From: Mycobacterium sp. ITM-2016-00316
Lineage (GTDB): Bacteria > Actinomycetota > Actinomycetes > Mycobacteriales > Mycobacteriaceae
Length of the DNA stretch: 64,000 nt
Direction: 5' to 3'
Assembly: GCF_002968335.2 (NCBI RefSeq)
Contig: NZ_CP134398.1
Span: 2,046,001 to 2,110,000 of the forward strand
Position 1 is the first letter of the stretch. Each line of letters begins with the position of its first letter. This document shows positions 1 through 64,000 of the stretch, in pieces. Under the pieces are notes generated by a model. That model saw only the letters and a list, made by a program, of their open reading frames with translations, made no database searches and had not been told where the DNA came from. The position numbers were made by a program, and so were the translations under genes.

Positions 1-775
1 TGGTGAATCCGGTGGGATTGTGATTGTCGGGGATGACGTAAGCCAGTACCGGGGCCAGTTGGCGGATCGCGGAGTGCAGAGCGTCGAGCTCCCAGCCATT
101 CTCGTTGAGCGCCACCGGTACCGCGCGTGCCCCCGAAGTCGAGATGCAGGACAGCGCCCCGTGATAGCTGGGCTGCTCGACGAGCACCCGGTCTCCCGGC
201 TGAGTGAACGCCGCCAAGATCAGGCCGATGGCGTGTTGGGCACCGCTGGTGATCATGATCTGTGCCGGGTCGGTGGGGAGTCCACGCGCGCAATATCTTT
301 CGGCCACCGCGGTGCGCAGCGCGCAGACGCCGGTGAGTTCGTGGCCCGTTTCGGCAAGATACGGCGCGATGTCGTGGGCGGCATCGGCGAAGGCCTCCAG
401 CACGGCGGCACCCGGCGCGGACAGCGCGGCGGCGGCAAGGCTCATGGTCGGTGCGCCGGTCGCGGCGGGAATCTGCGGTCGCGGCGGTAGGGAAGCGGTG
501 CTGCGGGCGCCGCGGCGGGCATTGAGGTAGCCGTCCTCGCGCAGGGCGTTGAACGCGGCGGTGACCGTGGTCCGCGAGACCCGCAGCACATCGGCCAGCG
601 CCCGCTCACTGGGCAGCCGCGATCCCACCGGGACGCGGCCGTCGACGATGAGCAGCCGGATGGCGTCGGCCAGCCCCAGGTAGGCCGGACCAGTCAAACT
701 GGTCGTGCGCCAGTTGCCCAGTTCGCGGGCCAATAAGTCCACATCGAGCGCTCTTGTTCCCATATCGCTAGACAT
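1..775 (-). CDS. yczR: MocR/YczR-type GntR-aminotransferase regulator (partial)
   Basis: The reverse strand is open from an ATG at 775 to the window edge, giving 258 residues of a longer protein; the C-terminal half is missing. The N-terminus (about residues 25-95) is a GntR winged helix, with the stretch PVGSRLPSERALADVLRVSR followed by TTVTAAFNALREDGYL. After a linker comes the start of a fold-type I aminotransferase domain with GAQHAIGLIL and the N-H-N-P-T-G motif near the edge. That architecture defines MocR regulators, which normally bind PLP and often control a neighbouring membrane protein. The divergent yczE-like gene fits the known YczR-YczE pairing. A second in-frame ATG lies at 763. 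The ligand is not evident. Confidence 0.9.
   Translation of the reverse strand, partial: MSSDMGTRALDVDLLARELGNWRTTSLTGPAYLGLADAIRLLIVDGRVPVGSRLPSERALADVLRVSRTTVTAAFNALREDGYLNARRGARSTASLPPRPQIPAATGAPTMSLAAAALSAPGAAVLEAFADAAHDIAPYLAETGHELTGVCALRTAVAERYCARGLPTDPAQIMITSGAQHAIGLILAAFTQPGDRVLVEQPSYHGALSCISTSGARAVPVALNENGWELDALHSAIRQLAPVLAYVIPDNHNPTGFT
697..715. promoter_or_regulatory. Inverted repeat near the yczR start, candidate operator
   Basis: AACTGG, seven bases, then CCAGTT form a perfect inverted repeat inside the first codons of yczR. A further CAACTGGC lies at 792-799 in the yczR/yczE gap. MocR regulators usually recognise repeated half-sites around divergent promoters, so these could be autoregulatory sites. 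This rests only on symmetry and position. Confidence 0.3.
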
Positions 776-837
776 TGAGGCCAGTATCCGCCAACTGGCT
801 ATTGATTGGCAAGCCACATGACCATGATCATCGAGTC

Positions 838-981
838 ATGAGGAAGAACTGGATATCTCGAGTGGCGGGGAAGTACCGGCGGTCCGGCACCTACAACAGT
901 CGTGCCATCGACAGCGCCGATGCCCGCCGGGTGCACGGCGAACTGGACGCGATCCGCGCCCGCTTCCCCGACCACGCATGA
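838..981 (+). CDS. Small ORF coupled to yczE (47 aa)
   Basis: A 47-codon reading frame begins with an ATG at 838 and ends in a TGA that overlaps the yczE start codon by four bases (ATGA). The product is basic at its N-terminus (MRKNWISRVAGKYRR) and ends in a charged helix-like stretch (ADARRVHGELDAIRARF). There is no signal peptide or membrane segment. The overlap suggests translational coupling with yczE. It may be a real small protein or only a coupling leader; I do not recognise the family. No strong Shine-Dalgarno is visible. ATGATCAT, a small palindrome, lies just upstream at 824-831. Confidence 0.5.
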   Translation: MRKNWISRVAGKYRRSGTYNSRAIDSADARRVHGELDAIRARFPDHA

Positions 982-1745
982 CCACCAGACTGACCCGCGG
1001 AGCTGAATCAACTCCCCGGGTCGCTGCGCTCCTGCCCGCCGGACTACTCCTGTCAGGCCTGACCGGCTACGGCTTCTCCATGGCCATGATGGTCCAGGCC
1101 GGACTCGGACTGGACCCGTGGGATGTCTTTCACCAGGGCCTGAGCCGGCACACCGGGATGACCATCGGCCTCGCCTCGGCGGTGGTCGGGGTGGTGGTGT
1201 TGCTGGCCTGGATCCCGCTGCGCAACCGTCCGGGCATCGGCACCATCGCCAACGTCATCGTCATCGCGGTCACCGTCGACATCGGTATCGCCGTGCTGCC
1301 CGCCCCCGACGACATCGGGCTGCGGGTCCCGATGATGCTGGGCGCGGTGCTGCTGAACGCCGTCAGCACCGTGCTCTACATCGGTGCCGGGCTCGGCCCC
1401 GGCCCTCGTGACGGACTGATGACCGGACTGGTGGCGCGCACCGGGCTGTCGGTGCGGCTGGTCCGCACCCTCATCGAGGCCACCGTGCTGACCGCGGGGT
1501 GGCTGCTCGGCGGCACCGTCGGTGTCGGGACGGTCATCTACGCGTTCGGGATCGGCCCACTGGTGCAACTGATCCTGCGGTACATGCCGCGGCGGCTGCT
1601 CTTCCACGACTTCGGCGCAGCCGGGCGAGCGGAGCGACGGGAAGAGGCACCGGGCGGTGGTGGGCGGCGCCGTGTGGCCGGGGGCGACGACACTACGATG
1701 AGCGGGTGCCAGCAGACGAGCCCGTTGCAGACCCCGACCTGCTGA
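978..1745 (+). CDS. yczE: YczE/YyaS/YitT-family integral membrane protein
   Basis: A 255-residue membrane protein. Several hydrophobic spans are visible, including VAALLPAGLLLSGLTGYGF at the N-terminus, GLASAVVGVVVLLAWIPL, ANVIVIAVTVDIGIAVL and MMLGAVLLNAVSTVLYIGAGL. The motifs GLDPWDVFHQGL and GPRDGLMTGL are typical of YczE proteins. The family has no proven transport substrate; MocR-YczE pairs are linked to vitamin B6 or amine homeostasis only by association. The last 40 or so residues, after the LLFHDF stretch, are Gly/Arg-rich and overlap the next gene by 40 bases, so the C-terminus looks like read-through beyond the usual domain of about 210 residues. Confidence 0.82.
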   Translation: MTTRLTRGAESTPRVAALLPAGLLLSGLTGYGFSMAMMVQAGLGLDPWDVFHQGLSRHTGMTIGLASAVVGVVVLLAWIPLRNRPGIGTIANVIVIAVTVDIGIAVLPAPDDIGLRVPMMLGAVLLNAVSTVLYIGAGLGPGPRDGLMTGLVARTGLSVRLVRTLIEATVLTAGWLLGGTVGVGTVIYAFGIGPLVQLILRYMPRRLLFHDFGAAGRAERREEAPGGGGRRRVAGGDDTTMSGCQQTSPLQTPTC

Positions 1746-2545
1746 TCGATTTTGCCAAGGTCACCCTGCGCCGTGGGGGTAAGACGCTGGTCGGGCCCAT
1801 CAACTGGGCCGTCGAACTCGACGAGCGCTGGGTGGTGATCGGTCCGAACGGGGCGGGCAAGACCTCACTGCTGAGGATGGCTGCCGCCATCGAGCACCCG
1901 TCCTCGGGCACCGCGTTCGTGCTCGGCGAGCGACTCGGGCGCACCGACATGTCAGAGCTGCGGTCCCGGGTCGGGCTGAGCAGTTCGGCGCTGAGCCAAC
2001 GGATTCCCGACGACGAGATCGTCCGTGACCTGGTGGTGTCGGCCGGGTACGCGGTGCTGGGCCGCTGGCGGGAAAAGTACGACGACGTCGACTACGAGCA
2101 GGCCGTCGACATGCTGGAAAGCCTGGGCGCCGAGCATCTGGCCGAACGCACCTACGGCACGCTGTCCGAGGGGGAGCGCAAACGGGTGCTGATCGCCCGC
2201 TCGCTGATGACCGATCCGGAACTGCTGCTGCTCGACGAGCCCGCCGCCGGACTGGACCTCGGCGGCCGCGAGGAACTGGTCTCCCGGTTGGCCGATCTGG
2301 CCGCCGACCCCGACGCACCGGCCATCGTGCTGGTCACCCACCACGTCGAGGAGATCCCGCCCGGGTTCAGCCACTGCCTGCTGCTCTCGGAGGGCAGCGT
2401 GGTCGGTGCCGGGCTGCTGACCGATGTGCTGACCGCGGAGAATCTGTCCACGGCGTTCGGGCAGTCGATCGCGCTGGACTACATCGACGGCCGGTATTTC
2501 GCGCGGCGCACCCGTAGCCGCGCTGCGCACAGGAGGCGAGCATGA
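1706..2545 (+). CDS. ABC transporter ATP-binding protein (Rv3041c-like)
   Basis: A 279-residue single nucleotide-binding domain. The Walker A motif GPNGAGKT is at 46-53, the signature LSEGE at 153-157, Walker B LLLLDEP at 173-179, and the H-loop histidine in LVTHH near 212. The GTG start at 1706 is chosen because a -10 hexamer, TACGAT, ends six bases before it, consistent with a leaderless mRNA; upstream codons in the same frame belong to yczE sequence. No permease gene is adjacent. The Nudix gene overlaps its stop by four bases. M. tuberculosis Rv3041c has the same neighbours. Its role as an importer, exporter or soluble ABC protein is unresolved. Confidence 0.88.
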   Translation: MPADEPVADPDLLIDFAKVTLRRGGKTLVGPINWAVELDERWVVIGPNGAGKTSLLRMAAAIEHPSSGTAFVLGERLGRTDMSELRSRVGLSSSALSQRIPDDEIVRDLVVSAGYAVLGRWREKYDDVDYEQAVDMLESLGAEHLAERTYGTLSEGERKRVLIARSLMTDPELLLLDEPAAGLDLGGREELVSRLADLAADPDAPAIVLVTHHVEEIPPGFSHCLLLSEGSVVGAGLLTDVLTAENLSTAFGQSIALDYIDGRYFARRTRSRAAHRRRA

Positions 2546-3384
2546 CCGACACTGCTGACCCGTTGGTGCCCCGGCCCGCCTCCACGGTGATGCTGCTGCG
2601 CGATCAGGGCACCCCGGACTCACTGGAGATCTTCCTGATGCGCAGGCACTCGGCGATGGACTTCGTCGCGGGGGTGATGGTGTTCCCCGGCGGCGGCGTC
2701 GACGAGCGCGATCGGGGAACCAACATTTCCTGGTACGGCCCCGAACCCACCTGGTGGGCCGAACGCCTCAACGTCGATGTCGACCTGGCCGAGGCCCTGG
2801 TGTGCGCCGCGGCCCGGGAGACCTTCGAGGAGTCGGGTGTGCTGTTCGCCGGGGCCGCCGACGACTCCGACATCCTCGTCGACGACGCATCGGTGTACCG
2901 CGAGCAGCGCGCGGCGCTGGCCAACAACTCGCTGTCCTTCGCGGACTTCCTGCGCGCCGAGAAGCTGGTCCTGCGCGCCGATCTGCTGCGGCCGTGGGCC
3001 AACTGGGTCACCCCCAAGGAGGAGCGCACCCGCCGCTACGACACGTATTTCTTCGTCGGCGCCATTCCGGACGGCCAACTCGCCGATGGGGAGAACACCG
3101 AGAGCGACCGTGCGTTCTGGTCCACCCCGCAGGCCGCGCTCGACGAGTTCGCCGAGGGCCGGTCCTTCCTGCTGCCGCCCACCTGGTCACAGCTCGACTC
3201 GGTCAACGGACGCAGCGTGGCCGACGTCCTCGCCACCGAACGCCGGATCGTGGCGATGGAGCCGAGCCTGAGCGCGGACAAGGGGACCGGCGACTGGGAC
3301 ATCGAGTTCTTCGACGGCGCCCGCTACAACGAGGCCCGCAACCGGCGCGCCCCGGACGGCTACCGGGGCGCGAAAAGCACATGA
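2542..3384 (+). CDS. Nudix hydrolase (Rv3040c-like)
   Basis: A 280-residue protein in the Nudix superfamily, which hydrolyses nucleoside diphosphates linked to another moiety, or acyl-CoA in some branches. [10 protein letters not shown] is at 48-57 and the catalytic helix RETFEESGV at 92-100. The spacing between the leading glycines and the REXXEE helix is longer than the canonical 23-residue box, an arrangement seen in CoA/NUDT19-like members. The protein overlaps the ABC gene at its start and the enoyl-CoA hydratase gene at its end (ATGA both times). The neighbouring crotonase makes a CoA-ester substrate plausible, but that is inference. Confidence 0.85.
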
Positions 3385-4190
3385 GCGAATTCGTCGGCAC
3401 CGCGAGCGGCGGTGAATTCGTCGCCACCGCGAGCAGCGGTGAATTCGTCACCGCCGTCGTCACCGAGGGGATCGGCACCCTGGTGCTGTCCCGACCGCCC
3501 AGCAACGCGCTGACCCGGCAGATGTACCGCGAGATCGAGGCGGTGGCCGCTGGCCTCGGCGGCCGCGACGATGTCGGCGCCGTGATCGTGTTCGGCGGCC
3601 ACGAGGTCTTCAGTGCCGGGGACGACGTGTCGGAGCTGCGCCGTCTCGGCGCCGCCGATGCCGAGAGCGTCACCGCGGCCTGCCGGGCCGCGCTGGACGC
3701 GGTCGCGGCCATCCCGAAGCCGACCGTGGCCGCGGTCACCGGCTACGCGCTGGGTTCCGGGCTGGCACTCGCCCTGGCCGCGGACTGGCGGATCTCCGGG
3801 GACAACATCAAGGTGGGCGTCACCGAGGTGCTCGCCGGGCTGCTGCCCGCCGCCGGGGCCGACCGGCTGGTCGCTACCGTCGGCGCCGCCCGGGCCAAGG
3901 AGCTGGTGTTCAGCGGCCGGTTCGTCGGCGCCGACGAGGCCCTGGCCCTCGGTCTGGTCGACGAGCTGGTGGCCCCGGACGGTGTCTACGACGCCGCGCT
4001 GAGCTGGGCGCGCCGGCACGCCGAGGCGCCCGGATACGTGCTCGCCGGAGCCAAGGCAATGATCAATGCCGCCGGTGCTGTGCCCAATGTCGCTGGTGCG
4101 GTGCCCAATGTCGCTGGTGCGGTGGTCGACGTCCCAGGTGAAGGGGTACGCCGCTACGTCGAGGTCTTCGAGGCGACCATCGGCAGTTAG
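3381..4190 (+). CDS. echA17: Enoyl-CoA hydratase/isomerase family protein (EchA17-like)
   Basis: A 269-residue crotonase-fold protein. [13 protein letters not shown] opens the fold, [10 protein letters not shown] supplies the oxyanion segment, and [18 protein letters not shown] and [18 protein letters not shown] follow. In hydratases the first of these usually reads GGG-x-E-L and supplies a catalytic Glu. Here that position is Leu, while the second Glu (VTEVL) is kept. Activity may therefore differ from simple hydration. Position in the Rv3041c-Rv3037c order supports EchA17. Two in-frame tandem repeats, one at each end, lengthen the protein. The start overlaps the Nudix stop by four bases. 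An alternative start downstream of the N-terminal repeat is possible. Confidence 0.85.
3387..3455 (+). repeat. 27-bp tandem repeat, 2.5 copies
   Basis: Two 27-base units begin with GAATTCGTC at 3387 and 3414, and a partial third begins at 3441. The units differ at two positions. They encode copies of EFV-G/A-TAS-G/S-SG, in frame at the N-terminus of the EchA17-like protein, and extend the protein ahead of the crotonase core. Confidence 0.9.
4071..4133 (+). repeat. 21-bp tandem repeat, about 3 copies
   Basis: Units of GCTGGTGCGGTGCCCAATGTC start at 4071, 4092 and 4113. The first differs at two bases and the third is degenerate in its last third. They encode AGAVPNV repeated in frame near the C-terminus of the EchA17-like protein, where the crotonase trimerisation helices would normally continue. 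Confidence 0.9.
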
Positions 4191-4199
4191 GCTGCCCAT

Positions 4200-5198
4200 A
4201 TGACGAGCACGGACCATACGCCCCACGTCGACGCCGACGCGGAGCTCACACCGAATCCGCACGCCACCGCCGAGCAGGTCGAAGCCGCGCTGAAGGACAC
4301 CAAGCTGGCCCAGATCCTCTATCACGACTGGGAAGCCGAGACCTACGACGACAAGTGGTCGATCTCCTATGACCAGCGCTGCATCGACTACGCGCGCGGT
4401 CGCTTCGACGCCATCGTCCCCGACGAGGTGCAGCGCGAACTGCCCTACGACCGGGCGCTCGAGCTGGGCTGCGGCACCGGATTCTTCCTGCTCAACCTGA
4501 TCCAGGCCGGGGTGGCCCGGCGCGGCTCGGTCACCGACCTGTCCCCGGGCATGGTCAAGGTCGCCACCCGCAACGGGCAGGGCCTGGGACTCGATATCGA
4601 CGGCAAGGTCGCCGACGCCGAGGGCATCCCCTATGAGGACAACACCTTCGACCTGGTGGTCGGTCACGCCGTGCTGCACCACATCCCCGATGTGGAGAAG
4701 TCGCTGCGCGAGGTGGTGCGCATCCTCAAGCCGGGTGGCCGCTTCGTCTTCGCCGGCGAACCCACCAGTGCCGGCAACGTCTACGCCCGCAACCTGTCCA
4801 CCCTGACCTGGCGGCTGTCCACCAACATCACCAAGCTGCCCGGCCTGGAGGGCTGGCGGCGTCCGCAGGAGGAACTCGACGAGTCCTCGCGTGCCGCGGC
4901 CCTGGAAGCCGTCGTGGACCTGCACACCTTCGATCCCGAGGATCTGGAGCGGATGGCGGCCAATGCCGGCGCCGTCGAGGTGGCCACCGCCAGCGAAGAA
5001 TTCACCGCCGCGATGCTGGGCTGGCCGATCCGCACCTTCGAGGCCTCGGTGCCTCCGGGCCGGTTGGGCTGGGGCTGGGCCAAATTCGCGTTCAACAGCT
5101 GGACGACGCTGAGCTGGGTGGACGCCAACGTGTGGCGCCGGGTCGTGCCCAAGGGCTGGTTCTACAACGTGATGGTCACCGGGGTCAAGCCGTCCTGA
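4200..5198 (+). CDS. Class I SAM-dependent methyltransferase (Rv3038c-like)
   Basis: A 332-residue Methyltransf_11-type enzyme. Motif I, ELGCGTG, is at 88-94. It is followed by VTDLSPGMVKVA (motif II region), GHAVLHHIPDVE and LREVVRILKPGGRFVF (motif post-I/III). The C-terminal 120 residues are less conserved and may bind the substrate. A -10 box TAGGCT at 4188-4193, six bases before the ATG, suggests its own leaderless transcript. It sits between echA17 and the next methyltransferase-like gene, as in M. tuberculosis. The acceptor substrate is not apparent. Confidence 0.86.
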   Translation: MTSTDHTPHVDADAELTPNPHATAEQVEAALKDTKLAQILYHDWEAETYDDKWSISYDQRCIDYARGRFDAIVPDEVQRELPYDRALELGCGTGFFLLNLIQAGVARRGSVTDLSPGMVKVATRNGQGLGLDIDGKVADAEGIPYEDNTFDLVVGHAVLHHIPDVEKSLREVVRILKPGGRFVFAGEPTSAGNVYARNLSTLTWRLSTNITKLPGLEGWRRPQEELDESSRAAALEAVVDLHTFDPEDLERMAANAGAVEVATASEEFTAAMLGWPIRTFEASVPPGRLGWGWAKFAFNSWTTLSWVDANVWRRVVPKGWFYNVMVTGVKPS

Positions 5199-5225
5199 CG
5201 GCGGGCAGGAGCGAAGCGACACAGG

Positions 5226-6395
5226 GTGGCAGTCCAGTTCGCCGTCGCCGACGTCGCCTACCTGTGTGGCGACGACGGTCGGCGAGCGCTGGCCGAGGTG
5301 GCCGGTCTGGGGCTGAGCGGCGCCGGTCAGGTCGCCGATATCGCCTCGGTGCGAACACATTTCGGTGAGCGCACCGCGGTGCTCGTGGAGACGACACTGC
5401 TGCGCCGCAAGGCGGCGGCCAAGTTCGGCGATCCGTCGTCGTGGCTGTTCACCGACGATGCGCTGCAGCAGGCCACCGCGGCCGCGGTCGCCGTGCACCG
5501 GGCCCGCCGGCTCACCGGCGCGCGGGTGCACGACGTGACCTGCTCGGTCGGTGCCGAACTCGCCGCGTTGCGTCCGGTCGCCGGGCAGTTGCTGGGCAGT
5601 GATCTGGACCCGGTGCGACTGGCCATGGCGCGCAACAACGTTCCCGATGTCGCGGTGTGCCGCGCCGATGCGCTGCGCCCGGTCACCCGTGACACCGTGG
5701 TGCTGGCCGACCCGGGCCGGCGCAGCGGCGGGCGGCGCCGTTTCGATCCGCGCGCCTACACCCCGCCGCTGGACGAGTTGTTCGACGCCTACCGCGGACG
5801 CGATCTGGTCGTGAAGTGCGCGCCCGGAATCGATTTCGATCAGCTCTCCGAGCTCGGTTTCCACGGCGAGGTCGAGGTGTGCTCGCTGGGCGGCAGCGTA
5901 CGTGAGGCCTGCCTGTGGCCGGCAGGTCTGGCGACACCGGGTGTGCGCCGCCGCGCCACCCTGCTGGACCGCGGTGAGCAGCTCACCGATGCGGATCCCG
6001 ACGAATGCACCGTCGCCCCGGCGGGGCGCTGGATCGTCGATCCCGATGGTGCGGTGGTGCGCGCCGGTTTGGTGCGCCAGTACGGCACCCGGTACGGGTT
6101 GTGGCAGCTCGACCCCGACATCGCGTATCTGTCCGGTGACGAACTCCCGGACGGGGTAAGGGGTTTCGAGGTGCTCGGCGAGATCGGTTTCGACGAGAAG
6201 CGGCTGCGCCGCGAACTGACGGCCCGCGACGGTGGTGCGCTCGAAATCCTGGTGCGCGGTCTGGACGTGGATCCCGACGCCCTGCGGCGTCGGCTGAAGT
6301 TGCGCGGCGCGACGCCGCACTCGGTGGTCATCACCCGCATCGGCACCGGTGCGGCCGGCCGTGCGGTGGCATTCATTTGTCGGCCGTCCCGATAG
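5226..6395 (+). CDS. THUMP-like methyltransferase-fold protein (Rv3037c-like)
   Basis: A 389-residue protein with a Rossmann methyltransferase core around VHDVTCSVGAELAAL and GSDLDPVRLAMARNN, followed by VLADPGRRSGGRR, which resembles the DP-x-R/NPPY motif IV region of nucleic-acid methyltransferases. The C-terminal part (from about residue 240) matches what databases call a THUMP-like domain. M. tuberculosis Rv3037c holds this position and has been listed with the methylglucose lipopolysaccharide gene set, but the fold looks more like an RNA/DNA methyltransferase. The GTG start follows the previous stop by 27 bases. Substrate unknown. Confidence 0.8.
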   Translation: MAVQFAVADVAYLCGDDGRRALAEVAGLGLSGAGQVADIASVRTHFGERTAVLVETTLLRRKAAAKFGDPSSWLFTDDALQQATAAAVAVHRARRLTGARVHDVTCSVGAELAALRPVAGQLLGSDLDPVRLAMARNNVPDVAVCRADALRPVTRDTVVLADPGRRSGGRRRFDPRAYTPPLDELFDAYRGRDLVVKCAPGIDFDQLSELGFHGEVEVCSLGGSVREACLWPAGLATPGVRRRATLLDRGEQLTDADPDECTVAPAGRWIVDPDGAVVRAGLVRQYGTRYGLWQLDPDIAYLSGDELPDGVRGFEVLGEIGFDEKRLRRELTARDGGALEILVRGLDVDPDALRRRLKLRGATPHSVVITRIGTGAAGRAVAFICRPSR

Positions 6396-6459
6396 CGCCA
6401 CAGGTACCCTGGCGGGCAGCGGCGCCTGTGCCGCTCCCGGTTCTTGGAGGATCCCCCAG

Positions 6460-7164
6460 ATGCGCGTACCCACCGTTGCCGTATCGGTGCTGGCCGCGGC
6501 CGCCACCGCCCTCTCGGGTCTTGCGGGTGCCGCGACGGCGTCGGCCGCGCCGCCCAAATGCGAAGACGTGGGCGCCACCCCCGGACCGGGATTCACCTGT
6601 CAGATCCAGCAGACCGATCCGGCCTACACGCTCAACATCAACTTCCCGTCCGATTTCCCGGACCAGAAGGCGGTCATCGACTACGTCAAGCAGACCCGCG
6701 ACGGATTCCTGAATGTGGCCAAGATGCCCGACTTCCGCGCGATGCCTTACGAGTTGGACACCACCTCGGCGCAGTACAGCTCCGCGGTACCGCCGCGCGG
6801 TACGCAATCGGTGGTGTTCACCACCTACCAGAACGTCGGGGGCGCGCACCCGCAGACCTTCTACAAGGCGTTCAGCTGGGATCAGGCCTACCGCAAACCG
6901 ATCACCTTCGAGAATCTGTTCCGCGCGGGCACCGACCCGTTGCCGGTGATCTTCCCGGTGGTGCAGGCCGACCTGGCCAGGCAGTCCGGCATGCCGGACC
7001 CGGTGTTGCCCGAATCCGGTCTGGACCCGGTCAACTACCAGAACTTCGCCATCACCGACGATGCGGTGATCTTCTTCTTCGGTCAGGGCGAACTGTTGCC
7101 GGAAGCGGCCGGAGCCGTCCAGGTATCGGTGCCGCGGGCGACCGTCGCCCCGCTGCTCGCCTGA
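6460..7164 (+). CDS. Secreted TB22.2-like protein (Rv3036c-like, RsiV/DUF3298-type)
   Basis: A 234-residue exported protein. The ATG at 6460 is preceded by a good ribosome site (GGAGG at 6446-6450). Residues 1-30 form a Sec signal peptide ending at ASA-APP. The mature part begins with Cys-containing PPKCEDVGATPG and FTCQIQQ, followed by a fold like the DUF3298/RsiV domain (VFTTYQNVGGAHPQT, DDAVIFFFGQGELLPEAAG). M. tuberculosis Rv3036c is a culture-filtrate antigen; an esterase activity has been reported for it, as I recall. It ends 12 bases from the convergent lipoprotein gene. Confidence 0.85.
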   Translation: MRVPTVAVSVLAAAATALSGLAGAATASAAPPKCEDVGATPGPGFTCQIQQTDPAYTLNINFPSDFPDQKAVIDYVKQTRDGFLNVAKMPDFRAMPYELDTTSAQYSSAVPPRGTQSVVFTTYQNVGGAHPQTFYKAFSWDQAYRKPITFENLFRAGTDPLPVIFPVVQADLARQSGMPDPVLPESGLDPVNYQNFAITDDAVIFFFGQGELLPEAAGAVQVSVPRATVAPLLA

Positions 7165-7176
7165 TCCCCGCGAAGG

Positions 7177-8466
7177 CTAAGGGGGCGCGAACCCGTAGAC
7201 CTGGCCGTCGCTGGTCGCGGCCACCACCCGGCCGTCATGGCCGATCGAGACCCCGACCGGCGCGCCGGTGGCATCGGGCAGCGGATAGCGGTTGACGGTG
7301 CCGCCCTCGATGGGGTCGAACACCAGCAGCGCCTGCCCCCGCTCGCCGTCGCGGACCACCGTGTAGCCGATGTCCTCACCGGCTCGGCTCGACGTCGACA
7401 GCGGCTCCACATCCGCACGTGTCCAGACGATCTCACCGGTATCGGTGATACCGGTCAGCTGTGCGCCGGGGCCGCCGCCGGCAACGATGACGCCCTCGGC
7501 GGACACCGAGGGCGGCGTCTGCGGCTGATACCCGAGCTCCACCGACCATTTCGGGGTGCCGTCGGCGGTGTCGAGGGCCCACAACCGTCCGTCGCGGCCG
7601 TTGACGTAGGCGGTGGTGCCGTCGGCGGACAGCGCCGGGCTGGCGAGGGGACCCCCGCCGACCGCCTCGCTGGTCCACTCGCGGCTCAGGATCGGGGTCT
7701 GGTCCGGTCGGTACCGCAGGCCGACGAGCACGGGGGCCTGCGCGCCCGGCTCCCACAGCCCGACCACCACGATCCCGGTCTGCGCACCGAACGCGGGTGC
7801 GGCCGAGATCGGGCATTCCCGGCGGGACGCCGCGCAGTCGGCGAGACCGCGATCGGAGTCGGTGGGATCCACCCCGGCCACCAGATCCAGCGACGTGCCC
7901 ACGACGGTGCCCTTGTGCGCGTCGAATACCAGCACCTGACCCAGATGGGTCAGGACGAGCAACTGGCCCGGCGACAGCAGCCGCGGCGTGGTCGGCATCC
8001 CGATCACCGGCTGACGCCACCGGATCCACTGGGTGGGCGGGTAGGACATTATGGCGCCGGGCTGGCCGATGTAGAGATTGTCGAAATCGTCGAACAGCGG
8101 GCTGGACAACGCGCCGCCCTGCCACAACCGGGTGCACCAGCGCTGGCGGGCGTTGTTGTCGGTCTCCCAGACCATCAGCGAGCACCCGGCGGGGGTCTGG
8201 CCGTTGACGGCGAGATAGCTGCCTGATCCCAGCGCGGCCTGGGCGCCGAGCTCGCCCTTGACCGAGCGTTCCCAGTCCGGCGCGAGCGCCTGCGCCCCGT
8301 CGATGGGCCGGTAGCTGCTGTTGGCGGCGTCGGCGTACTGGGCCGCCCACCCGATCGACGGGTGGGCCTCGACCCACGAATCGGTGTTTGCGCAGGAACT
8401 GACGGTCAGCGCCGCGATTCCCAGCACGGCAGCAAGCCGGCGCACAGTTCCTCCTCGAGCAGGCAT
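7177..8466 (-). CDS. PQQ-type beta-propeller lipoprotein (Rv3035-like)
   Basis: A 429-residue exported protein. The N-terminus has an Arg pair, a hydrophobic stretch and a lipobox VSSC with the lipidated Cys at residue 25. The rest is a repeated beta-propeller: DGRLWALDTADGTPKWSVELG, shortened here to its WALD/G-T-P-K-W core, is the classic PQQ-blade motif, with similar blades around VLVFDAHKGTVVG and GQVYGFAPP. Such propellers usually act as scaffolds on the outer face of the membrane. A TAGTCT -10 box nine bases before the ATG supports the chosen start. The gene is divergent from the acyltransferase and convergent with the TB22.2-like gene. Confidence 0.85.
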   Translation of the reverse strand: MPARGGTVRRLAAVLGIAALTVSSCANTDSWVEAHPSIGWAAQYADAANSSYRPIDGAQALAPDWERSVKGELGAQAALGSGSYLAVNGQTPAGCSLMVWETDNNARQRWCTRLWQGGALSSPLFDDFDNLYIGQPGAIMSYPPTQWIRWRQPVIGMPTTPRLLSPGQLLVLTHLGQVLVFDAHKGTVVGTSLDLVAGVDPTDSDRGLADCAASRRECPISAAPAFGAQTGIVVVGLWEPGAQAPVLVGLRYRPDQTPILSREWTSEAVGGGPLASPALSADGTTAYVNGRDGRLWALDTADGTPKWSVELGYQPQTPPSVSAEGVIVAGGGPGAQLTGITDTGEIVWTRADVEPLSTSSRAGEDIGYTVVRDGERGQALLVFDPIEGGTVNRYPLPDATGAPVGVSIGHDGRVVAATSDGQVYGFAPP

Positions 8467-8513
8467 CGAGGTCCGAGACTAGCCCGTGTCGGGCTCGCGT
8501 AGGCTGACCGGCC

Positions 8514-9251
8514 ATGACGACGATGTGGGGCGCGCCGTTACACAAGAGGTGGCGTGGTTCGCGCTTGGGTGATCCGCGTCAGGCGCAGTTTCTGACCCGC
8601 GACTCGCTGCGCTGGGTGCTGGCCAACAAGGCGTACACGCCGTGGTACCTGGTGCGCTACTGGCGGTTGCTGAAGTTCAAGCTGCGCAACCCGCACATCA
8701 TCACCCGCGGCATGGTGTTCCTGGGCAAGGGTGTGGAGATCGAGGCCACCCCGGAACTGTCCACCATGGAGATCGGCCGTTGGGTGCACATCGGGGACAA
8801 GAACACCATCCGCTGTCACGAGGGTTCGCTGCGCATCGGCGACAAGGTGGTGCTGGGCCGCGACAACGTCATCAACACCTACCTGGACATCGAACTCGGC
8901 GATTCGGTGCTGATGGCCGATTGGTGCTATGTCTGCGATTTCGACCACAAGATGGACAGCCTGGAGTTGCCCATCAAGGACCAGGGCATCGTCAAGAGCC
9001 CGGTGCGGATCGGCCCGGACACCTGGGTGGCGGCGAAGGTGAGCGTGCTGCGCGGCACCTCCGTCGGCCGCGGGTGTGTGCTCGGCGCGCACGCGGTGGT
9101 CAAGGGGGAGATCCCGGACTTCTCCATCGCGGTCGGTTCGCCGGCGAAGGTGGTCAAGAACCGCAAGGTGGCCTGGGACGCGTCGGCCGCCGAGCGCGCC
9201 GAACTGGCCGCGAACCTGGCCGATATCGAACGGAAGAAAGCCGCCCGCTGA
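8514..9251 (+). CDS. Left-handed beta-helix (hexapeptide) acyltransferase (Rv3034c-like)
   Basis: A 245-residue protein with hexapeptide repeats from about residue 75 to 200 (MEIGRWVHIGDKNTI, LRIGDKVVLGRDNVI, VRIGPDTWVAAKVSVL). It has the catalytic-type histidine in FDHKMD and the ending PAKVVKNRKVAWD typical of NodL/LacA-like O-acetyltransferases. The orthologue lies in the methylglucose lipopolysaccharide cluster described in M. tuberculosis, where an acetyl- or acyltransferase is needed to decorate the polymer. A TAGGCT -10 box ends eight bases before the ATG, so the transcript is probably leaderless. The stop codon abuts the stop of the convergent SRPBCC gene. Confidence 0.85.
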   Translation: MTTMWGAPLHKRWRGSRLGDPRQAQFLTRDSLRWVLANKAYTPWYLVRYWRLLKFKLRNPHIITRGMVFLGKGVEIEATPELSTMEIGRWVHIGDKNTIRCHEGSLRIGDKVVLGRDNVINTYLDIELGDSVLMADWCYVCDFDHKMDSLELPIKDQGIVKSPVRIGPDTWVAAKVSVLRGTSVGRGCVLGAHAVVKGEIPDFSIAVGSPAKVVKNRKVAWDASAAERAELAANLADIERKKAAR

Positions 9252-10046
9252 TCAGCGCAGCGCCCCCTCCAGCAGGGTGCGCCACGCGGGCTCCGCGAGT
9301 GCGGCATTGCGCGCCGCGTCGTCGCCGTAGAAGAACGCATTGATTCCGGTGGCGGTCTGACCGCCGGGAGCACAGATGCCGAACATCACCGCGCCCGCGG
9401 TCGGTTCGGCCAACCGGGCCACCAGGTAGCGCTGTTTCTCGTCCTGATACACCCGGTCCACGAGACCGACGAAATCGTCCTGTGCGGGGTGCAGCGTGCG
9501 CAGGTCACCGACGTCGGCGGCGTCCAGCCCGAACGCGGCCAGCATCAACTTCCACGCCTCGGGCTGGGGCATGTCCCCGGTGGCGGCGAGGTGAAATGTC
9601 ACCGCCGGCTTACCGGCGAAGTGCGCGAGATAGTTGTGCAGCACCGCGAAGTGACCGGGCCAGCCCGATTCGAAGCCCTCGATCTGGTCATCCCAGTCGG
9701 CGCTCTCGGTGAACAGTGAGTGCACCATCCGGATGACACAGTGGTCCCCGGAGCGCGCGGTGACGGTGATCTCGGTGACCACCGGCGGCGCGTCGTCACA
9801 CCAGTCGCGTTCGACGTAGCCGAACCGGTGTGGCGGTTCCCATTGCGTCACTTCGCCGCTGGAGGAACCGTTGGGCCCGAAATCGAATTCGAGGGGGCCG
9901 CCGACCTTCTCGTCGATGGCGGTCCTGGTGAACCAGGCCGTGTTCCCGGGTCCCGTGGCAACGGCCTGCCACACCTGTTCCGGAGTGCCGGGCACCACCA
10001 GTTGCAGTTCCACCCAGCGTTTTTCGTCGTCATGGTGCACGGGCAT
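9252..10046 (-). CDS. SRPBCC (AHSA1-like) domain protein paired with ArsR regulator
   Basis: A 264-residue START-like protein. The segment ELQLVVPGTPEQVWQAVATG and the FGPNG and PPHRFGYVERDW stretches mark an AHSA1/SRPBCC domain, which offers a deep hydrophobic cavity. The C-terminal third is an extra region of similar style. The gene overlaps the end of the upstream ArsR-type gene by 17 bases, an arrangement common in actinobacteria where the regulator and its SRPBCC partner form one unit. The ligand is unknown. It takes the place where M. tuberculosis carries Rv3033. Confidence 0.85.
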   Translation of the reverse strand: MPVHHDDEKRWVELQLVVPGTPEQVWQAVATGPGNTAWFTRTAIDEKVGGPLEFDFGPNGSSSGEVTQWEPPHRFGYVERDWCDDAPPVVTEITVTARSGDHCVIRMVHSLFTESADWDDQIEGFESGWPGHFAVLHNYLAHFAGKPAVTFHLAATGDMPQPEAWKLMLAAFGLDAADVGDLRTLHPAQDDFVGLVDRVYQDEKQRYLVARLAEPTAGAVMFGICAPGGQTATGINAFFYGDDAARNAALAEPAWRTLLEGALR

Positions 10047-10647
10047 CTCGGCGCTCCTGATTCTCGTCGGTCGACGGCGCGGGATAGGACGCGACGAACA
10101 GACGATGGGGCCGTCCGCGCGGTGCCGTCTCGTCGTGGTAGCGGGCCGCGAGTGCCGCGACCGCCTCGGTGAGGTCCCTGGTGAAGAAGGCGCGATCCGC
10201 CGGGGACCGGAAGCGGATCGTGGTGTCGATGGACAGTGTGGCCAGGCGTTTGTCGGCTTTGCGTGCCGCCTGCCATATTTCGCCCACCTCGTTGACCACG
10301 CGTGCCGCCAGCGCGATGAGGTGGCCGGCGGAGAACCGGTCGTTGGTCTTGTCCACCCGGGCGCCGACCTGACCCAGGGCGCTGGGGGACACCACGTAGG
10401 AGGCGGCGCTGGCGACCAGCAGACGTTCGGTCAGCCCGCCCCATTGCCGCTCCTCGGCGACGGCCACCAACCGGTGCCGTTCCAGCGCCCGCAGGTGGTA
10501 ATTGACCTTCTGACGGGTCAGGCCGACCCGAGCGGCCAGCGTCGCGGCGGACGCCGGCTCGCTCAGCTCGGCCAGCAGCCGCGCACGAACGGGATCGAGC
10601 GCGCTGGTTGCGGCCGCCGGGTCGGTGATCACCTCGATCTCGACCAT
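10030..10647 (-). CDS. ArsR-family winged-helix regulator
   Basis: A 205-residue protein starting at an ATG at 10647. The winged helix occupies about residues 12-75, with ASAATLAARVGLTRQKVNYH as the helix-turn-helix and LRALERHRLVAV as the following strand. No metal-binding ELCVCD box is visible, so this is not a classical metal sensor. The C-terminal 100 residues probably dimerise or bind a ligand. A perfect inverted repeat lies 15 bases upstream of the ATG and covers a TATTTT -10 box, so it likely represses itself and the SRPBCC partner. A start further upstream is disfavoured because it would place the operator inside the coding region. Confidence 0.85.
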   Translation of the reverse strand: MVEIEVITDPAAATSALDPVRARLLAELSEPASAATLAARVGLTRQKVNYHLRALERHRLVAVAEERQWGGLTERLLVASAASYVVSPSALGQVGARVDKTNDRFSAGHLIALAARVVNEVGEIWQAARKADKRLATLSIDTTIRFRSPADRAFFTRDLTEAVAALAARYHDETAPRGRPHRLFVASYPAPSTDENQERRDARAP

Positions 10648-10662
10648 GGTCTCAGTCTGGTC

Positions 10663-10682
10663 TTGACAAAAAATATTGTCAA
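10663..10682. promoter_or_regulatory. Operator/promoter of the ArsR-SRPBCC operon
   Basis: TTGACAA, six A/T bases, then TTGTCAA form a perfect inverted repeat with seven-base arms in an otherwise GC-rich region. On the minus strand the centre reads TATTTT, a TANNNT -10 hexamer at 10675-10670, placing the start of transcription about 15 bases before the regulator ATG. Binding here would block RNA polymerase. Confidence 0.7.
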
Positions 10683-10688
10683 GGGCGC

Positions 10689-10746
10689 CGAAACGCGCGT
10701 ACCCGGGGTGGCGAAGGGTGCACACACCCCGGGTACGCGTGTTTCG
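10689..10746 (-). terminator. Long stem-loop after the glycosyltransferase gene
   Basis: Arms at 10689-10710 and 10725-10746 are complementary over 22 bases with one G-U pair, around a 14-base loop. There is no long T tract. It lies between the stop of the GT4 gene and the promoter of the arsR gene, so it most likely ends the methyltransferase-GH57-GT4 transcript. Confidence 0.75.
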
Positions 10747-10767
10747 CGGGGCGGGGGTGCGGGTGGG

Positions 10768-12003
10768 TCAGCCGTAATCCGGCAGGGGGCGTTCCACGAT
10801 CAGCCGGCGCGGTTGTGGTTGCCGCTCGGCACGTTTGGCGGCCAGATACACCTGGGCGGTGTGGTCGGCGACCGTCGGCCAGGAGAAATCGGAGGTGAGC
10901 CGGTCGCGGGCGGCGAGCGCCCGGCGCTGTGCGGCGGCCGGGTCGTCGAGCACCCCGCGCACCGCGGTGGCGAGTGCGGCCACGTTGCGCGGCGGGCAGG
11001 ACATCCCGGTGACACCGTCGATGACGGCCTCGCCCAGCCCGCCGGCGGTCGAGGTCACCAAGGGGGTACCGGTGGCGGCGGCCTCCAGCGCGACGATGCC
11101 GAACGGTTCGTAGTGTGAGGGCAGCACCGCCACGTCGGCCCGGTGCAACAAGGTGACCAGCTGCTGATGGTCCACGCGCCCGATGAACTTCGTCGCCTTG
11201 AGCACCTTGTGCTTGCGGGCCTGTTCGGTGAGGAACGCCAGCTGGGTGCCGTCGCCGGCGATGGTCAGTGTGGTGCCCGGGTGCGTCTTGCGGATGCGGG
11301 GGAGCGCCGCGATCGCGTCGTGCACGCCCTTCTCGTACTCGAGGCGGCCGAAATAGAGCAGCGCGGCCGGTCCGCCGTGGACCCGGCGAGGCGCGAACGG
11401 CCAACCGTCGGTGTCGATCCCGTTCGGGATGACGGTCGTCTCGGACAAGCCCGGGCCGAACAGCGCGTCGATCTCCTCGCGCATGGACGCCGAACACGTG
11501 ATCAGCGAGTCGGACTCGTGCACCAGCCAGGATTCCAGCGCGTGCACCTGCCGGCTGACCTGCCCCGACACCCAGCCCGAATGCCGTCCCGCCTCGGTGG
11601 CGTGGATGGTGGAAACCAGTGGCACATCGAAGAATTCGGCCAGCGCGATGGCGGGATGGGCGACCAGCCAGTCGTGCGCGTGCACCAGGTCGGGCTGCCA
11701 GTCGCGCAGGGTCAGGCCGGAGCGGACCATGGCGTGGCCCATTGCCAGCGTCCAGGCCATCATGTCGGTACCGAAGCCGAACTCGTGCGGGTCCTGGGCG
11801 GCGGCGATGACGCGCACGCCCTCGGTGACCTCATCGGTCGACGGGTGGGTGCTCGGGTCGGTGCCGGTGGGCCGGCGCGCGAGCACCACGACCTCATGGC
11901 CGGCCAGCACGAGTTCGGTGGCCAGGTGGTGCACGTGGCGGCCGAGGCCGCCGATGATCACCGGTGGGTACTCCCAGGACACCATGAGGATCTTCACGGG
12001 CAT
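10768..12003 (-). CDS. GT4-family alpha-1,4-glucosyltransferase (Rv3032-like)
   Basis: A 411-residue GT-B glycosyltransferase. GGLGRHV at 18-24 is the nucleotide-sugar loop of the glycogen synthase-like group, and EPFGIVALEAAATGTPLV holds the E-x7-E motif of GT4 retaining enzymes. M. tuberculosis Rv3032 elongates the methylglucose lipopolysaccharide backbone and contributes to glycogen. The ATG at 12003 follows the GH57 stop by 19 bases, so the two genes plus the methyltransferase upstream form an operon. Longer upstream in-frame codons overlap GH57 and are not used here. Confidence 0.9.
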   Translation of the reverse strand: MPVKILMVSWEYPPVIIGGLGRHVHHLATELVLAGHEVVVLARRPTGTDPSTHPSTDEVTEGVRVIAAAQDPHEFGFGTDMMAWTLAMGHAMVRSGLTLRDWQPDLVHAHDWLVAHPAIALAEFFDVPLVSTIHATEAGRHSGWVSGQVSRQVHALESWLVHESDSLITCSASMREEIDALFGPGLSETTVIPNGIDTDGWPFAPRRVHGGPAALLYFGRLEYEKGVHDAIAALPRIRKTHPGTTLTIAGDGTQLAFLTEQARKHKVLKATKFIGRVDHQQLVTLLHRADVAVLPSHYEPFGIVALEAAATGTPLVTSTAGGLGEAVIDGVTGMSCPPRNVAALATAVRGVLDDPAAAQRRALAARDRLTSDFSWPTVADHTAQVYLAAKRAERQPQPRRLIVERPLPDYG

Positions 12004-12022
12004 GCACCTTCGACGGGTGGGG

Positions 12023-13588
12023 TCATCGGGGGAGCCGCCGGGCGTCCAGGGCGCCGAACAGCCCGTCGGCGCGGTTCCAGTCACCGGCCAGCCGCTGCGC
12101 CTGCTCGCGGCGTCCGGAGGCCAGCGCCGCGGAGATCTCCCGGGTCGCATGGGCGTGCAGATGCGCGCGGTAGCGGGCGTATTCGGCGGCGGAGTCCTTG
12201 CTGACCATGAACGGCCAGTCGCTGGACACCGTCAGCAGTGTCTCGCGCAGGATCTGGTCGGCCACCAGATCGCGGGACGCACCGGCGCCGCGGTGGGCCA
12301 GCGCCTTGTCCACCGCCGACAGCGCGGTATCGACGACCTCGGCGTTGAGTTGCACCAGATCGGACACCTTCTCGCCGTTCCAGACCTGCCAGTCCTTGCC
12401 CGAACCCCAAGAGCTGGGCGGCAATTCGACCGCTGGCCCGACGAAGCCGGCCTCGATGGCATCGGCGAGGGTGCCGACCCGGACACCGGCCTCGGGCAGT
12501 GCGCGCAGCAGTCGTTCCAGCCACTTCGGACCCTCGTACCACCAGTGCCCGAACAGCTCGGTGTCGAAGGCGGCGACGACGTGCGCGGGCCTGCCGATGC
12601 GTTCGGTTTCCTCGCGCAGCCGTCGGCGCACCACGCCGACGAAATCGGCGACATGCTTGTCGATCGCCCTGTCGGCGCGCTCGGGTTCGTAGGGGGCCTT
12701 GGCCTCCGAGGGCACGTTGCGACCCGTGACCCGCGCCGGCTTGAGGCCGGTGAGGTGGTCATGGGTGTGGAAGTCGCGGTACGCGGCATGCCCGGGGTAG
12801 CCGGACTTCGGCGACCACACCCGGTAGCTGACCTGCAGGTCGCGACCGAAGGCCACCACATCGGTGTCGCCGACGGGCCTGCCCAGCGCGGTATCGCCGT
12901 GCAGCGACGGACCGTCGACCATGAAGTGGCCCACACCGGCTGCGGCGTAACCGATTTCCATTCCCGGGGCGTAGGCGCACTCGGGCGCCCAGATGCCCTT
13001 CGGGGTGTGCGCGAAGCGCTGCCGGGCGTCGGCGAGACCCTCGCGCAGCGCGAACTCGCGCAGCCGCGGATTGAGCAGCGGCTGGAACGGGTGCGAGAGT
13101 GGACCGCCGAGCAGCTCGATGGTCCCGGCGTCGACGAGCTGGCGCAGCAGCGGGCTGCCACCGTGGCGCCACAGCGTGGTGAAGCTCTCCAGCGCTTCGG
13201 TGGCGGCGGCATGTTCGCGAACGCCGAACCGGCGCATCGCTTCCGCCGAACCGAAGGTGCCCTCGGCGCCGGTCCCGGCCTGCACGGTGGTCGCCTCCAG
13301 GGCGCGCAGCTGCCAGTTGGCGAGCCAGTGGTGCATACCGGTCAGGCAGTAGGGGTCATCGAGCTGAGCGGTGACCACCGGGGTCATGCCCAGGCTGACC
13401 AGATGGCTGCGGTCCTCGGCAGCCAGCGTGCGCAACACCCGCACGAGCGGCAGATAGGACGCCGCCCAGGACTGATAGAGCCACTCCTCGCCGACGGGCC
13501 AGCGGCCGTGATGGGCCAGCCACGGCAGGTGCGTGTGCAGCACCAGCGTGAACATCCCGGGTGCCGGGTCCGGCGGAGATCCGGTCAC
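12023..13588 (-). CDS. GH57-family glucan-processing enzyme (Rv3031-like)
   Basis: A 521-residue GH57/DUF1957 protein. LHTHLPWLAHHGRWP near the N-terminus is the family signature. The nucleophile is expected at E203 in WAPECAYAPG and the acid/base at D342 in FDTELFGHWWYEG. A helical C-terminal domain follows. GH57 branching enzymes transfer alpha-1,4 glucan segments to make alpha-1,6 links; the M. tuberculosis orthologue is placed in methylglucose lipopolysaccharide synthesis. The GTG start overlaps the upstream methyltransferase stop (GTGA). Confidence 0.88.
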   Translation of the reverse strand: MTGSPPDPAPGMFTLVLHTHLPWLAHHGRWPVGEEWLYQSWAASYLPLVRVLRTLAAEDRSHLVSLGMTPVVTAQLDDPYCLTGMHHWLANWQLRALEATTVQAGTGAEGTFGSAEAMRRFGVREHAAATEALESFTTLWRHGGSPLLRQLVDAGTIELLGGPLSHPFQPLLNPRLREFALREGLADARQRFAHTPKGIWAPECAYAPGMEIGYAAAGVGHFMVDGPSLHGDTALGRPVGDTDVVAFGRDLQVSYRVWSPKSGYPGHAAYRDFHTHDHLTGLKPARVTGRNVPSEAKAPYEPERADRAIDKHVADFVGVVRRRLREETERIGRPAHVVAAFDTELFGHWWYEGPKWLERLLRALPEAGVRVGTLADAIEAGFVGPAVELPPSSWGSGKDWQVWNGEKVSDLVQLNAEVVDTALSAVDKALAHRGAGASRDLVADQILRETLLTVSSDWPFMVSKDSAAEYARYRAHLHAHATREISAALASGRREQAQRLAGDWNRADGLFGALDARRLPR

Positions 13589-14370
13589 GGCAGCACCGCG
13601 ATGGCCACCAGATCCAGGCTGTCGTCGATGTTGCTCTCCTTCGCGTCGAGCAGATCGAAATCCTCGGCGCGCACCGCGGCGACGTCGGCGAGCAACTCCT
13701 GCGACCACGGTGCATCCGCGACCGCGCGGTCGATCTGGGCCGCGATGATGGAACCCCCGTGGCGGGCGTCGAGGGCGGCCAGTCCGGCGCCGTGGAAGAC
13801 CCCGAGCATGGCCTCGACCCGGAAGCCGCCCTGCTCCAGCAGGTCGGTGAGCTCGTCGGCGTTCAGTTCACGGGTGTGGAACGGGTTGAGCGGGGTGTCC
13901 CGGCCCGGCGAGAAGGTGATGCGGTTGGGCGTGGACATCAGCAGCGACCCGCCCGGTCGCAGCACGCGCGCGCATTCGGCGACGAACTGCCCCTGATCCC
14001 ACAGATGCTCGATGACCTGGAAGTTGACCACCGCATCGACGGAGCCATCGGCCAATGGCAGATCGGCGAGGTTGCCCAGGTGCATCCGCACCCGCGGGTA
14101 CTTGGCACGGATGTGGGCAACGGCCTGTTCGTCGTAGTCCACCCCGGTGACGCTGCGCGCGATCCCGGCGATCAGGTCGGCGCCGTAGCCCTCACCGGGG
14201 CCCGCCTCGAGCACATCGCGGCCGGCGCACCGGTCGGCGAGCCGCTGATAGACCACCTCATGGCGGCGGAACCAGTAGTTCTCCTCGGCCAGGCCGGGGA
14301 TGGTGCGCTCGCCGGTCAGGGGCAGGGGATCGCCCGGGCCAGCGCTGTCGACGGAACCGATTGTGCTCAT
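13585..14370 (-). CDS. SAM methyltransferase of the polysaccharide cluster (Rv3030-like)
   Basis: A 261-residue Methyltransf_11-type enzyme. Motif I, LEAGPGEGYGADL, starts at residue 55; VTGVDYDEQAVAHI, VNFQVIEHLWDQGQF and RVLRPGGSLLMSTPN are motifs II to IV. Co-transcription with GH57 and GT4 genes points to O-methylation of a sugar polymer, as proposed for the M. tuberculosis orthologue. The ATG at 14370 is preceded by TAGCCT on the minus strand (14384-14379), eight bases away, so the message is probably leaderless. The gene is divergent from etfB. Confidence 0.87.
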   Translation of the reverse strand: MSTIGSVDSAGPGDPLPLTGERTIPGLAEENYWFRRHEVVYQRLADRCAGRDVLEAGPGEGYGADLIAGIARSVTGVDYDEQAVAHIRAKYPRVRMHLGNLADLPLADGSVDAVVNFQVIEHLWDQGQFVAECARVLRPGGSLLMSTPNRITFSPGRDTPLNPFHTRELNADELTDLLEQGGFRVEAMLGVFHGAGLAALDARHGGSIIAAQIDRAVADAPWSQELLADVAAVRAEDFDLLDAKESNIDDSLDLVAIAVLP

Positions 14371-14478
14371 TGGAAGGCAGGCTAACCCGTAATGGCCGGT
14401 TCGCGAACGGATGCCCTGGCGACCGTGGGGTCTGAGCGAACCAACCAACGGGTTATGGTGTCCATGCGTGCCACCGAA

Positions 14479-14494
14479 GTTACTCGCGAGTAAC
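14479..14494. promoter_or_regulatory. Perfect 16-bp palindrome in the etfB promoter
   Basis: GTTACTCGCGAGTAAC is a perfect palindrome in the 197-base gap between the divergent methyltransferase and etfB genes. Its right arm runs into TAACCT, a possible -10 hexamer (14491-14496) for etfB. The shape suits a TetR-type regulator. The factor is not identified. Confidence 0.6.
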
Positions 14495-14567
14495 CTGGAG
14501 GCCGTTGGACAAAACGTGATATGCCCAGGCCGGCTGCCGGCCTCATCGAGGAGGACGAACCACAGTC

Positions 14568-15359
14568 ATGACAAACATCGTGGTCCTGATCAAGCAGGTC
14601 CCTGACACTTGGTCCGAGCGCAAGCTGTCCGAGGGTGATTGGACCCTGGACCGGGAAGCCGCCGACGCCGTGCTCGACGAGATCAACGAGCGTGCCGTCG
14701 AAGAAGCGCTGCTCATCAAGGAGCGTGAGGGTGGCGACAGCACCGTCACCGTGCTGACCGCCGGCCCCGAGCGCGCCACCGAGGCCATCCGCAAGGCCCT
14801 GTCCATGGGTGCCGACAAGGCCGTGCACCTCAAGGACGACGGCCTGCACGGTTCCGATGTGATCCAGACGGGCTGGGCCCTGGCCCGCGCGCTGGGCACC
14901 ATCGAAGGCACCGAGCTGGTCATCGCCGGTAACGAGGCCACCGACGGCGTCGGCGGCGCAGTGCCGGCCGTCATCGCCGAATACCTGGGTCTGCCGCAGC
15001 TGACCCACGTGCGCAAGCTGAACGTCGAGGGCGGCAAGGTCACCGCCGAGCGCGAGACCGACGACGGCGTGTTCGGCCTGGAGGCCTCGCTGCCCGCCGT
15101 GGTCAGCGTCAACGAGAAGATCAACGAGCCCCGTTTCCCGTCCTTCAAGGGCATCATGGCCGCCAAGAAGAAGGAAGTCACCGTCCTGACGCTGGCCGAG
15201 ATCGGTGTCGAGGCCGACGAGGTGGGCGTGGCCAACGCCGGCTCCAAGGTGCTCTCGTCGACCCCCAAGCCCCCGAAGACCGCGGGCGAGAAGATCACCG
15301 ACGAGGGCGAGGGCGGCAAGAAGGTCGCCGAATACCTGGTCGGCCAGAAGCTGATCTAG
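14568..15359 (+). CDS. etfB: Electron transfer flavoprotein beta subunit
   Basis: A 263-residue ETF beta subunit. It forms a heterodimer with EtfA, holds AMP, and passes electrons from acyl-CoA and other dehydrogenases towards the quinone pool. MTNIVVLIKQVPDTWSE at the N-terminus and the recognition-loop segment VIAGNEATDGVGGAVPAVIA are diagnostic. A strong ribosome site, GAGGAGG, lies 12-18 bases upstream, after a GC-rich stem-loop (14527-14543). etfA follows after 43 bases. M. tuberculosis calls these fixA/fixB (Rv3029c/Rv3028c). The 16-bp palindrome upstream suggests regulation by a TetR-like factor. Confidence 0.95.
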   Translation: MTNIVVLIKQVPDTWSERKLSEGDWTLDREAADAVLDEINERAVEEALLIKEREGGDSTVTVLTAGPERATEAIRKALSMGADKAVHLKDDGLHGSDVIQTGWALARALGTIEGTELVIAGNEATDGVGGAVPAVIAEYLGLPQLTHVRKLNVEGGKVTAERETDDGVFGLEASLPAVVSVNEKINEPRFPSFKGIMAAKKKEVTVLTLAEIGVEADEVGVANAGSKVLSSTPKPPKTAGEKITDEGEGGKKVAEYLVGQKLI

Positions 15360-15402
15360 TCGCCCATCCCATTCTTCTCTGACAACACATAAGGACAGAT
15401 TC

Positions 15403-16359
15403 ATGGCTGAAGTACTTGTGCTCGTCGAGCACGCCGATGGTGCACTGAAGAAGGTCAGCACCGAACTCATCACCGCCGCCCGCGTTCTGGGCGAGCCGTC
15501 CGCGGTCGTGGTGGGCCCCGAGGGCACCGCCGCGGGTCTCACCGACGGCCTCAAGGCCGCCGGTGCCGCCAAGATCTACGTCGCCGAGTCGGCCGACGTG
15601 GACAGCTTCCTGGTCACCCCCAAGGTCGACGTGCTCGCCGCGCTGACCGAGTCGGCCTCTCCCGCCGCCGTCGTGATCGCCGCCAACGCCGAGGGCAAAG
15701 AGGTCGCCGGCCGGCTGGCCGCACGTCTGGGCTCGGGCCTGCTGGTCGACGTCGTCGAGATCAAAGAGGGCGGCATCGGCGTGCACAGCATCTTCGGTGG
15801 CGCGTTCACCGTCGACGCCCAGGCCACCGGTGAACTCCCCGTGATCACCGTGCGCCCGGGTGCCGTCGAGGCCGCCCCGGCCGACGGTGCCGGCGAGGTC
15901 GTCAACGTCGAGGTCCCGGCCCCGGCCGAGAATGCGACGAAGATCACGTCCCGCGAGCCCGTCGTGGCCGGTGACCGTCCGGAGCTCACCGAGGCCAGCG
16001 TCGTGGTCGCCGGTGGCCGCGGCGTCGGCAGCGAGGAGAACTTCAAGGTCGTCGAGGAGCTCGCCGATTCGCTCGGTGCCGCCGTCGGTGCCTCGCGTGC
16101 CGCCGTCGACTCGGGCTACTACGCCGGTCAGTTCCAGGTCGGTCAGACCGGTAAGACGGTCTCCCCGCAGCTGTACATCGCGCTGGGCATCTCCGGTGCC
16201 ATCCAGCACCGAGCCGGCATGCAGACGTCGAAGACCATCATCGCGGTCAACAAGGACGAAGAGGCGCCGATCTTCGAGATCGCCGATCTCGGCATCGTCG
16301 GCGACCTGTTCAAGGTCACCCCGCAGCTGACCGAGGCGGTCAAGGCCCGTAAGGGTTAA
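15403..16359 (+). CDS. etfA: Electron transfer flavoprotein alpha subunit
   Basis: A 318-residue ETF alpha subunit, normal length. The N-terminal domain ([19 protein letters not shown]) packs against EtfB. The C-terminal FAD domain carries [26 protein letters not shown] and the FAD-binding stretch [20 protein letters not shown] followed by [15 protein letters not shown] about ten bases before the ATG serves as a ribosome site. A clear stem-loop terminator follows the stop, so etfBA is a two-gene unit. Confidence 0.96.
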
Positions 16360-16377
16360 ATCCCGCTCTCTGCAGTT

Positions 16378-16416
16378 CGAAAGGCGCCCCGGAACGCATG
16401 TTCCGGGGCGCTTTCG
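16378..16416 (+). terminator. Stem-loop terminator after etfA
   Basis: CGAAAGGCGCCCCGGAAC (16378-16395) pairs with GTTCCGGGGCGCTTTCG (16400-16416) across a GCAT loop, with a single bulged G. A short T run is embedded in the descending arm. It lies 19 bases after the etfA stop. Confidence 0.85.
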
Positions 16417-16503
16417 TGTGCTGAGCGTGCTGTTCACGCACCGTGCACGGACACGTCACGCCCCTGATGCCGCCCGGAGACCCGCAGGCGCGACCGTGCT
16501 GGC

Positions 16504-17349
16504 ATGAGTACCGCATCTGTTCTCATACCGGCTGATGACATCGACCAGGCGACATCCGGGACACCGGGGCCGCGCTACACCCTGCTGCTGTCCACCGACC
16601 CGGCGCATATCGAGGCGGCCCAGCGCCTGCGTCACGAGGTGTTCACCTCCGAACCCGGCTTCGCCATGGCGCCCACCGGTGACGGTCTGGACGCCGACCG
16701 CTTCGACCAGTACTGCGATCACCTGCTGGTGCGCGAGGACGGCTCCGGCGAACTCGTCGGCTGCTACCGGATGCTCCCGCCGCCCGGCGCGATCGCCGCC
16801 GGAAGCCTCTACACCGCCACCGAGTTCGACGTCCACGCATTGGACGCGCTGCGTCCGTCGCTGGTCGAGATGGGCCGCGCGGTGGTGCGCGGGGATCACC
16901 GCAACGGCGGTGTCGTGCTGCTGATGTGGGCGGGCATCCTGGCCTACCTGGACCGCTGTGGCTATGACTACGTCACCGGCTGCGTGTCGGTGCCGACGCA
17001 CCCAGCCCATGAGGAGCCCGGCAGCCAGCTGCGTGGGGTCCGTGATTTCGTGCTCCGCCGCCACGGCGCCCCGCAGGAATTCACCGTGCGGCCCTACCGT
17101 CCGGTCGTCATCGACGGTCGCAGCCTCGACGAGATCGACCCGCCGGCGCGGGTCACGGTGCCCGCCCTGATGCGCGGCTACCTGCGCCTGGGCGCCCAGG
17201 TGTGCGGCGAACCCGCCCACGATCCCGATTTCGGCGTCGGCGACTTCCCGGCGCTGCTCGACAAGCGCCACGCCGATGTCCGCTACCTGAAGCGGCTGCG
17301 CTCGGTGTCCCAAGCCGCCGACGCCACCGAAAGCGAGACTCCAGCATGA
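16504..17349 (+). CDS. OlsB-like GNAT N-acyltransferase (Rv3027c-like)
   Basis: A 281-residue GNAT protein of the ornithine-acyl-ACP acyltransferase/hemolysin group. AAQRLRHEVFTSEPGF, DADRFDQYCDHLLVRED and LVGCYRMLPP match the family pattern R-x-x-V-F, D-x-D-x-D-H-L-L-V and V-G-x-Y-R-L. The stop codon overlaps the start of the PlsC-like acyltransferase (ATGA), the same order as olsB-olsA operons that make ornithine lipids (N-acylation by OlsB, O-acylation by OlsA). In M. tuberculosis these two genes have also been considered with methylglucose lipopolysaccharide acylation. The amino acceptor is not known. Confidence 0.82.
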   Translation: MSTASVLIPADDIDQATSGTPGPRYTLLLSTDPAHIEAAQRLRHEVFTSEPGFAMAPTGDGLDADRFDQYCDHLLVREDGSGELVGCYRMLPPPGAIAAGSLYTATEFDVHALDALRPSLVEMGRAVVRGDHRNGGVVLLMWAGILAYLDRCGYDYVTGCVSVPTHPAHEEPGSQLRGVRDFVLRRHGAPQEFTVRPYRPVVIDGRSLDEIDPPARVTVPALMRGYLRLGAQVCGEPAHDPDFGVGDFPALLDKRHADVRYLKRLRSVSQAADATESETPA

Positions 17350-18185
17350 CCGTCGCGAGTGATCACTCCTGGCTGCCGCGGGCTTCCTGCGATGCCAGCT
17401 GCATGCACGCCGGTGCGGCCCCGCTGGGATCCCGTCCCGCGGTCTGGACCCGCACGACCCTGCGCGTCACCGGTGCCCTGCTGTTGTTCCTGGCGGTACC
17501 GCTGCTCGCGGTGCCGTTGCCGGGCCGCTCGCACCTGCAGCGCGCCTACTGCCGGCTGATGCTGCGCTGCGTCGGCGTGCGGATCACCGTCTCCGGTGGC
17601 CCCATCCGCAATCTGCGCGGCGTGCTGGTGGTCAGCGGGCACGTGTCCTGGCTGGACATCTTCAGCATCGGTGCGGTGATGCCCGGCTCGTTCGTCGCCC
17701 GCGCCGACCTGATCGACTGGCCGGCGCTCGGGGTCGTCGCCCGCATCATGAAGGTCATCCCGATCGAGCGGGAGAACCTGCGCAGGCTGCCCGCGGTGGT
17801 CAGCGCGGTGGCCGCGCGGTTGCGCAACGGACACACGGTGGTGGCGTTCCCGGAGGGCACCACCTGGTGCGGACTGGGATACGGGCAGTTCCGTCCGGCC
17901 ATGTTCCAGGCCGCCGTGGACGCAGGCCGCCCGGTGCAGCCGCTGCGGCTGAACTACCACCACCGCGACGGCAGCCCGTCGACCGTGCCCGCCTACATCG
18001 GCGAGGACACCCTGCTCGACTCGATCCGCCGGCTCGTCACGGCACGTCGCACGGTGGTGCACGTCCAGGTGCAGTCGCTGGAACTGCCGGGGCAGGACCG
18101 GCGCGACCTGGCGGCCCGGTGCGAGGCGGCGGTGCGCGGCACCGCCGGCCGCGACGTGGCGCACGGCCACATGCTGGCTGCCTGA
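17346..18185 (+). CDS. PlsC-type 1-acyl-glycerol-phosphate acyltransferase (Rv3026c-like)
   Basis: A 279-residue membrane-associated acyltransferase. The catalytic H-x4-D motif is HVSWLD at 99-104, and the acceptor-binding motif FPEGT is at 168-172. A hydrophobic anchor covers about residues 43-58 (GALLLFLAVPLLAVPL). The ATG at 17346 overlaps the GNAT stop by four bases, implying coupled translation. By analogy with OlsA it may O-acylate the product of the GNAT partner; the alternative is ordinary phosphatidic acid synthesis. Confidence 0.88.
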   Translation: MTVASDHSWLPRASCDASCMHAGAAPLGSRPAVWTRTTLRVTGALLLFLAVPLLAVPLPGRSHLQRAYCRLMLRCVGVRITVSGGPIRNLRGVLVVSGHVSWLDIFSIGAVMPGSFVARADLIDWPALGVVARIMKVIPIERENLRRLPAVVSAVAARLRNGHTVVAFPEGTTWCGLGYGQFRPAMFQAAVDAGRPVQPLRLNYHHRDGSPSTVPAYIGEDTLLDSIRRLVTARRTVVHVQVQSLELPGQDRRDLAARCEAAVRGTAGRDVAHGHMLAA

Positions 18186-18232
18186 CCTCGGCGGACGGGC
18201 GCCCCGGGCCCGGCGGCTATCCTTGATGGGCC

Positions 18233-19420
18233 ATGACAGCCGTATACCTCGATCACGCTGCCACCACCCCGATGCACCCCGTTGCCATCGAGGCGATGGT
18301 CGGCGCGCTGGCCACGGTCGGAAACGCCTCCTCGCTGCACACGTCCGGGCGCGCGGCGCGCCGGCGGATGGAGGAAGCCCGCGAGACGTTGGCAGGTCTG
18401 CTGGGCGCCCGCCCGTCCGAGGTGATCTTCACCGCCGGCGGCACCGAATCCGACAATCTGGCGGTCAAGGGCATCTACTGGGCTCGTCGGGACGCTGATC
18501 CGCGCCGTCGGCGCATCGTGACCACCCCGGTCGAGCACCACGCCGTGCTCGACGCGGTCGAGTGGCTCGTCGAGCACGAGGGCGCCGAGGTCACCTGGCT
18601 GCCCGTCGACGCCGCCGGTTCGGTGGCACCCGAGTCGCTGCGCGCGGCGCTGAGCACCCACGACGATGTTGCCCTGATCTCGATCATGTGGGCCAACAAC
18701 GAGGTCGGTACCATCATGCCGATCGCCGAATTGGCTTCAGTGGCGGCTGAATTCGAGATTCCGATGCACAGCGATGCGATCCAGGCCGTCGGGCACATCC
18801 CGGTGGCGTTCACCGAGAGCGGGCTGTCGGCGATGAGCGTGGCCGCGCACAAGTTCGGCGGCCCGACCGGTATGGGGGCGTTGGTACTGCGGCGCGACAC
18901 CGCCTGCGTGCCGATCCTGCACGGCGGCGGCCAGGAGCGTGACGTCCGTTCGGGCACACCGGATGTCGCCGCTGCGGTGGCCATGGCCGCGGCCGCCCGG
19001 GTGGCGGTGGAGGCGCTCACCGAGACCAACGCACGGGTCAGCGCCCTGCGCGACCGACTGATCGCCGGGGTGCAGGCGCGTATCGAGGACGTCGACGTCA
19101 ACGGCGCGAGCGGTGATCACCGGTTGCCCGGCAACGCGCACTTCACTTTCCGAGGCTGCGAGGGCGACGCCCTGCTGATGCTGCTCGATGCCAAGGGCGT
19201 CGAATGTTCGACCGGTTCGGCCTGCACGGCAGGAGTGGCGCAGCCCTCGCACGTGCTCGTCGCGATGGGCGCCGACCCGGCCGCCGCGCGCGGTTCGCTG
19301 CGACTCTCGTTGGGGCACACCAGTACCGACGCCGATGTAGATGTCGCCCTCGACGTGTTGCCGGCCGCGGTGGAGCGGGCCCGGCAGGCCGCGCTGGCCA
19401 GTGCGGGGACGCGACGATGA
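18233..19420 (+). CDS. iscS: Cysteine desulfurase (IscS/NifS class)
   Basis: A 395-residue PLP enzyme that removes sulfur from cysteine. The PLP lysine is K207 in [12 protein letters not shown] and the persulfide cysteine is C331 in [21 protein letters not shown] opens the protein, as usual. The gene overlaps mnmA by four bases, so its sulfur probably goes to tRNA 2-thiouridine as well as to Fe-S clusters. A TATCCT -10 box nine bases before the ATG suggests a leaderless transcript. Confidence 0.95.
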
Positions 19421-20484
19421 AGGTTCTGGTCGCCATGAGCGGCGGGGTCGACTCGTCGGTGGCCGCAGCACGGATGGTGGACGCCGGCCACGACGTCGTC
19501 GGTGTGCACCTGGCGTTGTCGGCGACTCCGGGCACGTTGCGCACCGGGTCGCGGGGCTGCTGCTCCAAGGAGGATGCCGGCGATGCCCGCCGAGTCGCCG
19601 ATATTCTCGACATCCCGTTTTACGTATGGGATTTCGCGGACCGCTTCAAGGAAGAGGTGATCGACGACTTCGTCGACTCCTACGCCCGCGGCGAGACGCC
19701 CAATCCGTGCGTGAAGTGCAATGAGACCATCAAGTTCTCCGCGCTGTCGGCTCGCGCGGTGGCCCTGGGATTCGACGCCGTGGCCACCGGCCACTACGCG
19801 CGGCTGGCCGACGGGCGGCTGCGCCGCGCGGTCGATATCGACAAGGATCAGTCCTACGTGCTCGCGGTGCTGACCGCAGAGCAGCTGCGGCACGCGCTGT
19901 TCCCGATCGGTGACACGCCCAAGTCAGAAATTCGCGCCGAGGCGGCACGCCGCGGCCTGGCGGTCGCCGACAAGCCGGACAGCCATGACATCTGCTTCAT
20001 CCCGTCCGGCGACACCCGCGCCTTCCTGGGTGCCCGCATCGGGGTGCGACCGGGCGCCGTCGTCGACTCCGGTGGCGCCGTGCTCGCCGAGCATGACGGT
20101 GTGCACGGGTTCACCATCGGACAGCGCAAGGGGCTGGGTATCGCCGGACCCGGCCCCGACGGGCAGCCCCGATACGTGACGGGTATCGACGCCGCCACCG
20201 GGACGGTGCGCGTCGGCGCCGCCGATGACCTGGACGTGTCGACGCTGACGGGGGAGAAGCCCGTCTTCACCGCGGGGACCGCACCGCACGGGCCCATCGA
20301 GGGCGTGGTCCAGGTACGCGCCCACGGCGGCTTTGCCGACGCCGTCGCCGAGCTGCGCGACGGGCGGCTGATCGCCGATCTCCGCACCCCGATCCGGGGC
20401 GTGGCACCCGGGCAGACCATGGTGCTGTACCGGCCCGATCCCGCCGGCGACGAGGTCATTGCCAGCGCCACTGTCACCCGCTGA
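19417..20484 (+). CDS. mnmA: tRNA 2-thiouridylase MnmA
   Basis: A 355-residue enzyme that thiolates U34 of tRNA-Glu, -Gln and -Lys. The PP-loop SGGVDSS is at 8-14. The catalytic cysteines are C101 in NPCVKCN and C193 in [25 protein letters not shown] is the family C-terminal signature. The start overlaps the iscS stop (ATGA). The partner tRNAs for Gln and Glu are encoded in this same window at 59.2-59.4 kb. Confidence 0.96.
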
Positions 20485-20509
20485 CCGCGCGATCGAATAC
20501 GGTTGGCCG

Positions 20510-21519
20510 ATGAGTGTTTTCGCCGCCGCCACCGGCATCGGATCGTGGCCGGGTGAGTCGGCCCGCGAGGCCGCCGAGATCGTCATCGGGGAACTGCACA
20601 CCCTGCCGCACCTCGTCGAGTTGCCCAACCGCGGTGTCGGCGCGGACCTGATCGGGCGTACCGGCGCGCTGCTGGTGGATATCGGTTTCGACACGGTGGC
20701 CCGGGCCTACCGGATCGCGCCGGGCCGCAGTTCGGTGCTGCGCCGCGCGGTGAGCATGCTCAACGAGGATCTCGACGCGCTGGAGGAGGCCTGGGAGAAG
20801 GCCGGTCTGCACGGCTCGGGCCGCACGGTGAAAGTCCAGGCCGCCGGGCCGATCACGCTCGCCGCCCAGATGGAGATGGCGAACGGGCACCGGGCCATCA
20901 CCGACAGCGGGGCGCTGCGTGATCTGGCTGAATCGCTGTCCGAAGGACTGTCGTTGCACCGGGCCGAGGTGGCGCGCCGGCTGGGCACCGAGGTCGTGGT
21001 GCAACTCGACGAACCGCTGCTTCCCGCGGCGATGCTGGGCCGACTGACCGGGGTGACCAGCTTCTCCCCGGTGAATCCGGTCGAGGAGCAGGTCGCCGCG
21101 GTGCTGCTGGACGAGTGCATCGCCAGGGTGGGCGGCGAGGTCGCGCTGCACAGCTGCGCTGCTGATCTGCCGTGGAAGCTGTTGCAGCGCAGCCAGTTAC
21201 AGGCCATCGCTATCGATGTGTCGACCCTGCAGGCGGCCGACCTGGACGGAGTCGGCGAGTTCGTGGAATCCGGGCGGACCGTTCTGCTCGGGGTGGTGCC
21301 GGGCACCGCGCAGCAACAGCAGTGGAAGCCTCAGCAGGTCGCTGCCGCGGCGGCCAAGATCACCGACCGGCTGGGCTTCCCCGCACGGTGCTGCGCGAAC
21401 GGATCGGTATCACCCCTGCCTGCGGGCTGTCCGGTGCCACCGAGGAATGGGCCCGCATCGCGATCGGCCTGGTCCAGAAGGCCGCCGACGGTGTCGAAAC
21501 CGATCCTGAAGGAATCTGA
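20510..21519 (+). pseudogene. MetE-like cobalamin-independent methionine synthase family, frameshifted
   Basis: The ATG at 20510 has a TACGGT -10 box six bases upstream. The first 290 codons encode a UROD/MetE-like protein (FAAATGIGSWPG, VQLDEPLLPAAMLG, LHSCAADLPW). At the C run 21379-21382 one base appears missing. After LGFP the expected continuation RTVLRERIGITPACGLSGAT lies in the +1 frame and ends correctly at 21519, whereas the original frame runs on as unrelated sequence to 21706. With one added C the product would be 336 residues, the normal size of the Rv3015c-like family. The metal-binding H-x-C and final C-G-L-S-G cysteine would both be present only in the repaired protein. Either a sequencing error or a recent inactivation. 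Confidence 0.8.
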
Positions 21520-21569
21520 CAAGCAAACTTCCCGGTGGCGTAAGGTGAGGGCCAAAGGTTGGGGAGCCA

Positions 21570-22325
21570 GTGAGTCAGTGCAAGCGTGTGGTGACGGCCG
21601 TTGCCGGTGCAACGGTCGCATTGACGCTGGTCATCGCACCTGGCGCTGTCGCTACCGCCGACCCGGGACACCGCGGATCGGCCTCCGCCGATTCCGATCG
21701 CCGTGACGACTCGAGTAGACGTGGCGGCGAAAGCTCCCGGAGCATTGTCCCCAGCAACGACGTCGCCGGCAACGGATCGCGTGATGACAGTGCAGGCGGT
21801 ACTCAGCAGAGCAGCGCCAACGCGGACGCGTCGTCGAGCGAGCGGAGCAGGCCGTCGGTGACCACCGCCGACAGCGCGCGCACGGTGCGCACCGCCAGAA
21901 CCGCGCGAACCGCCGATGACGTCAGGACCGGTGGTTCCGGATTGCGTCCGGCAGCGCCCGTCGCGCCCACTGACGTCGACCCACCGGTGCTCGCGCCCAC
22001 TGCCAGCGCGGCCCGACCGCCGGCGTCGCCACCGCCGTCGCGGCCGGCGCCGGTGAACTCGCCGGCCGAGGTGCGCGCACCGCAGCCGGTGGCTCCGGTG
22101 CCGGCGCCGATCACGGCACCGGTCGCGGGGCTGCCGGTGGCCGATATGGGCTTGTCGGTGTTGCCCATCGGATCTGACCCGCGCCCCGGCCAGCCGATGA
22201 CCTCACTGTTCGGCATCCTCGGTCTGTTGCTGATCCCGCTGGCCGGCGCTGCGCTGGGCTACCGGCAGGCGCGCGCAGCGCGCGCCCTACCGCCCGCCCG
22301 GACAAGCGGGCTACCGCCCGCGTAG
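21570..22325 (+). CDS. Secreted Ala/Pro/Ser-rich protein with C-terminal membrane anchor
   Basis: A 251-residue protein of unknown function. Residues 1-31 form a signal peptide (hydrophobic AVAGATVALTLVIAPGAVA, then TADPG). The middle is low-complexity: Ser/Asp/Arg-rich to about 85, then RTVRTARTARTADDVRT, then Pro/Ala-rich to about 185. MTSLFGILGLLLIPLAGAAL near 211-230 is a transmembrane anchor followed by a basic tail, so the body should sit outside the membrane. The GTG start is supported by a TAAGGT -10 box at 21541-21546. Its last 15 bases overlap the convergent ligase gene. Confidence 0.7.
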   Translation: MSQCKRVVTAVAGATVALTLVIAPGAVATADPGHRGSASADSDRRDDSSRRGGESSRSIVPSNDVAGNGSRDDSAGGTQQSSANADASSSERSRPSVTTADSARTVRTARTARTADDVRTGGSGLRPAAPVAPTDVDPPVLAPTASAARPPASPPPSRPAPVNSPAEVRAPQPVAPVPAPITAPVAGLPVADMGLSVLPIGSDPRPGQPMTSLFGILGLLLIPLAGAALGYRQARAARALPPARTSGLPPA

Positions 22326-23921
22326 ATCCTTGCGCAGGATCTTGCCGGCCGCCGACTTCGGGATGGCATCGATGAACGCCACCTGACGGACCTTCTTGTA
22401 CGGCGCGACCTGGCCGGCGACGAACTCCATCACCGCATCCTCGCTGAGCTCGGTGTCGGGCTGGCGCACCACGAACGCCTTGGGCACCTCTTCACCGGAT
22501 TCCTGCTCGATCACCCCGATGACGGCGGCGTCGGCGATCGAGGGATGGCCCAGCAGCACGGCCTCCAGTTCGGCGGGCGGCACCTGATAGCCCTTGTACT
22601 TGATGAGCTCTTTGAGCCGGTCGACGATGAACACGCAGCCGGTCGGGTCGACGCGGGCGAGGTCACCGGTATGCAGGAAACCGTCGTCGTCGATGGTGTC
22701 GCGGGTCGCGGTGTCGTTGCCCAGGTAGCCGACCATCACATTGGGCCCTTTGAACCAGAGTTCCCCGGTCTCGCTCAGCCCGTTCTCGGGCAGCCCGATC
22801 TCCTTGCCGGTGGCCGGGTCGACGAGTTTGGACACCGCATTGGGCACGGTCCACCCGCACGAGCTGACCGGTGCCGCCGCCCCGACCAGTTCGGCACCGC
22901 CGTCGAACGGCGTGATGTGGCTGACCGGGCTCAGCTCGCTCATCCCGTAGCCCTGCACCAGCGCACAGCCCAGGCGCGCGGTGACGGCGCGGCCGAGTTC
23001 CTCGTCCAGCGGCGCGGCACCGGACATGATGGCGCGCAGCGAGGACAGGTCGTAGTCGTCGATGAGCGGATGCTTGGCCAGCGCCACCGCGACCGGCGGG
23101 GCGATGAAGGCGTGCGTGCACTTGCGATCGGCGATATTGGCCAGGAACTCGGTCAGGTCGAAGCCGGGCATGATAACCAGCTGAGCGCGGGCGTGCAGCG
23201 CGGCGTTGAGCAGGACCGTCATCCCGTAGATGTGGAAGAACGGGAGGACGGCCAGGATGACATCACCGGAGGTCATGCCCTGCAGCGGGCGGATCTGCGC
23301 GACATTGGCCACCAGATTGCGGTGCGTCAGCATCACGCCCTTGGGGTTGCCGGTGGTCCCCGAGCTGTAGGGCAGCACGGCCAGATGGGTGGCCGGATCG
23401 AAGCTGACCTGCGGTGCCGGGTGGGCCGGGGCCAGCAAGTCCTCGGCGTTGGGGTGCCCGTCGGTGTCGGCGCCCGGGCCGTCGAGCACGACGACCGACG
23501 ATTCGTCGAGGCCCGCTGCGAGCGCGCCCTCCAGTGCCTGCGGTTTCAGCGCTGAGACCGTCACCAGCAGGGCGGCCTTGGAGTCGGTGAGCTGCTTGGT
23601 GATGTCCTTGGCGGTGAACAGCGCATTGATGGTGGTGGCGGTGGCACCGGCACGCAGGATGCCATGGAAGGCGACGGCGAAGGCCGAGCTGTTGGGGGCC
23701 AGCAGGCCGACCACGTCACCGGGGCCGAGTCCGCGCGCGGCGAGCGCCCCGGCGAACGCGTCGATCCGGTCGATCATCTGGCGGTAGGTGGTGGTGTTGC
23801 CGGTTTTGGCGTCCAGCAGCGCGACCTGTTCTGCCACTGCGGGATCGATGTCTGCGAACAGGTACTCGTAGACGTTTGATGAGGGAATCTGGACCTTGGG
23901 AAACGGGCTTTCGATACTCAT
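22311..23921 (-). CDS. AMP-dependent acyl-CoA synthetase, 4-coumarate-CoA ligase-like
   Basis: A 536-residue ANL-superfamily ligase. The P-loop is YSSGTTGNPKGVMLTH and the core includes VQGYGMSELSPVSHI, GELWFKGPNVMVGYLGN, HTGDLARVDPTGCVFIVDR and the A8-hinge region RLKELIKYKGYQVPPAELE. The catalytic lysine is in SAAGKILRKDLRGR at the C-terminus. The similarity is to 4-coumarate/aryl or medium-chain acyl-CoA ligases; the substrate cannot be read off. The start MSIESPFPKVQ at 23921 is preferred over an upstream ATG 11 codons away. The gene is divergent from an epoxide-hydrolase-like gene. Confidence 0.88.
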   Translation of the reverse strand: MSIESPFPKVQIPSSNVYEYLFADIDPAVAEQVALLDAKTGNTTTYRQMIDRIDAFAGALAARGLGPGDVVGLLAPNSSAFAVAFHGILRAGATATTINALFTAKDITKQLTDSKAALLVTVSALKPQALEGALAAGLDESSVVVLDGPGADTDGHPNAEDLLAPAHPAPQVSFDPATHLAVLPYSSGTTGNPKGVMLTHRNLVANVAQIRPLQGMTSGDVILAVLPFFHIYGMTVLLNAALHARAQLVIMPGFDLTEFLANIADRKCTHAFIAPPVAVALAKHPLIDDYDLSSLRAIMSGAAPLDEELGRAVTARLGCALVQGYGMSELSPVSHITPFDGGAELVGAAAPVSSCGWTVPNAVSKLVDPATGKEIGLPENGLSETGELWFKGPNVMVGYLGNDTATRDTIDDDGFLHTGDLARVDPTGCVFIVDRLKELIKYKGYQVPPAELEAVLLGHPSIADAAVIGVIEQESGEEVPKAFVVRQPDTELSEDAVMEFVAGQVAPYKKVRQVAFIDAIPKSAAGKILRKDLRGR

Positions 23922-23982
23922 GGTGCTGCCCATCGAACCACGCCTTCGCGGCAAATGTGGGCAACCTTCGAAGCCGACGTGT

Positions 23983-24003
23983 TACCAGCGGTACTGCATA
24001 CCG
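23983..24003. promoter_or_regulatory. TACC/GGTA inverted repeats between ligase and hydrolase genes
   Basis: TACC-AGC-GGTA (23983-23993) and CGGTA-CTGCA-TACCG (23989-24003) overlap in the 94-base gap between the divergent genes, just upstream of a TAGATT -10 box (24004-24009) for the hydrolase. Such a layout could be an operator for both. No regulator gene is adjacent. Confidence 0.35.
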
Positions 24004-24015
24004 TAGATTGTCGCC

Positions 24016-24903
24016 ATGGACAACCCGCCCGATCTCCCCGGCGTGCAACACCGCTTTGTCGATCTCGGTCGCGGCGTGACGATTCACGTCGCCGACGCCG
24101 GCCCGGCCGACGGTCCGCCGGTCATGCTGGTGCACGGTTTCCCGCAGAACTGGTGGGAATGGCACGAGCTCATCGGCCCGCTCGCCGCGGACGGATACCG
24201 GGTGCTGTGCCCGGATCTGCGCGGGGCGGGGTGGAGCTCGGCGCCCCGGGACCGCTACCGCAAGAACGATATGGCCGACGATCTGGCCGCGGTGTGTGAC
24301 CGGCTCGGCGTGGGTCCGGTCAAACTCGTCGCCCACGACTGGGGCGGCCCGGTGGCCACCATCTTCATGTTGCGCCATCCCGAGAAGGTCGCGGCCTTCA
24401 TGGGCCTGAACACCGCGGTGCCGTGGCTCAAGCACGACCGCGAGGCACTGATCAACGTCTGGCGCATGTGGTACCAGATCCCGATGATGCTGCCGGTGAT
24501 CGGCCCGAAGGTGATCGCCGACCCGAAGGCGCGGTTCTTCCGGTTCCTGGGCTCCTGGGTGGGCGGCGATTTCCAGACGCCGGACGAGGACATCGCGTTC
24601 TACGTCGCCTGCATGCGCCGACCGGGCTACGCCGAAGCGGGCTCACGCTGGTACCGGACCTTCCAGACCCGCGAGGCCGCGCGCTGGATGCGCGGGGAAT
24701 TCGATAATCACCACGTGTCGATCCCGGTGCGCTGGCTGCACGGCACCGACGACTCGGTGCTCACCCCGGAACTGCTGCGGGTGCTGCCCGAGCACTGTTC
24801 GGATTTCGAGCTCGAACTGGTTCCCGGCGTCGGGCACTGGATTGTCGAGCAGCGCCCAGAGCTGGTGCTGGACCGGCTGCGCACGTTCCTGAAGACCACC
24901 TAG
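24016..24903 (+). CDS. Alpha/beta hydrolase, epoxide-hydrolase-like
   Basis: A 295-residue alpha/beta hydrolase. HGFPQNWWEWH is the oxyanion-loop HGXP motif, and the nucleophile is an Asp in HDWGG, as in epoxide hydrolases and haloalkane dehalogenases. The acid Asp is likely in DDSVLTPE and the base His in VPGVGHWIVEQ. A cap region (about 140-215) contains YQIPMMLPVIG. Mycobacterial Eph proteins share these features. The ATG is preceded by TAGATT six bases away, so the message is leaderless. Whether the substrate is an epoxide or ester is open. Confidence 0.85.
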   Translation: MDNPPDLPGVQHRFVDLGRGVTIHVADAGPADGPPVMLVHGFPQNWWEWHELIGPLAADGYRVLCPDLRGAGWSSAPRDRYRKNDMADDLAAVCDRLGVGPVKLVAHDWGGPVATIFMLRHPEKVAAFMGLNTAVPWLKHDREALINVWRMWYQIPMMLPVIGPKVIADPKARFFRFLGSWVGGDFQTPDEDIAFYVACMRRPGYAEAGSRWYRTFQTREAARWMRGEFDNHHVSIPVRWLHGTDDSVLTPELLRVLPEHCSDFELELVPGVGHWIVEQRPELVLDRLRTFLKTT

Positions 24904-24944
24904 GCCGACGGCGAATCTCGCCGTTCTGCAGTCGGTGTCACCAA

Positions 24945-25358
24945 CTACCGCTCGTCGAGCTGTGTGATCAGCTTCTTCGACGCCACCAACCGGAACGACG
25001 CGTCGAGCAACTCGGCGACCTCATCCCAGTCGACCGCCGCGGCGGTCAGGTCCAGGCCCATCCAGCCGAACGGGCCCATATAGGCGGGGAAGAAGAACCG
25101 GTCGTCCTGCTCGAGGGACCGGCGGTCGGAGTCGTCGACCTTCACCAGCAGCGCGTGCGGAAAGGCGACCATCTCGCCGGCCGCCTTCAGGTTGCCGCCG
25201 TACATGGCGAACATCTTCGGTGCGCAGAACACCGGTCGGCCCCACGAGACCTTCTCGAAGGCTGCCGGAAAGCCGAGCGCCAGCCCGCGTAGCTCGGCGA
25301 GCCCGAAGTCGTCGTCGGAGAACATGATCGGGTGCGGCACGGGTAGCAGTCTATCCAT
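24945..25358 (-). CDS. MmcQ/YjbR-family protein
   Basis: A 137-residue protein. LRGLALGFPAAFEKVSWGRPVF, shortened to its G-F-P-x8-W-G-R-P core, and MFAMYGGNL, PYMGPFGWMGLDL and ASKKLI match the YjbR/MmcQ (CyaY-like) fold. The family is described as DNA-binding in some annotations but has no firmly assigned role. An alternative start at Met12 would remove a short proline-containing leader. It is divergent from the methyltransferase and shares the promoter region with an IdeR-like box. Confidence 0.82.
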   Translation of the reverse strand: MDRLLPVPHPIMFSDDDFGLAELRGLALGFPAAFEKVSWGRPVFCAPKMFAMYGGNLKAAGEMVAFPHALLVKVDDSDRRSLEQDDRFFFPAYMGPFGWMGLDLTAAAVDWDEVAELLDASFRLVASKKLITQLDER

Positions 25359-25370
25359 GCCACCTATCGA

Positions 25371-25389
25371 TTAGGCTACCCTTACTTTC
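25371..25389. promoter_or_regulatory. IdeR/DtxR-like iron box overlapping a -10 element
   Basis: Read on the minus strand, GAAAGTAAGGGTAGCCTAA matches the mycobacterial iron-box consensus (TTAGGTTAGSCTAACCTAA) at 14 of 19 positions by my alignment. The right half, AGCCTAA, is nearly perfect. It overlaps TACCCT, a possible -10 box (25377-25382) for the methyltransferase gene at 25410. Repression by iron-loaded IdeR would fit. Confidence 0.5.
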
Positions 25390-25409
25390 GCAGGTGAGGA
25401 GGGGTCATT

Positions 25410-28143
<2,734 letters not shown>

Positions 28144-28144
28144 T

Positions 28145-28405
28145 TCAGTCGTTGTAGGGATCGACCGTGGGCTGGGGGGCAGTCACCGGAGGAGTGAAGA
28201 CGTTTCCGGCGGTGGTGTCGACCGATTTCTGGCGCGCGCTGCGCGATCCGTTCACCTGGACGCTGTCGTCCGGGTTGGGTTGTTCTGCCACGGTTCTGGC
28301 AGCGGAAGCGGGCGCCGACGGGGTCGCAGACACGACTGGTGCGGTCCCGAAAATCGCGGCTGTCAGGGCGATGACACCGACTGTGACCAAGCTGGTTGTG
28401 TGCAT
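28145..28405 (-). CDS. Small secreted protein (86 aa), function unknown
   Basis: The product has a signal peptide (LVTVGVIALTAAIFGTAPVV, cleavage near VSA-TPS) and a short disordered mature part of about 60 residues rich in Ser, Pro, Val and Asp. A ribosome site, GGAAAGG, lies about ten bases before the ATG at 28405. It ends one base from the ligA stop on the opposite strand. It lies downstream of the five-gene DUF350 operon on the same strand but is separated from it by a 253-base gap. No recognised domain. Confidence 0.6.
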   Translation of the reverse strand: MHTTSLVTVGVIALTAAIFGTAPVVSATPSAPASAARTVAEQPNPDDSVQVNGSRSARQKSVDTTAGNVFTPPVTAPQPTVDPYND

Positions 28406-28658
28406 TTCTACGTGCCTTTCCGGTAGTGGCAGCCACCCGGCATTGCGCCTACGGCGCCCCAGGGTGGTGATTCTCTTGTTCGCACATCATGCTTTTGACA
28501 ATGTATTTGGTGCAGAAGAACGCAATCTCATTGTCTTTCAGCGGGTTTCAGGAGAGAATCAACCTTCGGTGGTGTGAATCTTTCCTGTCTCCCAACCTAT
28601 GGGCCCGGAAAACCACTGTCACGGGACTCATACGGAACACCAAGAATCGCGGGCAACC
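28406..28658. other. Relatively AT-rich intergenic region
   Basis: The 253 bases between the small secreted protein gene and the aminopropyltransferase-like gene are visibly richer in A/T than their surroundings, especially 28470-28580. They must contain the promoter of the small protein gene (minus strand). I see no complete ORF, tRNA or strong hairpin. Confidence 0.6.
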
Positions 28659-30194
28659 CTAGCGGTACCCCGCGCGCATGTCCTCGACGATCCGCGGATT
28701 GTCCAGCGTGGAGGGCGCGAGGACCTGCGCGGCGTTGTCCAGGGGGAACACCGTCGCCGCGTCGAGCACCTCCTGGGTGAGAAACCGCAGCGGGGGAGCA
28801 TCGTCGGGGACCGTGGGCGTCGGGGGCGTGGCCCCGCGGCGGGCCAGCGCGAAACCCCAGTCGCCGAAGGTCGGCACGTGCACGTGATACGGGGTCACCG
28901 CGAATCCCGCCGACCCCAGGGTGGACACCGTGCGCCAGAACGCATTCGGTGTCGAGAACGGGCTGCCCGACTGCACCACCACCAGCCCGTCGACGGCCAG
29001 CACCCGGGTCAGTAGCGCGTAGAACTCAAGTGAATACAACCGGCCCAGCACCGGATTGTCGGGGTCGGGCAGATCGATGATCACGGCGTCGAAGCCGCCG
29101 TCGGGCACCACACCGGGCTCACGTAGCCAGGTCATCGCGTCATCGACGATCACCTGCACCCGCGGGTCGTCCAGCGCGCCGGCATTGGTCTCGCGCAGAG
29201 GTCCGCGCGCCAGCGCGATCACGGCCGGATCGAGTTCCACCTGGACGATCTGGCGCACCTGCGGCATCCGCAGCAACTCGCGGGCGGCCAGGCCATCGCC
29301 ACCGCCGAGGATGAGCACCGTGCGGGCCTCGTTGCCGAGCGCCGGATACACCAGGCTCTCGGTGTAGCGATACTCGTCGCGCGTCGAGAACTGCAGTCCG
29401 CCATCGAGATACAGCCGGGTGTCGGGGCCGCGGCGGGTCACCACGATCTCCTGATAGGAGGACTGCTGGTAGGCGATGATCGGATCGGCATACAGCCGTT
29501 GACGGGTGGTGCTCTGGATACCGTCGGAGGCCACGATCAGCGCGGTCAGTCCCATCGCGGCGGCGGTGAGCACGGCCAGCGCCGACGCGAGCTGGCGGCG
29601 GCTGATGATGCTGCGCAGCAGGAAGACCGCCACGACGGCCGCCGCGGCCAGGTTGATCATCCCGGTGACCGCGGCGCCGCGGATCATGCCCAGCTGCGGC
29701 AGCACCAGGAACGGCCATGCCAGACCGCCGATCAGGGCGCCCAGATAGTCCGCGGCGTTCAGGTTGGCCAGCACCCGGCCGGCGTCGGCGGCTCCCGCGG
29801 TACGGCCCCGCTGCAAGAGCGTCATCAGCAGCGGGACTTCGGCGCCCACCAGCGCGCCGATCACCGCGGTGCCCAGCGCCAGCACCCACAGTGAACCGCC
29901 GATGAACGAGAACGCCACATACATTGCCGCAGCAGATAATCCGCCAATCACACCGAGCAGGGTCTCGACGGCGATGAAGGTGATGGCGGCGTGGCCGAGC
30001 AGCGGTTTGACCAGCAGTGCGCCGGCGCCGAGCGCGGCGACGTAGCCCGCGACGATCAGTGAGGTGGCGACGATACCGCCGCCGTGCAGACTGGCCGACA
30101 GCGTCAGCAGGGCGAGCTCGTAGATGAGCCCGCACGCCGCGCAGGCCGCGACCGCGGCCAGCAGCAGTGCCCGCCAGCGCGTCGTGCCGGTCAT
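28659..30194 (-). CDS. speE: Membrane-fused polyamine aminopropyltransferase-like protein (Rv2601-like)
   Basis: A 511-residue fusion. The first 220 residues contain about seven hydrophobic spans (for example LIVAGYVAALGAGALLV and FIGGSLWVLALGTAVIGALV). The C-terminal half is a spermidine-synthase fold: QSSYQEIVVTRRG, LYLDGGLQFSTRDEYRYTES, LILGGGDGLAARELL and VELDPAVIALAR. The usual catalytic D-S-T-D-P segment reads D-L-P-D-P, which may change substrate preference. It is the last gene of a tightly packed operon (four-base overlap with DUF350). Membrane-tethered SpeE proteins of this type have no settled product. Confidence 0.87.
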   Translation of the reverse strand: MTGTTRWRALLLAAVAACAACGLIYELALLTLSASLHGGGIVATSLIVAGYVAALGAGALLVKPLLGHAAITFIAVETLLGVIGGLSAAAMYVAFSFIGGSLWVLALGTAVIGALVGAEVPLLMTLLQRGRTAGAADAGRVLANLNAADYLGALIGGLAWPFLVLPQLGMIRGAAVTGMINLAAAAVVAVFLLRSIISRRQLASALAVLTAAAMGLTALIVASDGIQSTTRQRLYADPIIAYQQSSYQEIVVTRRGPDTRLYLDGGLQFSTRDEYRYTESLVYPALGNEARTVLILGGGDGLAARELLRMPQVRQIVQVELDPAVIALARGPLRETNAGALDDPRVQVIVDDAMTWLREPGVVPDGGFDAVIIDLPDPDNPVLGRLYSLEFYALLTRVLAVDGLVVVQSGSPFSTPNAFWRTVSTLGSAGFAVTPYHVHVPTFGDWGFALARRGATPPTPTVPDDAPPLRFLTQEVLDAATVFPLDNAAQVLAPSTLDNPRIVEDMRAGYR

Positions 30195-30655
30195 GACAGC
30201 GCGGCTGCGTTCACCCCTCCGACGGCCAGCAGGATCACCGCGGTCGCGACGGCACCCGGGTGCAGCTTCTCATCGCCGATGAGGTCGCGAAAACGGCCCG
30301 GCACCAGCGCTTCCAGCACCAGCAGTGTGACGCCCTGCAATGTCACCCCGACCAGTCCGTACACCAGCGCATCGACCAATCCCTGGCCCAGTTCGGCAGA
30401 ACTCGCGATGATCGCGACGGCGGTCACCAACGACAGCGCCCCGTACATGCCGCAGGCCACCGCGACCGCATTCGGGCGGTGCGCGACGAACACCAACTCG
30501 CGTAGGCTGCCCGGCGTCAACAGGTCGGTCATCACGAACCCGGCGCCGAAAACCACGATCCCGACGACGAAATACAGCACCGCCGCGACCACGTTCTGGG
30601 TCAGTGCGCCGCCGTCGACCGTGCCGAACTCCAGTGCAAGGTATGACGTGTCCAT
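30191..30655 (-). CDS. DUF350 membrane protein (Rv2600-like)
   Basis: A 154-residue protein with four predicted membrane spans: NVVAAVLYFVVGIVVFGAGF, VAVACGMYGALSLVTAVAII, ALVYGLVGVTLQGVTLLVL and AVATAVILLAVGGV. DUF350 (YjfL family) proteins recur beside PspA-like and polyamine or glutathionylspermidine enzymes in many bacteria. It starts 15 bases after the DUF4247 gene and overlaps the aminopropyltransferase gene by four. Confidence 0.85.
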   Translation of the reverse strand: MDTSYLALEFGTVDGGALTQNVVAAVLYFVVGIVVFGAGFVMTDLLTPGSLRELVFVAHRPNAVAVACGMYGALSLVTAVAIIASSAELGQGLVDALVYGLVGVTLQGVTLLVLEALVPGRFRDLIGDEKLHPGAVATAVILLAVGGVNAAALS

Positions 30656-30670
30656 CGGTGTCTCCCGCTC

Positions 30671-31102
30671 CTACTTCGTTCCGCCGGGTCCGCCGGAGCT
30701 ACCGCCCGAGCCGCCCGCTGGTGAGCCCGGGGTGAACCCCGGACCCAGAAAAATGAACCCGCCGCCGCTGTAGCGGGAATTGACGTCCTCGACCCGGACA
30801 CTGCATGGATACTGGCCGTCCGGACCGACGATCACGATGTCGTCGGGGTAGCGCAGATACTCGCTGCCGCGGTCGGAGGCGCGCGATTCCGGGGCGTCGT
30901 AGGACGCGATGTCGTCGGCCACCGATGTCGGGGAGCCGCTGCATTCGTAGCGCCCGTCACCGCCGTCCGCCGAATATTGCCGGTAGTTTTCGCTGACGTG
31001 GTTGCGAACGTCCTTGTTCAGCAACACCATTCCGGAAATCAGCAGGACAGCGCCGAGCGTGACGAGCACTCCGGCCAGCGCGAACAGGGCGTTGCGGCTC
31101 AC
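30671..31102 (-). CDS. DUF4247 membrane-anchored protein (Rv2599-like)
   Basis: A 143-residue protein beginning at a GTG at 31102. A single N-terminal membrane span (ALFALAGVLVTLGAVLLISG) is followed by an extracytoplasmic domain with two cysteines (GRYECSG and QYPCSV) that could form a disulfide, and a Gly/Ser/Pro-rich tail. The DDIASYDAPESRA and YLRYPDDIVIV stretches fit DUF4247. It overlaps DUF2617 by four bases. Confidence 0.8.
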   Translation of the reverse strand: MSRNALFALAGVLVTLGAVLLISGMVLLNKDVRNHVSENYRQYSADGGDGRYECSGSPTSVADDIASYDAPESRASDRGSEYLRYPDDIVIVGPDGQYPCSVRVEDVNSRYSGGGFIFLGPGFTPGSPAGGSGGSSGGPGGTK

Positions 31103-31590
31103 GGCTGCCACCGGCTCTCGGTGTGCACGACGAGGCCACTGCGGGCCGCGGGGTACAGATGCCAGGTCTGCCAGTGCCAGCCGGCGCCCTCGGGGGTGGC
31201 GCACAGCGCCGTGAGCGCGGCCTCGTCGCCGGGGAAACTGCCACCCAGCCAACCGCTCTCGTGTTCGCAGCGGTGCCGCAGGCCGGCCGCGATCCGGCGG
31301 AATGCGGACTCGTCGTGGCTGGTGGTCTCGGACTGCAACCGGTAGCCGGGTGCCTTCGCCGAGTCCGGCAGTGCCGAACCGGCAGCATGCTCGGTGCAAG
31401 ACACCTGCTCGGAGAACTCAGCCACCGTGATGACATGAGACGCGCCGAGCACGCCCAGGGTCAGATCCGCGCCGCCGGGATGGCGCAGCGTGCAGGACGC
31501 CAGCGGGGGCGGGGCAGGGGCGTTCAGCGTCAAGCGCAGATTCGTGCCACTGACATCGACGGGAACCACGCGCAGGCGATGCAACGGCAA
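31099..31590 (-). CDS. DUF2617 protein (Rv2598-like)
   Basis: A 163-residue soluble protein. VVPVDVSGTNLRLTL, HPGGADLTLGVLGASHV, FRRIAAGLRHRCEHESGW and GWHWQTWHLYPAARSGLVV are recognisable DUF2617 features. The best start is a TTG at 31590 (giving MPLHRLRVV), nine bases after the DUF4178 stop. A GTG further in is possible but would clip the first strand. Its function is unknown; it always travels with DUF4178/DUF4247/DUF350 in mycobacteria, as I recall. Confidence 0.78.
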   Translation of the reverse strand: MPLHRLRVVPVDVSGTNLRLTLNAPAPPPLASCTLRHPGGADLTLGVLGASHVITVAEFSEQVSCTEHAAGSALPDSAKAPGYRLQSETTSHDESAFRRIAAGLRHRCEHESGWLGGSFPGDEAALTALCATPEGAGWHWQTWHLYPAARSGLVVHTESRWQP

Positions 31591-31598
31591 CGCGATGC

Positions 31599-32216
31599 CT
31601 AGAATCCGGCCGGCGGCGCCGGGTACACGGTCAACTCCCCGGCGCGCACCGGGGTGCCGTAGGAGACCTCCCACGCCATCGTCGGCGCCCAGCGCTCGTA
31701 GCCGAGCAGGGCGGTGCCGCCGTTGGCGCTGTAGTCCACGTAGTCCATGTCGCCGCCCGCGGGCAGTCCCGTGGTGCCCTCGGTGGTGTAGGACGCGCGG
31801 CCGTTCTCGTCGACGGTGAAGGACATTCCGTCGACGTCGATGCTGCTGCCCGGTTCGGCCGGTAATCCCGTGCGCTTGTGCCACCACACCAGCTCGAGGC
31901 GGCCCTCGTCCTCCTCGACGCTGAACCAGACCGGTGGCTCGTCGGCCTTGCCCTCGAGCAGATGCTCCCACCAGACGAACGGACCCTCCCGCAGGGTGAC
32001 CGATCCGCGCACCACGTAGTCGGTGCCGCCGTAGCTGACGATGGCACCAGGGCCCAGCTGGCGCGGGCCGAAGGTCTCTGTTTGGGACGCGAATCGCAGC
32101 GGATCCTGGCGAGCCGAGGGCTGTTTGGGCTGCTTCGGGCGATTGCGGGCGACGAGGAAGACGATCACGCCCGCCGCGAGCGCAACGATGGCGAGGACGA
32201 TCAGTAGTTCCCCCAC
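31599..32216 (-). CDS. DUF4178 membrane-anchored protein (Rv2597-like)
   Basis: A 205-residue protein from a GTG at 32216. One N-terminal membrane helix (LLIVLAIVALAAGVIVFLVA) precedes a beta-rich cytoplasmic DUF4178 domain (LGPGAIVSYGGTDYVVRGSV, FVWWEHLLEG, LELVWWHKR). It is the first gene of a five-gene minus-strand operon. AAAGGTG lies about eight bases before the start. In other bacteria DUF4178 proteins accompany DUF350 and polyamine enzymes. Confidence 0.84.
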   Translation of the reverse strand: MGELLIVLAIVALAAGVIVFLVARNRPKQPKQPSARQDPLRFASQTETFGPRQLGPGAIVSYGGTDYVVRGSVTLREGPFVWWEHLLEGKADEPPVWFSVEEDEGRLELVWWHKRTGLPAEPGSSIDVDGMSFTVDENGRASYTTEGTTGLPAGGDMDYVDYSANGGTALLGYERWAPTMAWEVSYGTPVRAGELTVYPAPPAGF

Positions 32217-32283
32217 GCAACACCTTTCATCGTGGTCAAGAATTCCACCGTACAGCCTCGCTCACAGCGGGTTCTCAGCATTA

Positions 32284-32943
32284 TCAGCGAAGGATGGTCG
32301 CCACGATGCCGGCCAGGTAGCCCAGCCGGGCCACCTCCGACGGTCGGAACGCCGGGCCACCCGCACGGCCGAGCACGACCGCGATCGACGGGTCGCCCAG
32401 CGGGGCTGCCGCCAGCGCGGTGTCGATATCGCGCCACACCTGCGGCACCCAGTCCGCGGTGGCGTCCAGCGCCGCGGCGTGTTCCAGCGGGAGCCAGGGG
32501 GCGGTGGTGGCCTGGGTCTCCGGTGCGCCCGGGCTGCCGGCGACGCGCTCGACGCCCTCGGCGGTGGAGCGGACCACGGTGCACCAGCTCACCCGCAGCA
32601 CACGTGGCGCGTCCTGGGCGAGCACGTGCAGTTTGTCGGACCGGCCCCGCGCCGCGGCGATGTGGTCGATGAGCTCGAGTTCGCGGTGGGCTTCCAGCAG
32701 CCCGGTGTGCGGGCGCACGCTGTCGACGTAGACGCCCTTGATGTGCTCGGCGGCGGTGATCAGCGAGTCGGGCATCGCGCCGGGCGGCAGTTCGACCACC
32801 AGATCGTCGATGGCGTAGCCGGCGCCGCGCTCGACGACGTCGAGGGACAGGATGTCGGCACCCACCGAACCGAGTGCGACGGCCAGTGAGCCGAGGCTGC
32901 CCGGTCGGTCCTCCAGCTGGACCCGCAGCAGATATGACGGCAC
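32284..32943 (-). CDS. ACT-domain protein (Rv3013-like)
   Basis: A 219-residue protein. An ACT domain sits at the N-terminus (SYLLRVQLEDRPGSLGSLA, then GSVGADILSLDVVERG), suggesting amino-acid binding. The C-terminal 100 residues include WRDIDTALAAAPLGDPSIAV and resemble a GAF-like or regulatory fold. M. tuberculosis Rv3013 sits in the same place, divergent from gatC. The GTG at 32943 gives VPSYLLRVQ; another GTG three codons upstream is also usable. Confidence 0.82.
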   Translation of the reverse strand: MPSYLLRVQLEDRPGSLGSLAVALGSVGADILSLDVVERGAGYAIDDLVVELPPGAMPDSLITAAEHIKGVYVDSVRPHTGLLEAHRELELIDHIAAARGRSDKLHVLAQDAPRVLRVSWCTVVRSTAEGVERVAGSPGAPETQATTAPWLPLEHAAALDATADWVPQVWRDIDTALAAAPLGDPSIAVVLGRAGGPAFRPSEVARLGYLAGIVATILR

Positions 32944-33013
32944 GGCCAACACGATGTCACAGGGGTCGGGGCGCAGCGACCCGAGGATTGCAGGGTGACT
33001 AGGCTTTGCAGTC

Positions 33014-33313
33014 GTGTCACAGATTTCCCGGGACGAGGTAGCGCACCTGGCGCGGCTGGCCCGGCTCGCCCTGACCGACGGTGAGCTGGACAGCTTCGCA
33101 GGCCAACTCGACGCCATCCTGGCCCATGTCGGCCAGATCCAATCCGTCGACGTCACCGGCGTCGAGGCCACGGACAACCCCTTGAAGGTCCTCAACGTCA
33201 CCCGGCCGGACACCGTCGTGCCCGGTCTGGCGCAGGACGAGGCGCTGGCGGCGGCGCCGCGCGCCGAGGACGGACGGTTCGCCGTGCCCAGGATTCTCGG
33301 GGAGGCAGAGTGA
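33014..33313 (+). CDS. gatC: Aspartyl/glutamyl-tRNA amidotransferase subunit C
   Basis: A 99-residue GatC, normal size. [19 protein letters not shown] and [16 protein letters not shown], followed by [16 protein letters not shown], are characteristic. GatC stabilises GatA in the complex that turns Glu-tRNA-Gln (and Asp-tRNA-Asn) into the amide form. The GTG start has TAGGCT (33000-33005) eight bases upstream. The stop overlaps the gatA start (GTGA). Confidence 0.95.
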
Positions 33314-34791
33314 CCGAACTCATCCGCGAGGACGCCGCCACGCTGGGCGCCCGGATCGCCGCCAAGGAGGTGTCCTCCACCGAGGTCACCCAGGCCCACC
33401 TGGACCAGATCGCCGCCACCGACGAGCGCTACCACGCCTTCCTGCACGTCGCGGGGGACAGGGCGTTGGCCGCGGCCGCCGAGATCGACGCCAAGGTGGC
33501 CGCGGGGGAGCAGCTCCCGTCCCCGCTGGCCGGTGTGCCGCTGGCACTCAAGGACGTGTTCACCACCACGGACATGCCGACCACCTGCGGGTCGAAGATC
33601 CTGGAGGGCTGGAACCCGCCGTATGACGCCACGGTCACCGCGCGGCTGCGCGCGGCCGGCATCCCGATTCTGGGCAAGACCAACATGGACGAGTTCGCCA
33701 TGGGCAGCTCGACGGAGAACTCCGCGTTCGGTCCGACCCGCAACCCCTGGGACACCGACCGGGTGCCCGGCGGTTCCGGTGGTGGCAGCGCCGCCGCGCT
33801 CGCCGCGTTCCAGGCGCCACTGGCCATAGGCACCGATACCGGTGGCTCGATCCGCCAGCCCGCCGCCCTCACCTCGACCGTCGGCGTGAAGCCCACCTAC
33901 GGCACCGTCAGCCGCTACGGGCTGGTGGCCTGCGCGTCGTCGCTGGACCAGGGCGGTCCGTGCGCGCGCACCGTGCTGGACACCGCGCTGCTGCATCAGG
34001 TCATCGCCGGCCATGACGGGCGGGACTCCACCTCGGTGGACGCCCCGGTGCCCGATGTCGTCGGCGCGGCCCGCGCCGGAGCGACCGGCGACCTGAAGGG
34101 TGTGCGCATCGGCGTGGTCAAGCAGTTGCGCGGGGACGGGTATCAGCCCGGCGTGCTGGCCTCGTTCAACACCGCCGTGGAACAGCTCACCGCGCTCGGG
34201 GCCGAGGTCACCGAGGTGGACTGCCCCCATTTCGATCACGCGATGGCGGCCTACTACCTGATCCTGCCCTCGGAGGTGTCCTCCAACCTGGCGCGCTTCG
34301 ACGCCATGCGGTTCGGCCTGCGCGTCGGCGATGACGGCACGCACAGCGCCGAAGAGGTGATGGCGCTGACCCGCGCGGCCGGCTTCGGCCCGGAAGTCAA
34401 GCGCCGCATCATGATCGGTACCTACGCACTGTCGGCCGGCTACTACGACGCCTACTACAACCAGGCGCAGAAGGTTCGCACTCTGATCGCCCGCGATCTC
34501 GACGCGGCCTACCAGAAGGTGGACGTGCTGGTCTCACCGGCGACGCCGACCACCGCCTTCCGGCTGGGGGAGAAGGTCGACGATCCGCTGGCCATGTACC
34601 TGTTCGACCTGTGCACGCTGCCGCTGAACCTGGCCGGGCACTGCGGGATGTCGGTGCCGTCGGGCCTGGCGGCCGAGGACAATCTGCCCGTCGGGCTGCA
34701 GATCATGGCGCCGGCGCTGGCCGATGACCGGCTCTACCGGGTCGGTGCGGCCTACGAGGTCGCGCGGGGAGTGCTGCCCACCGCGCTGTAG
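33310..34791 (+). CDS. gatA: Aspartyl/glutamyl-tRNA amidotransferase subunit A
   Basis: A 493-residue amidase-signature enzyme that frees ammonia from glutamine. The Ser-cisSer-Lys triad is expected at K81 (LALKDVF), S156 (GGSGGGS region) and S180 ([10 protein letters not shown]). [15 protein letters not shown] and the C-terminal [18 protein letters not shown] are typical of GatA. It follows gatC with a four-base overlap. gatB lies 5.9 kb further on, beyond poxB, pfkA and the DyP cassette. The stop is only three bases from the convergent poxB stop. Confidence 0.96.
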
Positions 34792-34794
34792 CCG

Positions 34795-36525
34795 TCAGTC
34801 CAGGATGCGGCGTGCCACGTTGGTGCTGACCAGATCCAGCAACTCGTCGGACCGTCCGGCCAGGATGGTGCGGATCGCGTACAGCGAGAAACCCTTGGCC
34901 TGCTCGACGGTGATGGCCGGCGGGATGGACAGTTCCTGACGCGCGGTCACCACGTCGATCAGCGCCGGGCCGTCATGGGCGAAGGCCGCGGTGAGCGCGG
35001 ATTCCAGGTCGCCGGGCCGTTCCACCCGCCGACCGAAGAGCCCCAGGGACCGCGCGACCGCCGCGAAGTCGGGATTCTGCAGATCGGTGCCGAAGGTCAC
35101 GATGCCGGCCGCCTTCATCTCCAGCTCCACGAAGTTCAGCGACGAGTTGTTGAACACGATCACCTTCACCGGCAACCGGTTCTGGCTCAGGGTGATCAGC
35201 TCCCCGAACAGCATGGTCAGTCCGCCGTCGCCGGCAAAGGCCACCACCTGCCGGTTGCGGTCCACCGTCTGGGCGCCGATGGCCAGCGGCAGCGCGCAGG
35301 CCATGGTGCCGTGGTTGAACGAGCCGAGCAGGCGCCTGCGGCCGTTCATGGTCAGATAGCGCGCCGCCCACACCACCGGCGACCCGACGTCGACGGTGAA
35401 CACCGCATCCGCAGCGGCCAGCCGATCTGCCTCGGCGGCAAGGTATTCCGGCCGGATGGGGGTCTTGTCGCGATCGTTGACGGCGAGCTCGTCGAGCCGG
35501 CGGCGGGTCTTTCGGTAGTGCTTCAGCGACCGGTCCAGGTGCGTGCGGTCGTCCTTGGTGCTCAGCAGTGGCTGCAGGGCGGCCAGGGTGTCGCCGACGT
35601 ATCCGACCATCCCGAGGTCGATCGGGGTACGCCGGCCCAGGTTTCGGCCGCGGACGTCCACCTGGATGACGGTGGCGTGCTCGGGATAGAACTGCCGGTA
35701 CGGGAAGTCGGTGCCCAGCATGAGCAGCACCTCGGCCTCTTTGATGGCCTTGTAGCCGGAGGCGAATCCGAGCAGGCCCGTCATTCCGACGTCGTACGGA
35801 TTGTCGTATTCGACGAATTCCTTGCCGCGCAGGGCATGGACCACCGGCGCCTTCAGGGTGGCCGCCAGCGTCACCAGCTCGTCGTGGGCACCCTCGGCCC
35901 CGGCGCCGGCGAGGATGGTGATCTTGTCGGAGTTGTTGAGAATCGTTGCGGCGCGACGCAGTTCATCGTCGGCGGGCCGGCATATCGAGTGGGTGGGCAG
36001 CACCGGGCTGACTCTGAGGTCACCGGCCTTGTGCAGGAAGATTTCGCCCGGAATGACGACGACGGCGACACCGTTCTCCTCGATGGCGGCGCGCATGGCC
36101 ATCTGCAGCACCCGCGGCGCGGACTCCGGGGTGGTGACCAGCTCGCAGTAGACACTGCATTCGCGGAACAGTTCCTGCGGGCGGGTCTCCTGGAAGTACT
36201 CCGAGCCGATCTCGGACTGCGGGATGTGCGCGGCGATGGCCAGCACCGGCACCCGGCTGCGCTGGGCGTCGAACAGCCCGTTGATCAGGTGCAGGTTGCC
36301 CGGCCCGCAACTGCCGGCACAGACCGCGAGCTGCCCGGTCAGCGCCGCATCACCGGCCGCCGCGAAACCCGCCGTCTCCTCATGGCGGACGTGTTCCCAG
36401 TTGAAGTCGTCGGCGCGCCGGATGGCGTCGGTCAGCCCGTTGAGGCTGTCCCCGGGCAGTCCGTACATGCGTGTGACCCCACTGGCCTGCAGTGTCAAGA
36501 TGACGTGATCGGCAAGTGTGGTCAT
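34795..36525 (-). CDS. poxB: Pyruvate dehydrogenase (quinone)/PoxB-like ThDP enzyme
   Basis: A 576-residue thiamin-diphosphate enzyme. The catalytic Glu is in RHEETAGFAA, the FAD/structural centre includes GMTGLLGFASGYKAI, and the ThDP motif runs from AGDGGLTMLFGELITL to FNNSSLNFVELEMKAAG. This pattern fits pyruvate:quinone oxidoreductase, which converts pyruvate to acetate and CO2 at the membrane, rather than acetolactate synthase. The start MTTLADHV at 36525 has TAGGGT on the minus strand five bases upstream. An E. coli-like C-terminal membrane-binding helix is not obvious. Confidence 0.87.
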   Translation of the reverse strand: MTTLADHVILTLQASGVTRMYGLPGDSLNGLTDAIRRADDFNWEHVRHEETAGFAAAGDAALTGQLAVCAGSCGPGNLHLINGLFDAQRSRVPVLAIAAHIPQSEIGSEYFQETRPQELFRECSVYCELVTTPESAPRVLQMAMRAAIEENGVAVVVIPGEIFLHKAGDLRVSPVLPTHSICRPADDELRRAATILNNSDKITILAGAGAEGAHDELVTLAATLKAPVVHALRGKEFVEYDNPYDVGMTGLLGFASGYKAIKEAEVLLMLGTDFPYRQFYPEHATVIQVDVRGRNLGRRTPIDLGMVGYVGDTLAALQPLLSTKDDRTHLDRSLKHYRKTRRRLDELAVNDRDKTPIRPEYLAAEADRLAAADAVFTVDVGSPVVWAARYLTMNGRRRLLGSFNHGTMACALPLAIGAQTVDRNRQVVAFAGDGGLTMLFGELITLSQNRLPVKVIVFNNSSLNFVELEMKAAGIVTFGTDLQNPDFAAVARSLGLFGRRVERPGDLESALTAAFAHDGPALIDVVTARQELSIPPAITVEQAKGFSLYAIRTILAGRSDELLDLVSTNVARRILD

Positions 36526-36601
36526 ACCCAACCCTAGGACGCTGAGCTTCACTTTCGCTGTGGGCGAGCCCGGACTGGACGAAGCTGGCAGGATCTAGCC
36601 C

Positions 36602-37633
36602 ATGCGTATTGGTGTTCTCACCGGTGGTGGTGACTGTCCTGGCCTGAATGCGGTGATCCGCGCGGTGGTGCGCACCAGTGCGGTGCGGTACGGCTCATCG
36701 GTCGTCGGTTTCCAGGACGGCTGGCGCGGTTTGTTGGAGGACCGCCGCATCCAGCTGTCGAACGACGACCGCAATGACCGGCTGCTCGCCAAGGGCGGCA
36801 CCATGCTGGGCACCGCGCGCGTCAACCCGGACAAGCTGCGTGCCGGTCTGGACCAGATCAAGCAGACCCTCGAAGACAACGGCATCGACGTCCTGATCCC
36901 GATCGGTGGTGAGGGCACGCTGACCGCGGCGCACTGGCTGTCCGAAGAGAACGTGCCGGTGGTCGGTGTGCCCAAGACCATCGACAACGATATCGATTGC
37001 ACCGACGTCACTTTCGGGCACGACACCGCGTTGCATGTCGCGACCGATGCCATCGACCGGCTGCACAGCACCGCCGAATCGCACCAGCGGGTGATGCTGG
37101 TCGAGGTGATGGGCCGCCACGCCGGTTGGATCGCGCTCAACGCCGGCCTGGCCTCGGGCGCGCACATGACGCTGATCCCGGAGCAGCCTTTCGATGTCGA
37201 AGAAGTGTGCCGGCTGGTCAAACAGCGCTTCGTTCGCGGTGATTCGCATTTCATCTGCGTGGTGGCCGAGGGCGCCAAGCCGGCCGAGGGTTCGATGCAG
37301 CTGAAGCAGGGTGGCACCGACGAATTCGGGCACGAGAAGTTCACCGGTGTGGCGCACCAGCTCGGCGTCGAGATCGAGAAGCGGATCAACAAGGAAGTGC
37401 GGGTGACGGTGCTCGGCCACGTGCAGCGTGGCGGCACCCCGACGCCCTATGACCGCGTGCTGGCCACCAGATTCGGCGTCAACGCCGCCGACGCCGCGCA
37501 TGCGGGTGAGTACGGGATGATGGTGTCGCTGCGCGGGCAGGAAATCGGCCGGGTCCCGCTGGCCGACGCGGTGCGCCAGCTCAAGCTGGTTCCGCAAAGC
37601 CGCTACGACGATGCCGCGGAGTTCTTCGGCTGA
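36602..37633 (+). CDS. pfkA: 6-phosphofructokinase
   Basis: A 343-residue phosphofructokinase. The donor motif reads IGGEGTL: glycine follows the Glu, where PPi-dependent enzymes carry Asp, so ATP is the likely donor. The substrate motif is PKTIDNDI, and [10 protein letters not shown] and [19 protein letters not shown] are family signatures. M. tuberculosis pfkA (Rv3010c) lies at the same point between gatA and gatB. The gene lies 76 bases from the divergent poxB start, so the pyruvate oxidase and PFK promoters share this gap. Confidence 0.95.
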
Positions 37634-37747
37634 TATGTGGCGCGTCTGCGTCGGGCTTTGCTCCCATCCCCGCGCACCGTGCCGTTCGGCCGCCGAAACG
37701 ACTGCCCGGGTGTAGCGTCCGGGGCACCGAACCGGGAGGTCGCCGAC

Positions 37748-38308
37748 ATGACTGCAGGTACTGGCGACTGGACGAAACCGGCGGCGCTCGCCATCCCCAA
37801 AGAGGGTTACTTCGAGCTGGAGCGCGGACGGTACGGCCCGGTCTACCCCAGGACACCGGCGTGCTACGGCTTCTCGATCATCGCGAAGGTGAAAGAGGGC
37901 CGTGAGGAGGCGGTCCGCGCCTACGGCAAGACCATCGAAGAGACCATCGCGGCGAGTCCGGACGCGCTGGCGCCGTTGCGCTTGCACTACCTGCGCTGGA
38001 ATCTCTTCGACATCGGTTCCGGCCTGCATTTCCAGTACATGGGCATCTTCGACACCGATTTCGACAAATACACCGAGGATGCCGTCCAGCTTTTCAGCGC
38101 GACGGGCATCACGACCATCTTCACCCAACTCGAAGGGTTTCCGGAGGACTGGAAGGAGAACCCGGAGGCGTTCATCAAGTTCGTCCGCGACCACCAGCAG
38201 CCGAGCTTCCTGGAATACGGTGAGTACCCCTACGTCACCGCCGACGAGATCAAGAAGGCGCTCAAGCTCAAGGCCGCCTTCTCGGACATGCTCGACCAGA
38301 TGCAGTGA
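37748..38308 (+). CDS. Hypothetical protein, first gene of the DyP cassette
   Basis: A 186-residue soluble protein of unknown function. It contains CYGFSIIAKVKEGREEAVRA and LHYLRWNLFDIGSGLHFQYM, which look like two strands and a helix of a ferredoxin-like (dimeric alpha-beta barrel) fold. That resemblance is only by eye. There is no signal peptide or cysteine motif. The stop overlaps the peroxidase start (GTGA), so the two products are probably made together. It is separated from pfkA by 114 bases, which probably contain the cassette promoter. Confidence 0.8.
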   Translation: MTAGTGDWTKPAALAIPKEGYFELERGRYGPVYPRTPACYGFSIIAKVKEGREEAVRAYGKTIEETIAASPDALAPLRLHYLRWNLFDIGSGLHFQYMGIFDTDFDKYTEDAVQLFSATGITTIFTQLEGFPEDWKENPEAFIKFVRDHQQPSFLEYGEYPYVTADEIKKALKLKAAFSDMLDQMQ

Positions 38309-39639
38309 CCGAGACGCTCGAGGTCGACGATATCCAGCACATCCTGTTGACCAGGACTCCGGCGATCACGGGGCGCTATGAGTTCCTGACGTTCGACACC
38401 CCGGCGGGCGGACGAGCGTGGCTGACCGCACTGCTCGATCGCGTGCAGTCCGCATCCGAGGCGACGACGATGATGGACGAATCGGACCGGTGGGTCACCC
38501 TGGCGTTCACCTGGACCGGCCTGCGTGCACTCGGCGTACCCGGGGAATCGCTGGCCACCTTCCCCGACGCGTTCCGCGAAGGGATGGCCGCCCGGGCCGC
38601 CATCCTCGGTGACGCCGGCACCAGTGCGCCCGAACACTGGCTCGGTGGGTTGGCCGGCGACGATGTGCACGCGATCGCGATCCTGTTTTCCCGCACCGAT
38701 GAGCAGTGTGCCCGCTCCATCGAGGAACACGACAAGCTGCTCGCCCGCACCGCCGGTGTGCGCAGCCTGTCCTTTCTCGACCTCAACGCCTCACCGCCGT
38801 TCAACTATGCGCACGACCATTTCGGCTTCCGGGACCGATTGTCCCAGCCGGTGATGAAGGGATCAGGCGAGGAGCCGACTCCGGGATCTGGCGACGCGCT
38901 GGAACCGGGGGAGTTCATCCTCGGCTACCCCGACGAGAACGGCCCGGTCGCGAATCTTCCTCAGCCCGAGGTGTTGTCGCGCAACGGCAGCTTCATGGCC
39001 TACCGGAGGTTGCAGGAGCACGTCGGTACGTTTCGTGACTACCTGAGCGATCACGCGGACACCCCGCAAGAGCAGGAACTGCTGGCGGCCAAGTTCATGG
39101 GTCGCTGGCGCAGCGGTGCACCACTGGTACTGGCACCCGAGCATGACGATCCGGGGTTGGGGGCCGACCCCATGCGCAACAACGACTTCAACTACAAGGA
39201 GATGGATCCGCACGGGTACGCCTGCCCGCTCGGCTCGCACGCTCGCCGGCTCAACCCCCGCGACACGGCGCACTACATGAACCGCCGCCGGATGATCCGG
39301 CGCGGCGCGACCTACGGCCCGGCGCTGCCGGACGGGGCGCCCGAGGACGGCATCGAGCGCGGTATCGCGGCCTTCATCATCTGCGCGGATCTGGTGCGCC
39401 AGTTCGAGTTCGCGCAGAACGTCTGGATCAACGACAAGGCCTTCCACGAGTTGGGCAACGAACACGATCCGATCTGCGGCGCCCAGGACGGCACCCTGGA
39501 CTTCACCGTGCCCAAACGTCCGATCCGCAAGGTGCACAAGGGTTTGCCGGCCTTCACCACCCTCACCGGTGGGGCGTACTTCTTTCTGCCCGGCATGTCG
39601 GCGATGAGGTACCTGGCCGCGCTGGGCGCGGAGGAGTGA
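38305..39639 (+). CDS. DyP-type heme peroxidase
   Basis: A 444-residue DyP-family peroxidase. The distal G-x-x-D motif is GFRDR at 174-178 (Asp177; the final Gly of GXXDG is Arg). NGSFMAYRRLQ at 227-237 and the proximal-heme segment SHARRLNPRD (His312) follow. The tail holds GAQDGTLDFTVP and FTTLTGGAYFFLPGMSA. No Tat or encapsulin-targeting tail is visible, so it should be cytoplasmic. It is larger than the B-type enzymes and fits the D/V-like actinobacterial group. The GTG start overlaps the upstream stop. Confidence 0.87.
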   Translation: MTETLEVDDIQHILLTRTPAITGRYEFLTFDTPAGGRAWLTALLDRVQSASEATTMMDESDRWVTLAFTWTGLRALGVPGESLATFPDAFREGMAARAAILGDAGTSAPEHWLGGLAGDDVHAIAILFSRTDEQCARSIEEHDKLLARTAGVRSLSFLDLNASPPFNYAHDHFGFRDRLSQPVMKGSGEEPTPGSGDALEPGEFILGYPDENGPVANLPQPEVLSRNGSFMAYRRLQEHVGTFRDYLSDHADTPQEQELLAAKFMGRWRSGAPLVLAPEHDDPGLGADPMRNNDFNYKEMDPHGYACPLGSHARRLNPRDTAHYMNRRRMIRRGATYGPALPDGAPEDGIERGIAAFIICADLVRQFEFAQNVWINDKAFHELGNEHDPICGAQDGTLDFTVPKRPIRKVHKGLPAFTTLTGGAYFFLPGMSAMRYLAALGAEE

Positions 39640-40649
39640 CCATGATCGCTGCGCGCACCTACAACCAGAGCCACGTCCCGCGGCCGCACGACGGGCGACG
39701 TCGGATCAGCATCTACTGGACGTGGAGCTATCCCTGGGAGGCGCAACGCGACCCGGCTGAAATGTCCAACCGGTTCTCGACCATCACCGAGGTCCGCAAC
39801 GTGCTGTGGCCGGCCTACGAGACACCCGAATACGATGCGGCGAATTTCCTGCAGGGCATCCCCGGCACACTCGAACTCTTCCACCGGTCCACGCTGGCGT
39901 TCCAGGCCCTCGCCGAGGAGGTGACCGGGCACCCGGTGGCCGTGTTTCAGCGCATCGACCAGGCGGGCTACCGGTTGCCGATCGACGAGCGCATCCTGGC
40001 CGATACCGACACCCTGATGGTGTTCGGGCTCGACCACCTGCCCTCCGAGCAGGACGCCGAACCCGAAGAGATCGCCGCCATCGCCCAATGGCTGCAGCGG
40101 GAGGGCACCTGCCTGGTGCTGGCCCCGCACCACGACGTCGGATTCACCGACGACTACGCCCAGCGCCAGGTCGAATACCTGCACCACGGCGACCGGCTGG
40201 TGCCCAGGCAGCAGCGTTTCAGCCAGTACACCCGGTCCCTGATGGCGGCGCTGCAGGTGCCCGTGCACAACACCTGGGGGCTGCGCCCCGCCGTGGTCGA
40301 CGGCACCACCAACCAGATCGCGCCGCTGACGGCCTTTCCCGATCTCGACGGAACCGGCCTGCTCACCACCGTCACCACCTTCAACTTCCACCCGCACCTG
40401 CCGCACTACGAACTGACCGCGCCGGAAAGCCAGGATCTGCGGGTGCTCGGCAAGCAGCGGGTCGACCCGCACCGTCCGCACCCGTTCACCGCGGCCGGCC
40501 ACACCGAGTTCAATGCGCTGATCTCGATGCCGCCGACCGGGGCGCGGTCCGGGCACATCCTGCTGGTCGACTCCACCAACTTCACCACCCTGTTCGGGGG
40601 CACCGACAGTCTGCAGAACTTCTGGCGCAACGTCGCCACCATGAAGTGA
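39636..40649 (+). CDS. Hypothetical protein, third gene of the DyP cassette
   Basis: A 337-residue protein I cannot assign to a named family. The middle section (TLMVFGLDHLPSEQDAEPEE, then IAQWLQREGTCLVLAPHHDVG) reads like a flavodoxin/class-I glutaminase-type Rossmann core, and HILLVDSTNFTTLFGG is near the end. There is no signal peptide, heme motif or membrane span. The GTG at 39636 overlaps the peroxidase stop; an ATG two codons later (39642) is equally likely. It ends 28 bases before gatB, which has its own leaderless promoter. Confidence 0.78.
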   Translation: MTMIAARTYNQSHVPRPHDGRRRISIYWTWSYPWEAQRDPAEMSNRFSTITEVRNVLWPAYETPEYDAANFLQGIPGTLELFHRSTLAFQALAEEVTGHPVAVFQRIDQAGYRLPIDERILADTDTLMVFGLDHLPSEQDAEPEEIAAIAQWLQREGTCLVLAPHHDVGFTDDYAQRQVEYLHHGDRLVPRQQRFSQYTRSLMAALQVPVHNTWGLRPAVVDGTTNQIAPLTAFPDLDGTGLLTTVTTFNFHPHLPHYELTAPESQDLRVLGKQRVDPHRPHPFTAAGHTEFNALISMPPTGARSGHILLVDSTNFTTLFGGTDSLQNFWRNVATMK

Positions 40650-40677
40650 CGCTGACCGGCCCCATTAGGATCGGTGC

Positions 40678-42180
40678 ATGTCTGTCGATACCGCCGAACT
40701 TCTTGACTACGACGACGTCATCGCCGAGTTCGATCCCGTGATGGGCATGGAAGTGCACGTCGAGCTGTCCACCGCCACCAAGATGTTCTGTGGGTGCGCC
40801 AACAAGTTCGGCGCCGAGCCCAACACCCAGGTGTGCCCGGTGTGCCTGGGCCTGCCCGGCTCGCTGCCGGTGCTCAACCAGGCCGCGGTGGAATCGGCGA
40901 TCCGGATCGGGTTGGCGCTCAACTGCGATATCGCGCCGTGGGGGCGTTTCGCCAGGAAGAACTATTTCTATCCGGATCAGCCGAAGAACTACCAGATCAG
41001 CCAGTACGACGAGCCGATCGCGATCGACGGCTACCTGGACGTGCCGCTCGACGACGGCACCACCTGGCGGATCGAGATCGAACGCGCGCACATGGAGGAG
41101 GACACCGGCAAGCTCACCCACCTCGGCAGTGACACCGGCCGGATCTCCGGTGCGACCACCTCGCTCGCCGACTTCAACCGGGCCGGTGTGCCGCTCATCG
41201 AGATCGTCACCCGCCCCATCGAGGGCGCCGGCGAACGAGCCCCGGAGATCGCGCGGGCGTATGTGACCGCGCTGCGCGATCTGCTGCGCGGACTGGATGT
41301 CTCCGATGTGCGGATGGACCAGGGATCGATGCGCTGTGATGCCAACCTGTCGTTGAAACCCAAGGGCGCCAAGGAATTCGGTACCCGTACCGAGACCAAG
41401 AACGTCAACTCGCTCAAGAGCGTCGAGGTCGCCGTCCGTTACGAGATGCGCCGGCAGGCGGCGGTGCTGCGCTCCGGTGGCACCGTCACCCAGGAGACCC
41501 GGCACTTCCACGAGGACGGCCACACCAACGCCGGGCGCAGCAAGGAGACCGCGCAGGACTACCGGTACTTCCCGGAGCCCGACCTGGAACCGGTGGCGCC
41601 GTCGGCCGAACTGGTGGAGCGGTTGCGCGCCACCATCCCGGAGCTTCCGTGGCTGGTGCGCAACCGCGTTCAGCAGGAGTGGGGCATCTCCGATGAGGTG
41701 ATGCGCGACCTGGTCAACAACGGCGCGATCGACCTGGTGGCCGCGACCGTGGCCCAGGGCGCGTCCAGCGAAGCCGCCCGCGCCTGGTGGGGAAACTTCC
41801 TGGTGCAGAAGGCCAATGAAGCTGGAGTGCAAGTGTCCGACTTGCCGATCACGCCCACCCAGGTGGCCGCGGTGGTGAAGCTCGTCGACGAGGGCAAGCT
41901 GTCGAACAAGCTGGCCCGCCAGGTCATCGAGGGCGTGCTGGCCGGTGAGGGTGAGCCCGAGCAGGTGATGAACGACCGCGGTCTGGTCGTGGTGCGCGAC
42001 GATTCGTTGATCCAGGCCGCCGTCAATGAAGCTCTCGAGGCTAATCCCGATATCGCCGAGAAGATCCGCGGCGGCAAGGTGGCTGCCGCCGGCGCGATCG
42101 TCGGCGCGGTGATGAAGGCGACCAAGGGCCAGGCCGACGCCGCGCGGGTGCGTGAACTGGTGCTCGCCGCCTGTTCCTGA
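40678..42180 (+). CDS. gatB: Aspartyl/glutamyl-tRNA amidotransferase subunit B
   Basis: A 500-residue GatB, which binds the mischarged tRNA and activates the acyl group. [20 protein letters not shown] and [13 protein letters not shown] include the zinc cysteines. [20 protein letters not shown] and [14 protein letters not shown] are family signatures. The C-terminal helical and YqeY-like tail ([19 protein letters not shown] onwards) is complete. TAGGAT (40666-40671) sits six bases before the ATG, so it is expressed separately from gatCA. Confidence 0.96.
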
Positions 42181-42186
42181 GCGACT

Positions 42187-42221
42187 TCGGCGCGCTCGCT
42201 CGGTGAGCGCGAGCGCGCCGA
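42187..42221. terminator. Bidirectional stem-loop between gatB and lppZ
   Basis: TCGGCGCGCTCGC (42187-42199) pairs perfectly with GCGAGCGCGCCGA (42209-42221) across a nine-base loop. It sits between two convergent stop codons, seven bases from each, so it can end both transcripts. There is no U tract. Confidence 0.8.
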
Positions 42222-42227
42222 GATCAC

Positions 42228-43361
42228 CTACGTCTTGTCGGCGTTGCTGCGGGGGAACCCGCCACCGGACGGGAACAGCGGGAAGACCACGTCGTCGAAG
42301 TTTCCGGCGTCGCCGGCGGTCTTGTTCACCGTGGCGCCCCAGATGTTGCCGTCCGGGGAGACCGCGAGTGCCCACGCGTGACCGTGCTGGTCCTGGCGGA
42401 CCACCTCGGGCTCACCGGTGACCGCGCCGGTATCGGGCGCCAACCGCAGCGCCACCGTCTGCTTGGTGTTCACCAGGTTCACCAGCACGGTGCCGTCGAG
42501 CGCGGCGCAGCCGGCCACCCCGGGGCGGTCCGGCCATGTCCACACCGTCGAGACGCTGGAATCCTTGGTGATGCGCTGCACCCGGTCCGCTGTCGGGGTG
42601 CGATCGGTGATGTAGAGCGCGCCGTCGGCCGGATCGACGCACATGCTGCCGCCGGCGCCCATCCCCGACAGCGCAGTGGTCTGCGGTGCCTGATCCACGG
42701 TCGTCGGCTGCTCGATGCGCAGCACCTTGCCGGCCAACGAGGCAGGGTCGGCGGCCAGCGCCGGGTCTCCGGCGTCACCGGTCTGCACCACCAGGGTCGT
42801 CGGGCTGGTGAAGACCAGCGCCCCGGCGTTGCCGGTCGGGCCCTTCGGGATCCCGGTGAGGATCGGTTTGGGGGGATCGCCGTCGGCGATGCGCACGACA
42901 CGGTTGTCGGTGGGCGTGCTGATGTAGGCGTACATCAGCCGGTCCTGGGCATAGGTCGGTGACTTGATGATGTCGAGCAGGCCGCCGTCACCGGCCGGAT
43001 CGACCGGGATGACGAGCTTGACGACGGGCTCGGCCTTCGTCGACACCTCTTTGATCACCCCGGTGGCGCGCTCGGCGACCAGCGCCGATTGGCTGTCGCC
43101 GCCCATGATCAGTCCACTGGTGCTCGCCAGGCAGCCCTGCATGACCCCGGTGGCCTTGCACTCCTTCGGGAATGGTGTGGCCGGCAGCGGTGGTGGGGGC
43201 TCGGGTTTGGTCGGGGGTGGAGGCGTCATCGCGGGTTGGGTGGTGAACGGCTGGGACTGGGCGTCGTCGAACCGCGCACATCCCGAACCGACCAGCAACG
43301 CCGCGCACAGCACCACCGCCAGTCGCACCGGCATGCCCCGCGTCGGTCGGCCCAGTCTCAT
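42228..43361 (-). CDS. lppZ: LppZ-like lipoprotein with glucose/sorbosone dehydrogenase-type propeller
   Basis: A 377-residue lipoprotein. The lipobox is VGSGC with the lipidated Cys at residue 28. A Pro-rich linker (about 45-60) leads to a beta-propeller (GLIMGGDSQSALVAERATGV, AGALVFTSPTTLVVQTGDAG, GVAGCAALDGTVLVNL) resembling soluble glucose or sorbosone dehydrogenases. The PQQ ligands are not all evident. M. tuberculosis LppZ (Rv3006) has the same neighbours. TAATCT seven bases upstream supports the start at 43361, although Met10 is a second candidate. Confidence 0.88.
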   Translation of the reverse strand: MRLGRPTRGMPVRLAVVLCAALLVGSGCARFDDAQSQPFTTQPAMTPPPPTKPEPPPPLPATPFPKECKATGVMQGCLASTSGLIMGGDSQSALVAERATGVIKEVSTKAEPVVKLVIPVDPAGDGGLLDIIKSPTYAQDRLMYAYISTPTDNRVVRIADGDPPKPILTGIPKGPTGNAGALVFTSPTTLVVQTGDAGDPALAADPASLAGKVLRIEQPTTVDQAPQTTALSGMGAGGSMCVDPADGALYITDRTPTADRVQRITKDSSVSTVWTWPDRPGVAGCAALDGTVLVNLVNTKQTVALRLAPDTGAVTGEPEVVRQDQHGHAWALAVSPDGNIWGATVNKTAGDAGNFDDVVFPLFPSGGGFPRSNADKT

Positions 43362-43544
43362 GCTGGCCAGATTACGGATCGGCGGGCAGTGCGCGCCACG
43401 AAGGCCTGTAGTTCCTCCCCGTCGTTGCGCTCGCTCCGGGTGGAATGCGCCGGTGTATCACAACTCGGCAACGGTGTGGATACGCTGCGCCATGCGCCGC
43501 GCCAATCCCTTGTTCTGCGGTGACTTGCACTTACGCTGGCATTC

Positions 43545-44366
43545 GTGACCGCTGAACCTCAGAACCTGACCGACTGGCAACGGCCGGCGTCGGCGCAGTT
43601 GGTCGACCCCGAAGAAGACCTCCCCTCGTCGACCTACGGGGGAGACTTCGAAACGACTGCCATCCCGCGCTATGACGTCGATGGCTCATCCAAGCCCGAT
43701 CAGTCACCCTTCGGGCTGCTCAACGACCCCGAGCCGCTGCCCTATGTCTCTCCGGCGCAGCCCAACCCGTACGCCGCGGCACCGGCCGCCCCGACCGAGA
43801 TCGGCCCCTACGACGCCGAGCAGCAGATTCGCCATGCCGGCCGTCGTGGCACCACCGACCTGGGCTTGATGCTGCTGCGGGTCGGCCTGGGCGCACTGCT
43901 GATCGTGCACGGGCTGCAGAAGATCTTCGGCTGGTGGGGCGGCGCGGGCCTGAGCGGTTTCGAGGGTTCGCTGGCCGACCTCGGCTACCAGCACGCCGGC
44001 CTGTTGACCTATGTCGGCGCCGGAGCGCAGGTCGCTGCCGGGCTGCTGCTGGTGCTCGGGCTGTTCACCCCGCTGGCTGCGGCCGCCGCGCTGGCCTACT
44101 CGGTCAATGCGCTGCTGGCTTCCATTGCCGCCGAACCCGGCGTCAGCTTCGTCGATTTCGTCATCCCGACCGGGCACGAGCACCAGGCGACCCTGGTGCT
44201 GGTCGCCGCGGCGCTCACCCTGACCGGTCCCGGGCGCTACGGCCTCGACGCCGGCCGCGGGTGGTCCCGGCGCCCGTTCGTCGGATCGTTCCTGGCGCTG
44301 CTGCTCGGCATCGGTGTCGGCATCGGCATGTGGGTGCTGCTCAACGGCGCCAACCCGCTCGGGTAG
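43545..44366 (+). CDS. DoxX-family membrane protein (Rv3005c-like)
   Basis: A 273-residue protein. The first 100 residues are an acidic/Pro-rich cytoplasmic region. Four membrane spans follow: LGLMLLRVGLGALLIVHGLQ, GLLTYVGAGAQVAAGLLLVL, AAAAALAYSVNALLASIA and FVGSFLALLLGIGVGIGMWV. GLQKIFGWWGGAGLSGFEG is the DoxX signature. In M. tuberculosis Rv3005c works with SodA and SseA in a membrane oxidoreductase complex; those partners are not in this window. TACGCT lies seven bases before the GTG start, so the mRNA is probably leaderless. Confidence 0.88.
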   Translation: MTAEPQNLTDWQRPASAQLVDPEEDLPSSTYGGDFETTAIPRYDVDGSSKPDQSPFGLLNDPEPLPYVSPAQPNPYAAAPAAPTEIGPYDAEQQIRHAGRRGTTDLGLMLLRVGLGALLIVHGLQKIFGWWGGAGLSGFEGSLADLGYQHAGLLTYVGAGAQVAAGLLLVLGLFTPLAAAAALAYSVNALLASIAAEPGVSFVDFVIPTGHEHQATLVLVAAALTLTGPGRYGLDAGRGWSRRPFVGSFLALLLGIGVGIGMWVLLNGANPLG

Positions 44367-44372
44367 CGCCGC

Positions 44373-44753
44373 TCACTCGTACGGATTCGGAACCCGTCCG
44401 CCGCTGACCTGTGTCAGCAGCGGAAGGGTCGCGAACGTCACTGCGGGCAACGTCAATTCGCTGCCATCGGTGAGCCGGGCCCTGGCCCAGGAGGATCGGT
44501 TGAAGCGCAGGCCGTCGATGTCGGACCACGGCACGGTCCGGCTGCTCAGCAACGTCCTTGAGGTCACCTTTTCGCGGTCGGCCACCGTCCGATAGCGCAC
44601 GACGGCCGCCGACACCAGCACCGGGATCACGAACAGGATCTGCGTCCAGCTCGGCCACACGAACACCAGCGCCGCCAGCCCGAGGAACAGAAAGAACACC
44701 GCGAAGTGGGCCATCGGGGAGATGCGGATGACAAGCGGGGAGGGGTCACTCAC
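44373..44753 (-). CDS. cfp6: PH-domain membrane protein (Cfp6-like, Rv3004)
   Basis: A 126-residue protein with two adjacent membrane helices (AHFAVFFLFLGLAALVFVW and ILFVIPVLVSAAVV) and a C-terminal bacterial PH-like domain (VPWSDIDGLRFNRSSWARA, LPAVTFATLPLLTQVSGG). M. tuberculosis Cfp6 (Rv3004) was first seen in culture filtrate but has this membrane layout. It is convergent with the DoxX gene (six-base gap) and divergent from the ilvB leader. Confidence 0.85.
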   Translation of the reverse strand: MSDPSPLVIRISPMAHFAVFFLFLGLAALVFVWPSWTQILFVIPVLVSAAVVRYRTVADREKVTSRTLLSSRTVPWSDIDGLRFNRSSWARARLTDGSELTLPAVTFATLPLLTQVSGGRVPNPYE

Positions 44754-44828
44754 CCCGTCATCTTCTCATCGCCAGTGGCGCCGGCTTGTCCGCGAGGGGC
44801 GGTGGCGTCCTCGATCGGGATGGGCAAT

Positions 44829-44858
44829 TTGACCTTTGAGCAGTGCGGCGGCTACCGT
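44829..44858 (+). promoter_or_regulatory. ilvBNC promoter
   Basis: TTGACC (44829-44834) and TACCGT (44853-44858) are 18 bases apart and fit SigA-type -35 and TANNNT -10 boxes. Transcription would begin about 44865-44867, at or just before the leader-peptide ATG, so the leader peptide is probably translated leaderless. Confidence 0.7.
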
Positions 44859-44866
44859 CAGGGTCT

Positions 44867-44938
44867 ATGTACACCCCGGACAAGCTCGTAGTAATTGGTT
44901 GGCGCGTTGATGCCGCGCTAGCTCTCTGCCGGGCTTAG
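44867..44938 (+). CDS. ilvB leader peptide (23 aa)
   Basis: A 24-codon ORF encodes MYTPDKLVVIGWRVDAALAL followed by CRA and a stop. The block CTC-GTA-GTA-ATT (Leu-Val-Val-Ile) uses GTA and ATT codons that are rare in this GC-rich genome, and more Val/Leu codons (GTT, CTA, CTC) follow. This is the pattern of a leader peptide whose translation senses charged Leu/Val/Ile tRNA. The stop codon lies just ahead of the second arm of the pause hairpin. Leaders of this kind upstream of ilvB have been described in actinobacteria. Confidence 0.85.
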   Translation: MYTPDKLVVIGWRVDAALALCRA

Positions 44939-44960
44939 CCAACAGCATCGACGCGCCGAC
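44898..44960 (+). promoter_or_regulatory. Pause/anti-antiterminator hairpin of the ilv attenuator
   Basis: Bases 44898-44913 pair with 44945-44960 over 16 bp, with two G-U pairs. The left arm lies in leader codons just after the Leu-Val-Val-Ile block, so a ribosome stalled there would cover it. The last base of the right arm abuts the terminator stem. Confidence 0.75.
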
Positions 44961-44995
44961 CCTCGTACAGCGGACTCCGCTGACGGGGGTTTTTT
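44960..44995 (+). terminator. Rho-independent attenuator before ilvB
   Basis: Outer stem CCCTCGT (44960-44966) pairs with ACGGGGG (44983-44989). The inner stem is CAGCGG (44968-44973) with CCGCTG (44977-44982) around an ACT loop. Six Ts follow at 44990-44995. This canonical intrinsic terminator sits about 65 bases before the ilvB GTG, so it must be bypassed for expression. Confidence 0.88.
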
Positions 44996-45058
44996 GCTGT
45001 CACAGAACGTCACCACACCACAGAAGCAACCGGACCGAACCAGATCGATGAGGAAAAA

Positions 45059-46905
45059 GTGAGCGCACCCACCACGCGGCCGCCGGAGTCCACCCAGCGC
45101 GCGAACGGCGTCAAGGCCCCTGCCAAGGCGGAGCCGAAGACCAATGTTGTTGCACCACAACAGATGACTGGCGCGCAGTCGGTCGTGCGGTCGCTCGAGG
45201 AGATCGGTGTAGAGATCATCTTCGGCATCCCCGGTGGCGCCGTGCTGCCCGTCTACGACCCGCTCTATGACTCGAAGAAGCTGCGCCATGTGCTGGTGCG
45301 CCATGAGCAGGGCGCCGGGCACGCTGCCAGCGGCTACGCCCACGCCACCGGCAAGGTCGGCGTGATGATGGCCACCTCGGGTCCGGGTGCGACCAACCTG
45401 GTGACCCCGCTGGCCGATGCCCAGATGGATTCCATCCCGGTCGTGGCGATCACCGGTCAGGTCGGGCGCGCCCTGATCGGCACCGACGCCTTCCAGGAAG
45501 CCGATATCACCGGGATGACCATGCCGGTCACCAAGCACAACTTCCTGGTGCGCGAGGGCGATGACATCCCGCGGGTGATCGCCGAGGCGTTCCACATCGC
45601 CGCGTCGGGACGCCCCGGTGCGGTGCTCGTCGACGTCCCGAAGGACATCCTGCAGGGCGAGTGCACCTTCTCCTGGCCTCCGGTGATGGACCTGCCGGGC
45701 TACAAGCCCAACACCAAGCCGCACAGCCGCCAGGTGCGCGAGGCCGCCAAACTGATCGCCGAGGCCCGTAAGCCGGTGCTCTATGTCGGAGGCGGTGTCA
45801 TCCGCGGTGAGGCGACCGACGAACTGATGGAGCTGGCCGAGCTGACCGGCATCCCGGTGGTCACGACCCTGATGGCCCGCGGCGCGTTCCCGGACAGCCA
45901 TCCGCAGCACATGGGTATGCCCGGTATGCACGGCACCGTCTCGGCGGTGGCCGCGCTGCAGAAGAGCGATCTGCTGATCGCGCTGGGCACCCGTTTCGAT
46001 GATCGTGTCACCGGCAAGCTGGATTCTTTCGCCCCCGACGCCAAGGTGATCCACGCCGACATCGACCCCGCCGAGATCGGCAAGAACCGGCACGCCGATG
46101 TGCCGATCGTGGGTGATGTGAAGAATGTCATCACCGATCTGCTGGAGATCCTGCGCCGCGACGGCACGAATGCAGCGTCGCTGAAACTGGACAACTGGTG
46201 GGAGTACCTGTCGAGCATCAAGGCCACCTTCCCGCTGAGCTACGGCCCGCAGAGCGACGGCAGCCTGAGCCCGGAACTCGTCATCGAGAAGCTGGGCCAG
46301 ATCGCCGGCCCGGAGGCGCTCTACGTCGCCGGCGTCGGCCAGCACCAGATGTGGGCCGCGCAGTTCGTGAAGTACGAGAACCCCAAGACCTGGCTGAACT
46401 CCGGTGGTCTGGGCACCATGGGCTACGCGATCCCCGCGGCGATGGGCGCCAAGTTCGCCCGGCCCGAGGCCGAGGTGTGGGCGATCGACGGTGACGGCTG
46501 CTTCCAGATGACCAATCAGGAGCTGGCCACCTGCGCACTCGAGGGTGCGCCCATCAAGGTCGCGCTGATCAACAACGGCAACCTGGGCATGGTGCGGCAG
46601 TGGCAGACGCTCTTCTACGGAGAGCGCTACAGCCAGACCGACCTGTCCACGCACAGCCACCGGATCCCGGATTTCGTGAAGCTGGCCGAGGCGCTGGGGT
46701 GCGTCGGATTGCGTTGTGAGCGTGCAGAAGACGTCGAAGACGTCATCAACCAGGCGCGTGCCATCAACGACCGGCCCGTGGTCATCGACTTCATCGTCGG
46801 CGCCGACGCCCAGGTGTGGCCGATGGTCGCCGCGGGCACCAGCAACGACGAGATCCAGGCCGCCCGCGGCATCCGTCCGCTGTTCGATTCGGAAGAGGGG
46901 CACGC

Positions 46906-46909
<4 letters not shown>
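45059..46909 (+). CDS. ilvB: Acetolactate synthase large subunit
   Basis: A 616-residue ThDP/FAD enzyme that condenses pyruvate with pyruvate or 2-oxobutyrate, the first common step to Val, Leu and Ile. The catalytic Glu is in [34 protein letters not shown] is typical of AHAS, and the ThDP motif runs [14 protein letters not shown] to [13 protein letters not shown] basic/Pro-rich N-terminal extension of about 35 residues precedes the core. AGGAAAAA serves as ribosome site before the GTG. ilvN overlaps its stop by four bases. Confidence 0.97.
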
Positions 46910-48470
<1,561 letters not shown>

Positions 48471-48471
48471 C

Positions 48472-48526
48472 CGATTTGTGGAGTCTCAGTCGTACGTACT
48501 GGTTACGGCTGAGACTCCACAAATCG
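48472..48526. terminator. Perfect 18-bp stem-loop after ilvC
   Basis: CGATTTGTGGAGTCTCAG (48472-48489) pairs exactly with 48509-48526 across a 19-base loop. It lies between the convergent stops of ilvC and the DUF3140 gene, within one base of each, and can end both transcripts. Confidence 0.85.
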
Positions 48527-48859
48527 CTACTCTTTGGTGGGGTCGTGGCCCCAATTCATCAGGGAGTACCGCCAGGCACTGTCCTCGACGTCGCTCTTGG
48601 GGCGTTGCGCCAGATGCCGCTTGCAGTAACCGACCACCTTGCGCATGTGCGCATAGTCAGCGTCGCCGAGATCGTCCTTCTTGGTGCGCAGTAACTCCAC
48701 GATGCGCCGACCACTTTCGTGCCCGGTGGACTCGCCGCCGTCCTTCTTCTGTCCGACCTTCTTGGAGTCATCGGACTTCAGAAACTTGTCCAGCTCACCC
48801 GCTGTCATGTTGACGACATCGTGGAACTCTTCCCAGGTGTTCTGATCATCATCGGTCAT
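48527..48859 (-). CDS. DUF3140 protein (110 aa)
   Basis: A 110-residue, highly charged cytoplasmic protein. FHDVVNMTAGELDKFLKSDD, then SGRRIVELLRTKKDDLGDAD and HMRKVVGYCKRHLAQRP, identify DUF3140, a family seen in actinobacteria and cyanobacteria with no proven function. The helical, charged character suggests nucleic-acid or protein binding. It is the last gene of a three-gene overlapping set; its ATG overlaps the preceding stop by four bases. Confidence 0.82.
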   Translation of the reverse strand: MTDDDQNTWEEFHDVVNMTAGELDKFLKSDDSKKVGQKKDGGESTGHESGRRIVELLRTKKDDLGDADYAHMRKVVGYCKRHLAQRPKSDVEDSAWRYSLMNWGHDPTKE

Positions 48860-49284
48860 GGCGTGGCCTCGTGGCCGTCGCGTCCCTTGGTCCGGCGGCT
48901 TTCCTTCATCTCGGCCTCGAAGACGTGCCGCCGGCCGTCCATCAGCTCGTCGCGGACCTTCTTCTCATGCTCGCGGAAACGTGACCAGTAGTCGTCGTCG
49001 AATTCCTCGACGACCTGGAACGTCCAGCGACCGCGAATGATGTTGCGGCCGACCATATCCTCGGTCAGCCGGTCGGCGATCTCGTCGTGCCCCGCGTCGC
49101 GCAGGGCCTCGGCCGCCTCGCCGAGCAGCAGGTCGGCGTGCCCCATCAACTGATGGAACGAATACAGGTGCCCCCGCGCCCGTTCCACGTACTCCAACGC
49201 CTCGGACACCTTGCCGACCGCCTCGACGGTGTCGTCGGAGGCACCGTGCGGCCGCGCGTGCGCGTCATCGGCCGAAGCGGTCAT
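48856..49284 (-). CDS. Hypothetical helical protein (142 aa)
   Basis: A 142-residue protein predicted mostly helical. EALEYVERARGHLYSFHQLM and LGEAAEALRDAGHDEIADRL form two amphipathic helices, and RWTFQVVEEFDDDYWSRFRE is followed by a strongly charged helix. It resembles proteins annotated only as hypothetical in mycobacteria. It overlaps the TUDOR-type gene upstream and DUF3140 downstream by four bases each, so the three are probably made together. Confidence 0.78.
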   Translation of the reverse strand: MTASADDAHARPHGASDDTVEAVGKVSEALEYVERARGHLYSFHQLMGHADLLLGEAAEALRDAGHDEIADRLTEDMVGRNIIRGRWTFQVVEEFDDDYWSRFREHEKKVRDELMDGRRHVFEAEMKESRRTKGRDGHEATP

Positions 49285-49496
49285 GACGAGCGCTTCTTCA
49301 GCGCCTCGGGTTTGTGCACGGCGTCGCTGCCGCTCTTGTCGCTGGTGACCCGGTACTGCGGCTCGTCCCTGCTGGCCTTCACCGTGCGACCGGCGGCCTC
49401 GGTCTCCGACGTGATCTTCTCCTCGACGGTGCCGGGCACGGTGGTGCCGTGGCTCTGCCAGGACACCTTGTCGCCCTTCTTGAATGATTCGCTCAT
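49281..49496 (-). CDS. DUF2945/hypervirulence-associated TUDOR-domain protein (71 aa)
   Basis: A 71-residue basic protein. FKKGDKVSWQSHGTTVPGTV and the following EEKITSETEA/VKASRDEPQYRV/KPEALK elements match the DUF2945 (HVA1, TUDOR-like) family, small proteins found next to stress genes in many bacteria. It begins the three-gene overlapping set. A GGGTA element on the minus strand (49511-49507), ten bases before the ATG, could be the -10 of a SigF-type promoter, but the -35 is weak. Confidence 0.82.
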   Translation of the reverse strand: MSESFKKGDKVSWQSHGTTVPGTVEEKITSETEAAGRTVKASRDEPQYRVTSDKSGSDAVHKPEALKKRSS

Positions 49497-49525
49497 TCCG
49501 GCGGGGTACCCGGCTGTGCAGCGTT

Positions 49526-50125
49526 TCAGTCACCGAGCCTGGCGGCGATGCCGACGACGCGGCGCGCCAGATGATCGAGGGCGTCGTTCGTCGCGGCATC
49601 GAACTCGGTGATGTTCTCCCGATTCGCGATCAGCCCAACTCCGTAGGGATTGCCGTCGACGAATTTCACCGGGTCGGTGTATCCCGGCGGGACGATGATC
49701 CCGCCGAAATGCATCAGCGTCACATACAGATTCAGCAGCGTGGACTCCTGGCCGCCGTGCGCGGTCTGGGTGGAGGTGAACGCGGCGTACACCTTGTCGG
49801 CGAGCTTGCCCTGCGACCAGAGCCCGCCGAGCGAGTCCAGGTAGGCCCGCAGCGGCGCCGCCGGAGAACCGAAACGGGTGGGGGAGCCGAAGATCACCGC
49901 ATCGGCCCACACGATGTCCTCGCCGGTCGCGACCGGCAGGTCCTTGGTGGCCTGATAGTTGGCTGTCCATGCCGGATTGCCCGCGAACGACTCGGGATCG
50001 TTGGTCTCGGCGACATGGCGGATGCGGACCTCGGCGCCGGCAGCCTCGGCGGCAGCGGATATCCGGGCCGCCATCGAGGTTCCGTGCCCGGTGGCCGAGT
50101 AGTAGATGACGGCGAGTTTGGTCAT
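49526..50125 (-). CDS. wrbA: WrbA-type NAD(P)H:quinone oxidoreductase
   Basis: A 199-residue flavodoxin-like protein that reduces quinones by two electrons using FMN. The FMN loop is YYSATGHGTSMAA near the N-terminus. FGSPTRFGSPAAPLRAYLD and FTSTQTAHGGQESTLL are WrbA signatures. It overlaps the upstream FAD oxidoreductase stop by four bases and ends 29 bases before the TUDOR-type gene, so all five minus-strand genes could be one redox/stress operon. Confidence 0.92.
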   Translation of the reverse strand: MTKLAVIYYSATGHGTSMAARISAAAEAAGAEVRIRHVAETNDPESFAGNPAWTANYQATKDLPVATGEDIVWADAVIFGSPTRFGSPAAPLRAYLDSLGGLWSQGKLADKVYAAFTSTQTAHGGQESTLLNLYVTLMHFGGIIVPPGYTDPVKFVDGNPYGVGLIANRENITEFDAATNDALDHLARRVVGIAARLGD

Positions 50126-51567
50126 GGCGCCAGTTTAGGAAGCTCCCGGATGCCGAACTCACGTTTCAGCACGGTCCGCGCGGCGTAGAAACCGGCCATG
50201 CCGTGCACGCCGCCGCCGGGCGGGGCGGCCGAGGAACACAGATAGGCCTTCGGAATCGGGGTGGACCACGGGTTGATCCGCGGGGTAGGACCGGCGATCG
50301 CGCTGACCATGTTGTTGCCGCCGACGCCGATATCCCCGCCGACCAGGTTGGCGTTGTGATCGGCCAGTCGCGCGGCCGGCACGCTGCGCACCGCGACCAC
50401 CACGTCGCGGAACCCGGGTGCGAACCGCTCGAAGATATCGGTGACGGCTTCGCCCATGTCCACCGGCGAACCCGCCGGGACATGGGCGTACGCCCACAGG
50501 GGCCGTCTGCCGTGGCTGTCGATGCGGGCCGGGTCGGCGATATGCGGCAGGGCCGCCAGCACCATCGGCCACTCGGCGTGTCTGCCGGCGGCGATCTCGG
50601 ATTCGGCCAGCGCCATCTGCGACCGGCTCCCGCCCAGGTGCAGGGTCGGGGCCTGCGCCAGACGTGAATCGCGCCAGGGGATTTCGCCCGAGAGCACGAA
50701 ATCGACCTTGGCCACACCGGGCCCATAGGTGTAGCGCTGCAGGGCCTTTGCGTACCGAGTCGGCAGAGTCGAGCCGTAGATGGACAGCAGAGCCGTCGGC
50801 GCCGTGTCATAGAGCACCACGCCACCCGGCGGTGCGGTGACTTCCTCGCCGAGAACGAGTTCCCCGCCATGGTCCAGCAGATCGGCGATAAGGGCATCCG
50901 GAATGGCCTGCGACCCACCGACGGGAATCGGCCAGCCGACCGCATGCCCGAGCGTCGCCAACATCAGACCCGCCCCGGACGCGACCAGGGACGGCATCTG
51001 CGAAATGGTATGCGCGGCAACACCGGTGAACAGTGCGCGAGCATCCTCGCCCTTCAGCGCGCCCCACAGCGGGCTGCCCTGGGTGAGTAGCCGAGGTGCC
51101 ACCTTCAGTGCGGCGGGGATCGACGGTGGCAGCGACCTTTTGTCGCCGAGCAGCAACCCGACCACGCCGTCGCAGTCGGCGGCGAGCGGGCCGAGCAGTC
51201 GCCGCCACGAGTCTCCGTCGGACAACTCGGCGGCGGTGCGCTCGATATCGCGGTAGCCGATTGCCGCCGGCCGGTCGGTGAACGGATTGGCGTAGGAGAT
51301 TTCCGGGACCGACAATTGCACACCGCGGGCCTGCAGGTCGTAGGCGGCGAAGAACGGCGACGCCAGCGCCAGCGGATGCACCGCCGAACAGATGTCGTGG
51401 CGGACACCGTCGAACTCCGGGTCGGGCAGAGTGCGCGCACCACCGCCCGCGGTGGTCTGCGCTTCGATGACGCGTACGGCCAACCCGGCCCGGGCCAGGA
51501 TGACGGCTGCGGTCAGCCCGTTGGGGCCACTTCCGACGACGGTGACGTCCACCACATCAGTAGACAT
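50122..51567 (-). CDS. Phytoene desaturase/CrtI-like FAD oxidoreductase
   Basis: A 481-residue flavoprotein. The dinucleotide motif VVGSGPNGLTAAVILARAGL is at the N-terminus with the following VIEAQTTAGGGARTLPDPEF, typical of the CrtI/NAD(P)-FAD carotenoid-desaturase-like group. The C-terminal flavin motif includes GVHGMAGFYAARTVL. Many members of this mycobacterial group are not carotenoid enzymes, and no crt genes are nearby. Two adjacent ATGs (51570, 51567) could both serve. It is divergent from serA. Confidence 0.85.
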   Translation of the reverse strand: MSTDVVDVTVVGSGPNGLTAAVILARAGLAVRVIEAQTTAGGGARTLPDPEFDGVRHDICSAVHPLALASPFFAAYDLQARGVQLSVPEISYANPFTDRPAAIGYRDIERTAAELSDGDSWRRLLGPLAADCDGVVGLLLGDKRSLPPSIPAALKVAPRLLTQGSPLWGALKGEDARALFTGVAAHTISQMPSLVASGAGLMLATLGHAVGWPIPVGGSQAIPDALIADLLDHGGELVLGEEVTAPPGGVVLYDTAPTALLSIYGSTLPTRYAKALQRYTYGPGVAKVDFVLSGEIPWRDSRLAQAPTLHLGGSRSQMALAESEIAAGRHAEWPMVLAALPHIADPARIDSHGRRPLWAYAHVPAGSPVDMGEAVTDIFERFAPGFRDVVVAVRSVPAARLADHNANLVGGDIGVGGNNMVSAIAGPTPRINPWSTPIPKAYLCSSAAPPGGGVHGMAGFYAARTVLKREFGIRELPKLAP

Positions 51568-51629
51568 CATCGACGCCGAGCGCACGTGGCCTGTGGTAGC
51601 GCGGCGGGCACACACTAGGCTGTAGCGCC

Positions 51630-53216
51630 GTGAGTCTTCCCGTTGTTCTGATCGCCGACAAGCTTGCCGAGTCGACCGTCGCCGCCCTCGGCGACCAGGT
51701 CGAGGTCCGTTGGGTCGACGGCCCGGACCGCCCGAAATTGTTGGAGGCCGTCGCCGACGCCGACGCACTGCTGGTGCGCTCGGCAACCACGGTCGACGCC
51801 GAAGTCATCGCCGCCGCGCCCAAACTGAAGATCGTCGCCCGCGCCGGTGTCGGCCTGGACAACGTGGACGTCGACGCGGCCACCGCACGCGGTGTCCTGG
51901 TCGTGAATGCGCCGACGTCCAACATCCACAGCGCCGCCGAGCATGCGCTGGCCCTGCTGCTGTCGGCCGCGCGCCAGGTTCCGGCCGCCGACGCCACGCT
52001 GCGCGAGCACACCTGGAAGCGGTCCTCGTTCTCGGGCACCGAGATCTTCGGCAAGACCGTCGGCGTCGTCGGGTTGGGTCGCATCGGCCAGCTCGTCGCG
52101 GCGCGGCTGGCCGCATTCGGCACCCACATCCTGGCCTACGACCCCTACGTGTCCTCGGCTCGCGCCGCGCAGATCGGCATCGAACTGGTCAGCCTCGACG
52201 AGCTGCTCAGCCGAGCCGACTTCATCTCGGTGCACCTGCCCAAGACCAAGGAGACCGCGGGCCTGCTCGGCAAGGAGAACCTCGCCAAGACCAAGCCGGG
52301 CGTCATCATCGTCAATGCCGCCCGTGGTGGTCTGATCGATGAGCAGGCGCTCGCCGATGCCATCACCAGCGGACACGTCCGCGGTGCGGGCCTGGACGTG
52401 TTCTCCACCGAGCCGTGCACCGACAGCCCGCTGTTCGAGCTGCCGCAGGTCGTGGTCACCCCGCACCTCGGCGCGTCGACCGCCGAGGCGCAGGACCGGG
52501 CCGGCACGGATGTGGCCGCCAGCGTGAAGTTGGCGCTGGCCGGCGAGTTCGTGCCCGATGCCGTCAACGTCGGCGGGGGAGCCGTCGGCGAGGAAGTGGC
52601 GCCATGGCTGGACCTGGTCCGCAAGCTCGGCCTGCTGGTCGGCTCGCTCGCCGAGGCTGCGCCGGTGTCGTTGACCGTCCAGGTCCGTGGCGAGCTGGCA
52701 TCCGAAGACGTGGAGATCCTTCGCCTGTCGGCGCTGCGCGGCCTGTTCTCGGCCGTCGTCGACGAGCAGGTGACCTTCGTCAACGCGCCCGCGCTGGCCA
52801 AGGACCGCGGCGTGACTGCCGAGATCACTACCGCCAGTGAGAGTCCCAACCACCGCAGTGTGGTGGACGTACGCGCGGTGTACTCCGACGGCGGTGCGCT
52901 GAACGTGGCGGGCACCCTGACCGGCCCGCAGCAGGTGCAGAAGATCGTCCAGATCAACGGCCGCAACCTGGACCTGCGTGCCGAGGGTTACAACCTGGTG
53001 GTCAACTACAGCGACCAGCCCGGCGCGCTCGGCAAGATCGGCACCCTGCTCGGCAGTGCCGAGGTCAACATCCTCGCCGCCCAGATGAGTCAGGACGCCA
53101 GCGGTGACAGCGCCACCGTGATGCTGCGCCTGGATACCGATGTGCCCGAAGACGTGCGCGCCGCGATCGCCTCGGCGGTGGGCGCCACCACACTGGAAGT
53201 GGTCGATCTGTCATGA
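51630..53216 (+). CDS. serA: D-3-phosphoglycerate dehydrogenase
   Basis: A 528-residue type-1 SerA, the first step of serine synthesis. The NAD motif is [20 protein letters not shown]. Catalytic residues lie in [13 protein letters not shown] and [12 protein letters not shown]. After residue 315 come an allosteric-substrate-binding domain and a C-terminal ACT domain ([20 protein letters not shown]), as in M. tuberculosis SerA1, which is inhibited by serine. TAGGCT (51616-51621) is eight bases before the GTG, so the mRNA should be leaderless. leuB overlaps the stop by four bases. Confidence 0.97.
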
Positions 53217-54235
53217 CTTCAGTCAAGAAACTGGCAGTGATCGCCGGTGACGGCATCGGACCCGAGGTCATCGACCAGGCGCTGCGCGTACTCGACGCCG
53301 TGCTGCCCGGGGTCGAGCGCACCGAGTACGACCTGGGTGCGCGGCGCTACCACGCGTCGGGCGAGCTGCTGACCGCGGAGACGATCGAGGAGTTGCGCGG
53401 CCATGACGCAATCCTGCTCGGCGCGATCGGCGACCCGTCGGTACCCAGCGGTGTACTGGAGCGCGGGTTGCTGCTCAAGCTGCGGTTCGCGCTCGACCAT
53501 CACGTCAACCTGCGGCCCGGTCGGCTCTATCCCGGTGTGAGCAGCCCGCTTTCGGGTGTGACCGGAATCGATTTCGTCGTGGTCCGCGAGGGCACCGAGG
53601 GGCCCTACACCGGCAATGGTGGTGCGCTGCGGGTCGGCACGCCCCACGAGGTGGCCACCGAGGTCAGCGTGAACACCGCCTTCGGTGTGGAGCGTGTCGT
53701 GCGCGATGCGTTCGCCCGGGCCCAGACCCGGCGTAAGCATCTGACGTTGGTGCACAAGACCAATGTGCTGACCTTCGCGGGCAGCCTGTGGTCGCGGGTG
53801 GTGGCCGAGGTCGGCACCGAGTTCCCCGATGTCGAGGTCGCCTACCAGCACATCGACGCCGCCACCATCCACATGGTCACCGACCCGGGTCGTTTCGACG
53901 TGATCGTCACCGACAACCTGTTCGGCGACATCATCACCGACCTGTCGGCGGCGGTGTGCGGTGGCATCGGTCTGGCCGCGAGCGGCAATATCGATGCCAC
54001 CCGCACCAATCCGTCGATGTTCGAACCGGTGCACGGCAGCGCGCCCGATATCGCGGGCCAAGGTATCGCCGATCCCACCGCGGCCGTGATGAGCGTGGCG
54101 TTGTTGCTCTCGCACGTGGGCGAGGACGACGCCGCGGCGCGGGTGGACGAGGCGGTCTCCGAGCACCTGGCGACTCGTGGCGAGGCGACGCTGTCGACCC
54201 GCGAGGTCGGCGACCGCATCCTGTCGCTGCTGTAG
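53213..54235 (+). CDS. leuB: 3-isopropylmalate dehydrogenase
   Basis: A 340-residue NAD-dependent decarboxylating dehydrogenase of leucine synthesis. [20 protein letters not shown] opens the protein, [15 protein letters not shown] holds substrate contacts, and the metal/NAD segment is [19 protein letters not shown] with [18 protein letters not shown]. It is coupled to serA by a four-base overlap, so serine and leucine synthesis are co-expressed here. leuC lies 8.6 kb downstream. Confidence 0.96.
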
Positions 54236-54240
54236 CACGG

Positions 54241-54804
54241 GTGGCCGCACTCGCGACGCTGAGCCGGCAGTGCGTGCTGTTCGCGATCGGTTCGACGTTC
54301 TTCGCGGTGGCCACCGCGCCGGGATTCGCCGCGCTGGCCGGGGCCGGGGCGTCCAACGCGCTGTGTTTCGTCGGTTCGTGGTTCTTCACCACGGCGGCTT
54401 TCATCCAGCTGCAGTTGTCCGAAAGCGGCATCGGCTGGTGGTCATCGGCCAGCCAATTCGCGGGCACCGTCCTGTTCAACGTCAGCACCGGGGCATCGGT
54501 GTGGGCGCACTCGGTTCATGCCGAGCGGCGCGACGTGTGGGCGCCGGATGCCACGGGGTCCGTGGCATTTCTGATCAGTGGGGTGCTTGCGGTCCTGGTG
54601 GTCGGCTGGTGGGCGCCGAGATCCGTTGACTGGCAGGCGGGGTGGATCAATCTGGCCGGCTGCGTCGCGTTCGGGGTGTCGGCAGCGGCGGCCTTCGTGT
54701 TCAAGACCGGCGAGACGGTCAACGCATCCCTGGCCAACCTCGGCACATTCGTCGGTGCGCTGTGCTTCCTGGCGGCGGCACTGTTGCTCCGTCCGCGGCG
54801 ATGA
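54241..54804 (+). CDS. Polytopic membrane protein, unknown
   Basis: A 187-residue protein with about five hydrophobic segments (LFAIGSTFFAVATAPGFAAL, ALCFVGSWFFTTAAFIQLQL, GSVAFLISGVLAVLVVGWWA, INLAGCVAFGVSAAAAFVF, LGTFVGALCFLAAALLL). I recognise no functional motif beyond its membrane character. The GTG is five bases after the leuB stop, so it is probably co-transcribed with serA-leuB. YrhK-like proteins share this general appearance, but I cannot assign it firmly. Confidence 0.78.
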   Translation: MAALATLSRQCVLFAIGSTFFAVATAPGFAALAGAGASNALCFVGSWFFTTAAFIQLQLSESGIGWWSSASQFAGTVLFNVSTGASVWAHSVHAERRDVWAPDATGSVAFLISGVLAVLVVGWWAPRSVDWQAGWINLAGCVAFGVSAAAAFVFKTGETVNASLANLGTFVGALCFLAAALLLRPRR

Positions 54805-54833
54805 GTTGACGCGTCCCGGCTGGTCTATTCGGT

Positions 54834-55442
54834 ATGGGACTCATCGATATCGAATTGTTCGCCACGCTGGATCTGGTCGGCCAGGGCCCCGGCGGCCCTG
54901 ACGAGGATCCGATCGGCTTCCCGTTCGGCGGCTGGCAGGCGCCGCTGCAGGACGATGTCGCCGGTGCGCAGGTGGCGGCGGCGTACGAGGGCACCGACGC
55001 GTTGCTGCTCGGCCGGCGCACCTATGACATCTTCGCCGCGTACTGGCCCCATCAGGACGGCGAGTTCGCGGCGTTGTTCAACCGCATCCCGAAGTATGTG
55101 GCCTCGCGCGGCACGCCCGACCTGTCCTGGGCGGGATCGATCCGGCTCGGCCCGGATCTGGTCGGCGCGGTGCGCGAGATCCGGGACCGGCACGAGCGGG
55201 TGAAGGTTGTGGGCAGCTTGAATCTGGTGCAGACCCTGTTGCGGGAGAAGCTCTTCGACGGGATCGATCTGTGGTTGCATCCCGTCATGCTCGGTGTGGG
55301 CAAGAAGGTGTTCGACGGTGGTGTGGTGCCCACGAATGTCCGGCTGCTGCAGCCGCCGGTCGCGAGCCCGAAGGGATCGGTGTACCTGCGCTATGGCCTC
55401 GCCGACGGTGTGCCGGCGACGGGGGATATGACTGCCTCCTGA
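54834..55442 (+). CDS. Dihydrofolate reductase/RibD C-terminal-fold protein
   Basis: A 202-residue protein of the RibD_C/DHFR-like superfamily. IDIELFATLDLVGQGPGG replaces the usual S-L-D-G-x opening, ALLLGRRTYDIFAAYWP is the NADPH-site helix, and VKVVGSLNLVQTLLREKLFD and LHPVMLGVGKKVFDGG complete the fold. Members reduce pteridine or flavin-precursor-like substrates, but most are uncharacterised. It ends 18 bases from the convergent MFS gene. Confidence 0.85.
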   Translation: MGLIDIELFATLDLVGQGPGGPDEDPIGFPFGGWQAPLQDDVAGAQVAAAYEGTDALLLGRRTYDIFAAYWPHQDGEFAALFNRIPKYVASRGTPDLSWAGSIRLGPDLVGAVREIRDRHERVKVVGSLNLVQTLLREKLFDGIDLWLHPVMLGVGKKVFDGGVVPTNVRLLQPPVASPKGSVYLRYGLADGVPATGDMTAS

Positions 55443-55460
55443 AAGTTGTTCGCAGGTGTG

Positions 55461-56663
55461 CTATTTCGCGCGTGCCACGGCCTCGGACCCGGGGTCGGCC
55501 GGCACCAGGAATATCGCTGCCGCGGGGAACAGTGCGCATACGGCGAACGCGAACGGGAATCCAGCCGCGGCGATCAGCGCACCGAACACCGGTGACCCGA
55601 CCGCCGTGGCCAGATGCTGGCTGGTGTTCTGGGTGCCCAGCGCGCGTCCGCTCCAGAACGGACCGGCGATCTCGGCGATCGCGGTGAACGCCAACCCGTT
55701 GTCGGACACCGTCACCACCGAGGCGATGACGATGAGCGCGACGCTGGCCGGTGAACCCAGTGCATCGGTGATGGCGAGCAACGCCATTGTCGCCGACGCG
55801 GCCGCAGCGATGAATCGGATGGGCCGCAGGCGTAGGCCGAGTACATCGGACCATCGCCCGGCCGCGATACGCCCGGCGGCGCCCAGCACCTGGGCGGCGG
55901 TGACGAGCGCGCCCGCCGAAGCGGCGGACCACCCACGCTCGGTCATCAGCCACACCAGCATGAAGGTCCAGACGAAACCCTGGGGGATGACCAGCAGGAC
56001 CGAGACCGCGTGAATGCGTGCCAGCACCGACGATCCGCGATAGGGGTTGGCCAGGTCCTCCGGCGGCGCCTCGGCCCGGGGCGGTCGCGGCGGGTCCAGA
56101 ACGCCGATCGCGCAGATCACCGCGGACAGCACGCACACCACCGCGGGGAACAGCAATGCCGGGCCCACACCGTGACTTTCGGCGACGCGGGGGATCACCA
56201 GGGCGCCCAGTCCGACGCCCAGGGGTGTCGCGGTCTGGCGGATTCCCATGGCCAGACCGCGCTGCTCCGGTGGGAACCAGCCCACCACGACGCGACCGCT
56301 CGCGGCGTTGCTGCTCGCGGCGGCCATCCCGCCGAGGAGCAGGAACGCCCCGACGGCCCACAGCGATTGCACCGAGGCCGCGCCGAACGCGAATGCCGCG
56401 GTGAGTGCCGAGCCGACGGTCAGCACGATGCGCTCGCCGACCCGGTCGACCAGCCAACCCCAGGCGATCAGCGTCACCACCATGCCGAAGCTGGGCATTG
56501 CCGAGAGCAGGCCCGCCAGGCCGAGATCGAGTCCGCGCTGGCTGTGCAGGGTGGGAATCAGGAAGGCCGCGCCGTTGATGAACACGTTGGCGCATGTGGT
56601 CGCCGTCAGGGCGATCACCAGCATGGACCAGCGCCGCGCGGTGCTGATCGACGTCGTGGGCAT
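55461..56663 (-). CDS. MFS transporter (Rv2994-like)
   Basis: A 400-residue major facilitator with about 12 membrane segments. The loop 2-3 motif is GWLVDRVGERIVLTVGSALT, an MFS motif A variant, and PRVAESHGVGPALLFPAVVC and GRWSDVLGLRLRPIRF mark the second half. The substrate is not evident; M. tuberculosis Rv2994 lies at the same point and is annotated only as a membrane transporter. It is divergent from the FAH-family gene across a 130-base gap that includes an AT-rich stretch (56690-56720). Confidence 0.88.
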   Translation of the reverse strand: MPTTSISTARRWSMLVIALTATTCANVFINGAAFLIPTLHSQRGLDLGLAGLLSAMPSFGMVVTLIAWGWLVDRVGERIVLTVGSALTAAFAFGAASVQSLWAVGAFLLLGGMAAASSNAASGRVVVGWFPPEQRGLAMGIRQTATPLGVGLGALVIPRVAESHGVGPALLFPAVVCVLSAVICAIGVLDPPRPPRAEAPPEDLANPYRGSSVLARIHAVSVLLVIPQGFVWTFMLVWLMTERGWSAASAGALVTAAQVLGAAGRIAAGRWSDVLGLRLRPIRFIAAAASATMALLAITDALGSPASVALIVIASVVTVSDNGLAFTAIAEIAGPFWSGRALGTQNTSQHLATAVGSPVFGALIAAAGFPFAFAVCALFPAAAIFLVPADPGSEAVARAK

Positions 56664-56793
56664 GTCGCCATGGTGCCACGGTCATCCCATGATATTGAAC
56701 TGGAATCTCACTATTTGAAATGTCGCGTGCCTGTTCAGGTGCAAGCCGGACGCCGGGCGCCGAGCGGCCGCGGGGCCTCATTAGGCTGAACGG

Positions 56794-57606
56794 ATGCGCC
56801 TCGGTCGAATTGCCAGTCCCGACGGGGTCGCCTTTGTGGTCATCGAAGGCGACTCCAACTCCGATGCGGTGTGCCGCGAGATCGCCGAGCAGTACCTGTC
56901 GCGAAATCCCACCTTCACCGGCCGCAGCTGGCCGCTGGCCGATGTGCGGCTGCTGGCCCCGATCCTGGCCAGCAAGGTGGTCTGCATGGGCAAGAACTAC
57001 GCCGCCCACGCCCTCGAGATGGGCGGCGAGGCGCCCGAGGATCCGGTGATCTTCCTCAAGCCCAACACCGCGATCATCGGGCCCAACGTCGCCATCCAGC
57101 TTCCCGCCGATGCCCACCCCGTCCACCACGAAGGTGAGCTGGTGGCCGTCATCGAGCGGCCCTGCAAGGACGTGCCCGCCGCGAAGGCCGCCGACTACAT
57201 CCTCGGCTACACCATCGCCAACGACGTGTCCGCGCGCGACCAGCAGCAGCAGGACGGCCAGTGGATGCGGGCCAAGGGCCATGACACCTTCTGCCCGGTC
57301 GGACCGTGGATCGAGACCGCCGTCGATCCCTCCGAGCTGGACCTGCGCACCGAGGTGATCCATCCGGCCGAGGACGGTTCGGTCGGCGAGATCGAAGTCC
57401 GGCAGAACAGCAACACCGCGATGCTGTTGCACGATGTCGGCGCCATCATCGAATGGGTGTCGGCGGTCATGACGCTGCTGCCCGGTGACCTGATCCTGAC
57501 CGGCACCCCCGAGGGGGTCGGCCCGATCGAGGACGGCGACATCGTCAGCATCACCATCGAGGGCATCGGCACCCTGTCCAATCCTGTTGTGCGTAAAGGA
57601 AAATAG
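56794..57606 (+). CDS. Fumarylacetoacetate hydrolase family protein (Rv2993c-like)
   Basis: A 270-residue FAH-fold enzyme. [16 protein letters not shown] is the active-site entry, [15 protein letters not shown] follows, and the metal-binding acids are in [17 protein letters not shown] and the later [15 protein letters not shown]. The family hydrolyses or decarboxylates 2-oxo or 1,3-diketo acids in aromatic breakdown, or acts on oxaloacetate. TAGGCT (56782-56787) lies six bases before the ATG. The stop is two bases before gltX, implying co-transcription. Confidence 0.9.
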
Positions 57607-57608
57607 CG

Positions 57609-59060
57609 ATGACCGTTCGGGTACGTTTCTGCCCATCGCCGACGGGCACCCCGCACGTCGGGCTGGTCCGCACCGCGCTGTTCAACTGGGCCTACGCCCG
57701 GCACACCGGTGGCGCCTTCGTCTTCCGCATCGAGGACACCGATGCGGCCCGCGACAGCCAGAAAAGCTACGATGCGATCCTGGACGCCCTGCGGTGGCTC
57801 GGCCTGGACTGGGATGAGGGCCCCGAGATCGGGGGGCCGTACGAGCCCTACCGGCAGTCCCAGCGTTCCGATCTGTATCGCGATGTGATCGCCAAACTTC
57901 TGGCCGCAGGCGAGGTGTACGAGGCCTACTCCACGCCCGAAGAGGTCGAAGCCCGCCATATCGCCGCCGGCCGCAATCCCAAACTGGGCTACGACAACTA
58001 CGACCGCAACCTCACCGACGAGCAGCGGGCGGCCTTCACCGCCGAGGGCCGTAAACCGGTGCTGCGGTTACGGATGCCCGATGAGGACCTGACCTGGAAC
58101 GACCTGGTGCGCGGGCAGACCACCTTCGCCGCCGGCGTGGTGCCCGATTTCGCGGTCACCCGGGCCAGCGGAGATCCGCTGTACACCTTGGTCAATCCCG
58201 TCGACGACGCATTGATGAAGATCACCCACGTTCTGCGCGGCGAAGATCTGCTGCCGTCCACGCCGCGCCAGATCGCGCTGTACCAGGCGCTGATCCGGAT
58301 CGGCGTCACCGACAGCATCCCCGAGTTCGCCCACTTGCCAAGTGTTCTCGGCGACGGCAACAAGAAGCTGTCCAAGCGCGACCCGCAGTCCAACCTGTTC
58401 CTGCACCGCGACCGCGGATTCATCCCCGAGGGCCTGCTGAACTATCTCGCGCTGCTGGGCTGGGGGATCGCCGACGATCATGACCTGTTCAGCCTCGATG
58501 AGATGGTGGCGGCGTTCGACGTCGTCGACGTCAACTCGAACCCGGCCCGGTTCGACCAGAAGAAGGCCGACGCCATCAACGCCGAGCACATCCGGATGTT
58601 GACGCCCGACGAATTCAGCACCCGGCTACGTGCCTACCTGGACGCGCACGGCCACGACACCGGCCTGGACGACGCCGGCTTCGCGGAGGCGGCGGCACTG
58701 GTGCAGACCCGCATCGTCGTGCTCGGCGATGCGTGGGATCTGTTGAAGTTCTTCAACGATGCCAGCTATGTGCTCGACGAGAAGTCGGCGGCCAAGGAAC
58801 TGAAGGCCGAGGCCGCTGTGGTGCTCGACGCCGCGCTGGCAGCCCTGGAGGCTGCGCCGCAATGGACGACAGCCTCGATCGAGGAGGCGCTGAAGACGGC
58901 GCTGCTGGACGGCCTCGAGCTCAAACCGCGTAAGGCCTTCGGTCCGATCCGGGTCGCGGTGACCGGCGCGACGATCAGCCCGCCGCTGTTCGAGTCGATG
59001 GAGCTGCTGGGCCGTGACCGCAGCCTGGCCCGGTTGCGGGCCGCAAGGGGTGGGGTGTGA
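57609..59060 (+). CDS. gltX: Glutamyl-tRNA synthetase
   Basis: A 483-residue class I synthetase. The HIGH-equivalent is PHVG at 15-18 and the KMSKS-equivalent is KLSKR at 253-257. [20 protein letters not shown] binds the acceptor end, and an all-helical anticodon domain ends the protein. Since this window also encodes GatCAB and mycobacteria lack a glutaminyl-tRNA synthetase, the enzyme should charge tRNA-Gln with Glu as well (inference). The tRNA genes for Gln and Glu lie just downstream. Confidence 0.96.
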
Positions 59061-59176
59061 AAAGTGGCCCCGATTCTTTGGTAATCTGTGCGTCGGCCCG
59101 AAAAGCACAGCGGAGAACTCTTCCGCGGCGCTGATTGGGTCAATTGATGCCCTGACCTGCGGTGATGGGTATCAAA

Positions 59177-59248
59177 TGGGGTATGGTGTAATTGGCAACA
59201 CTAGGGATTCTGATTCCCTCATTCTAGGTTCGAGTCCTGGTACCCCAG
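59177..59248 (+). tRNA. tRNA-Gln (CTG anticodon)
   Basis: A 72-base cloverleaf. The acceptor arm TGGGGTA pairs with TACCCCA (59241-59247), with G as discriminator. The anticodon stem-loop GGGATTCTGATTCCC carries CTG. The T arm is CTAGGTTCGAGTCCTGG. CCA is not encoded. In bacteria with GatCAB this tRNA is first charged with Glu and then amidated. Confidence 0.97.
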
Positions 59249-59322
59249 CTGTCCGGTCACGTCGGCACCAATTAGGTGAGCACGATTGCCTGAGCTATGC
59301 TGACCGTCCGGAAGATGTTCTA

Positions 59323-59395
59323 GCCCCCGTCGTCTAGCGGCCTAGGACGCCGCCCTCTCACGGCGGTAGCGTGGGTTCGAATCCCATCGGGGGTA
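59323..59395 (+). tRNA. tRNA-Glu (CTC anticodon)
   Basis: A 73-base cloverleaf. The acceptor arm GCCCCCG pairs with the CGGGGGT near the 3' end, with A as discriminator. The anticodon stem-loop CCGCCCTCTCACGGCGG carries CTC. The T arm is GTGGGTTCGAATCCCAT. CCA is not encoded. It follows tRNA-Gln by 74 bases and is followed at once by a terminator. Confidence 0.97.
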
Positions 59396-59401
59396 CAGAT
59401 G

Positions 59402-59431
59402 AAGTCCCAGGAGAAATCCTGGGACTTTTTT
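59402..59431 (+). terminator. Rho-independent terminator after tRNA-Glu
   Basis: AAGTCCCAGGA, a GAAA tetraloop and TCCTGGGACTT form a perfect 11-bp hairpin followed by a run of Ts (59426-59431). It ends the gltX/tRNA transcription unit. Confidence 0.92.
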
Positions 59432-59449
59432 CGTGCGATGTCGCGAACC

Positions 59450-60655
59450 TCACAGGAAGCCGATCGGCCGCCGGCCCGGGCCGACCGAGGGCTCCGGATC
59501 CGCTCCCAGCGTCTGATCGAGAAGTTCGTGATACACGTCTCGAAAGTCGGTGGTGGTCTTGAGGTCGCCGTCGTGCAGATCGGTGAGGCTCGGTGCGTCG
59601 CCGTAGAAGCCGCCCCGCACGGACTCGCCGAGGATCAACACCGGACCGGAGGTGCCGTGGTCGGTGCCCTGGGTGGCGTTGGCAGCCACCCGCCGGCCGA
59701 ACTCCGAATAGATCATCGTGACCACATGCCTGCCGTAGGCGCTGTTGCGCATCTGCTTGAGGAACGGAGTGATCGCGTCGTTGAGTGCGGTGAGCAGTTT
59801 CTGTTGGTCGCCGCGCTCATTGGCGTGGGTGTCGAATCCGCCGAGGGACACCATGTACACCTTGGTGGGAACGCCGGCCCGCACGCACTGGGCCACCAGT
59901 TCGAGGTCGTCGGCGAGTTGCCTGCCGAGATCGGTGGCCGCCGTCGTGGGCAGCGGGCTGTCGGTGAAGGTCCGGAACGTGTCATCGATGGCGCGGTAGG
60001 CCCGGAAGTCGGCACGGACCGCCGCCATGGCGGGCGTGTCGTGCGGGTCGGGTGAGCTCATCGCCTCCAGTACGCCGGGCATATCCGGCGGCAGCCTCGG
60101 GATGGTGGCCGAAAGACCGGCTGCGGTGTGCTTTCCGCCGATGGCCATCGGCGGCAACACCGTGCCGATGTTCACCGCGCGCAACGGATCGTCGCCGCCT
60201 GCGTCCAGCCAGCGCCCGATCCAGCCGGATGCCGTCGGGTCATCGGGTGAGGCCGTCTGCCAGATATCCATCGAACGGAAATGACTTCGGTCCTGTTTCG
60301 GGTAGCCGACGCCGCGGATGATGGCCAGGTTGTCATTGCGCCACGACGTCTCCAGGCCGGTCAGCGCCGGGTTCAGCCCGACAACACCGTCCAGATCGAT
60401 GACCGCTTCCGGTGCGAACGCCAGATCGGGACGCGCGTCGTAGTACGCGTTGTCGGTGTAGGGAATCACGGTGTTGAGGCCGTCATTGCCGCCATAGAGC
60501 GTGAGGATCACCAGGATTCCGGTGTCGGCCGGCAAGGGTTGTTGTTGCGCGCGCTCGAACAGCTGGGGCAGTGTGACCGCCGCACCGGCCGCCGCGGCGA
60601 GCCCTGCGGCCCCGGCACTGGCGATCAGGAATCTGCGGCGATTGAGCTCCGGCAT
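59450..60655 (-). CDS. Tat-exported DUF1501 protein
   Basis: A 401-residue protein. The N-terminus NRRRFLIASAGAAGLAAAAG is a twin-arginine signal. The body has sulfatase-superfamily-like features of DUF1501 (VILTLYGGNDGLNTVIPYTD, KVYMVSLGGFDTHANERGDQ, VVTMIYSEFGRRVAANATQG followed by TDHG). The family is almost always paired with DUF1800 proteins; its function is unknown. It starts 11 bases after the DUF1800 gene on the same strand, so the pair is an operon. Confidence 0.88.
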   Translation of the reverse strand: MPELNRRRFLIASAGAAGLAAAAGAAVTLPQLFERAQQQPLPADTGILVILTLYGGNDGLNTVIPYTDNAYYDARPDLAFAPEAVIDLDGVVGLNPALTGLETSWRNDNLAIIRGVGYPKQDRSHFRSMDIWQTASPDDPTASGWIGRWLDAGGDDPLRAVNIGTVLPPMAIGGKHTAAGLSATIPRLPPDMPGVLEAMSSPDPHDTPAMAAVRADFRAYRAIDDTFRTFTDSPLPTTAATDLGRQLADDLELVAQCVRAGVPTKVYMVSLGGFDTHANERGDQQKLLTALNDAITPFLKQMRNSAYGRHVVTMIYSEFGRRVAANATQGTDHGTSGPVLILGESVRGGFYGDAPSLTDLHDGDLKTTTDFRDVYHELLDQTLGADPEPSVGPGRRPIGFL

Positions 60656-60666
60656 GAGATATCTAC

Positions 60667-61980
60667 CTACACCGTCAGGTATTCGGGCGTGTTGACGGCG
60701 GCGGCGACCAACCGGTCCGGATTGTCGGCGAGGGGCTGCAGGGCTGCCGCGGTGGTGTCGGACCAGGCCCCGATCCCGAGCAGGTAGCCCGCGGCATCGA
60801 CGCGGTCACTCGGGGCGGCGTCGGCCACCGTCGAGAGGTCACCGGTCGGGACGAACCGGTCGGCCGCCCAGAACCGCGCGGCCGCACTCGTATTGGACAG
60901 CCACACCCGGCCCTGGGGCCAGCCGTCGACATCGGGCGGTGAGAAGGGGCGCTGGCCCATCACCTTGAGCACGACATCGCAGGCGGTCAGTGTGTTCGGG
61001 CCGTCCAGTGGCACCGACAGCGAGCGCAGCATTCCGATCAGCCAATCCACCGGGGTGACGACCGCGGTGCCGGCACCGGCGACGAATTCGGGATCGAGAA
61101 AGATGGCCTTGGTCAAGGCTTTCAGATCCCGGTTCGGGCCGTAGGCGGTGACCAAGCGGCCCCAAGCGGCCTCGCCCGGATCCGTATCCGCGGCCAACAG
61201 ACGCCACAGCTTCGCACTGACGAAGCGCGCCGAGGCGGGATGGCCGAGCACGATGTCACAGAAGTCGCTGTCCCCGAACGGGCCTGTCGCCCCGAGGATC
61301 GTCTTGACACCGCTGTCGTGATGCTCTGCCAGCAGCAAGGTTCCGTTGCCCAACGTGTCGAAGCGGCCGGTGAGTGCCCGCGCGCCCTCGCGGACATCGG
61401 TTTCGGTGTAGCCATTGTCGTGACCGAGGGCGAAAAGTTCCATGAACTCCCGGGACAGGTTCTCGTTGGGCGCCTCCTTGGTATTGCCCAAACCGTCCAG
61501 CCAGCGCAGCATCGCGGAGTCGGTGAGCATGGCGTAGGCGAGGTCGCGAAAGTCACCGAGAGTATGCGCGCGCAGGGTCTGGTTCTGCGCCGCCATGAAT
61601 TCCGCGGCCACCACTTTTTCCGCCGAGGTGGCGAAATGGTTGTGCCAGACAAAGGTCAGCTTCTCGTGGATCGGTTGGCGCACGGCGACCATCCGGCGTA
61701 TCCACCATCCCGACAGGTCCTGCATCTGTGCCAGCATGCTGCTCACAAAGGGGGCGGTGGTGGCTTCGCTGGCGGGGAGCGCGGGGGTCGAGTAGGTGGC
61801 CATCGGGGTCGCGATGGCGCCGGGGTCGGCGGCCGGGTCCAGTGCGAGCACCTCGTCGAGGTAGGACCCCCACTCCCGATTCACCACCGCATCGACCTCG
61901 CGCCCGGTGGTACCGAAACCGGACCGCCGCAGCATTCGTGCGGTGGCCAGCCATTGCGGCGATTGAGAACCCGTGGTCAC
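60667..61980 (-). CDS. DUF1800 family protein
   Basis: A 437-residue protein from a GTG at 61980. WLATARMLRRSGFGTTGREV, KLTFVWHNHFATSAEKV, NENLSREFMELFALGHDNGY and the FCDIVLGHPASARFVSAKLW stretch are DUF1800 signatures. No clear signal peptide is present, so export may depend on its Tat-borne DUF1501 partner. The longer upstream reading frame (to 62034) adds an arginine/cysteine-rich leader that does not look natural. Confidence 0.85.
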   Translation of the reverse strand: MTTGSQSPQWLATARMLRRSGFGTTGREVDAVVNREWGSYLDEVLALDPAADPGAIATPMATYSTPALPASEATTAPFVSSMLAQMQDLSGWWIRRMVAVRQPIHEKLTFVWHNHFATSAEKVVAAEFMAAQNQTLRAHTLGDFRDLAYAMLTDSAMLRWLDGLGNTKEAPNENLSREFMELFALGHDNGYTETDVREGARALTGRFDTLGNGTLLLAEHHDSGVKTILGATGPFGDSDFCDIVLGHPASARFVSAKLWRLLAADTDPGEAAWGRLVTAYGPNRDLKALTKAIFLDPEFVAGAGTAVVTPVDWLIGMLRSLSVPLDGPNTLTACDVVLKVMGQRPFSPPDVDGWPQGRVWLSNTSAAARFWAADRFVPTGDLSTVADAAPSDRVDAAGYLLGIGAWSDTTAAALQPLADNPDRLVAAAVNTPEYLTV

Positions 61981-62042
61981 GCACCTCCGGCCAGCGCCGA
62001 CGCGCTCATGGTGTCGACAATAGGGCCAGCGCACGAAGTTTG

Positions 62043-62744
62043 CTAGAGCCGGCGGGTCAGCGCTTCCGAGGCGGCCAGCAGATCGGCGGCCCAGCGGGCA
62101 CCGGGCCGTCGGCCCATCCGGTCGATGGGCCCGGACACCGAGATGGCGGCGATCACCGCGCCGCGACCGTCGCGCACCGGCGCGGACACGCTGGCCACAC
62201 CGGATTCGCGCTCGGCGGCGCTCTGCGCCCAGCCCCGCTTGCGTACCTCGGCAAGCGTGCGTTCGGTGAACTTGGCGGTCATGAGTACCGACTGTTGGGT
62301 GGCGCTATCGCTGTAGGCCAGTAGCACTTTGGCACCCGAGCCGGCGGTCATGGGCAGGCGGGTGCCGACCGGGACGGTGTCGCGCAGCCCCACCGGTGGC
62401 TCCAGGGAGGCCACACACACCCGCGAGGTGCCCTCCCGGCGATAGAGCTGGACGCTCTCGCCGGTGAGTTCGCGAAGCCTGGGCAGCACGGCGGCACCGG
62501 CGGCCAGCAACGGATCATTGACCTGGCCGGCGAGCTCGGTCAGCGCCGGGCCCAACCGCCAACGTCCCTCGGCGTCGCGGGCGAGCAGGCGGTGCACTTC
62601 CAGCCCGGCGGCCAGCCGGTGCGCGGTCGCCCGCGGCAGGCCGGTGCGTTCGCACAGTTCGGCCAGACCGCATGGTGACTCGGCCACCGTGTGCAGGACG
62701 CCCACCGCTTTGTCGAGGACGCCGATACCGCTATCCTGTCTCAC
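62043..62744 (-). CDS. IclR-family regulator of leucine synthesis (LtbR/NdgR-like, Rv2989-like)
   Basis: A 233-residue IclR protein. The winged helix covers about residues 5-65 ([39 protein letters not shown]), and the effector domain includes [10 protein letters not shown] and [20 protein letters not shown]. It is divergent from leuC. In Corynebacterium the matching regulator LtbR controls leuB and leuCD, and NdgR plays a similar role in Streptomyces, so the same job is likely here. The start is a GTG at 62744, which lies inside one arm of an inverted repeat. Confidence 0.88.
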
Positions 62745-62774
62745 AGGGAGATACTAGCGTCCCGCATCGTGAGA
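62736..62774. promoter_or_regulatory. Inverted repeat between the IclR gene and leuC
   Basis: CTGTCTCAC (62736-62744) and GTGAGATAG (62769-62777) are near-perfect inverted copies (8 of 9) separated by 24 bases, spanning the only gap between the regulator and leuC. This is a candidate binding region for the IclR protein. The first arm includes the regulator start codon. Confidence 0.45.
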
Positions 62775-62821
62775 TAGCCAGCCCGTCACGGCAGGACGCC
62801 CGAGTCGAATTGAGATACCCA

Positions 62822-64000
62822 ATGGAGCAGACACAGTCCAGTCCGCGGCCCCGCACCCTGGCCGAGAAGGTGTGGGATGACCACGTCGTGGCCCGCGGCG
62901 CGGGCGAACCCGACCTGATCTACATCGATCTGCACCTCGTGCACGAGGTCACCAGCCCGCAGGCCTTCGACGGTCTGCGATTGGCCGGGCGCCCGGTGCG
63001 CCGGCCCGATCTCACCATCGCCACCGAGGATCACAATGTGCCCACGGTGGACATCGACAAGCCCATCGCCGACCCGGTGTCGCGTACCCAGGTGGACACC
63101 CTGCGCCGCAACTGCGCGGAGTTCGGTATCCGGCTGCACCCGATGGGCGATGCCGAGCAGGGCATCGTGCACATCATCGGACCCCAACTGGGTCTGACAC
63201 AGCCGGGCATGACGGTGGTCTGCGGTGACAGCCACACCTCGACCCACGGTGCGTTCGGCTCGATCGCCATGGGGATCGGCACATCTGAGGTCGAACACGT
63301 GATGGCCACCCAGACGCTTCCACTGAAGCCTTTCAAGACGATGGCCGTCAACGTCGACGGGGATCTGCCCGAGGGCGTGAGCGCCAAAGACATCATTCTG
63401 GCGGTCATCGCCAAGATCGGGACCGGTGGCGGGCAGGGGCACGTCATCGAATACCGGGGCAGCGCCATCGAATCCTTGTCGATGGAGGGCCGGATGACGA
63501 TCTGCAATATGAGCATCGAGGCCGGTGCCCGGGCAGGCATGGTGGCGCCCGATGCCACCACCTTCGAATTCCTGAAGGGCCGTCCGCACGCGCCGAAGGG
63601 CGCGGATTGGGATGCCGCGGTGCAGGCCTGGAGTGAGTTGCACACCGACGAGGGCGCCGAATTCGACACCCAGGTGTACATCGACGCCGCGACGCTGAGC
63701 CCGTTCGTCACCTGGGGGACCAATCCCGGGCAGGGTGTGCCGCTCTCGGCGGCGGTGCCCGATCCCGAGATGATGGTCGATGACGACGCCAAACAGGCGG
63801 CCGAGAAAGCGTTGACCTATATGGACCTTCGCGCGGGCACTCCGATGCGTGACATCCCGGTGGACACGGTCTTCGTCGGCTCGTGCACGAACGGGCGCAT
63901 CGAGGACCTGCGCGTGGTCGCCGAGATCCTGGACGGCCGCACGCTGGCCGACGGGGTCCGGATGCTGGTGGTCCCGGGCTCCATGCGGGTGCGTGCGCAA
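62822..64000 (+). CDS. leuC: 3-isopropylmalate dehydratase large subunit (partial)
   Basis: The first 393 residues of an enzyme usually about 470 long; the 3' end lies beyond the window. It isomerises 2- to 3-isopropylmalate with LeuD using a 4Fe-4S cluster. [20 protein letters not shown] followed by GTSEVEHV is the aconitase signature, and the first cluster cysteine is C355 in FVGSCTNGR. The N-terminal [20 protein letters not shown] is typical of actinobacterial LeuC. leuD is expected just downstream. Confidence 0.96.

Follow-up and report, generated by a model that had tools for sequence, protein, structure and literature searches.

Transcription attenuators in front of ilvB are not new, having already been described in close relatives of the mycobacterium considered here. 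Earlier work on the one that precedes ilvBNC in Corynebacterium glutamicum is reportedly that of Morbach et al. (2000).

The initial annotation of the present locus stated that actinobacterial ilvB attenuators with leader peptides had been predicted, which is correct (Seliverstov et al. 2005, PMC1262725, for Corynebacterium, Mycobacterium, and Streptomyces) but understates the case, as tested examples are reported from C. glutamicum (PMC11857589) and Mycobacterium tuberculosis (Eckartt et al. 2026, PMC13236596). For the M. tuberculosis ilvB1 (ilvB1NC) attenuator, an abundant transcript of ~120 nt is reported to stop within the leader, and the leader ORF to be translated. An IlvB1 inhibitor no longer brings about induction once LVVI has been replaced by AAAA, and a leader ORF rich in branched-chain residues recurs across mycobacterial species (PMC13236596). 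For C. glutamicum ilvBNC, the introduction of PMC11857589 places the transcription start a single nucleotide away from the start codon of the leader, and the same paper reports that changing Val to Ala abolishes the response and that expression falls by 80% when the start codon is lost. Its three-hairpin model has the antiterminator and terminator hairpins sharing a boundary; mutations affecting the antiterminator only had moderate to weak effects, and a pausing role was suggested for the first hairpin (PMC11857589). In M. tuberculosis a 19-residue ORF has been noted ahead of ilvB, and in Mycobacterium abscessus a leader ORF is mentioned at this place (PMC11133741, PMC4974804), an ilvB-II motif has been described in Corynebacterium (PMC10272879), and the leaderless cysteine leader ORFs of mycobacteria are described as acting by translation attenuation (Canestrari et al. 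2020, as cited in PMC13236596). According to PMC1262725, alterations to the candidate control codons ahead of ilvB made no difference in Streptomyces coelicolor. Among titles and the opening lines of abstracts we found no class-wide account of a leaderless arrangement or of rare control codons, which is not to claim that none exists.

We analyzed a window of 64,000 nt from Mycobacterium sp. ITM-2016-00316 (NZ_CP134398.1), and all coordinates below are window positions. Genes were assigned with NCBIfam models, and the locus comprises the following features.

44829..44834, + strand: −35 box TTGACC, read from the sequence; TTGAC with 17–18 nt spacing is part of the joint test described below
44853..44858, + strand: −10 box TACCGT, read from the sequence, ending 8 nt before the ATG
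44867..44938, + strand: leader ORF of 23 codons, MYTPDKLVVIGWRVDAALALCRA, with a TAG stop, from ORF translation; a leader is present in 28/28 same-genus relatives
44885..44896, + strand: control codons CTC GTA GTA ATT (Leu-Val-Val-Ile), from sequence and the codon usage of GTA and ATT
44897..44913, + strand: 5′ arm of the long hairpin, read as the antiterminator, from folding and covariation around a conserved GCGC
44897..44923, + strand: candidate third hairpin, 44897–44906 with 44914–44923, from folding (10 bp, −14.5 kcal/mol)
44945..44961, + strand: 3′ arm of the long hairpin, from folding; its last two bases, 44960–44961, also lie in the terminator stem
44960..44989, + strand: intrinsic terminator stem-loop, 44960–44973 with 44977–44989, from folding
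44990..44995, + strand: terminator T run of six T, from sequence
45059..46909, + strand: ilvB, acetolactate synthase large subunit (NF005860, 1159 bits against a cut-off of 881)
46906..47415, + strand: ilvN, acetolactate synthase small subunit (NF008864, 229.5 bits against a cut-off of 119)
47457..48470, + strand: ilvC, ketol-acid reductoisomerase (NF004017, 541.9 bits against a cut-off of 336)

Thus a short ORF with codons for end products (LVVI, 23 codons) precedes a biosynthetic operon, ilvBNC, and an intrinsic terminator (44960–44995) lies between that ORF and the first gene. The terminator stem has 13 pairs with a bulged A at 44967, and 63 nt separate the T run from the GTG start codon of ilvB at 45059, which bears out the initial description of a terminator with six Ts about 65 bases before the gene. 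Compared with the whole genome (a 5.99-Mb chromosome), 44829–45058 matches only itself, and Rfam gave no match there at gathering score; the only two matches in the window that reach it are tRNA genes at 59177–59248 and 59323–59395 on the + strand. The encoded IlvB is 93% identical to that of Mycolicibacterium sp. J2 and 84% to that of M. vaccae, identities that point to a Mycobacterium/Mycolicibacterium-type chromosome. A second domain of thiamine pyrophosphate (TPP) enzymes (PF02776) is found in the window at 36184–36519 on the minus strand, ~8.5 kb upstream of ilvB; genome-wide, PF02776 has seven matches, six of them above the family cut-off.

As judged from published descriptions, the locus shares with M. 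tuberculosis ilvB1 the LVVI control residues, the leader terminator, the operon, and a similar length (the U tract ends at +126 in M. tuberculosis, and the last T of the window leader is the 129th nt counted from the ATG), whereas the leader sequence differs and the stop codon is UGA there and TAG here. With C. glutamicum ilvBNC it shares a start at the leader start codon, probable in the window from promoter spacing, a Val-rich leader peptide, and a long hairpin whose base overlaps that of the terminator; the overlap comprises three bases (GCC) in C. glutamicum and two in the window, the peptide of C. glutamicum has another sequence, MTIIRLVVVTARRLP, and the antiantiterminator proposed there has only a candidate counterpart here. 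The predictions in PMC1262725 concern the same gene, an ORF with branched-chain codons, and a terminator, and are predictions only, with the mode of regulation left open. Corynebacterium ilvB-II likewise has a leader ORF over the first stem, then a terminator, before ilvB, but its other antiterminator pairing finds no support in the 99 leaders examined here (PMC10272879). The mycobacterial cysteine leader ORFs resemble this one as short regulatory ORFs before an amino acid operon that are leaderless, as the window ORF probably is, and differ in responding to cysteine and in being described as translation attenuators.

To place the locus among its relatives, we compiled 128 upstream regions: 58 named loci (L002–L059), 28 from the same genus (L083–L110), L111, 40 picked regions (L112–L151), and the window itself. 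The 40 were a non-random choice from the matches listed among 267 further genomes of the family with an IlvB match; several genus groups, g3 among them, are missing from this set, and L060–L081 lie outside the survey. The terminator pattern was matched by 100 of the 128 regions, and these are the leaders analyzed below. A frame choice preferring branched-chain runs yielded leaders in 99/100, a figure biased by that very preference; the controlled figure, from the joint test, is 97/100.

The 23-residue leader ORF with LVVI in the rare codons GTA, GTA, and ATT, as initially annotated, is confirmed by the sequence and by codon counts. Among the 15,876 codons of 46 long window ORFs, GTA accounts for 31 of 1338 Val codons, ATT for 28 of 640 Ile codons, and CTT for 28 of 1496 Leu codons, compared with 133 of 160, 35 of 80, and 30 of 168, respectively, in the control runs of 99 leaders, the usage of this one genome serving as the yardstick for all of them. 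We infer that rare codons at control positions would raise the sensitivity of the sensor. Start codons across the leaders are ATG or GTG. In four same-genus leaders (L094, L095, L101, and L107), LVVA(P/H)CALVVA replaces LVVIG.RV, and in L094 and L095 no strong long helix follows the control codons (−0.6 and −2.9 kcal/mol). The leader Leu-Val codons CTCGTA (44885–44890) recur exactly in the terminator 5′ arm (44962–44967). A decoy pairing based on this repeat was considered and dropped, because several leaders without CTCGTA still carry other branched-chain codons and because a ribosome on the CTCGTA codons would push in the wrong direction.

The locus is very probably a translation-dependent transcription attenuator of ilvBNC and the counterpart of the tested M. 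tuberculosis ilvB1 attenuator. Its anatomy, its conservation, the covariation of the long hairpin, and the lack of a better alternative pairing are observed here; others have shown in relatives that the leader ORF is translated, that an RNA ends prematurely, and that regulation depends on the control codons, and by analogy the window species would be regulated in the same manner. Transcription would begin at or beside the leader ATG, so that the ribosome would load directly at the bare 5′ terminus. As long as Leu-, Val-, and Ile-tRNA are charged, the ribosome would reach the stop codon and prevent the long hairpin (44897–44961), the terminator (44960–44995) would fold, and transcription would stop. 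When these tRNAs are short, the ribosome would wait at the LVVI codons, the long hairpin would form just ahead of it and weaken the terminator, and the polymerase would continue into ilvB. Against this reading stand equilibrium folding that shows no switch, a modest excess of hairpin overlap, the weak antiterminator mutants of C. glutamicum, and the codon result from S. coelicolor.

The long hairpin pairs 44897–44913 with 44945–44961 in 17 pairs, including two G-U. The 103 bases from 44896 to 44998 fold at −60.5 kcal/mol (z = −6.28), a value that none of 200 dinucleotide shuffles reached. GCGC is present in both arms in 87 of the 100 leaders, 70 of them distinct, with five aligned positions invariant. 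Across the 70 distinct leaders, kinship being ignored, offsets −1, +5, +6, +8, and +9 from the GCGC exceed all 200 shuffles in pairing frequency; covariation at +7, +10, and +11 was not above the shuffles, pairing at −2 and −3 was no more frequent than in them, and offsets −4 and −5 are mostly G facing a constant terminator C and hence uninformative. Offset by offset, covariation thus backs the helix core and not the overlap with the terminator. Helix geometry was assessed in 93 leaders, after leaving out 6 of the 99 that have no helix core of at least 5 pairs. The core lies 3–6 nt after the control codons in 82/93 and 0–2 nt before the terminator CCC in 79/93, with a loop of 13 to 63 nt. The window falls outside both ranges (0 nt and −2), since its helix extends as far as the control codons on one side and into the terminator on the other. 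In 67 of these leaders the stop codon is at most 6 nt away from where the 5′ arm ends; in 5 it falls inside that arm, and in 21, including the window (22 nt), it sits further into the loop.

The initial annotation had described this structure as a 16-bp pause hairpin with its left arm in the leader ORF. The hairpin itself stands, with 17 pairs as counted here, but it is more likely an antiterminator, by analogy with the C. glutamicum layout, because its 3′ arm shares 44960–44961 with the terminator 5′ arm. These shared boundary bases are present in the window; we do not claim such overlap as a conserved feature, since an overlap of at least 3 bases occurs in 72/99 leaders against 1144/1980 controls with five randomized bases, which is modestly above expectation with kinship ignored.

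The switch itself was modeled by equilibrium folding with the ribosome footprint barred from pairing. In the typical leader, the long helix is lost when the ribosome occupies the stop codon (median probability 0.00, mean 0.12–0.15) and persists when it occupies the first control codon (median 0.82–0.83), a behavior that, as modeled, fits the published direction. The terminator base, however, is predicted to be formed in all ribosome states (mean 0.86–0.94, or 0.91–0.98 for its three outermost G-C pairs), and it drops by more than 0.2 on stalling relative to the stop codon in only 5/99 leaders, the window not among them. In the window, naked RNA favors the long helix over the terminator base (base 0.12–0.14), and a stalled ribosome restores the base (0.74–1.0), the reverse of the model, because it covers the bases that would reach the terminator. 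With the ribosome at the stop codon, the window hairpin stays at 0.67–0.82 unless pairing across the ribosome is forbidden. Folding therefore does not predict that the long hairpin excludes the terminator upon stalling, even though the two overlap by two bases and the hairpin covaries. This does not refute the attenuation model, since equilibrium folding takes into account neither the order in which the steps occur nor the ribosome's bulk. Within these models, base-pair exclusion alone does not explain the switch.

These folding results bear on an alternative that we consider quite unlikely, namely the simpler mechanism that the initial annotation had offered as a fallback: the long hairpin would serve as a pause signal, giving the ribosome time to catch up, and the terminator would be acted on by the ribosome itself without any antiterminator. 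Such a scheme would agree with the minimum-energy fold, in which long hairpin and terminator can coexist, with the predicted formation of the terminator base in nearly all leaders and states, and with the first-hairpin pausing proposed for C. glutamicum (PMC11857589); yet a pause hairpin needs neither the close approach to the terminator seen in those 79 leaders nor the overlap seen in the window, and in both tested cases the original studies invoke an antiterminator (PMC13236596, PMC11857589). If the long hairpin is an antiterminator, its action is a matter that we infer. A tentative idea, which we regard as rather unlikely, is that antiterminators of this leader class act by contact and not by taking terminator bases: with a ribosome stalled at the control codons, the helix would keep that ribosome pressed to the terminator's 5′ foot and so block closure of the terminator, where base pairing alone would permit both hairpins. 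The idea arises because the helix core keeps a near-fixed distance to both neighbors while the loop varies so widely. If it is true, a spacer between helix and terminator should abolish induction with all pairs intact.

At the 5′ end, the −35 and −10 boxes are 18 nt apart and 8 nt separate the −10 box from the ATG at 44867, a distance found in 28/28 same-genus relatives. A minus-strand ORF of 126 codons (44373–44753) starts 76 nt from the −35 box, and the attenuator promoter thus sits in a divergent gap. In a joint test that required TTGAC-N17/18-nAnnnT, a start codon 6–8 nt on, and an ORF with at least 3 consecutive L/V/I, 97 of the 100 leaders passed against 0 of 2000 dinucleotide shuffles, kinship being ignored. 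A mechanical sigma-70 scan of 44700–45100 at a threshold of 9/12 consensus bases gave 0 promoters, so the promoter call rests on conservation. The window spacing fits a leaderless start, and the mRNA 5′ end is probably at or near 44867. The earlier proposal that the boxes set the start of transcription at or close to the ATG is therefore upheld by the boxes themselves and by the joint test, with the exact start deduced from spacing, and so, together with the anatomy and the folding, is the broader one of a leaderless or nearly leaderless ilvBNC attenuator with branched-chain control codons and an intrinsic terminator. It is very unlikely that transcription begins further upstream and the leader ORF is reached through a ribosome binding site or scanning, all else being as in the attenuation model. 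The deduced nature of the 5′ end leaves room for this, and the leader passages of PMC13236596 give no ORF start position relative to the mapped +1; against it stand the 97 leaders that pass the joint test, in which the −10 box ends 6–8 nt short of the start codon, and the start mapped beside the leader start codon in C. glutamicum (PMC11857589).

The annotation had also noted no clear antiterminator pairing. This holds for a separate one, neither the window nor the 99 leaders providing any, but the long hairpin itself is the likely antiterminator. We rejected a separate 2:3 antiterminator of the Escherichia coli trp type (mean z +0.40, none below −2) and a pairing of the terminator 3′ arm with the leader (mean z +0.15, 1/99 below −2), since in the 99 leaders neither was better than shuffles. 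A switch built on either one is thus extremely unlikely, even though the 3′-arm pairing has been proposed for Corynebacterium ulcerans ilvB-II (PMC10272879) and the 99 leaders contain no known Corynebacterium. The candidate third hairpin uses the 5′ arm of the long hairpin and is a possible counterpart of the C. glutamicum antiantiterminator, which could hold that arm when no ribosome is there. Its z is −0.24 in the window leader, not better than shuffled sequence, and −0.73 on average with 20/94 below −1.5; as a conserved feature it was set aside and is kept as a candidate only.

Such leaders extend well beyond the mycobacteria. Among the named loci, they are found in Mycobacterium, Nocardia, Rhodococcus, Hoyosella, Lentzea, Saccharothrix, Actinopolyspora, Virgisporangium, Dactylosporangium, Klenkia, Actinomadura, Marihabitans, Phycicoccus, Flexivirga, Arthrobacter, and Brevibacterium. 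Of the 28 regions without the terminator pattern, 21 were inspected by eye (all except L045, L048, L051, L053, and L056–L058), and seven of these show such a leader (L020, L022, L027, L030, L040, L059, and L121, the last having missed the pattern as the analyzed region ended short). The other 14 do not (L011, L037, L038, L041–L044, L046, L047, L049, L050, L052, L054, and L055); two belong to Actinomyces, two to Bifidobacterium, one to Prauserella, and nine to other genera, which we take to be Microbacteriaceae. One of the 14, L043 (Pseudoclavibacter caeni), has Leu/Val/Ile codons in a row, CTGGTCGTCCTTCTTCTCGTCCTCCTGCTCATTCTC, ahead of ilvB, which may represent a leader peptide of a different type.

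In most leaders, the usual explanation that the two hairpins cannot coexist does not follow from folding, which thus does not account for the step from stalled ribosome to read-through. The comparison links the tested ilvB attenuators of M. tuberculosis and C. glutamicum as instances of a single device that is widespread, spanning several orders of Actinomycetes, that uses rare control codons, and that is probably leaderless.
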